Below are positions 1 to 32,645 of a stretch of DNA of 32,645 bases, piece after piece. Position 1 is the first letter of the stretch, and every line of letters starts with the position of its first letter. The notes below the pieces were generated by a model. It did no database searches. It worked only from the letters and a program-made list of their open reading frames with translations, and was not told the origin of the DNA. Source of the DNA: Bdellovibrionales bacterium (GTDB lineage Bacteria; Bdellovibrionota; Bdellovibrionia; Bdellovibrionales; UBA1609); NCBI GenBank assembly GCA_020435005.1, contig JAGRAE010000016.1, positions 1 through 32,645 on the forward strand. The letters run 5' to 3'. Position numbers and translations under genes: made by a program.

Positions 1-594
1 AAGAGCTTAGCTGCTGAGTATCTTGAAAAGCACGATCCAGTGAGAAAAGCTGAGCGAATCACTAAAAAGAAAGAGCTAATTAAAATCGAGAAAACTTCAG
101 CTAAGAATACAGGATTAAAGAATCATAAGAAACAATTTGCTACAATAAAAGAATTAACAAATAACAAGAAACAGACTGATAAGAATTCTGGGTTAAAGAA
201 TAACAAGAAACTTACTTCTACAAAAATAGAGCTTACTAAAAGCATAAGACAACATGCTGCAAAAATAGAATTAAACAAAAACATTGACTCAGCCCCCATA
301 AAAAGTCAGCCAGCCTTAAACTCATTGGGTCAGCGCACTGCTATTCCGGCAGAAATTGCGCATCATGTGCACTTAAGGGATCAGGGGCAATGTCGTCATC
401 ACTACCCCTCGGGCGAAAGATGCAACACCAAAAGATGGTTACATCTGCATCATAAGCAGCCCGTATCCCTGGGCGGTGAACACAGTGTAGATAATCTAAT
501 AAGTTTGTGCCCGGCTCATCATGAATTGGCGCATTTGATATTAGAAAACAAAATCACAATCACAAAGGAGCCAATTGCCTGGGCGAAATATTAA
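1..594 (+). CDS. HNH endonuclease-domain protein, 5' end missing (partial)
   Basis: The frame is open from base 1, so the gene begins outside the window; the GTG at 40 lies inside the gene and is not a credible start. The visible part has three sections. First is a short segment (KSLAAEYLEKHDP) of the kind found before the linker in Bdellovibrio-type HNH proteins. Second is a roughly 80-residue Lys-rich linker holding an imperfect duplication of about 19 residues (bases 103-159 and 181-237, KNxGLKNxKK). Third is a C-terminal HNH/McrA-like domain with Cys pairs around CRHHYPSGERC, the LHLHHKQPVSLGG core and a closing NLISLCPAHH. The fold binds a metal and cuts DNA. These proteins are multicopy in predatory bacteria and their cellular role is not settled. 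The missing N-terminus prevents closer assignment. Confidence 0.85.
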   Translation, partial: KSLAAEYLEKHDPVRKAERITKKKELIKIEKTSAKNTGLKNHKKQFATIKELTNNKKQTDKNSGLKNNKKLTSTKIELTKSIRQHAAKIELNKNIDSAPIKSQPALNSLGQRTAIPAEIAHHVHLRDQGQCRHHYPSGERCNTKRWLHLHHKQPVSLGGEHSVDNLISLCPAHHELAHLILENKITITKEPIAWAKY

Positions 595-613
595 AACAAA
601 GCAGATAAAATTT
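577..613. repeat. direct duplication of the HNH gene 3' end, copy 1
   Basis: This 37-base stretch spans the last codons and stop of the HNH gene. It recurs almost unchanged at 633-670: both copies contain gggcgaaatattaaaa, then a caaag..g..aaaattt tail. The first copy is coding up to 594. The second lies wholly in the intergenic space, so the copy looks like a local duplication or the scar of a gene-end rearrangement. Confidence 0.75.
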
Positions 614-632
614 CCTTACCGAAGGCTATTCT

Positions 633-670
633 GCCCGGGCGAAATATTAAAAGCAAAGTAGGCAAAATTT
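633..670. repeat. direct duplication of the HNH gene 3' end, copy 2
   Basis: Second copy of the 577-613 segment, offset by about 56 bases, with few substitutions and one inserted base. It lies between the HNH stop and the end of the minus-strand secreted-protein gene. No coding frame continues through it. It may be the remnant tail of a second HNH-type gene of the same family. Confidence 0.7.
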
Positions 671-678
671 ACGATAAC

Positions 679-987
679 TTATTGGCCTTTTACTTTCTGA
701 TCACGACTACCAGGTGCAGTAGGCTTTTGATTATTAGATCCTGCCAACTGTGAAGCTCTCGCAACTAGATCTTCACAAGTAGTCTCTCGACCACCACAAG
801 TGTGACCATACTCACTAATATTAGTTAAGCAGTGAGGACACTGTTCGGTCTGAATAACGGTGTCAACTTGTGTATTTGAATCAGATGTATTGTCAATATA
901 ACCGGTAAGTTCTGAGCTGTTACCAGTTGCCTCTTCAGTCAAAACCATCAATGGTAAAAATAAAAATATGAGTAGAAATAATCTCAT
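679..987 (-). CDS. small secreted protein with a CxxC pair, last gene of the Tad operon
   Basis: This 102-residue protein opens with a hydrophobic signal peptide (RLFLLIFLFLPLMVL, residues 2-16). The rest is polar, Asn/Thr/Ser-rich and ends in a charged tail. It has a CPHC pair around residues 50-53 followed by C64 and C71, which could form disulfides after export or bind one metal ion. An aaggag ribosome site lies about 6 bases before the ATG at 987. The gene follows the RHS-repeat gene by 15 bases and is almost certainly co-transcribed with it. I do not recognise the family. Its position suggests an accessory to the secreted YD-repeat protein or the pilus, which is inference only. Confidence 0.7.
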   Translation of the reverse strand: MRLFLLIFLFLPLMVLTEEATGNSSELTGYIDNTSDSNTQVDTVIQTEQCPHCLTNISEYGHTCGGRETTCEDLVARASQLAGSNNQKPTAPGSRDQKVKGQ

Positions 988-1002
988 TCAAAATCTCCTT
1001 AT

Positions 1003-2694
1003 CTAAATATTCAATTCGGTTGTCGCCGGCGAAATAATTTCTAATAGATTATTAAACACACTAGCGACCTGGGCTGCAACAGTGGGCCCTTCCTTACTGT
1101 TTACATCTTTTATAGAACCATCATTTTTATAGGAGACCTTTATGGTACCCAATCCTGGCCGTGAAACTGTCGATGGTTTGCCAAAGCGTTCCTCATACTT
1201 AATTAAGACAACTTTTTTTGACTGATCGGTTATTTTTGCAATTCGACCACGAGAATCATAACTTAAAACTACACTTTGTCCGTCTGTATTTTTAGCCACA
1301 GAAAGATTACATTTTGGTTCTGCATAGGAAAAACTAGTCTTAACCGTTTTAATAAGCTTCTTTTTTGGTTCCTTGTTTTTTTCGGCTTGTTTTTCGAAAC
1401 CAAAATATTCTGTTTTAACATCTGATACTTTATCACACTTATTTTTTGACTTGTAATAGTAGCTAGTGGTTTTGGCCGGTTCTACCTTTGTTTTTATTAA
1501 GCCACTTTTGTAATAGCTATACTTAACTCGTATGCGATTGCGATTGATGTAAACGGGCTTACCAAACTCTTCATGGTAAATTACATCTGTCTCACTATTG
1601 TTAATTTTTGAGTAAGCTCTGTAAAGATAACGTTTCCCCTCTTTTGAAAACTTATGCCAAAACTCGTATTTACTTTGATTGGTAACTTTTCCATTGCATC
1701 TTTTTTCAACTATAGACCAATAGTGATTGAGAGGATCTTTGGGATTTTCGTCGTAAGTGTATTTCTCTTCACACTTTCTTCTGTCGATAAAACTCGTAAC
1801 CCAATCTTTATCTTTGTTGTACTTAATTATTTTAGAAGTGCCGTCGGGAAAGTTCACTTTAGTAATATTATGAATGTCATCATATTCATAAACATATTTG
1901 TCTTTCCAGGCATTGGTAGCTTCAGTAAGATCTTCTCCTTTGTACTTATAAGTAACATTTAAGCCTCCTGGGCCAGTTACAGATTTTACTTTTTTAATTG
2001 TGGGGTGGTACTGAAAGTTTAAGCTTCTTCCACCATTGTCAGTAACTTTATTGAGCAAATCATTTTTGTAGTTTAGCTTTAGATAGTTGCCATTTTTGTC
2101 ATACAATGAAACAAGCTTCCCATCTTTGTCGAACTGTTGACTCGTGTTGTCTGACAAGGAACGAATGTAGATTCCCTTGTTAAAAACCAGGCTCTCATCT
2201 TGACGACCTTGAGCAAAATAAGTTTTACCAGCTTCAACCTTTCCTGTAAAACCCAATTGACGATTTAGTTCTTCTCTAAAGAAAGGTCGCGATTTCAGTT
2301 CTTTTTTTAGTCCTGTTAGATATTTTTCAGTTAGGGAAGGATTTCTTTTTTTTACTTCATCAACAATTTTAACAATATTTTTATCAATTTCTTTTTCACT
2401 AAAACCTTTGGGTTTGTAAGTCACCTCAAGGCCGCCACCACACTCTGTAATCTTAACATTTCCTTCTGCGGTCACTTCTAAACTTGTTTCGAAATCAGAG
2501 CACCAGCCAAAACCAAAAATTCCATTAAACAGTGTTCGACTATTGTAGGTCCTTTGAATACGCAAATCATAACCAGTGCCTGGGGCAATTAAGTCGGTCC
2601 AAGTATCTGAGAAGTTTGCATTTTTCATATCCACTAGGGCATGTGACTGCAAAGTTACAATAAGTGCTACCATCAGCACGAGAAAGTTTCTCAT
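1003..2694 (-). CDS. secreted RHS/YD-repeat protein
   Basis: A 563-residue protein. The start at 2694 is chosen because aaggag lies 7 bases upstream; a TTG at 2712 would place that ribosome site inside the gene. A signal peptide (MRNFLVLMVALIVTLQSHA) is followed by a DUF6531-type RHS N-terminus containing GFGWCSDFE. A Lys-rich insert follows, then several YD-like repeats (YDKNGNYLKL, YEYDDIHNIT, YDSRGRIAKITD). RHS/YD repeats build beta-rich surface shells or filaments. The protein lacks the conserved RHS core-end motif, a variable toxin tail and an immunity partner, so it is more likely structural or adhesive than a polymorphic toxin. It starts 36 bases after tadB and has the same orientation, which links it to the pilus operon. 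Confidence 0.8.
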   Translation of the reverse strand: MRNFLVLMVALIVTLQSHALVDMKNANFSDTWTDLIAPGTGYDLRIQRTYNSRTLFNGIFGFGWCSDFETSLEVTAEGNVKITECGGGLEVTYKPKGFSEKEIDKNIVKIVDEVKKRNPSLTEKYLTGLKKELKSRPFFREELNRQLGFTGKVEAGKTYFAQGRQDESLVFNKGIYIRSLSDNTSQQFDKDGKLVSLYDKNGNYLKLNYKNDLLNKVTDNGGRSLNFQYHPTIKKVKSVTGPGGLNVTYKYKGEDLTEATNAWKDKYVYEYDDIHNITKVNFPDGTSKIIKYNKDKDWVTSFIDRRKCEEKYTYDENPKDPLNHYWSIVEKRCNGKVTNQSKYEFWHKFSKEGKRYLYRAYSKINNSETDVIYHEEFGKPVYINRNRIRVKYSYYKSGLIKTKVEPAKTTSYYYKSKNKCDKVSDVKTEYFGFEKQAEKNKEPKKKLIKTVKTSFSYAEPKCNLSVAKNTDGQSVVLSYDSRGRIAKITDQSKKVVLIKYEERFGKPSTVSRPGLGTIKVSYKNDGSIKDVNSKEGPTVAAQVASVFNNLLEIISPATTELNI

Positions 2695-2730
2695 CCATGA
2701 TCTCCTTGCCAATAAATTTGATGGCTGTAA

Positions 2731-3609
2731 TTACACTTCTATTGTAACAATTCTTTTCATGCTATATCCACCAATAATTTGTAGAGCTAGCATGATGAAT
2801 AGGGCGAACCAACCTAAAGGCTTGGTGAAAAGTGGCATAATATAGTTAGGATCGACAATGGAAAATACAATGAGTAAGGCAAACGGGACCAAAGTTATAA
2901 TCACTCCTTGCATCATTCCCTGCGAAGTCATGGCTTCGATTTTCTTTTGAACTTTCTGTCGTTCACGAATAGTGGTCGTAATAGTTTGAAATGTTTCTGC
3001 TAAATTTCCACCCGTTTCTTTTAAGATATTTATTGAGGTAACTAACATTTGCACATCTGATCGAGGAATGCGTTCGCTAAATTCATTAAAGGCTTCCTCA
3101 ATAGTCATGCCCAGTCTCACTTTATTTAATATAAGTTTGAATTCTTGTGTGAGTGGACCTTTCATGTTAATTGTTACCCTCTCTAGAGACTGTGTGATAC
3201 TAAGACCAGCTTTAATTCCATTTGACATGATCGTTAGGCCATCCACCATTTGGTTAGTAATTTTATTGCAACGACTTTCCCATAAATTATTGAGAACAAT
3301 TTTTGGCAAAGACCAACCGACAAATGTTATAGCAAAGGAAAATATCAACCCCACGATTATATTGGGCCAAAATGCTAAAAAGACTATAAATCCTAAACCA
3401 AAACTAGTGAGTAAAAGAATGTGAGTGATTTTCTTTTTATCAATATCGAGAAGCATTTTATCCATAATGGCAATGACTTCTTCTCTTTGACCTAAGCTTT
3501 TTTCATATAGAAAGGCAATAACTCTATCAGAGATTGAATAAGTAAAGATAAGTATGGAGAACGCAAAAACAATTATAAAAAGCCAATCATTTGTAATTAT
3601 AAAACTCAT
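2731..3609 (-). CDS. tadB: Tad pilus inner-membrane platform protein, TadB/T2SSF family
   Basis: This 292-residue membrane protein has an N-terminal membrane segment, a hydrophobic pair around residues 65-105, a cytoplasmic T2SSF helical domain (about 115-225, including MVDGLTIMSNGIKAGLSI and ILKETGGNLAETF) and two C-terminal membrane segments. TadB and TadC form the inner-membrane platform on which the CpaF/TadA ATPase acts to assemble or retract Flp pili. Its start overlaps the stop of the upstream ATPase gene by one base (TAATG), giving translational coupling. Only one platform gene is present in this operon; most Tad loci have two. TadC is an alternative name for the same family, and I chose TadB on overall shape. 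Confidence 0.85.
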   Translation of the reverse strand: MSFIITNDWLFIIVFAFSILIFTYSISDRVIAFLYEKSLGQREEVIAIMDKMLLDIDKKKITHILLLTSFGLGFIVFLAFWPNIIVGLIFSFAITFVGWSLPKIVLNNLWESRCNKITNQMVDGLTIMSNGIKAGLSITQSLERVTINMKGPLTQEFKLILNKVRLGMTIEEAFNEFSERIPRSDVQMLVTSINILKETGGNLAETFQTITTTIRERQKVQKKIEAMTSQGMMQGVIITLVPFALLIVFSIVDPNYIMPLFTKPLGWFALFIMLALQIIGGYSMKRIVTIEV

Positions 3610-5879
3610 TAGCTATCTTCTCCACTGGCCTTTTTAATTACGGGTCTTTTTAAAACAGGCCGTTTAGGCGCATTTGATGCGGAAGGATTAGAGGCATTTG
3701 AAGCGTCCGTAGAATTAGCAGAACTACTTTCATTGGTGGTAAATAAATTTCTAGGTATTTTTATGCCTCTTTGTTCAAATTTTTCAATGAAAGTGGGAAT
3801 AAGACCCATAGCCTGAAATTGACCGATAATTTTTCTGTTTTTATCAAAGCCTTCTTCTTTGAATCTAAAAATCTCTTGCAGCGTAACTGTTTCACCCTGC
3901 ATACCGACCACTTCTGTTATTGATTTGATTTTACGACTGCCATCACTTAAGCGACTAATTTGAACTATTAAATTCACAGCTCCGGCAATTTGTTCGCGTA
4001 TAGCTCTAGCTGGAAGTTCCATTCCCGCCATTAAACAAAGAGTTTCAAGACGAGAAATACCTTCTCTGGGTGTATTAGCATGTACTGTAGTCATCGATCC
4101 ATCATGACCTGTATTCATGGCGGAGAGCATATCTAAAGCGGCTCCATCACGACATTCTCCAACAACAATTCGGTCGGGTCTCATCCTTAAAGAGTTTCTA
4201 ATGAGATCTCGAATGGAAACTTCTCCTTCTCCTTCCATATTGGCCGGTCGAGTTTCGAGTCTAACTACATGCTCTTGTTTTAATTGCAATTCAGCAGCAT
4301 CTTCAACAGTAATAATTCTTTCATTGGCCGGAATAAATCCAGAAAGTACATTAAGCAAAGTAGTTTTACCAGTTCCAGTACCACCAGAAATAATTACGTT
4401 TAAACCTTGTTCTACGCAGATTTTTAAAAAATCAGCCATGGGTCGTGTCATTGAACCAAAGCGTTCAACATAGTCATCAATAGTAATGCGATCTTCGGGA
4501 AACTTCCTAATTGTTAATGCCGGACCATCAATAGACAAGGGTTCAATAACGGCATTCACACGACTACCATCTTGTAAGCGAGCATCTACATAAGGAGTTT
4601 TTTCGTCTATTCTACGTCCTAAAGGTGTTACGATTCTTTCTATAATATTTCTTAGTTGTGTATTTGATGTGAAAGTAACTTTACTTAAAGTAAGTTTACC
4701 GCCACGCTCAACGTAAATGTGATTAGCACCGTTTACCATTATTTCAGATACTTTTGAGTCAGCCAAAAGGGTTTCTAGTGGTCCTAATCCCAATGACTCA
4801 TCTAAGACTTCTTTTATAACTCTAGAACGCTCTTCTCTTGAAAGTCCTTGACCTAATCGATCTGTAAGCTGTGAAATAACTTGCATAGTTTTATTGCGTA
4901 ATTCAGTTTCTTTACTTTGGTCACCTTTTGTATTCATTAAATCTTTTTTAAGATCCATTTCTTTTATTAACTCATTGTGTATTGTCATTTTTAATTGAGT
5001 TAAAGGATCGATATTTTTGTCTGATTTGTTACGACCACCAGTGCTTCCTTCTATTTGCAATGAATCAGTCGAGTTAGTTGTAGAGCTCTGTTGGAGCTGT
5101 GGTTTAGGCCGCGAAAGAGACTTTAATCTCTGTAAAGGTCCACTGTTCAGTTTACGAACAATGTTGTGATATGAGACGGTCACTGGTGAATTGGTTTGGG
5201 TTAATACAAAAGGTGTAGAAGTTTGTAGCGCTTGATAAGTAATGGCGTCATCTTGAGGAATAGTGCCAATAACAGGACGCCGCAAAGTTTGTTGTATAGC
5301 TTGAGGAGCTAGTCCATTCTTACCCATTTTATTTACAATAATTTGCAACAAATCACCAGGCACTGTTGCCGCCATTAACTCATTAAGTGCTTTTCTTGTT
5401 TGGTTCACAGTGAGGACTTCAGGTGTGGTGACGATTAATAATCCACTAGCATCTTCAATTAAACTCAAATGAGCATCTTGTATGTCATTACCCATATCTA
5501 CAACAATGTAATTATAAAACTGACTTATATGTTGAAGTTGTTTTTTGAATAATTCACCTGGAAATTCGGGTCGCAGATCTGGTGATGTGACAGCTCCTAT
5601 ATAATGTAAACCTGAAGCATGAGGAGTAATTATCGTTTTTAAACTGTTGGGATTAATAGCTCCTTGAAATGTAGCCACTTCAGAAACTGTTTTAACAGGC
5701 CTAAGCCCGGTGATAATATTTTGATCACCACAACTTTTAACATCAAAATCAATTAATAAGGTTGGAGCGCGCATCTCTCTTAAAAAAGCACAAGCTAAAT
5801 TGGCAGCAAACACACTTTTGCCAACCCCACCTTTACCACCATATACGCAAACTAAGTGACATTTAGGACTAATTGACAT
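3609..5879 (-). CDS. cpaF: fused CpaE/TadZ-like and CpaF/TadA ATPase of the Tad pilus
   Basis: A single 756-residue polypeptide carries two ATPases normally encoded separately. Residues 1 to about 245 are a ParA/MinD-type CpaE/TadZ domain with a deviant Walker A motif (GGKGGVGKS, 14-22) and LLIDFD at 41-46; TadZ proteins localise the pilus machine. A Ser/Gln-rich linker of about 70 residues follows. Residues from about 320 form the secretion ATPase CpaF/TadA, with Walker A GGTGTGKTT (499-507), RIVVGECR (570-577) and the His-box region HDGSMTTVHAN (592-602); this is the motor for pilus assembly. A low-complexity Ser/Asn/Ala tail ends the protein. No stop or frameshift separates the halves. A CpaE receiver-like N-terminal domain is absent. 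A 123-base gap upstream contains a promoter-like sequence. Confidence 0.93.
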   Translation of the reverse strand: MSISPKCHLVCVYGGKGGVGKSVFAANLACAFLREMRAPTLLIDFDVKSCGDQNIITGLRPVKTVSEVATFQGAINPNSLKTIITPHASGLHYIGAVTSPDLRPEFPGELFKKQLQHISQFYNYIVVDMGNDIQDAHLSLIEDASGLLIVTTPEVLTVNQTRKALNELMAATVPGDLLQIIVNKMGKNGLAPQAIQQTLRRPVIGTIPQDDAITYQALQTSTPFVLTQTNSPVTVSYHNIVRKLNSGPLQRLKSLSRPKPQLQQSSTTNSTDSLQIEGSTGGRNKSDKNIDPLTQLKMTIHNELIKEMDLKKDLMNTKGDQSKETELRNKTMQVISQLTDRLGQGLSREERSRVIKEVLDESLGLGPLETLLADSKVSEIMVNGANHIYVERGGKLTLSKVTFTSNTQLRNIIERIVTPLGRRIDEKTPYVDARLQDGSRVNAVIEPLSIDGPALTIRKFPEDRITIDDYVERFGSMTRPMADFLKICVEQGLNVIISGGTGTGKTTLLNVLSGFIPANERIITVEDAAELQLKQEHVVRLETRPANMEGEGEVSIRDLIRNSLRMRPDRIVVGECRDGAALDMLSAMNTGHDGSMTTVHANTPREGISRLETLCLMAGMELPARAIREQIAGAVNLIVQISRLSDGSRKIKSITEVVGMQGETVTLQEIFRFKEEGFDKNRKIIGQFQAMGLIPTFIEKFEQRGIKIPRNLFTTNESSSANSTDASNASNPSASNAPKRPVLKRPVIKKASGEDS

Positions 5880-5944
5880 TGTTAAAAACTTCTCCCATAA
5901 GAACTCTTGTTTTTATAAAAAACATAACTCTATATATTATCGGC

Positions 5945-5973
5945 AAAATAGAATACGATCTTCACTTGGACAA
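5945..5973 (-). promoter_or_regulatory. possible sigma-70 promoter upstream of the CpaE-CpaF gene
   Basis: Read on the minus strand, TTGTCC is followed after 17 bases by TATTTT, in the 123-base gap between cpaC and the fused ATPase gene. This is the largest gap in the operon, so an internal promoter is plausible. The match is moderate and the region is AT-rich. Confidence 0.35.
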
Positions 5974-6002
5974 AAGTAGGGTTTAGGAGCTGTTGAAATA
6001 GT

Positions 6003-7508
6003 TTAATCTTTCAGTCTGAATTTTTGTTTAATTTTGTCTGCTCCTGCACTCGCAGAGGCTTTAATTACGGGTGTGACAAACACCACAAATTGGCTCTGGT
6101 TTCTTCTAAAACTCTTAGAGGCATAAAGAGAAATCAAAGGGTTTTTACTGGCATCCTCAGGTAGCTTGTTGTAGGAGGTGCCGGTATCGTTGGTGATAAG
6201 TCCACCGACAGCAGCACTCTGTCGACTTCTAACTACAATCTCCGTTTTAATTTCTCGGCTGGAGGTTAGAGGTCCCGCAGCAGTTTGGCTGATTAAACTC
6301 TTAATGGCAAAATTCAGTTTTAAATTTACACTATCAGATCTAGCGCCTATGATCCCAGGAGTTATTGCTGTTCTAATTCCTACTTCTTCAAAACTTGTAG
6401 AGGGTTGTCCTTGGGCATTTACTACTTGATAAGGAATTCTACTTAAAGAATTTAATACACCTTCATTGCCATCTTGAACAATTAATGAAGAGCTGTTAAG
6501 CACCCTGGCATGGCCATGTTCTTTTGCCCAATTTAATTTAGGCAACAAATTTTTAATAGTGCCTGAGATTGTTGCCACGGCACCACCTGGAGATCTTCCG
6601 CCGGTTGAAAAATCAACTTGTGAACCATCGCCAATGTCTGGTGTCCATTGAAATCTAAAGCCTTTGTTGTAATCTTTTTGTAACTCAACATAGTGAACTA
6701 TTAGTTGAATAATCTTTCTAGGCTCTTCTGCAGCTTGTTCCTTAATATCACAAAGATTTATAACTATATCTGCACGACGTGTTTGAACTTTTTTATCGGC
6801 AACTCCCTCTTCAACGACAACATCAGGGGCATAAGCTTTGGCGATAATTTCAACGCGATCCATTTCTCTTTTGTCGCGACATGTACCTTGAATAATAAAC
6901 TTTCCATTGATTGCTTTAACTTGAATTTCTGGGTTGTTTATTTCCCTCTCAATAAATTGAGCAATTTTAGCTTGTGCTAACGGAGAAAGTGTTACTAAGT
7001 TCGTAGCTTTATCCCCATATTGTTTTACTACTGAATGTATGCGGTTCATATCTTTTGGCAATAGAATTTCACCATCTACAATTACTTTATTATTTTTAGT
7101 AATAATGCGTATGCCTTCGATATCTTTTAATAAGTCTTTTATTTCTCTAGAAATTTTAAATAAGTCAGTTTGTTTGACATCTATTCGAATTTCATAAACC
7201 ACTTGTTCGCGGCTATCTTTAATAAATAAAACGCCTAAGCCGACTTTCTTTGGCGTAAATCTCAAAACCTTTGTATTAGGGTTGTATTGAATTTTAACTA
7301 GTTTAGTGTATTCTCCACCTTTTGAAAAATCAGACGGTGCTTTAGGAATTTTAATATCTTTATAGACCCCTTTTTCTAGAGATACAGATATCACTTGGTG
7401 ATCAGCAGCAGAGCTTGTAAGTGGATTAACCACAAAAGAAGCCAAGCAGAAAAATATTGATAAGAACAGATAGTTAAAATTATTAATTTTTAATTCCCCC
7501 ATAATCAT
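6003..7508 (-). CDS. cpaC: Tad pilus outer-membrane secretin CpaC/RcpA
   Basis: A 501-residue protein with an N-terminal export signal (about residues 9-35). A pilus-and-BON-type periplasmic region follows, with KVIVDGEILLPKDMNRI near 143-160 and FIIQGTCRDKREMDRVE. The C-terminal secretin domain (about 270-485) includes VQDGNEGVLNSLSRIPYQ, VGIRTAITPGI, SAAVGGLI and the closing FVVFVTPVI. Secretins form the outer-membrane ring through which the Flp pilus passes. The gene lies 12 bases after cpaB, consistent with the usual cpaB-cpaC order. The length is typical. The first ATG at 7508 has only a weak upstream GAG; the ATG two codons later is an alternative start. Confidence 0.95.
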   Translation of the reverse strand: MIMGELKINNFNYLFLSIFFCLASFVVNPLTSSAADHQVISVSLEKGVYKDIKIPKAPSDFSKGGEYTKLVKIQYNPNTKVLRFTPKKVGLGVLFIKDSREQVVYEIRIDVKQTDLFKISREIKDLLKDIEGIRIITKNNKVIVDGEILLPKDMNRIHSVVKQYGDKATNLVTLSPLAQAKIAQFIEREINNPEIQVKAINGKFIIQGTCRDKREMDRVEIIAKAYAPDVVVEEGVADKKVQTRRADIVINLCDIKEQAAEEPRKIIQLIVHYVELQKDYNKGFRFQWTPDIGDGSQVDFSTGGRSPGGAVATISGTIKNLLPKLNWAKEHGHARVLNSSSLIVQDGNEGVLNSLSRIPYQVVNAQGQPSTSFEEVGIRTAITPGIIGARSDSVNLKLNFAIKSLISQTAAGPLTSSREIKTEIVVRSRQSAAVGGLITNDTGTSYNKLPEDASKNPLISLYASKSFRRNQSQFVVFVTPVIKASASAGADKIKQKFRLKD

Positions 7509-7520
7509 AATATGCTCACT

Positions 7521-8405
7521 TTATAGATCAATAAAAGGCCCTTTCTTTTTGCTTTTCTTTGTTGGCGACTTTTGTGGCAATGTTTGTGGCAAGGCCGTCG
7601 GTTGTCTTGTTAATTGTTTACTAATAACAGGCGTACTAACTTTTCTCAGCACTGATTCTATAGTTGAGTTTGCCAAACGTGGGCTTTTTCTGTCACTAGG
7701 ATGTCTCAATGTCATAAATAAAGAACCTGGCGAAGTTGATAAGATATAAATCAAATCTTGAGCTTGTTTGGGATCCGCCTCAATAGTGACATTGGTAAAT
7801 GTCGTATCGGCCCTTAAGTTTCTTACAAACTCATCTTTTCCTTGTTTTTCGAAAAGTCTTGGCAGCTCATTTATTATTTTTATTCCGGTAGCCAGAATAA
7901 CTACATTTTGCATAAGAGTAATGACTTCTCTTTTTTGATTAGCACCTGTTCCTACATCTAGTGCAGCAATGATATCTACACGATCTCCTGGTTTTATTAA
8001 CTTCGCAATACCACGCATTTCATCAATTGGAATGGTAACGGCACGCATGCCTGGGGCGACTTGAAGAGATAATCCTGTGATTGGGCCAGGTTCCATAATT
8101 TTATTTTCCAGGATTTGTTCTTGTTCTTTAATGGGCGCAAGAGCCACTTTACCCACAGCCAGTTCTGGGTCATTGACCGCTGTTGGTTGAATAAAATCAA
8201 CAGGCCTTTCAACAATTTCTAACATGGTTTCGTCTATAGTTTCCATTTCATTTATATCTCTTGTAGCCACTACCACCTTTTCTTTAGCGCCAAATTTCTT
8301 ATTTAATTCCGCAGTTTTTTCTTGGGTGTAGCTATATAATAAGAATACCGCAATTATTGCTGCAAAGACCGAAATCCATAATGTGCGTGTCTCATTTTGA
8401 TTCAT
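7521..8405 (-). CDS. cpaB: Tad pilus assembly protein CpaB/RcpC, SAF domain
   Basis: This 294-residue protein has one N-terminal membrane segment (TLWISVFAAIIAVFLLYSY) followed by an SAF domain (about residues 43-105, with VVVATRDINEMETI). An RcpC region follows, containing VAPGMRAVTIPIDEMRG and LIKPGDRVDII. The C-terminus is Pro/Lys-rich and ends GPFIDL. CpaB is a periplasmic, inner-membrane-anchored component that is thought to stabilise the secretin channel. It starts behind a gtagga-type ribosome site, 23 bases after the preceding pilin-like gene. Confidence 0.93.
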   Translation of the reverse strand: MNQNETRTLWISVFAAIIAVFLLYSYTQEKTAELNKKFGAKEKVVVATRDINEMETIDETMLEIVERPVDFIQPTAVNDPELAVGKVALAPIKEQEQILENKIMEPGPITGLSLQVAPGMRAVTIPIDEMRGIAKLIKPGDRVDIIAALDVGTGANQKREVITLMQNVVILATGIKIINELPRLFEKQGKDEFVRNLRADTTFTNVTIEADPKQAQDLIYILSTSPGSLFMTLRHPSDRKSPRLANSTIESVLRKVSTPVISKQLTRQPTALPQTLPQKSPTKKSKKKGPFIDL

Positions 8406-8428
8406 TTATTTTCCTACTCCCGTTAACT

Positions 8429-8911
8429 TCATTCTGGCGCTCCACACTCAGCATTAATACAAATTCCATATCCGGTCATAATCCAGGCATGGCTAAACTC
8501 AACTTTTTGGTTTCGTTTTTGTAAGTCAAAAATTCCAACATTGTGTAGTTCCTGGCTATCGACATTTAGTTTGTGCAGATTTTCACTCTTAGGCTTTTTT
8601 CCTACTGTGATAGGTGTGTTCGGGGCATTAAATCTTTCTCCAGGATCAGTAATAGCATGATAGCGATAACCATAATTTTTATGATGAAGGTTTGCATTTC
8701 CTCCATAATCAACAAAATACATATAGTTAGCTCTATTTCTTAGAGTGTCAAAAGCGTATTGGCGAGCACCTATAGAGCTAAGCGTAGCTTTGTGCACAAC
8801 TCCCCATAAACCTAAGGCATAACCAACAAGCATAACAAAGAGAACAATCAAAGGTACTGCTTCAAATGTAGCCATTCCCTTACTGTTAGTTATAATTTTC
8901 TTAGCTTTCAT
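8429..8911 (-). CDS. TadE-like minor pilin (pseudopilin)
   Basis: A 160-residue protein with a class III (Flp/TadE-type) signal, NSKG followed by MATFEAVPLIVLF. Cleavage after G12 would put Glu at position +5, as required for prepilin peptidase substrates. The remaining ~130 residues are polar and Tyr/His-rich (NLHHKNYGYRYH), with two Cys near the C-terminus (ICINAEC) that could form a disulfide. It sits 3 bases after another pilin-like gene. Minor pilins of this kind are needed for Flp pilus assembly in other Tad systems. Whether this one is the TadE or TadF counterpart cannot be decided from the sequence. Confidence 0.85.
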   Translation of the reverse strand: MKAKKIITNSKGMATFEAVPLIVLFVMLVGYALGLWGVVHKATLSSIGARQYAFDTLRNRANYMYFVDYGGNANLHHKNYGYRYHAITDPGERFNAPNTPITVGKKPKSENLHKLNVDSQELHNVGIFDLQKRNQKVEFSHAWIMTGYGICINAECGAPE

Positions 8912-8914
8912 TTT

Positions 8915-9565
8915 TTAACACCCATTATCCGTTATATGCCAAACATATTGATCTAACTCTACATAATCGGCAGCATTGCGGTCTTGGTTAAATTTTAGAA
9001 TGCCTTCTAGGCGATCCATACTAAAGTCTCGACATCTCCCAGCACTTACTTCGCGTGAGAGAAAACTAGCGACTACGGTATTAAAGCCTTCGCCATTATC
9101 GTTTAAGTCGGAAGTCGAACCATAAAAGGGAATCTGAAAATCTAACATTCTGGCTACAAAGGTGACGGCAAAGCCCACAAAAAAATCTGTTTTTTGTGGT
9201 GGAATATCAATCTGTGGAAAGTCGGGTTTAAATTGTTTTAAATCTCCAGGTTTTGCGATGTATACCGGATCTCTAAGTTCAAACCAGTTGCCAGAAAATA
9301 AAGGTTTTAAAATGGGATTATTCACCAGCCTATTGTATTGCTCTTGTGAATTATTAATTTGGTCATCTGGTTTATGGCTGGCAACAAACAAAGCTCTCGC
9401 CGAGACAAAAGTAATATATTGGCTAATGGAAGCGACAGTTAAGGTGAGCGATAAAGCAAATAAAATAGCTGCAAAACCCATGATGAGTGTGAAGCCAAAA
9501 ATAAAATCAACAGTGATGCCACCTTTGTTTTGTTGAATAAGAAAAGAACGTTTAGGTCTTCTCAC
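8915..9565 (-). CDS. TadE/TadF-like pilin with Asp at the +5 position
   Basis: A 216-residue protein with NKG followed by GITVDFIFGFTLIMGF: a prepilin-like signal in which processing after G15 leaves Asp, not Glu, at +5. The hydrophobic helix runs to about residue 48. The large globular part has two Cys (GRCRDF and the C-terminal DNGC) that may pair. The start overlaps the end of the preceding 85-residue pilin-like gene by 4 bases (ATGA), implying coupled translation. By place and size it fills the TadF/TadG-like slot. It lacks the von Willebrand A domain of true TadG. Confidence 0.8.
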   Translation of the reverse strand: MRRPKRSFLIQQNKGGITVDFIFGFTLIMGFAAILFALSLTLTVASISQYITFVSARALFVASHKPDDQINNSQEQYNRLVNNPILKPLFSGNWFELRDPVYIAKPGDLKQFKPDFPQIDIPPQKTDFFVGFAVTFVARMLDFQIPFYGSTSDLNDNGEGFNTVVASFLSREVSAGRCRDFSMDRLEGILKFNQDRNAADYVELDQYVWHITDNGC

Positions 9566-9819
9566 TGGCCGTCATCTCCTCTTAAACTTCCATGATTATC
9601 ATAATATGCTGGATGCCATCTCACGGCCTCACTAGGAGAGTCCCAAGTTCCAGAGGTGATCATTCCAGAAAGAACTCGCCAAGGACCTTGGACTAAGGTT
9701 TTAAAAACTTCACTGCTTTGCAGGGAACTACGAACGAGTCCAACCAAAGAAAGTAATACGGTCATAACTAAGATCATCTCAATGACCATCTGTCCTTTAT
9801 TTTTTTTAATAGCCTTCAT
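9562..9819 (-). CDS. small pilin-like protein
   Basis: An 85-residue protein with a textbook class III prepilin signal: basic start, KNKG, then QMVIEMILVMTVLLSLVGL. Glu is at +5 after cleavage behind G9. A short soluble tail rich in Trp, Ser and Gly follows (GPWRVLSGMITSGTWDSP), ending in RGDDGQ. It is longer than a major Flp pilin and lies between the prepilin peptidase gene and the larger TadE/F-like genes, so it is more likely a minor pilin. The spacing is 4 bases after tadV, and it overlaps the next gene by 4 bases. Confidence 0.8.
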   Translation of the reverse strand: MKAIKKNKGQMVIEMILVMTVLLSLVGLVRSSLQSSEVFKTLVQGPWRVLSGMITSGTWDSPSEAVRWHPAYYDNHGSLRGDDGQ

Positions 9820-9823
9820 AATA

Positions 9824-10321
9824 TTAACCTCGGAATCCAGTGAGTGTTAATTGAGTTAACCAGCCAAACAACAGGGCTACCGTATAGGGAATTTTATGTA
9901 ATTTCTCAGGGCTTACAGCTTTTTTTCCACTGGTGACGATAGCAATGGTATTGTGAAATAGACTCATACCTTGACCTTTGAGAAGTGCTTGTAGTAGTCC
10001 AAGTAGTGCTCCCCAAATAAAGGAATACATAAATACGTAAAAAGTGCTCATTGGAGCTACATTAATTGCAAATGCCATTAGCAACTTCATATCTCCTGCG
10101 CCCATTATTTTGGGAAGAACCAAAGGTAAACAGCACCCAAGGGCAACGAGAAGAGAGATACCTCCCATCTTTAAACCATCAACACCGCTAAAATAAAAAG
10201 TATTAGCGATGGAACAAAATATGAATATTAAGATTAAGTAGTTACGGACTTTGCGTGATTTTAAGTCATTGCCTACACCGATTACTAAAATAAGTGTAGG
10301 TATAATAAGATGTAGGGCCAT
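9824..10321 (-). CDS. cpaA: Flp prepilin peptidase TadV/CpaA (A24 aspartic protease)
   Basis: A polytopic membrane protein of 165 residues from the ATG at 10321. I chose that start because a ggag site lies 8 bases before it and it avoids overlap with the upstream gene; an in-frame ATG at 10363 would add 14 polar residues. Both catalytic aspartates of the A24 family are visible: D19 in GVGNDLKSRKVRN and D77 in the GxGD motif GAGDMKLL. The enzyme cleaves the leader of Flp and the TadE/F-like pilins encoded around it. It lacks the N-terminal methyltransferase domain of PilD, as expected for the CpaA/TadV class. Confidence 0.92.
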   Translation of the reverse strand: MALHLIIPTLILVIGVGNDLKSRKVRNYLILIFIFCSIANTFYFSGVDGLKMGGISLLVALGCCLPLVLPKIMGAGDMKLLMAFAINVAPMSTFYVFMYSFIWGALLGLLQALLKGQGMSLFHNTIAIVTSGKKAVSPEKLHKIPYTVALLFGWLTQLTLTGFRG

Positions 10322-10335
10322 GATGCTAACTCCAT

Positions 10336-10548
10336 TTATTTTCTTACCTCTGAAGGAATCCATCCCGGTGTTCGCCTTCCTCCCTCTTTGGGGTTGTAGA
10401 AGCGAAAGCCAGTGGTTACATTACGTTCAACTCTTGCGGCCAGACGGGGTGTAGCCTCATCGAAAGTCACCATCACGCTATTAGGTCCTAAAAATATTCC
10501 TAATATAAGTACGCCAAAAACGGCGATTATGATGGCTTCTAAAGTCAT
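10336..10548 (-). CDS. small membrane-anchored protein of the Tad operon, function unknown
   Basis: A 70-residue protein with one N-terminal hydrophobic segment (AIIIAVFGVLILGIFLG) and a basic soluble tail (ARVERNVTTGFRFYNPKEGGRRTPGW). A gaggg ribosome site precedes the ATG by 5 bases. There is no prepilin cleavage motif, so it is not an obvious pilin. It lies between the Flp pilin and the prepilin peptidase, 33 bases after flp and 14 bases before cpaA. I do not recognise the family; its place implies a part in pilus biogenesis. Confidence 0.7.
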   Translation of the reverse strand: MTLEAIIIAVFGVLILGIFLGPNSVMVTFDEATPRLAARVERNVTTGFRFYNPKEGGRRTPGWIPSEVRK

Positions 10549-10581
10549 GCTTTCCCTCGATGTAAAGAGTTTGAACTTTAA

Positions 10582-10773
10582 TTAAAAGTTACTGTTAACA
10601 GATTGAATTCCAGTATCTAAATCACCGAGTTTAGATTTTACAGTACCCATAATTTTATCTTTAAATAATAAAACAATAGCGACGACTATAACTAGTAATA
10701 GGATATATTCTGTAGCTCCTTGAGCGGATTCATCTTGCCACAATTTTTTTAATGTATTTGTTACTTTTTTCAT
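10582..10773 (-). CDS. flp: Flp/Fap-type major pilin
   Basis: A 63-residue pilin starting at the ATG at 10773, which has aagggg 6-7 bases upstream; the longer open frame to 10863 has no ribosome site. The signature SAQGATEYILLLVIVVAIVL gives a prepilin signal. Cleavage before Q18 places Glu at +5 and Tyr at +6, with Ala instead of the usual Gly at -1. A short polar tail (GDLDTGIQSVNSNF) ends the protein. It is the first gene of the operon, preceded by a sigma-54 type promoter, and is expected to be the most abundant pilus subunit. Confidence 0.95.
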   Translation of the reverse strand: MKKVTNTLKKLWQDESAQGATEYILLLVIVVAIVLLFKDKIMGTVKSKLGDLDTGIQSVNSNF

Positions 10774-10875
10774 ATTATTCCCCTTGCGTTTATATCGGCA
10801 CCCTAAACCGAAATAATTAATCTTATGGTTAGTTGTCTCTTTATGAGAACTTTTAACCTGCACAACTTTTTAAAA

Positions 10876-10891
10876 TGCAAGGGTGGTACCA
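10876..10891 (-). promoter_or_regulatory. sigma-54 (RpoN) type -24/-12 promoter of flp
   Basis: On the minus strand the sequence reads TGGTACCACCCTTGCA. It matches the RpoN consensus TGGYACR-N4-TTGCW at all but one position, with exact GG/GC spacing. The predicted start of transcription is near 10865, giving a leader of about 90 bases before the flp ATG. Sigma-54 promoters need an activating enhancer-binding protein, so pilus expression would be switched by a regulator encoded outside the window. Confidence 0.75.
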
Positions 10892-10994
10892 TGTGTAGTG
10901 TTGTTGCCCCTTTAAAATGACTCATGTTTTTGTATTTCTTTTCGATACGTCTCAAAATTTCTGTTTACACTCTAGTCATCTAGTTGAATGGGTG

Positions 10995-11078
10995 ACAGCA
11001 AAAGGTGACAGGCCCTATTTCCGGACGCAGCGCAAATGCGCTCAGCGTCCGGAAATAGGGCCTGTCACCTTTTGCTGT
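10995..11078. repeat. near-perfect 40-bp-stem palindrome, REP-like
   Basis: The left arm 10995-11028 (starting acagcaaaaggtgacagg) and the right arm 11045-11078 are perfect reverse complements over 34 bases. A further 6-bp stem (agcgca/tgcgct) lies in the centre, broken only by an unpaired ca. The core is GC-rich (ccctatttccggacgc), unlike the surrounding AT-rich DNA. The aaaaggtgacagg / cctgtcacctttt ends resemble the dispersed REP-type palindromes of several delta-proteobacterial and Bdellovibrio-like genomes. The element sits between two divergent genes, not at a gene end. Confidence 0.9.
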
Positions 11079-11129
11079 ATCTATATGAGACAGGAATTTT
11101 AACTATCTTACGTTGATCCGATAATAGAA

Positions 11130-11993
11130 GTGATGAAGAGTAAAAGTTTATCTAACAATAAAGGGCAGGCTGTTGTGGAGTACATTCTTGTACTTATTGT
11201 ATTGCTTTTTATTTTTATGCTTCTTTTGCAGTTTAACAAACAGTTTCGCCAATGGGGCGAAGATTATTTTATTTCCTATTATCGTTGTTTATTAGAAACT
11301 GGTGAACTTCCTTCTCTAGGTGGTCAAAGCAATACAGCAGGTATATGTGCCGGCGAATTTCAACCTTTCACTTTTACAGGTGGATGGCAACCAATACCCG
11401 GTGGTGGTTCTGGTGGTGGTTCTGGTGGAGGAAGCGGAAATGGTGGAGGAAGCGGAAATGGTGCGGCTCCCTCTGAGAGATCCGTCAATGAAGGTGGAGG
11501 AGATACAGCCAGAGGCTCTGAAGTGAGTCGCGTTGCTGCAAGTAGTGGCGGAAGAGGATCGGGGAGGTTTGATCGATTTAAATCGAAAAACTCATCAGGT
11601 ACAGCTGGAGAAAATGAAAAGAATAAAAAAGGTAAAGGTATTTACACAGGTAGTAACGAAACATCAAACTTTGGTAGTTCAAAAAATAATCGAACAAAAG
11701 TTTCACGCTCTAAAGAATTAGATTATGGTTTTGGAATTAAAAAAGAACAGGAAGAACGTGGTGAAGAATCATCGCGAGTTTCTTTGGATAAAAAAAGTCA
11801 GCAAGCGGAAAAGAAAAAACGTTTTAAAATAAACAAAAAAACTATCGATAAAGAAACAGTTATAGAAGATGAAGCCATTACCTTCGGCAACTTTTTCCGC
11901 TTATTGATAATTGCAGCCATTATCATAGCGCTTGGCGTCTTAATTGGTGGTCAATTGTTACAAATTTCAAAAGGTATGGACGCAGAAGGTTAG
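11130..11993 (+). CDS. pilin-like protein with Gly-rich linker and C-terminal membrane segment
   Basis: A 287-residue protein. It opens with a class III prepilin signal (NNKG then QAVVEYILVLIVLLFIF, Glu at +5), followed by a short domain with two Cys (YRCLLETG, GICAGEF). A Gly/Ser linker (GGGSGGGSGGGSGN, bases about 11398-11462) comes next, then a ~130-residue Ser/Lys/Glu-rich, probably disordered stretch, and a C-terminal hydrophobic segment near residues 258-280 (LLIIAAIIIALGVLIGG). A pilin helix joined to a second membrane anchor by a long flexible tether is not a normal TadE layout. GTG at 11130 or ATG at 11133 could be the start; neither has a strong ribosome site. It is divergent from flp and probably belongs to the same pilus system. 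Confidence 0.8.
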   Translation: MMKSKSLSNNKGQAVVEYILVLIVLLFIFMLLLQFNKQFRQWGEDYFISYYRCLLETGELPSLGGQSNTAGICAGEFQPFTFTGGWQPIPGGGSGGGSGGGSGNGGGSGNGAAPSERSVNEGGGDTARGSEVSRVAASSGGRGSGRFDRFKSKNSSGTAGENEKNKKGKGIYTGSNETSNFGSSKNNRTKVSRSKELDYGFGIKKEQEERGEESSRVSLDKKSQQAEKKKRFKINKKTIDKETVIEDEAITFGNFFRLLIIAAIIIALGVLIGGQLLQISKGMDAEG

Positions 11994-12030
11994 CTAAAAC
12001 AATATATTCTTTTCATTTTTTTGCAAATTC

Positions 12031-12059
12031 TTGCTCCGAACATCAAAGCTTAATAATTT
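12031..12059 (+). promoter_or_regulatory. possible sigma-70 promoter for the DUF2203-nadE pair
   Basis: TTGCTC is followed by TAATTT with a 17-base spacer, about 22 bases before the ATG at 12082. The spacing is right but the hexamers are imperfect. Confidence 0.35.
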
Positions 12060-12081
12060 TATAGATGGGGGAGAATGTAAA

Positions 12082-12507
12082 ATGTCCGATGACCAAGTGG
12101 TTGATATCAGTCGCCGTGGTGTTTTAAGTTTTGATGAGGCTTGTGAGCGTGTACTTGTTTTAAAGCGTTTGACTGTTCGCTATGCTGAGCTAGTAGAGCG
12201 AAAAATGACTCAGCTAGAAAGTCTGTCTGAATCTCATTTAGAGCTTATCCATGATATTGAAAATGAAATTAATATATTGATACATGAATGGCATGGAAAA
12301 GTTCGTCGTTTAGGTGGAATTCCTAAGGGCTTATGGCTTGTCGATTTTGATGCAGGTTTTGGTTACTACTGCTGGAAGTTTCCCGAGGCAGAATTGTCTT
12401 ATTGGCATACCTACAATGAAGGCTTTGATAATAGAAAAAAGATCATTGTTGAAGATGAAAATGAGTTTGTCTTAGTAAATGAATCTATAGTATCACTGAA
12501 TTTGTGA
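12082..12507 (+). CDS. DUF2203 family protein
   Basis: A 141-residue soluble protein. The ATG at 12082 is chosen because a strong gggggag site precedes it by about 9 bases; the open frame extends to a TTG at 12031 without support. The N-terminal half is helical and charged (FDEACERVLVLKRLTVRYAE). The C-terminal half has the conserved DUF2203 features GLVDF-like (GLWLVDFDAGFGYYCWKF), then ELSYWHTYNEGF, the 'CW...E..YWH...GF' pattern of that family. The function is unknown. Its last bases overlap the start of nadE (GTGA), which suggests coupled expression. Confidence 0.85.
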   Translation: MSDDQVVDISRRGVLSFDEACERVLVLKRLTVRYAELVERKMTQLESLSESHLELIHDIENEINILIHEWHGKVRRLGGIPKGLWLVDFDAGFGYYCWKFPEAELSYWHTYNEGFDNRKKIIVEDENEFVLVNESIVSLNL

Positions 12508-14129
12508 AAATTGCATTAGCTCAAATAAATCCAACTCTTGGCGATTTTGTCATGAATGGTAAAACCATATTAAATTATGTACAGAAAGCTGTGGATCGCA
12601 ATTGTGAAATTGTAGTGTTCCCAGAGTGTGCAATCATGGGTTATCACCCTGTTGACTTGCTAGAACGTCCAAGTATTGTTAATCAGCAGTTAAAAGAAAT
12701 ATCAAAAATTGAAAAAAAAATCCCTCCAAATATTCTTGTAGTATTTGGTGGAATATCTTTGAACCCATACAAAAGTGGAAAACCCTACTGCAATTCTGCA
12801 TTTGTTGTTCAGAAGTCCAAAAAATGTAAAATTTTTGCTAAGGAACTTCTGCCCTCTTACGATGTTTTCGACGAGGGACGTCACATTGAACCGGGTGACA
12901 TAGCAAAAAATATATTAAAATTTAAAGGTAAAAATATTCTCATAACTATTTGTGAAGATATTTGGGCGTGGCCCAATCCGTATCATGGGCAAAGACCCTC
13001 TTACAAATCAAATCCCTTAAAAAAAATAAAAGCAAAAGATGTAGATTTAGTCATAAATTTGAGCGCATCTCCTTTTAGTGTTGATAAATTTAAGGGTCGC
13101 AAAACAGTCTGTCAAAAAACAGCACTTCATTTTAAAGCGCCAATTGTCTATGTAAATATGGTCGGCGCACAAGATGAAATCATCTATGACGGATTAAGTT
13201 TTGTGACCTCAAAAACCGGCAAAATTGTGGCGAAAGCTCATCAATTTTGTGAGGATATTTTAGTTTATGACACCGACTTAGATAAAGGTTTTATGCAGCC
13301 AACGGAAAAACATAAATCAGAAATTATTCGTCAAGCACTGGTGTTGGGTCTTCGTGATTTTTTGAGAAAAACTGGGTTTCAAAAGGCACATGTAGGTTTA
13401 AGTGGAGGCATTGATTCAGCTCTTGTAGCTTGTTTATTGGTTGATGCCATAGGTCCACAAAATGTTACATGTATTACTTTGCCGGGACCGTTTACTACTG
13501 AGTTAAGCATTCAATTAGCAAATCAGTTAGCAGAAAATTTAGGAGTACAACACACGAGTTTTTCAATAACTGAACATTATGAAAATTTTAATAAAAAATT
13601 TAACGAAAAATTTAATCATAGTGGATTTAGTATTGTGCAAGAAAATTTCCAAGCCAGACTTCGTGGCATATCATTGATGGGTTTTAGTAATTTAGATGAA
13701 AGTCTTTTAGTCAACACATCAAATAAAAGTGAATTTGCAATGGGCTATACTACTCTTTATGGCGATATGGTCGGCGGAATTTGTCCTATTGGTGATTTAA
13801 CAAAAACCGAAGTGTTCGAGTTAGCAAAATGGTATAATCATCAGCACGAGTTAATACCATGGGAAATTATTAATAGACCACCTACTGCAGAGTTAAAAGA
13901 GAATCAAAAAGATTCAGATACTTTACCAAGTTATGATGTGCTGGACCCTGTTGTAAAAAAAATTGTTGAAAAATTTAAAGCCCCCACAACCACAATGGAA
14001 CAAAATGTTTTGCAAAAAATGATGAGAAGTGAATTTAAACGATGGCAAGCGCCGCCAATACTAAAAATTTCCAGTCATGCTTTTGGACGTGGACGAAGAC
14101 TTCCTGTTGCCCATAAAGCAGTTTATTAA
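12504..14129 (+). CDS. nadE: glutamine-dependent NAD+ synthetase
   Basis: A 541-residue cytosolic enzyme that converts nicotinate adenine dinucleotide to NAD+ using ATP and glutamine. The N-terminal nitrilase-type glutaminase domain shows the catalytic triad E41 (VVFPE), K113 (FAKELLP) and C150 (TICEDIW). The C-terminal synthetase domain begins near residue 275 with the ATP pyrophosphatase P-loop SGGIDS (300-305), followed by NTSNKSEFAMGYTTLYGDM and PTAELKENQKD, both typical of NadE. The length fits the short bacterial glutamine-dependent class. The start is GTG, overlapping the DUF2203 gene by 4 bases. Confidence 0.96.
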   Translation: MKIALAQINPTLGDFVMNGKTILNYVQKAVDRNCEIVVFPECAIMGYHPVDLLERPSIVNQQLKEISKIEKKIPPNILVVFGGISLNPYKSGKPYCNSAFVVQKSKKCKIFAKELLPSYDVFDEGRHIEPGDIAKNILKFKGKNILITICEDIWAWPNPYHGQRPSYKSNPLKKIKAKDVDLVINLSASPFSVDKFKGRKTVCQKTALHFKAPIVYVNMVGAQDEIIYDGLSFVTSKTGKIVAKAHQFCEDILVYDTDLDKGFMQPTEKHKSEIIRQALVLGLRDFLRKTGFQKAHVGLSGGIDSALVACLLVDAIGPQNVTCITLPGPFTTELSIQLANQLAENLGVQHTSFSITEHYENFNKKFNEKFNHSGFSIVQENFQARLRGISLMGFSNLDESLLVNTSNKSEFAMGYTTLYGDMVGGICPIGDLTKTEVFELAKWYNHQHELIPWEIINRPPTAELKENQKDSDTLPSYDVLDPVVKKIVEKFKAPTTTMEQNVLQKMMRSEFKRWQAPPILKISSHAFGRGRRLPVAHKAVY

Positions 14130-14148
14130 ACATTAAGTTATTTGTAAT

Positions 14149-14949
14149 TTATGCAACTTTACTTAGTTCACTATAATTCGTCTGCAATGTAATCGCAGAC
14201 ACCCCAGCAGGATAAAGCCAGCTTCTTCTCTTACTTTCTGTGAACTGAAAATATTTAAAATCATCTCCCAGAATGTTTTCAAAATCTTTTTTTGTATAAA
14301 AGCGATTGCATGAAACTAGTCCATCCCAAAGCAACATTATGGGAAATAAAGGAATAATGTAGGTAAATAATGAAGTCCAGACTAAGTTCTTACCTTTTAA
14401 TACAAAGGGTAGTGTTGTAAATAGAATAAAAGGTCCCAACATCATTAGGAAATATGCAACCCATGATTGACTTACATATTCGAGTATTAATAGGTTTTTG
14501 TTTTGCTTCAAGGAATTTTGCAACACACCTTTTGCTACATCTGGAGGCAAATGGTGAAATGAGTTAATAAAAATTCTTGAGTAATTTAATTCTTCTGGAA
14601 CATTTGAAGCATCAACAGGCTCATTATAATAGTGAAAATTTTTTGATGCTTTATATCGTTTTATTGATTCTTCAAGTGGGAACAAATCAGTTAAGATAAA
14701 CTTTTTCCCCTTAGTTTTATCATCATCCAATTCGCATACTAATAAGGGCAAACAGTCGCCAGAGCCCGAACAGCATTCTAAAAAAGTATTATCTTTGTCG
14801 TTTCTTATAAATTCATTTAAGTCATCTAGCCAAAGTTTATGATAGCCAAAAGTTTTATAAAAAAAGATTAAATATTTGTGTAGGGCTTTATGATACCAAT
14901 TTGGAGCCCAAGCTTTATCACAAAATTCAAAAAGTCTAAAGTTGTTCAT
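14149..14949 (-). CDS. membrane-associated class I methyltransferase-like protein
   Basis: A 266-residue protein. A SAM-binding motif I-like segment (FLECCSGSGDCLPLL, about 56-70) and a following acidic strand end (FILTDLFPLEESI) suggest a class I methyltransferase fold. INSFHHLP resembles the post-motif region of such enzymes. Two hydrophobic stretches (about 163-185 and 190-212) point to membrane association. The substrate cannot be read from the sequence; a lipid or quinone-like substrate is one possibility. The start overlaps the upstream AraC-type regulator by 4 bases, so the regulator and enzyme are translated together. Confidence 0.65.
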   Translation of the reverse strand: MNNFRLFEFCDKAWAPNWYHKALHKYLIFFYKTFGYHKLWLDDLNEFIRNDKDNTFLECCSGSGDCLPLLVCELDDDKTKGKKFILTDLFPLEESIKRYKASKNFHYYNEPVDASNVPEELNYSRIFINSFHHLPPDVAKGVLQNSLKQNKNLLILEYVSQSWVAYFLMMLGPFILFTTLPFVLKGKNLVWTSLFTYIIPLFPIMLLWDGLVSCNRFYTKKDFENILGDDFKYFQFTESKRRSWLYPAGVSAITLQTNYSELSKVA

Positions 14950-15785
14950 CGGTTTTTATCCTTAGTTTTATAACTACTAGGTGTTACGCCAATTTTTGTT
15001 TTAAAATACTTATAATAGTGACCTAAGTTTTCATAGCCGGATTCAAAACCTGCTTGCGTGGTGCTTAGCTTATTAAACAGCATGTGATAGATGGAAGAAT
15101 AAACTCTTAAGTGCTGTATATATTCACCTGGAGTCATACTAAATTGTTTTTTAAATGTTCTAATTAAATAGGATTTTGATACTCCAATTTTTTTTGATAA
15201 TTTATCCAGGTTAATTTGATCAGTAATATTTTGGTCGATTTGAGTTTTTATTTGCGCGGCTATGGACTTAGTTTCAGCTTTATAACAGTTCCCAAATTGA
15301 ATTAAATATTCGGCTACATTTGAACATAATTTCTCAAAATTTGGCTCTTGAGTTAACTTCTCTGAGAAAAAAAGGTTTTCAATTTGATCTTGTAAAACAA
15401 GATCAAATTTATTTTTGTTTATAAAATATAAATTTTGTGATCCCATTTCTGGCCAGTGAATACGAGTTAGTAGGGCTTTAAACGAAAACTCGCTGTTTCC
15501 CTGTAAGGTCCATTCAATAAGAGCTTGAGGGGGAACAAGTATGACTCCCTGGCCATTAATGTTTATGTAGTGACCATTGTACTTAACACTCTTAAGACTT
15601 CCTGTAATAGTAAGACCAATGGCCCAACAATTTGTAAAAATATCTGTTACTTTTTTTTCACCATTTAAGTCTTCATGCTTTTCCATTAAAAGTAAGTCAC
15701 TTGTGATATACTTATAATCGGTATCAAATTTTTCAGTACTTATTTTAATATCCATTCTTGACTCAATATGTTGTGGTTTAGTCAT
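14946..15785 (-). CDS. AraC-family transcriptional regulator
   Basis: A 279-residue protein with an N-terminal cupin-like sensing half and a C-terminal pair of helix-turn-helix motifs (about 180-275). The first HTH is LDKLSKKIGVSKSYLIRTFK and the second includes AGFESGYENLGHYYKYFK, then TPSSYK, the usual AraC signature. It overlaps the methyltransferase-like gene by 4 bases and probably controls that gene or its own unit in response to a small ligand. It is divergent from the secreted Cys-rich gene at 15927 across 141 bases. The ribosome site before 15785 is weak; an ATG 10 codons in is an alternative start. Confidence 0.88.
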   Translation of the reverse strand: MTKPQHIESRMDIKISTEKFDTDYKYITSDLLLMEKHEDLNGEKKVTDIFTNCWAIGLTITGSLKSVKYNGHYININGQGVILVPPQALIEWTLQGNSEFSFKALLTRIHWPEMGSQNLYFINKNKFDLVLQDQIENLFFSEKLTQEPNFEKLCSNVAEYLIQFGNCYKAETKSIAAQIKTQIDQNITDQINLDKLSKKIGVSKSYLIRTFKKQFSMTPGEYIQHLRVYSSIYHMLFNKLSTTQAGFESGYENLGHYYKYFKTKIGVTPSSYKTKDKNR

Positions 15786-15875
15786 CTTTATTATTTTACG
15801 GGTAACTTAAAAATGAATTCCTCTCAAATGTTGAACAAATTAACCGAAAACACAAGTTTTGGTGTCAAAATGTCT

Positions 15876-15891
15876 TGGCCCAGTCCTTGCT
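15876..15891 (+). promoter_or_regulatory. sigma-54 type -24/-12 promoter of the Cys-rich secreted protein gene
   Basis: TGGCCCAGTCCTTGCT fits the RpoN consensus TGGCACR-N4-TTGCW with one mismatch and exact spacing of the GG and GC pairs. The predicted start of transcription is near 15902, leaving about 25 bases before the ATG at 15927 with the ribosome site in between. The geometry is compatible with a working promoter. Confidence 0.7.
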
Positions 15892-15926
15892 AGATCCTTT
15901 GTAGAAATTGATCAAGGGGGGATTAA

Positions 15927-16436
15927 ATGAAAAAATCAGTATTAGTTTTAATATCAACATTTATAGTTATGGGATTTTCAGCAAGTAGCGCTAAAGCCAG
16001 TGATGGGGCTGGAGACTTTCTAAAATTAATCGGTGCAATAATAGATAGCTCTGACGACCATAGAGATCATGATCGGGATTACGATATGCGGCGAGGAGAT
16101 GGCCGGAGAGATCGTGGACGAGTTCAATGTGAAGCCTCAGATAACGGTTGGGAAGAACATTGGGGAGGGCATGGAAGCTGTCGGGAGTGCTTAAGAAAAC
16201 ATGGAGATTGTATAGAAACTTGCTATAGCACTTTTGTACAATGTAAGGCTGAAGGACGTAGTCGATATGGTTATAGAGATGAATTTAAGGCTGAAGGTCA
16301 AAGAAGATATTTAGTGGAAGACAGAGCCATTGAAAGATGCCGTCGTGCGGGCTATCAAGAATGTCGGTCAAAAGGTTGCACCACAGAAAAAGAAATAGAA
16401 TCTAGACGTAGTTGTGGCCGTCGAGGAAGAAGATAA
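15927..16436 (+). CDS. secreted Cys- and Arg-rich protein
   Basis: A 169-residue protein with a clear signal peptide (KKSVLVLISTFIVMGFSASSAKA). An Asp/Arg/His-rich stretch follows (DDHRDHDRDYDMRRGDGRRD), then a Cys-rich domain with CRECLRKHGDCIETCYSTFVQC and further Cys in ERCRRAGYQECRSKGC and a final RSC, eleven Cys in all counting the first at QCEAS. These probably form disulfides after export. The C-terminus is strongly basic (RRSCGRRGRR). A strong aagggggg site precedes the ATG. The sigma-54 type promoter upstream and terminator downstream make it a single-gene unit. The family is unknown to me; possible roles are envelope binding or an antimicrobial-like function, both speculative. Confidence 0.8.
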   Translation: MKKSVLVLISTFIVMGFSASSAKASDGAGDFLKLIGAIIDSSDDHRDHDRDYDMRRGDGRRDRGRVQCEASDNGWEEHWGGHGSCRECLRKHGDCIETCYSTFVQCKAEGRSRYGYRDEFKAEGQRRYLVEDRAIERCRRAGYQECRSKGCTTEKEIESRRSCGRRGRR

Positions 16437-16459
16437 TTAAACTATAATTTAAATATACA

Positions 16460-16492
16460 AAAAAAGTGGTGTTTTAATGCACCACTTTTTTT
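16460..16492 (+). terminator. intrinsic terminator after the Cys-rich gene
   Basis: The arms gtggtg (16466-16471) and caccac (16480-16485) are extended by flanking A and T tracts and end in a run of seven T on the plus strand. It lies 24 bases after the stop codon of the secreted protein gene. Confidence 0.85.
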
Positions 16493-16558
16493 AACCATTA
16501 CTCCTAAAAACACAGTCCTAACAAATGTGGACATTACGTCCGTCTACAGGAGGGGTAA

Positions 16559-16837
16559 ATGGGTTTATCCAAAGCTTTTTTTCTAAGTATTGTTTTAAGC
16601 AGTAATCTAGGAACTGCAGCGACACAGTCAGATAAAATAGAGGGCAAAATCAATGAAATTCTTTTTGATTATAAATCATCTAATTTTGATATTGACGAGG
16701 AAATATCCAAGCAAAATGCTCTGGCGGAAAACCGTTTGGATAGAGATTCGATAAAAAAAGAACTTGATGGCCTAGAGTCTGAAGAACATCAACGTGTTCA
16801 GGTTAAATTAATTAATAAAGAAACAATAAAACATTAA
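16559..16837 (+). CDS. small secreted charged protein
   Basis: A 92-residue protein with an N-terminal signal peptide (GLSKAFFLSIVLSSNLGTAA). The charged helical remainder (EEISKQNALAENRLDRDSIK) could form a short coiled coil. An excellent aggagggg ribosome site lies 5 bases before the ATG. Its stop codon touches the stop codon of the convergent exonuclease gene without a gap. No family was recognised and there are no Cys in the mature part. Confidence 0.7.
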   Translation: MGLSKAFFLSIVLSSNLGTAATQSDKIEGKINEILFDYKSSNFDIDEEISKQNALAENRLDRDSIKKELDGLESEEHQRVQVKLINKETIKH

Positions 16838-17446
16838 TTAAAACAAACCTAACTGCTTTGGTTGTGGTTCAATTTGTGGAAATCTTAGTTCAGGCTTTCC
16901 AGTCAAAGCTATAAGATTGTCTACAGAAGGAGGAAAACCTGAAGGAGAGATTTTCTCAACCATTTTTATAAATAATTGACCACAGTAAGATGCGTCTTCT
17001 TCAGCCCGGTGAAACTGTGTTGATGGAATATCTAAATGCTGGACTAAAGTACCTAGTTTATAATTTGGCAATCCTGGAAAAACCTTTTTTGCCATGGCAT
17101 ATGTATCAATTATCACACCTTTTGGTGCTGGGCTTTCAAATTTTTTAATATCAGCTGTTAGAAATTGAGCATCAAAGGCTGCGTTGTGGGCGACAACAAG
17201 GTGGTCTTTACAAAAATCAGCAAAAGATTCTAATAGTCGATCTATGGTGGGCTTGCCTTGAACCATATCATCTGAAATTCCATTAACTCTTGAGGCTCCC
17301 TCTGGAATAGGTATTTGTGGGTCCACCAATGTTGAGTACACGGCCTCGACTTGTCCATTAAAATAACGAACAGCCCCAATTTCAACAATTCTATCCACTC
17401 CGGGAAGAATTCCTGTTGTCTCTAAGTCAAATGCGATAAAATTCAT
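16838..17446 (-). CDS. DnaQ-like DEDDh 3'-5' exonuclease with clamp-binding tail
   Basis: A 202-residue exonuclease of the polymerase III epsilon type. The DEDDh residues are visible: FDLETTG (D7, E9), HNAAFDAQF and HRAEEDASYC. The last residues, PKQLGLF, match the QLxLF-type beta-clamp binding motif, so it probably works at the replication fork or in repair. Length and architecture fit a stand-alone epsilon-like subunit or an RNase T/ExoX-type nuclease; whether this is the main replicative proofreader cannot be told from the window. Confidence 0.9.
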   Translation of the reverse strand: MNFIAFDLETTGILPGVDRIVEIGAVRYFNGQVEAVYSTLVDPQIPIPEGASRVNGISDDMVQGKPTIDRLLESFADFCKDHLVVAHNAAFDAQFLTADIKKFESPAPKGVIIDTYAMAKKVFPGLPNYKLGTLVQHLDIPSTQFHRAEEDASYCGQLFIKMVEKISPSGFPPSVDNLIALTGKPELRFPQIEPQPKQLGLF

Positions 17447-17473
17447 AAGTTAAAACTTAAGAAACTTTAGCGG

Positions 17474-17779
17474 ATGTGGCAAGTAAACTCTATGGACAAC
17501 TTCAAAGTAAAGATAGTGCCAAGCAACATTTACTTAAAATTTTGTAAAGAGAGCTATCTATTAGATATTTTGCAAAATCATAAAATAGAAATCTCACACT
17601 CTTGTGGGGGCATGGGCACTTGTGGCACTTGTCGTGTAATTGTACAGAGTGAAGTTGAAAAGTTGCCACCAAGAAACGAAGTTGAACAAGAAATGGCTGT
17701 AGATAGAGGTTTTTCTGCCGAGGAAAGATTATCCTGTCAGCTTTATGTCAAAGAAGATCTCGAAATAAAAATCCCTTAA
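17474..17779 (+). CDS. 2Fe-2S ferredoxin
   Basis: A 101-residue ferredoxin of the plant/adrenodoxin-like fold. The cluster ligands are seen as SCGGMGTCGTCRV, with a further Cys in RLSCQLYV, giving the CxxxxxCxxC...C arrangement. It carries electrons in the cytoplasm; the partner is unknown. The ATG at 17492 (MDNFKVKIV) is an alternative start that matches family N-termini better, but neither start has a clear ribosome site. The gene stands alone on the plus strand, and a 35-bp repeat overlaps its stop codon. Confidence 0.9.
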   Translation: MWQVNSMDNFKVKIVPSNIYLKFCKESYLLDILQNHKIEISHSCGGMGTCGTCRVIVQSEVEKLPPRNEVEQEMAVDRGFSAEERLSCQLYVKEDLEIKIP

Positions 17780-17813
17780 AAAGGTACACGGTTCTTTTTT
17801 CAGTAAACAGCGC
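17779..17813 (+). repeat. 35-bp dispersed repeat, copy 1
   Basis: The sequence begins aaaaggtacacggttc, then has a run of T and ends cagtaaacagcgc. It is identical over all 35 bases to 31723-31757. In both places it starts within the stop codon of a plus-strand gene and lies before a convergent minus-strand gene. The aaaag/cttttt ends could form a weak hairpin with a T tract. Confidence 0.9.
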
Positions 17814-17835
17814 AGCACAAGAATGGGAAATTAAA

Positions 17836-19044
17836 TTATTTTATAAAAAAGGGATTGGTTATTATCCAAGGCACCCATTTTTTTCCATCGGGAATGGGAA
17901 AGGTTGGTATGATTCTAACAACGATTCGATAGACTCCGGGTTCTAAAATCTTATATGTAGTATTTATTGAATCTGAGGATAAGATTTTTTCCCCATCTTT
18001 AAAAATCATCACATCAATGGGATATAGAGGTTTTTGTTGAAAATTGATGTCGAGTTCTAAACTCTCTGTCCATGATATTTTTTCGCCCATTACATAGTTC
18101 TTTTTAGTTGGACCAGAAACAATGGCGTTAAAGCCTACCGGGTTCGCCATCTTATCAAGACTAAAATAAAAATGACCTTTAACCAGGGCTTGTTTGATTT
18201 TTTTTGAATCACGCCTGAAGTCACCAGTTAATTCTGAACTCAAAATAACATGTGTTCTAATGATATTAAATAGAGTCTCATAAGAAGGTATTTCCAAATT
18301 TTTGGGGAATTTTAACTTTGCTTCGGCGTCAGTACCAGCAAATCCCAAGGTTCGCTTCTTAGCGTTGAGTTGATCCCATAGTTTAAACTCACGCTTAGGA
18401 AAGGGAAACATTCTTAAAAGTGCTAGTTCAGGATTAAATGGATAGATAAACATAGACCAAAAAAAAGAAAGCTTATTGTTCTTCCAAACACTTTGCCAAA
18501 TTGATTTTAAATTTAATACTTCAATTCCATCAAAGCTGCTAGGTAGATCCCCTTGCCATTCATGCCCGCTCTTAAAAGGATGGGCCAAAACCAAAAGTCC
18601 ATCTTTATTTGTAGAACTATTATGATCACTCAATCTATCAGAGATTTTTGCCTGACTTTGGCCAATACTTGAAAAATCCTTATACTTTTCTTTGCCATAA
18701 AATAATACCCGTGAATCCAGATAACTAAACTCAGAGTCTATAAAAACTAAAAGGTGGTCATAATATTTTTCTGCAGTCTTATCTACGTCTATGTCATTAA
18801 GATCAGTAATAAATATAAAATCTAATCCAGTTTTTTGTGCAGCTAAAACTATATCTTTATAGTCACCTGACCCTGTACTTTTAAGAGAGTGAATATTTAA
18901 AACACCAGCATAATCGTAAAATCCTTCTGGGTGAACTCTTCCAATACTAGGCTTTATAATATTCAATTCAAATTGACTTAGAAATACCCCATATAATAGA
19001 TATAAAAGTATAAAACTAATAAATATTTTATAAATAATCTTCAA
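17836..19044 (-). CDS. membrane-anchored PHP-like protein with altered metal ligands
   Basis: A 402-residue protein with an N-terminal membrane segment (IFISFILLYLLYGVFL) and a PHP-superfamily-like periplasmic domain. The landmarks are GVLNIHSLKS (50-55), GLDFIFITDLND (73-84), LVLAHP and GFAGTDAE. The canonical LHxHS, ITDH and GSDAH ligands appear here as N50, L82 and Glu respectively, so several metal-binding His are replaced. The fold may be non-catalytic or use other metals. A beta-rich C-terminal part follows. The gene starts at TTG directly after the stop of the GT39 gene, so the two are coupled. A role in modifying or recognising a glycan made by that transferase is possible but unproven. 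Confidence 0.7.
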   Translation of the reverse strand: MKIIYKIFISFILLYLLYGVFLSQFELNIIKPSIGRVHPEGFYDYAGVLNIHSLKSTGSGDYKDIVLAAQKTGLDFIFITDLNDIDVDKTAEKYYDHLLVFIDSEFSYLDSRVLFYGKEKYKDFSSIGQSQAKISDRLSDHNSSTNKDGLLVLAHPFKSGHEWQGDLPSSFDGIEVLNLKSIWQSVWKNNKLSFFWSMFIYPFNPELALLRMFPFPKREFKLWDQLNAKKRTLGFAGTDAEAKLKFPKNLEIPSYETLFNIIRTHVILSSELTGDFRRDSKKIKQALVKGHFYFSLDKMANPVGFNAIVSGPTKKNYVMGEKISWTESLELDINFQQKPLYPIDVMIFKDGEKILSSDSINTTYKILEPGVYRIVVRIIPTFPIPDGKKWVPWIITNPFFIK

Positions 19045-20367
19045 CTATCTTGCTACCTTGAGTAAATTAAATTGTTCGTCGATCTTTATGCTTTCTTGTA
19101 TGCTATATCCTTTTTCTTGCCATATTTTAGGAAGCCTGTCTTCATCTATGCTAATTAAGTAGAACTGATCTGATTTGGGTTTTGAATCTTCTAAACTATC
19201 ATAAAAATCAAAACGATTCATTCCGTGAAGTTTATAAATTTGTTTTTTTGCTCTAAATGAAAGTTGTGACGACATTTGAAATGTACGCCCGTAAATAGGT
19301 TCATAATCATTGATAATTTTCTCTATATTTTTGTATCTATCAAATTCAGTTAACTTTTTTATTGGTAAATAGGATTTAAAAAAGTTCATATAAGCTACTA
19401 AAAATAGAATGGCCCAAATAACACACACCATTTTAAGCCATTGAATAGAAGCTCTTGTATATGTTAGGGCAAGTAATAAAACTGCCGAATGAGCCATAAT
19501 AGGCCAATTAGCTTCAACTCTACCTTTAAATGAGGTTAAGAAGAAAAATACTAAGGGTGTCCATGCCGCCCATTTTAAAATTTTATTCTTGGGGTCATTG
19601 CCATTGGCTTTTAAAGCATAAAACAAAATCAACGGAGTAATTAATAGAACTTGTGCAATCACATAGCTTAAAGTCCATTCTGCTTTCCAAGATTTTGCGC
19701 CTACTCCATGATTAATTTGAAAAAGAAAAGATATAAAATCATTAGTATAGTTCCACCAAAAAACAGGAAGCGAACCAATAATAAAGAAAAAGACAAGGCT
19801 CAATGGATTCTTGAAGTTCCCAAAAAATGACTTAGTTCCCACAGCAGTCCAAGCAACAAAAAACAAAGGAGCAGTTAAAGCCATATGGTACTTAGAGCTA
19901 AATCCCAAGCCAAGAAACAGCCCTAACAAAGAAAAGTTTATTAAAGAATTTTCTCCATCAACTATATTTATCAGAAATAAAAGACTGAGAGACCAAAAAA
20001 ACAATAAAGGAAGATCGGGAGTGGCTATGAGTGATGCTGGACCCACAAATGGCATAAATAGGGATAGGAAAAAAAATAATAGCAACTTTTCTTTAGATAA
20101 GTAAAACTTCCCAATAAGAATCCAAATCCACAAGGTCATATGGCCCATAATTATCGAAGGAAGACGAACTAAACCTAAAACATTTTCAAAAGGTTGGCCT
20201 AAAAAATTGAGCCAAGCAATAAATGGTGGGTGGTCAAAGTAGCTTAACTGAAGGTGATGAGACCAAACCCAATAATAAGCTTCATCATTAAAAAGAGGCA
20301 TAAAAGTGGCTAAAATTATTTTCACAAATAAGGTCAACCACCAAAATTGAATTAACTTTTTTTGCAT
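19045..20367 (-). CDS. GT39/ArnT-like membrane glycosyltransferase
   Basis: A 440-residue polytopic protein (about 10-12 membrane segments) of the PMT_2 family. The N-terminal loop has NDEAYYWVWSHHLQLSYFDHP, in which the acidic residues and the 'YFDHPP' stretch are family hallmarks. These enzymes use polyprenyl-phosphate sugars as donors and glycosylate lipid A or proteins on the periplasmic side; the acceptor is not evident here. The C-terminal third is soluble. It lies 14 bases after rodZ in the same operon. Confidence 0.88.
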   Translation of the reverse strand: MQKKLIQFWWLTLFVKIILATFMPLFNDEAYYWVWSHHLQLSYFDHPPFIAWLNFLGQPFENVLGLVRLPSIIMGHMTLWIWILIGKFYLSKEKLLLFFFLSLFMPFVGPASLIATPDLPLLFFWSLSLLFLINIVDGENSLINFSLLGLFLGLGFSSKYHMALTAPLFFVAWTAVGTKSFFGNFKNPLSLVFFFIIGSLPVFWWNYTNDFISFLFQINHGVGAKSWKAEWTLSYVIAQVLLITPLILFYALKANGNDPKNKILKWAAWTPLVFFFLTSFKGRVEANWPIMAHSAVLLLALTYTRASIQWLKMVCVIWAILFLVAYMNFFKSYLPIKKLTEFDRYKNIEKIINDYEPIYGRTFQMSSQLSFRAKKQIYKLHGMNRFDFYDSLEDSKPKSDQFYLISIDEDRLPKIWQEKGYSIQESIKIDEQFNLLKVAR

Positions 20368-20381
20368 GAGAAACCTACTTA

Positions 20382-21314
20382 TTAGGGAAACTTTAAACTA
20401 ATAGCCCGTCCCAAATCTCCGGGAACACCTTTTCTCTTGCCGTTGTGGATCAAGTTGACAGCACCACCATCTACAAGATTCAAATCTATTGAAAAATTAG
20501 CTTTGATAACGTGAATTTCAGTAGCTTTTAAACTAATACTTTTTTTATCTTTATCATCAATTTTAAATGTAAACTGTGTATTATCTAATGCTTCAATTAT
20601 AATTTCTTGTGGATCTTCTTTTTTTGGTTTCACTTTCTTTTCAACTTGTACAGGCTTTTCAGTTGAAACTTCTCTCTTGTTAGGCTCGATTTTTACTTCT
20701 TGTTTTACAATTTCTATCTTTTTATTGTCTTCTTTTATGGGTGTTGCATCTATAATGGTATCTTTTTTGGCGGCGCTAATTTCTTTTTTTTCTAAAACAA
20801 CTGTTTCTGTTTTTTCAGTTTTATGTTCTTCAACTTTAACTATTTCATTTTCTTTAACATCAGGTTGCTCCACGAGCTCTCTAATGTCTTCAGCAGTAGG
20901 TATTTCAGCTTCTTTTTCATATTTGTTAACCACTTGTCTAACAAATAAAATTAATAAAATTAAAACTACTATTCCTGTAACGGCTACATATTTAGAAGTT
21001 AGTGACTTAGAATGAATCAAGACATTTGGGTTTTCATCGTCTTGTGAATTTTCTGGCTTATTTAATTTTTGTGGAGTTTTTTCGCCGAATTCCTCATAAA
21101 AGGTGTTCATTATTGATTCTTCATCAAGCTTTAGAAATTTTGCATATGTACGGACAAAACCTCTTAAAAAGGTGAAAGCTGGCAAATTTTCTTTATTGCC
21201 TTCCTCAATGGCATTTAAAACTTTAACATTAATCTTAGTTGCTAATGACACCTCATCAATTGTGAGTTTTGCTTTTATTCTATTTTCTTTAAATATTTTT
21301 CCTGTTACTTCCAT
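20382..21314 (-). CDS. rodZ: RodZ-like cell-shape protein
   Basis: A 310-residue protein with a cytoplasmic HTH_25 domain (about 1-75, IFKENRIKAKLTIDEVS, FLRGFVRTYAKFL), a single membrane segment (about 108-128, VAVTGIVVLILLILFVRQVV), a long Lys/Glu/Val-rich periplasmic linker and a C-terminal DUF4115 domain (about 235-310). RodZ links MreB filaments to the elongation machinery. The linker is unusually charged and repetitive. The order TPR lipoprotein then rodZ matches the pilF-rodZ pairing of other proteobacteria. Confidence 0.88.
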   Translation of the reverse strand: MEVTGKIFKENRIKAKLTIDEVSLATKINVKVLNAIEEGNKENLPAFTFLRGFVRTYAKFLKLDEESIMNTFYEEFGEKTPQKLNKPENSQDDENPNVLIHSKSLTSKYVAVTGIVVLILLILFVRQVVNKYEKEAEIPTAEDIRELVEQPDVKENEIVKVEEHKTEKTETVVLEKKEISAAKKDTIIDATPIKEDNKKIEIVKQEVKIEPNKREVSTEKPVQVEKKVKPKKEDPQEIIIEALDNTQFTFKIDDKDKKSISLKATEIHVIKANFSIDLNLVDGGAVNLIHNGKRKGVPGDLGRAISLKFP

Positions 21315-21315
21315 A

Positions 21316-22065
21316 TCACTTTCTAATCATTTTTAACATTTTTGAGGCTTGTTCTGAGTACTTCCCATTAGGATAGTTTTGCACGACCTCTTCAAAACGT
21401 ATTTCGGACTCTTTTTGTTTTTTTAATTTGAAATAAGCAAGTCCACTATAATATACCGGTTCATCAAGTTCTTCATTTTTGCAATTGTTAATAGCTTGAT
21501 CAAATGCTACTGCAGCTTGTTCGTACATTTTTAATTCAAACAAGGATCTGGCAAAATAATTGGAAGTTAAGCAATGCTGTCCTCTTAACTTCAATGATTC
21601 ACCTAAGTAAACTTTAGCTTGTTCAAATTTACCTAATTTGAAGAAAGCTGCGCCAAGATTGGACTTCGTCTTTTCTGGGCTTTCATATTTTAAATCTTTA
21701 TCAGCAATTTTTAATTCACGAATTGCGGCATCTAAGAGATTCATTTCAATTAAAACACGTCCTAAATTATTTCTGGCCTCTGTATAATCTGGGTTTAAAT
21801 AAATTGCTTTTTTTAAATGAGTTTCAGCTTCACTAAACCTATTCCGAACAAAATAGGCTATTCCTAAATTGTTGTGTATTATTGGATTTTCATCATCAAA
21901 ATTCAGGGCTTTTGTGAGTTCATCGAGAGCTTGTGGATATAGTCCTTGGTTCAAATGTCCTGTTCCTATACTCAAATGAATACTAGCTAAACGGGGATCT
22001 CTTTTCTCTCTGGCCGCACATCCAAGAATTAGTAAAACAAAAAGCAAATAATAGGCTCTAAGCAT
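21316..22065 (-). CDS. TPR-repeat lipoprotein, PilF/PilW-like
   Basis: A 249-residue protein with a lipoprotein signal (LLFVLLILGC, C16) followed by about six TPR units (such as PQALDELTKALNFDDENP and AETHLKKAIYLNPDYTEARNNL). In proteobacteria a TPR lipoprotein before rodZ is usually PilF/PilW, which helps the type IV pilus secretin assemble in the outer membrane. This assignment rests on synteny and fold and is not a specific motif match. One base separates it from rodZ. Confidence 0.85.
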   Translation of the reverse strand: MLRAYYLLFVLLILGCAAREKRDPRLASIHLSIGTGHLNQGLYPQALDELTKALNFDDENPIIHNNLGIAYFVRNRFSEAETHLKKAIYLNPDYTEARNNLGRVLIEMNLLDAAIRELKIADKDLKYESPEKTKSNLGAAFFKLGKFEQAKVYLGESLKLRGQHCLTSNYFARSLFELKMYEQAAVAFDQAINNCKNEELDEPVYYSGLAYFKLKKQKESEIRFEEVVQNYPNGKYSEQASKMLKMIRK

Positions 22066-22100
22066 AGAGAAAAACTAACAAATATTTGTACAATTAGGAA

Positions 22101-22442
22101 TCAACTTCTTTTATCGCTGTGCGAAAATAGTTTTAATAATGTGCTAAATAGGGTTTCGAGCAATAGGCCTAAAGCAAAAACAACAACAAATCCTACAGAT
22201 ATCTGAGTGAATTGTTCATCATACTGAGAAAATAAAATATTATTATGATTAATAAATAGACTAGCGGTTTTAATTCCACTCCACAGCCATTCAATAAGCC
22301 AGATATAACATTTAAGCAGAAAATCAATAAAAGTATGAATATAGCTGTGCTTGTAGCTGGTGTTAAAGCCAAACATAAAAGACAAAATGGCCAAGATGAT
22401 AATGCCTAAACTTTGTGTCAAAAAACCAATAGATTTTTCCAT
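22101..22442 (-). CDS. small membrane protein, unknown
   Basis: A 113-residue protein with about three hydrophobic stretches (LGIIILAILSFMFGF, CYIWLIEWLWSGIKTASLF and VGFVVVFALGLLLETLF) and a charged C-terminus. It lies 86 bases after the rRNA methyltransferase gene and 35 bases before the TPR lipoprotein gene, in the same direction. No family was recognised. The ATG at 22442 has no strong ribosome site. Confidence 0.6.
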   Translation of the reverse strand: MEKSIGFLTQSLGIIILAILSFMFGFNTSYKHSYIHTFIDFLLKCYIWLIEWLWSGIKTASLFINHNNILFSQYDEQFTQISVGFVVVFALGLLLETLFSTLLKLFSHSDKRS

Positions 22443-22528
22443 TAATTATATTTTAATTTTTATTCCTCTCAAAATCTTCACACTTTTTTGCTTCTATTTC
22501 AAAGTCTGGGTTGAGCAGTTTAGTAAAG

Positions 22529-23641
22529 TCATTTTTTGCTGACTAAGGTCATGCTTTCAATGTGGTCTGTTTGGGGAAACATATCAAAGGCCTGGCTTTT
22601 TATAGGCTTATAGTTATGTTGGCTCAAAAGGTGAAGGTCTCTAGCAAGAGTTGAAGGATTGCAGCTAATATAAATAATATTATCGGGTTGAAGTTTGCAA
22701 ATGTCAGTTAATAAGTCTTTTGTGCAACCAACTCTTGGTGGATCAACCAGTACTAAATCAAAGTGTTCATGTGAGAAGTTTTTACTAACAAAATGACTGT
22801 TCAAATCTGCTTTTAGAAATTTTGATCTTTCATTGGAGTAGCTTTTAGCTTTATTAATTAAAAAGCTAGAGCCATCTACACCGACAAGTTGTCTGTGTGG
22901 TTGGGCTTTGAGCAGAGGAAAGCTAAAATTTCCAGCTCCACAAAATAACTCTAAAATTTTCTGAGACTTGATTTGAGAAGACCACGCAATTAGTTCATTA
23001 CATATTTTTTTATTTTGTCGTTCATTTACTTGAGAAAATGTTAAGGCTTCAGACTTATTTTTCTGCGAGCGATGTAAAATGTTATAATTCTCAGGGTCTC
23101 TATATATTTCATACCGACCACTTTTCATTGATTTTAGTCGATCAAGATGATTATTAATTTCATTTTCAGCAATTAAACACGTGTCCACTTCAATCATATC
23201 GTGTGATTTACGCTGATGAAACCCAACTTTTCCCTCTAAAACTTGAACTTGAATCCTGTTTCGATAATGATATTCAAAATCAGATCCCTGAATGTCCAGA
23301 ATTTTTACTTCAGGAAAGTCTTTTAAAAAATGAATATATAGTTGCTGTTTGTACTCTAACTGTTTCTCGTACTTAATATGTTGCCAAACACAACCCCCAC
23401 AAATTTCAAAATATTTACACGGGGGCTTTACTCTTTCTGAAGAGGCTTCGATGATTTTAATTAATTCGGCTTCGGCAAAAGTTTTTTTAATTTTTTGAAC
23501 TTTTACTTGGACAACTTCATCGGGAAGGACATAAGGAATAAAAATGACAAAACCTTGGTGGCGAGCGACTCCACGGCCACCACCAAAGCTAAGATTTTCT
23601 ACTTTTAAGGTCAGTAGTTGACCAACTGATAATGAAAGCAA
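22529..23641 (-). CDS. rlmD: RumA/TrmA-type RNA (uracil-5-)-methyltransferase
   Basis: A 370-residue SAM-dependent enzyme that methylates uracil C5 in RNA (23S rRNA U1939 for RlmD, tRNA U54 for TrmA). An N-terminal TRAM domain (about 1-65) is followed by a 4Fe-4S Cys cluster (C75, C81, C84, C155). The methyltransferase part has LELFCGAGNFSFPL, LVDPPRVGC and the catalytic region IYISCNPSTLARDL near residue 330. The iron-sulphur Cys favour RlmD/RlmC over TrmA, but the symbol is by similarity only. The start is TTG, one base after the ndk stop. Confidence 0.9.
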   Translation of the reverse strand: MLSLSVGQLLTLKVENLSFGGGRGVARHQGFVIFIPYVLPDEVVQVKVQKIKKTFAEAELIKIIEASSERVKPPCKYFEICGGCVWQHIKYEKQLEYKQQLYIHFLKDFPEVKILDIQGSDFEYHYRNRIQVQVLEGKVGFHQRKSHDMIEVDTCLIAENEINNHLDRLKSMKSGRYEIYRDPENYNILHRSQKNKSEALTFSQVNERQNKKICNELIAWSSQIKSQKILELFCGAGNFSFPLLKAQPHRQLVGVDGSSFLINKAKSYSNERSKFLKADLNSHFVSKNFSHEHFDLVLVDPPRVGCTKDLLTDICKLQPDNIIYISCNPSTLARDLHLLSQHNYKPIKSQAFDMFPQTDHIESMTLVSKK

Positions 23642-23642
23642 A

Positions 23643-24068
23643 TTAGTTGTTAACTAATTCAGACTTTTCAAAGAAAAGTGCAATTTCTCTTTCAGCACTT
23701 GCCGGGCTATCACTTCCATGAACTGCATTTTCACCGACATTATCACCAAACTCTTTGCGAATAGTGCCTTCTGCGGCCTCAGCAGGGTTAGTGGCTCCCA
23801 TTATTTCACGGTTTCTCAAGACAGCATTTTCACCACTTAATACCATGACCATTATTGGACCAGAAGTCATGAAATCGACAAGCTCACCAAAAAAAGGTCG
23901 TTCTTTGTGTTCAGCATAAAACTCTTCCGCTTTACTTCTTTCAAGCTGCATAAGTTTTGCTGCTGTAATTTTTAATCCTTGAGATTCAAATTTGTTAATG
24001 ATTGCTCCAATAACATTTTTTTTAACGGCATTAGGTTTAATAATACTAAATGTTTGTTCTATTGACAT
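23643..24068 (-). CDS. ndk: nucleoside diphosphate kinase
   Basis: A 141-residue enzyme that equilibrates nucleoside triphosphates through a phosphohistidine. The catalytic motif is NAVHGSDS with H117, and the N-terminal FSIIKPNAV is typical. The length fits the bacterial family. A gaggt ribosome site precedes the ATG. It lies 8 bases after sucD; pairing of Ndk with succinyl-CoA synthetase makes sense because both handle nucleotide phosphates. Confidence 0.97.
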
Positions 24069-24076
24069 ATTGTACC

Positions 24077-24946
24077 TCAGTTTAAACTTTCTTTAAGTGT
24101 TTTACCAAGATCAGCGGGGCTTCTTGCGATATGGCAACCTGCACTTTGGAGAGCTTCAAACTTTGCTTCCGCAGTTCCTTTGCCACCACTAATAATTGCT
24201 CCAGCATGACCCATTCTTTTTCCTTTAGGGGCTGTAGCACCTGCAATGAAAGCTGTCACGGGTTTCTTGAATTCTCTTTTAATATATTCTGCCGCTTCTT
24301 CTTCAGCTGTGCCGCCAATTTCTCCAATCATAATAACTGCATCTGTATTGGGGTCAGCATTGTACAGTTCCAACATATCTATGAAATTTGTACCATTTAC
24401 TGGGTCTCCACCAATTCCAACACAAGTACTTTGGCCCAAGCCAATAGCTGTTAATTGTCCAACAGCTTCATATGTAAGCGTACCTGATCGAGAAAGAACT
24501 CCTATGCGACCAGGTTTGTGAATGTGTCCTGGCATAATGCCAATTTTGCACTCTCCCGGAGTAATGACTCCGGGGCAGTTGGGTCCTATTAGCCTGGTTT
24601 TCTTGCCGTTCATAAAACGTTTTACCTTAACCATATCTAAAACAGGTATGCCCTCAGTAATGCAAATGACTAAGTCGAGTTCGGCATCGACCGCCTCCAT
24701 AATTGCATCTGCAGCAAATGGTGGTGGAACATAAACAACAGAAGCATTTGCGCCAGTTTTTTCTACGGCCTCTTCTACAGTATCAAACACTGGTAAATTA
24801 AGATGAGTACTGCCACCTTTGCTTGGTGTCACTCCGCCGACCATTTTTGTGCCATAGGCGATAGCTTGTTCAGAGTGAAAAGTTCCATTTGCGCCAGTAA
24901 AACCTTGGCAAATAACTTTCGTATCTTTATTGATTAAAATAGACAT
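24077..24946 (-). CDS. sucD: succinyl-CoA synthetase alpha subunit
   Basis: A 289-residue subunit that binds CoA and carries the phosphohistidine in [14 protein letters not shown] (near residue 246). The Rossmann part opens with [18 protein letters not shown], and [10 protein letters not shown] is also typical. It works in the TCA cycle with SucC. The start overlaps the sucC stop by one base (TAATG). Confidence 0.97.
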
Positions 24947-26112
24947 TATTTACCTCCGGTGGCGCCAACAATTTTTTGAGCAGCATCTGTTAAGTCATCA
25001 GCAGGAGTAATATTTAATCCACTCTCAGCCAAAAGTTTTTTACCTTGTTCAACATTGGTTCCTTCTAAACGAACGACAAGAGGAACATTAAGGCCAATTT
25101 CTTTAGAAGCTGCAATAACACCTTCAGCAATAACATCACACTTCATAATTCCGCCAAAAATATTGACTAATATGCCTTTAACATTAGGGTCTTTCAAAAT
25201 AATTTTAAAAGCTTCTGTGACTTTTTCTTTGTTAGCTCCGCCACCAACATCAAGAAAATTTGCTGGATTTCCACCATGTAACTTAATTATATCCATAGTA
25301 GCCATTGCCAAGCCTGCACCATTTACTAAACAGCCAATGTTTCCATCAAGCTTAATAAATGCAAGGTCGTATTTACTGGCTTCAACCTCAGCTGGATCTT
25401 CTTCTGTTAGATCTCTATATTCCAAAATATTTGGATGTCGATACAAAGCATTGGAATCAAAATTCATTTTTGCATCGAGAGTTACAATTTCGCCATCTCC
25501 CGTTTCAACTAGAGGGTTTATTTCGGCTAAGGAGCAATCCGTTTCAACGAAAGCATTATAAAGTGATAAAAATGACTTCACAGCTTTATTTACCGCTTTT
25601 CCTTGTAGGCCAATTTTAAAAGCTAATTGTCTTGCCTGAAAAGGTGCCAAACCAACAGCTGGATCAATTACAACTTTGTGAATTTTTTCAGGTGTTTTTT
25701 CAGCAACTTCTTCAATGTCCATTCCACCTTCACTACTGGCCATCATTACAACTCTATCTACAGCGCGATCAACAAGAGCCGCTACATAATACTCTTTTTT
25801 AATATTGCATCCTTCTTCAATTAAGACTTTTTGAACTTCTTTGCCCTCAGGTCCCGTTTGATGGGTGACTAAATTCATGCCTAGAATGTTGTTGGCGTGT
25901 TCGCGAACTTCGTCAATTGATTTAGCCACTTTAACTCCGCCGCCTTTGCCGCGACCACCAGCATGTATTTGAGCTTTAACCACCCAAACACTACCGCCTA
26001 ACTCCTTTGCAATTGCAACTGCGTCATCTGGAGTGTTTGCCACTTTTCCAGCAAGAGTTACAGCTCCAAAGCTGCGGAGAACTTCTTTTGCTTGATACTC
26101 ATGAATGTTCAT
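24946..26112 (-). CDS. sucC: succinyl-CoA synthetase beta subunit
   Basis: A 388-residue ATP-grasp subunit. Family motifs include [59 protein letters not shown] and the conserved [12 protein letters not shown]. It forms the nucleotide-binding half of succinyl-CoA synthetase. A clear aaggag ribosome site precedes the ATG. It lies 10 bases after mdh, forming a TCA-cycle gene set. Confidence 0.97.
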
Positions 26113-26122
26113 TTTTTCTCCT

Positions 26123-27064
26123 TTAATAATTTAAATTTTGTAGAGCTGTTACTAATTCTTTTACGTGATTTACGGAATTATCTAATCCAGCTTGTTCTTC
26201 TTCGTTCAGATCTAATTCAACAACGGCTTCTAGACCTTTACCGCCCAATCGACACAAAACGCCGACAAAAATGTCTTTAACACCATATTCGCCTTCTAAA
26301 TAAGCAGCACAAGGTAAAATTCTGTGTTGATCTTTCAAAATGGCTTCGGCCATTTGTACGGCGCTTGCTGAAGGAGCATAATAAGCAGATCCTGTTTGCA
26401 AAAGTCCCACTATTTCAGCGCCACCTTTTCGAGTTCTATCTACTAGGGCATCAATTTTTTCTTTAGATAAAAATTTCTCTAAAGGTGCGCCACCGATGGA
26501 GCAGTGTCTAGGCATAGGCACCATAGTGTCGCCGTGTCCACCCAACACAAAGGCTTGAATATCTTTAACGCTTACACCAGTTTCCTCAGCAATAAATGAA
26601 CGAAAACGAGCACTGTCTAATACTCCAGCCATACCAATAACTCGTTCTCTTGGAAAACCTAATGTTTCTTTGGCAACGAGAGCCATGGCATCTAATGGAT
26701 TGCTCACAATAATTACAATTGCGTTGGGAGAGTATTCTTTTATTCCTTCACAAACTTTTTTAACAATAGTTGCATTTTTAGCTAATAAATCATCTCGACT
26801 CATACCTGGCTTTCTTGGCAATCCAGCTGTAACAATAACAACATCGGAGCCGGCAGTATCTTTGTAATCGGATGTGCCAGTAACTTTGGAGTCAAAGCCT
26901 TCAATAGGAGAAGCTTCAAACAAATCTAAAGCTTTGCCCTTAGCGGACCCTTCGTTAATGTCTAAAAGTACAACATCACCAAGTTCTTTTTCAGCAGCCC
27001 AGTGAGCACATGTTGAACCCACAAAACCAGCACCAATTACAGATAACTTCTTACGCTTATGCAT
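26123..27064 (-). CDS. mdh: malate dehydrogenase, LDH-like type
   Basis: A 313-residue NAD-dependent enzyme. The Rossmann start [16 protein letters not shown], the mobile loop [23 protein letters not shown] and the catalytic GGHGDTMVP mark the LDH-like malate dehydrogenases. Arg in the loop (RKPGMSR) favours malate over lactate. It is the first gene of the long minus-strand block, with an aggag ribosome site and a promoter-like sequence upstream. Confidence 0.96.
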
Positions 27065-27113
27065 TTTTTTCTCCTAATTTTAGAAAGGGAATGGTCTTAT
27101 ATTGTATATAGTG

Positions 27114-27141
27114 TTTATAACAAATGAAAAGAAGAGTTCAA
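27114..27141 (-). promoter_or_regulatory. possible sigma-70 promoter for mdh-sucCD-ndk
   Basis: On the minus strand TTGAAC is followed by TATAAA after 16 bases, about 50 bases before the mdh ATG. This is a good match to the -35/-10 consensus in the divergent 182-base region. Confidence 0.45.
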
Positions 27142-27160
27142 CTTATATAGATATGGGTCG

Positions 27161-27189
27161 TTGCATAGTAAAGTCTTCTTTGTCACAAT
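27161..27189 (+). promoter_or_regulatory. possible sigma-70 promoter for the MCE transport operon
   Basis: TTGCAT followed by CACAAT after 17 bases, 57 bases before the preferred GTG start at 27247. The -10 hexamer is imperfect. It would favour the GTG start, or allow the ATG at 27211. Confidence 0.35.
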
Positions 27190-27246
27190 AAACAAAGTTG
27201 TCATTTTCAAATGATAGCACCGGGAAAATCCATAAAGGGGTGGTAC

Positions 27247-28011
27247 GTGGCGTCACCGGCCATTGAATTAATAAATGTAAGTCTTGTCTTTAATGGCAGA
27301 GAAACAGTTTTAGAAAATATAAATCTAAAAGTCGAAACGGGTGAAAAACTTGTAGTTATTGGCCCAAGTGGAGAAGGCAAATCAGTTCTTTTAAAAATTA
27401 TTGGTGGTATTCTTCCGCCCACGAGTGGTGAAGTACTTATACAAGGACAAAACATTAATAAAATCTCGTCCACTCAGCGTGATAAAATTTTGCGTAAAAT
27501 GGGCATGTTATTTCAAAAAAATGCTTTATTTGACTCGCTAACTTCTGCTGAAAATATAGCATTTCCTATGAGAGAAGTTTTGGGAATTGATGAAAAAGAA
27601 ATTGCAATTAAAGTCGATCAATTTTTAGAAGCCGTTGCCATTCCACACGCAAAAAATTTATATCCTGACGAAATTTCTGGGGGCATGCAAAAAAGATTAG
27701 GTATTGCTCGTGCGCTGGCTCTTAACCCTGAAATCATTTTGTATGACGACCCTACAGCCGGATTAGATCCAATAACCAGCAGAATGATAATCCAATTAAT
27801 AAAAGATTTGCAAAAGCAAAGAAACTCTACGCTTGTAGCTATCACAAATGACATGATGAGAGCTTATCAAATGGCAGACAGGATAGCGATGGTTGTTGAT
27901 CGAGAGTTAATAATTACTGGCAATGAGACCCAAACAAAAAACAGTAAAGACCCACGTGTACATCAATTCATAAGAGGACAGTTAGAGGGTCCACTCACGG
28001 AGTCTCCATGA
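27247..28011 (+). CDS. MlaF-like ABC ATPase 1 with degenerate catalytic residues
   Basis: A 254-residue ATPase from GTG at 27247, chosen because aagggg lies 6 bases upstream; an ATG at 27211 has no ribosome site. Walker A GPSGEGKS (39-46), Q-loop FQK and a normal signature SGGMQKR (144-150) are present. The Walker B end reads ILYDDPTAGLD, with D168 where the catalytic Glu belongs, and the switch region reads ITNDMM, with N201 in place of His. It should bind ATP but hydrolyse it poorly. It overlaps the next ATPase gene by 4 bases (ATGA) and probably forms a heterodimer with that product in an MCE lipid transporter. Confidence 0.92.
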   Translation: MASPAIELINVSLVFNGRETVLENINLKVETGEKLVVIGPSGEGKSVLLKIIGGILPPTSGEVLIQGQNINKISSTQRDKILRKMGMLFQKNALFDSLTSAENIAFPMREVLGIDEKEIAIKVDQFLEAVAIPHAKNLYPDEISGGMQKRLGIARALALNPEIILYDDPTAGLDPITSRMIIQLIKDLQKQRNSTLVAITNDMMRAYQMADRIAMVVDRELIITGNETQTKNSKDPRVHQFIRGQLEGPLTESP

Positions 28012-28739
28012 TCAAATTTGAAAATTTAGTCAAAAAATTTGGTGATAGAACGATATTAAAGGGAATTAGTTTTGAGGTTAATAAAGGTGATATTTTATTT
28101 ATCTTAGGAACTTCTGGTACAGGCAAGTCTGTACTTCTAAAAAATATTGTTGGTTTATTAAAACCAACAAGTGGTAAGATCTGGATAGATAAGGAAGAAG
28201 TCAGTCAGTACAGTGAGGAGCAATATCTGCCTATCAGAAAAAAATGTGGAATGGTTTTTCAACATCCAGCCTTGTTTGATTCTCTTAATATTTTTGAGAA
28301 TGTTGCTTTTGGATTAAGAAGACATTATCAGTTGGACGAATCAGAAATACAAAAAAGAGTAAAAGAATGCCTTCAACTTGTTAATCTACAAGGCATTGAA
28401 GATAAACTTCCTCAGGATATATCTTATGGAATGCAAAAAAGAGTAAGTTTGGCCCGCACAGTTGCAGTGGGTCCTGAAGTACTTCTGTTTGATGAACCTA
28501 CGACTGGCTTAGACCCTGTTACAACTAATGCTGTAAATAAGTTAATTAAAGACCTATCTCGAAAATTAAAAACTACATCTATTGTAGTTAGTCATGACAT
28601 GCACTGTGCTTTAGATATCGCCGATAAGATAATTGTTTTAGATAAAGGAAATATTATTGAACAGGGAACACCAGATGAAATTAAAAAAAGCCAAGTGGAA
28701 CTAGTTGTTGGATTTTTAGAAGAGGTTGAACATGCTTAA
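28008..28739 (+). CDS. mlaF: MlaF-like ABC ATPase 2 with intact catalytic residues but altered signature
   Basis: A 243-residue ATPase. Walker A is GTSGTGKS (34-41); Walker B ends LLFDEPTTGLD with E163 intact; the switch is VSHDMH with H196 intact. The signature reads ISYGMQKR, with Y140 in the place of a conserved Gly. These are the reverse of the changes in ATPase 1. The normal catalytic site of a heterodimer would pair this protein's Walker motifs with the intact signature of ATPase 1. It overlaps the permease gene start by 8 bases. Confidence 0.92.
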   Translation: MIKFENLVKKFGDRTILKGISFEVNKGDILFILGTSGTGKSVLLKNIVGLLKPTSGKIWIDKEEVSQYSEEQYLPIRKKCGMVFQHPALFDSLNIFENVAFGLRRHYQLDESEIQKRVKECLQLVNLQGIEDKLPQDISYGMQKRVSLARTVAVGPEVLLFDEPTTGLDPVTTNAVNKLIKDLSRKLKTTSIVVSHDMHCALDIADKIIVLDKGNIIEQGTPDEIKKSQVELVVGFLEEVEHA

Positions 28740-29508
28740 TGCTATTGGCAAAGGTATCGAGTTTATTGGTGGATGTACTTTATTTGTTGGTGAAATAATA
28801 CATAGCGGTTTTCGAGGAAAATTTTCTACTCATGAAATAGCTGAACAGACATGGCGTGTGTCGATGCAAAGTTTATCTACGACGGCGCTGGCTGGATTTT
28901 TTGTTGGGGCAATAATGACTGTGCAGTTTACCATGCAGATTCAACAATTTGGCGCACTTGGTTATTTGGGTGGATTATCTACTAGCGGAACAATAAGAGA
29001 AATTGGACCCTTATTGATTGCATTTATGTTAAGTGGGAAAGTAGGTGCGTTCACTTCTGCTGAACTTGGAACGATGAAAGTCACAGAACAACTAGATGCC
29101 ATTCGTTGCTTGGGTTCTAGCCCTATACGCGAAATAATATTGCCGCGATATATTGCTATTATTTTATCTAGCTTTTTTCTTCTAACCATTGGCTTATTTA
29201 TGTCCATAGGTGGTGGCCTTTTACTGGGAATGTTTTTTTCTGGAATTAACTATGAAGAATACTTAAGGCATATTCCAACAATTGTTGCCTGGCCATCAAT
29301 ATTAATAGGATTGTTTAAGTGTTTAGTATTTTCTATAATATTAGCATCAATTTGTACTTATCGTGGATATACCACAACAGGGGGAGCCAAAGGAGTGGGG
29401 CAGGCTGTAGTTAACACGGCAGTAGCAACTATGATTGGAATTGTGGTCGCAGATTGGGTTACAAGTTATATCAGTGAAGCTATTCAAAACTTTTTTTTAG
29501 GAGCGTAA
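28732..29508 (+). CDS. mlaE: MlaE-like permease 1
   Basis: A 258-residue polytopic membrane protein of the MlaE/YrbE family. I prefer the ATG at 28732 with agagg 6 bases upstream over the TTG at 28726. The family core is GTIREIGPLLIAFMLSGKVGAFTSAELGTMK followed by VTEQLDAIRCLG (written here in parts: GTIREIGPLL, ELGTMKVTEQLDAI). The usual Arg of the 'GRVG' stretch is Lys here (SGKVGA). It forms the membrane channel part of the lipid transporter with the second permease. Confidence 0.92.
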   Translation: MLNAIGKGIEFIGGCTLFVGEIIHSGFRGKFSTHEIAEQTWRVSMQSLSTTALAGFFVGAIMTVQFTMQIQQFGALGYLGGLSTSGTIREIGPLLIAFMLSGKVGAFTSAELGTMKVTEQLDAIRCLGSSPIREIILPRYIAIILSSFFLLTIGLFMSIGGGLLLGMFFSGINYEEYLRHIPTIVAWPSILIGLFKCLVFSIILASICTYRGYTTTGGAKGVGQAVVNTAVATMIGIVVADWVTSYISEAIQNFFLGA

Positions 29509-29511
29509 ATA

Positions 29512-30285
29512 GTGTTAGCTGCTGTAGGAATCAAGGTCATAAACTTTAATTTTCATTTAATTGGAGTCTTGCAATTAATATTTCAAACTTTAGCTAGCAC
29601 TATATCGCCCCCTTTTAGAATTAAAGATATTTTTAAACAACTGAATTTTGTTGCCGTTGAAAGTGCTCCCATTGTGATATTTTGTGTAAGCTTTGCTGCG
29701 GTTGTAACAATTATTGAGTCTTCATTTCACATGAAAATTGTGGTGCAAAATGATGCATTAGTACCAGGTTTTGCATCATTACTCATTTTGAGGGAATTGG
29801 GCGCAGTCGTCTCTGCTCTATTGATCACTTCTAGAGTGGGTGCTGGTTTAGCTGCTGAGGTTGGAAGTATGCAAGTCACAGAACAAGTGGATGCATTAAA
29901 AATGTTAGGCATTGATCCAGTTAGATTTATTGTTGTTCCCCGTTTTATTGCTTGTTTGTTAGGCGGATTTTTATTGAGTATTCTTGCGAATATAGTTTGT
30001 TTAATATGTGCCATGTTGGTGAGTCAATTTAGTTTAGGATATACTTTTGGTAGCTTTATTGTGGGAATGAAAAGTTTTGTGCATTTTCAAGATTTAGTTT
30101 TTGCTTCTATAAAAGGAGCGAGTTTTGGAGCTGTCATTCCCATTTTTAGTTGTTATTATGGATTTAAATGTAAAGCCGGAGCTGAAGGAGTAGGTTTAGC
30201 AACTACAAATAGTGTGGTTACAACATCTGTTGCTATCATTGTGATAGATTTTATTTTGTCATATATATTTTCATTTTTTTACTGA
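29512..30285 (+). CDS. mlaE: MlaE-like permease 2
   Basis: A 257-residue permease of the same family, starting at GTG 29512 with aggag 8 bases upstream. It has the canonical features LRELGAVVSALLITSRVGAG and EVGSMQVTEQVDALKMLG, so it keeps the Arg that permease 1 has lost. It lies 3 bases after permease 1. Two different permeases in one operon suggest a heterodimeric membrane core, as in the YrbEA/YrbEB pairs of mycobacterial Mce systems. Confidence 0.92.
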   Translation: MLAAVGIKVINFNFHLIGVLQLIFQTLASTISPPFRIKDIFKQLNFVAVESAPIVIFCVSFAAVVTIIESSFHMKIVVQNDALVPGFASLLILRELGAVVSALLITSRVGAGLAAEVGSMQVTEQVDALKMLGIDPVRFIVVPRFIACLLGGFLLSILANIVCLICAMLVSQFSLGYTFGSFIVGMKSFVHFQDLVFASIKGASFGAVIPIFSCYYGFKCKAGAEGVGLATTNSVVTTSVAIIVIDFILSYIFSFFY

Positions 30286-30299
30286 GGGGCTAGTTAAGT

Positions 30300-31076
30300 A
30301 TGAGACCAGAAGCAAAAGTAGGATTATTATTTATTGTATCTATTCTTTTAGTAATAGGCTTTGCCTTTGCTTTAGGAGTCATAAGTCCAATGGCAAGTTC
30401 TAATGAACTGACTATTGCTTATAATTTTGCCGGAGGAATTGAGGTGGGTTCACCAGTAAGAGTTATGGGTATTAAAGTAGGAAAAGTAAAATCCATTAAT
30501 TTTTCTCCCGATTTTAAAATGCCGGATGGTGAGGAAGTTAAATTAAAGATAAAAGTCGCAGTGGAAAAGAAAGCATGGAATTCAATCAGGAAAGATAGCC
30601 ACTTTTATATAAACCTTGCAGGAGTTATCGGTGAAAAATTTCTCGAAATTACACCGGGATCAATGGAATCTGAACAATTAAAATCCGGGGACACCGTCAG
30701 GGGAACAGATCCTCCCAGAATTGATCAATTGATCTCACAAAGTTATGGTCTGGCCGGAAAAATAATTAAAATGGTTGAAGAGAATGAAACATCCGTCGTA
30801 AGCACCATAGAGACAATGAATAAATTAGTGGTAAACCTCAATAAATTGATGGTGCAAATGGAAAAAACCACAAATGCGACAGATATTGGCAAATTAATTA
30901 AAAATTTAGTCGTTTTATCTGGAGATTTAGCTTATTTTTCCCAGACATTGAGAACAAAAGAGGGCGAAGATACATTAAAACTCGTAAAAGAGCTAATTTG
31001 GCGCTTAGAAGAACTTGACAAAAAGGCCATAAAAAAGTTTTTACAGGATGAAGGCATCAAAGCTAAGTTATTTTAA
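30300..31076 (+). CDS. mlaD: MlaD-like MCE-domain protein
   Basis: A 258-residue protein with one N-terminal membrane segment (VGLLFIVSILLVIGFAFALG) and a single MCE domain (about 38-120, YNFAGGIEVGSPVRVMGIKV and VIGEKFLEITPG). A helical C-terminal region of about 130 residues follows. MCE proteins form periplasmic hexameric rings that shuttle lipids between membranes. This tail is longer than that of E. coli MlaD and could extend towards the outer membrane. A gagggg ribosome site precedes the ATG. Confidence 0.93.
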   Translation: MRPEAKVGLLFIVSILLVIGFAFALGVISPMASSNELTIAYNFAGGIEVGSPVRVMGIKVGKVKSINFSPDFKMPDGEEVKLKIKVAVEKKAWNSIRKDSHFYINLAGVIGEKFLEITPGSMESEQLKSGDTVRGTDPPRIDQLISQSYGLAGKIIKMVEENETSVVSTIETMNKLVVNLNKLMVQMEKTTNATDIGKLIKNLVVLSGDLAYFSQTLRTKEGEDTLKLVKELIWRLEELDKKAIKKFLQDEGIKAKLF

Positions 31077-31106
31077 TGACTCAACTTTATGAGTTGGGAG
31101 AGGTTT

Positions 31107-31724
31107 ATGCAGAATTATTTATTACTTCTTATATCTATATATATGTATTCATTTTCGGCATTGGGGCAGGCGGTGTTAGTAGAAGAAAAAGGTCGAGCAG
31201 TTGGTCCGAGTGTCAGATATAAATCCGAATCGAAATCCACACTAAACTCTGCAGATTTTAAATATAAAAGAAAAGTAGGTGTCGGGATCTCTGCAGCAGG
31301 AGCCTCTGGACTCATTGGTGCAAATTTAGAACTTAATTTCACTCCGGAAACAAGTTTTTCAACAAGTTTTGGTTTGGCAGATAATTTTCAAACTTTTGGC
31401 TTTTCGATTAAGAAAAGTATTAGCGGAAAATACTTTGCACCGTATATCGCGGGCGGGTTTACTCGTTGGTACACAGTTACTGATGAAGGTCCTTTTACCG
31501 AAAGTAGTCCAGGATTCTTAGCTGAAAAGTTTCTTTCAGCCAAAGAAAAACAAGAAGGTCAATTTGCAGAAACCTTAATTTATCCGGCTTTAGGAATTCA
31601 ATATTTACAACTTGATGGAGAATGGGCCGGCTCATCTATATATGCCGAAGTATTAATGCTAATAGATATTGATGATTTCAAATCTGCTCCCACTGGTGGA
31701 GTTGGCTACCTCTACTATTTTTAA
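31107..31724 (+). CDS. putative outer-membrane protein of the MCE operon
   Basis: A 205-residue protein. The ATG at 31107 is preferred because ggag lies 6 bases upstream and a signal peptide begins there (QNYLLLLISIYMYSFSALGQA); the ATG at 31089 is unsupported. The mature part is rich in alternating beta-type segments (VGVGISAAGASGLIGANLEL, FAPYIAGGFTRWY) and ends GVGYLYYF with a terminal Phe, as in outer-membrane beta-barrels. It could be the outer-membrane partner of the lipid transporter, replacing MlaA, or an unrelated barrel. The operon position supports the former. Confidence 0.7.
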   Translation: MQNYLLLLISIYMYSFSALGQAVLVEEKGRAVGPSVRYKSESKSTLNSADFKYKRKVGVGISAAGASGLIGANLELNFTPETSFSTSFGLADNFQTFGFSIKKSISGKYFAPYIAGGFTRWYTVTDEGPFTESSPGFLAEKFLSAKEKQEGQFAETLIYPALGIQYLQLDGEWAGSSIYAEVLMLIDIDDFKSAPTGGVGYLYYF

Positions 31725-31757
31725 AAGGTACACGGTTCTTTTTTCAGTAAACAGCGC
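31723..31757 (+). repeat. 35-bp dispersed repeat, copy 2
   Basis: Identical over 35 bases to 17779-17813. It begins inside the TAA stop of the MCE-operon outer-membrane protein gene. The following sequence differs between copies, which marks the element boundary at cagcgc. Confidence 0.9.
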
Positions 31758-31775
31758 GATATTTAGTTATTTTAA

Positions 31776-31808
31776 ATAAAAAAAAGCCCTTGGTCAGACC
31801 AAGGGCTT
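31776..31808 (-). terminator. intrinsic terminator of the H1-like gene
   Basis: An 11-bp perfect stem, aagcccttggt paired with accaagggctt, closes on a three-base loop. On the minus strand it is followed by a long T run. It lies 28 bases after the H1-like stop codon. On the plus strand the T run is missing, so it mainly serves the minus strand. Confidence 0.9.
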
Positions 31809-31835
31809 AGTTGATTTATTTCAAGCTCTCTTGAA

Positions 31836-32006
31836 TTACTTCTTTTTGCGAGTAGCTTTTTTAGCGGCTTTTTTTGTAGCTTTTTTGCGAGTAGCTTTTT
31901 TAGCTGCTTTTTTTGTCGCTTTTTTAGCTGCTTTCTTAGTAGCTTTTTTGCGAGTAGTTTTCTTTGCAGTGGCTTTCTTTGCTGCTTTTTTTCTTTTCTT
32001 TGCCAT
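31836..32006 (-). CDS. histone H1-like Lys/Ala-rich DNA-binding protein
   Basis: A 56-residue protein made almost only of Lys, Ala, Thr and Arg. It starts MAKKRKKAAKKATAKKTT and continues as KKATKKAAKKAT-type units to its end KKK. Such tails occur in bacterial H1-like proteins (Hc1-like, KAAK motifs) that bind and compact DNA. A perfect aggagg ribosome site precedes the ATG by 6 bases and a terminator follows, so it is a complete single-gene unit. The opposite strand also has an open frame here rich in Phe and Ala, but that frame has no ribosome site. Confidence 0.85.
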   Translation of the reverse strand: MAKKRKKAAKKATAKKTTRKKATKKAAKKATKKAAKKATRKKATKKAAKKATRKKK

Positions 32007-32134
32007 TCGTATCCTCCTAGGATGAATTCTTTGTTGTTTTACTTACTAATTGCTACATCTACAGTTTACGCACATGACTCTTTTCGTCAATAAAAATTTT
32101 TTATTAAGTCTTTTTTTTGCAAGTTTTATTTTCC

Positions 32135-32645
32135 ATGATGTTGATGAGCTATGTTTTAAGTATCATGATTTTGTTGTTCGAGATTGGAATTTTTGTCCGA
32201 GTTTCATCGATTTTCCTAAAAAAAGACAAAGTTTCCGAAGCAACAATCAGAAATATAAGTACTTTCTTCGCAATTTTTCTATTTATTCTGAGTCTAACTC
32301 TTACTTTTACGCCTGCATTTTGCATTTTTGTGGGGCTCATCCCAATCATTTTGCTTTTTTTATCTATAAAAATAAGAATTTTTAAACATAGAAAACTTTT
32401 TCGCAATCAAGAACTACAATTTGTTCGAAGTTTAATACTACAAATTTCATCGGGGAGTAGTGTGATTGATGCTATCGAAAAAGAATTGAAAAAGTTAGAT
32501 CCTCTTTTTTCGACACAGATTCAGTGTTTTGTGACTTTTAGACAACATTTTCAAGCAATCAAGACATCTTCTTTGCTTATTGAACTAGAAATTTTGCTAA
32601 ACAATCTTATTAATAATCCTGTTAATGCTACTGAAAAACTAAAAT
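32135..32645 (+). CDS. T2SSF/TadB-like membrane protein, 3' end missing (partial)
   Basis: The frame is open from an ATG cluster (32135, 32138, 32144, 32165) to the window end and reads through more than 160 residues. No clear ribosome site decides the start. The N-terminal part is hydrophobic with membrane segments (ISTFFAIFLFILSLTLTF, LIPIILLFLSI). The soluble part has LILQISSGSSVIDAIEKEL and LLIELEILLNNLINN, which align by pattern with the TadB helical domain at 2731-3609 (IMSNGIKAGLSITQSLERV, ILKETGGNLAETF). It may be a TadB/TadC-like platform protein of another secretion or pilus locus. The assignment is tentative because only half the protein is visible. Confidence 0.55.
   Translation, partial: MMLMSYVLSIMILLFEIGIFVRVSSIFLKKDKVSEATIRNISTFFAIFLFILSLTLTFTPAFCIFVGLIPIILLFLSIKIRIFKHRKLFRNQELQFVRSLILQISSGSSVIDAIEKELKKLDPLFSTQIQCFVTFRQHFQAIKTSSLLIELEILLNNLINNPVNATEKLK

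Follow-up and report, generated by a model that had tools for sequence, protein, structure and literature searches.

Two adjacent genes for MlaF-like ATPases in a bacterium of the order Bdellovibrionales raise the question of whether an MCE-type transporter can be driven by two different ATPases with complementary defects, rather than by two copies of the same one. The genes lie in the window, the whole stretch of 32,645 nucleotides that was analysed, which lies on contig C77 of a 3.39 Mb draft genome (G000). They begin an operon at 27247-31724 on the plus strand, divergent from mdh, with the gene order F1, F2, E1, E2, D, X.

The operon and the motif states of its two ATPases

The features on which the argument rests are as follows.

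27247-28011, plus strand: ATPase 1 (F1), MlaF-like ABC ATPase, 254 aa from a GTG start (translation; alignment to solved MlaF chains)
27679-27681, plus strand: F1 Gly145, in the intact SGGM signature (SGGM in 121/121 F1 sequences)
27748-27750, plus strand: F1 Asp168, codon GAC, at the catalytic-Glu position (Asp in 86/86 F1 within the order, 7/24 outside)
27847-27849, plus strand: F1 Asn201, codon AAT, at the switch-His position (His lost in 109/110 F1 of the F1-ascertained set)
28008-28739, plus strand: ATPase 2 (F2), MlaF-like ABC ATPase, 243 aa (translation; alignment to solved MlaF chains)
28425-28427, plus strand: F2 Tyr140, codon TAT, at the third position of the signature, which reads SYGM (aromatic in F2 of 103/103 paired loci)
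28732-29508, plus strand: E1, MlaE-family permease, 258 aa (PF02405 match ~1e-58)
29512-30285, plus strand: E2, MlaE-family permease, 257 aa (PF02405 match ~1e-58)
30300-31076, plus strand: D, MCE (MlaD) domain protein, 258 aa (PF02470 match 1.8e-17; AlphaFold model)
31089-31724, plus strand: X, predicted 8-stranded outer-membrane beta-barrel, 211 aa (structure model; no Pfam match)

The genes are closely packed: the ATG of F2 overlaps the stop of F1 by 4 nt, the end of F2 overlaps E1 by 8 nt, and the later gaps measure 3-14 nt. An alternative in-frame ATG for F1 at 27211 would give 266 aa (12 further residues) and leaves the motifs unaffected. With an MlaE permease, an MCE protein in the operon and MlaF-like ATPases whose signature ends in Met, all the marks of the MCE/MlaE-type (type VIII) ABC class are present, and, judged by its predicted permease, MCE protein and ATPase, the operon is a transporter of this type. 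In the AlphaFold model, D consists of a transmembrane helix, the MCE domain and a helical C-terminal region, the last modelled with low confidence, and its best PDB matches are Mce1 subunits and MlaD. The Pfam search gave no hit for X; its model (pLDDT 90.7) shows an N-terminal signal-like helix followed by a barrel, with the OprF N-terminal barrel as best PDB match and OmpA/OmpX/NspA-type barrels after it. Taken together, the models of D and X suggest a route from the inner to the outer membrane. Elsewhere in the window, a protein of 756 aa (3609-5879, minus strand) joins a ParA/MinD-type N-terminal domain to a T2SSE ATPase C-terminal domain, and sits in a Flp/Tad-like pilus cluster with a secretin (6003-7508) and RcpC/CpaB (7521-8405).

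The best PDB matches of both F1 and F2 are MlaF chains, and Walker A, the Q-loop and the D-loop are intact in each. F1 also keeps its signature (S144-G145-G146-M147) and ends in an MlaF-like C-terminal tail (DPRVHQFIRG..GPL), but carries D168 in place of the Walker B Glu and N201 in place of the switch His. F2 shows the opposite state, with E163 and H196 intact and Y140 in its signature. A sequence-only reading had assigned these residues (D168, N201 and SGGM; Y140, E163 and H196), and each proves correct when F1 is read from the GTG at 27247; the alignment with MlaF that it had proposed likewise places the motif residues of both proteins at the positions expected from the solved chains. Two canonical MlaF paralogs of this genome (C318 and C80) serve as a control, and none of their motifs is damaged.

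The genome holds four MCE matches: one belongs to the operon, and the remaining three to MlaE loci elsewhere. A second MCE locus, on contig C47 (L039:1549-4057), combines an MlaE permease and an MCE protein with a pseudo-ATPase that has the signature VPGSH, Glu in the Q-loop and Asn at the switch position. Decay has gone further in its relatives from Bdellovibrio bacteriovorus kdesi (L361) and Oligoflexia bacterium BroJett040 (L362), where Walker A reads AEEGAGKS or AASGSGRS, and the permease is still 66-68% identical. An orphan F1-like ATPase (F1b; L036:778-1539 and about 16 relatives) lies away from permeases, is about 50% identical to F1 and combines SGGM with Asp and mostly His; two genomes of the order (G002 and G128) have F1b and no detected F2.

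Conservation of the pair in the order and the phylum

To assess how the two motif patterns are distributed, F1 served as query against 141 genomes from the order (with names such as Bdellovibrionaceae, Pseudobdellovibrionaceae and Bdellovibrionales) and against 369 from the phylum, and F2 against 141; the regions around 100 places in the order and 40 further places were then taken and read in six frames. All motif counts rest on this F1-ascertained set. Loci found by a pattern scan were not used, and we rejected them as evidence for the F2 signature, since the pattern itself required S[YF]G and the argument would be circular. Four F2 hits with SGGM (L188, L327, L338, L342) are canonical MlaF proteins beside single permeases that were called F2 by best BLAST, and are not counted; of the hits with LSYGVQKR in Desulfobacterota, Actinomadura and others, those that were read out are LivG-type.

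The sequence-only reading had held that the two genes obey the rule of complementary defects and had asked whether both patterns co-occur in related genomes. They do so throughout Bdellovibrionota: in all 103 loci with both ATPases readable, the catalytic Glu and/or the switch His is changed in one gene and the signature in the other, as expected of a heterodimer with one degenerate site. Relatives with intact residues in both genes, which that reading had named as fatal to its proposal, account for 0/103 of these loci, and none is damaged in both genes on the same side. F1 combines SGG with Asp-Asn, Glu-Asn, Asp-Ser, Glu-Thr, Glu-Ser or Asp-His at the catalytic and switch positions, and F2 has SYG or SFG (once SFS), always with Glu and His. 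Because all 103 paired loci show it, the complementary pattern is far beyond chance, and we rejected chance or an assembly artefact as its source, given this number of loci in many genomes. One element of the original pattern is less general: Asp holds for 86/86 F1 within the order, where Asn is found in 85/86, but it is not universal: of the 24 F1 from beyond the order, 17 retain Glu, and none has the switch His. A single locus in the order (L157) has an F1 that retains His, though with Asp. Hence, what stays constant across the phylum is an F2 with an aromatic residue in its signature and an F1 that lacks the switch His, with Asp more variable. We read the change from Glu to Asp as a probable later step, on a tree whose inner nodes are weak.

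Throughout the phylum the genes follow one another as F1-F2-E1-E2-D, overlapping or nearly touching, with E1 and E2 as a conserved pair of non-identical permeases; X is recognised within the order and in some other families. Both ATPases occur in 89 of the 141 genomes searched in the order; 87 of these were found with both queries, and in the other two, G022 and G077, a contig end truncates one gene. Only two genomes gave F2 without F1: G061, which is 89% complete, and G129, which is 78% complete and whose contig ends upstream of F2. One genome, G100 (61% complete, with the contig ending in F1), gave F1 without F2. Thus, the two genes are retained or lost as a pair, with a small number of exceptions that mostly coincide with contig ends or genome incompleteness.

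In a FastTree phylogeny of about 190 sequences, which has low support at many inner nodes, F1 and F2 form separate clades with a support of 0.97 each. The subunits also differ beyond the motifs, since an MlaF-type C-terminal tail is present in 88/110 F1 and in 0/117 F2; any handshake would therefore be one-sided, the start of the tail being found in F1 and absent from F2. In one genome (G113, L125:2309-4048), a single 580-aa open frame covers both F2 and E1, joined by a linker. This suggests that each E1 takes one F2, and on the evidence of this one genome F1 would therefore lie beside E2. A 627-aa open frame in G040 had the appearance of an F1-F2 fusion, which we rejected because its additional length comes solely from reading frame upstream.

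A putative heterodimeric motor and the alternatives to it

The MlaF dimer is arranged head-to-tail (PMC7367683), and in each ABC site one subunit contributes Walker A and B, the Q-loop and the H-loop, and its partner contributes the signature (PMC7756269). Because ABC dimers are head-to-tail, only F1:F2 yields one complete site; as read from their motifs, F1:F1 and F2:F2 would have none. We therefore regard it as highly probable that F1 and F2 form the motor as an obligate heterodimer, in which one site is consensus and the other degenerate. Selection on such a heterodimer would be expected to divide the defects as strictly between the two subunits as is observed.

In the mechanism that we propose for this MCE-type lipid transporter, the F1:F2 motor would dock on a heterodimer of the permeases E1 and E2, and this core would carry a ring of the MCE protein D towards the outer membrane, where the small barrel X probably meets the ring. 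Site A would be formed by Walker A and B of F1 (with Asp and Asn) and the SYGM signature of F2; it would be degenerate, bind ATP with slow or no hydrolysis, and hold the dimer together. Site B, formed by Walker A and B of F2 (with Glu and His) and the SGGM signature of F1, would be the consensus site, at which ATP turnover powers the movement of lipid. The gene order, the residues and their joint conservation, the co-occurrence of the genes and the paralog controls are observed; the dimerisation of F1 with F2, the pairing of ATPases with permeases, ATP turnover at site B only, the lipid substrate and the direction of transport are inferred.

Among the alternatives, the one that survives best, although we consider it improbable, is that the operon encodes two separate homodimeric transporters, F1 working with one permease and F2 with the other, in which the motif changes tune each motor. 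With two permeases and two ATPases, such a split is numerically possible, and F1 is not always adjacent to F2: in some genomes (L129, L130, L134, L126/L195, L086/L196) several kb separate the two, or they are on different contigs. In L129, L130, L134 and L140, F2-E1 and the remaining genes lie about 1.6-4 kb downstream of F1 with other sequence between. The main counter-evidence to an obligate heterodimer comes from Cloacimonadota (L221, L227, L258, L272, L276), where an MlaF with the signature SFGM stands next to an MCE gene with no permease beside it, and where no partner ATPase was detected in the draft genomes examined; the partner may be missing from the drafts, or an aromatic signature may work in a homodimer. 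Against two homodimers in the operon itself, F1:F1 would have both sites without His and usually without Glu, F2:F2 would have two altered signatures, and a complementarity that is strict in 103/103 loci would have no reason. Moreover, a single MCE gene serves both permeases, and the ATPases are kept together.

A second possibility, which we judge very unlikely, is that the heterodimer is functionally symmetric, with the signature Tyr and the Asp and Asn neutral and both sites hydrolysing ATP. The Ser and the second Gly of a signature make the main contacts to ATP, and F2 keeps both. Asp and Asn are conservative changes that might still allow slow hydrolysis, a point that also counts against a strictly degenerate site, and some H-loop Asn or Gln mutants of MRP1 keep transport (PMC7756269). 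However, the canonical paralogs in the same genome keep E, H and SGGM, and in every case the two kinds of change fall on opposite subunits.

The proposal that F1 is a regulatory pseudo-ATPase, a nucleotide sensor or scaffold in an MlaB-like role beside working F2 homodimers, could draw on its lost catalytic residues, on the orphan F1b paralogs, which show that F1-type ATPases can stand alone, and on the lack of a linked MlaB (one weak, unlinked STAS_2 match in the genome), but it is the least credible of the three, because F1 keeps SGGM, Walker A and the Q- and D-loops, which a partner in a shared site needs and a scaffold does not, and because F2 alone would have an aromatic signature in both sites. 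Nor is F1 a decaying pseudogene, a reading that we rejected since SGGM is present in 121/121 sequences and Walker A, the Q-loop and the D-loop are conserved.

A similar division exists outside the phylum. An alphaproteobacterial MAG assigned to Rhodospirillaceae has two sister MlaF paralogs on different contigs (L346:5905-6744 and L347:6009-7636), one with SFGM and His beside a permease, the other an orphan with SGGM and Ser in place of the switch His; from these sequences the split looks like a separate origin. An F1 in a Deltaproteobacteria MAG (L283:3173-3910) has Ser at the catalytic-Glu position (CDSP) and keeps His. As a tentative evolutionary reading, which we hold to be possible but on balance doubtful, a hetero-oligomeric core of F1, F2, E1 and E2 with its D ring and barrel X would have reached a TAP-like degenerate site stepwise, with the Tyr and the loss of His first and the change from Glu to Asp later in Bdellovibrionales. 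Since a similar split would have arisen separately at least once, among the MlaF paralogs of Alphaproteobacteria, asymmetry might then be recurrent in MCE motors, perhaps for one-way lipid delivery across the envelope.

The direction of lipid transport by Mla, inward or outward, is still debated. With a conserved motor in which one site is live and the other degenerate, it becomes possible to ask whether a single hydrolysis per cycle suffices, and its asymmetry also asks which permease half hydrolysis drives. As the phylum holds Glu-Asn, Asp-Asn and Asp-Ser states, the role of each lost residue can be tested on natural variants, and because a cultured predator, Bdellovibrio bacteriovorus (L213, L326), carries the system, genetics is possible.

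Comparison with known systems

The operon resembles MlaFEDB of E. coli, A. baumannii and P. aeruginosa in its MlaF ATPases of the SGGM type, its MlaE-family permeases and its MCE ring protein, and the first part of the MlaF C-terminal tail is still present in F1. However, MlaFEDB has two identical MlaF and two identical MlaE subunits, whereas here there are two different proteins of each kind, the ATPases with complementary defects; D has an added helical region, and a barrel gene is part of the operon. The sequence-only reading had drawn the same contrast, which agrees with the homodimeric state of MlaF, as of MceG, in solved structures (PMC7367683, PMC9882608). The two non-identical, complementary ATPase genes argue against the MlaF homodimer that is characteristic of Mla, as far as their motifs can tell. 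The name Mla pathway was rejected: there is no match to MlaA (PF04333, for which the control search finds E. coli) or MlaC (PF05494) in the genome, and MlaB is absent from the operon, the one weak STAS_2 match lying on another contig. Because no MlaA or MlaC was found there and no MlaB is linked, this is not the Mla pathway sensu stricto.

Mycobacterial Mce1 (YrbE1A/B, MceG, Mce1A-F) likewise has two non-identical MlaE-family permeases and an MCE domain followed by helices, and provides the best fold match of D; it differs in having six different MCE proteins, where the operon has one, and its ATPase MceG is a homodimer (PMC9882608).

Asymmetric ABC proteins such as TAP1/2, CFTR, TM287/288 and BmrCD have one site with Glu changed to Asp (or Ser), an altered H-loop and an altered partner signature, and one consensus site (PMC7756269). 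The rule that the sequence-only reading took from these exporters fits the two genes, but extends more widely than the exporters it named. In these exporter-fold transporters, the ATPase domains are fused to membrane domains, while here the ATPases are separate subunits of an MCE system. A similar split is seen in LivF/LivG (read in L248 and L261), where LivG has SYG with intact E and H, and LivF combines SGG with a Gln in place of the switch His; LivF keeps Glu, like most F1 outside the order of the window. This pair serves another permease family and other substrates, and is about 27-30% identical to F2. In the open-licence literature searched, we found no report of a heterodimeric MCE ATPase, which is a weak negative. 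The principle of the split is not new, as LivF/LivG and TAP and CFTR show it; what appears to be new here is its phylum-wide, complementary form in an MCE motor.
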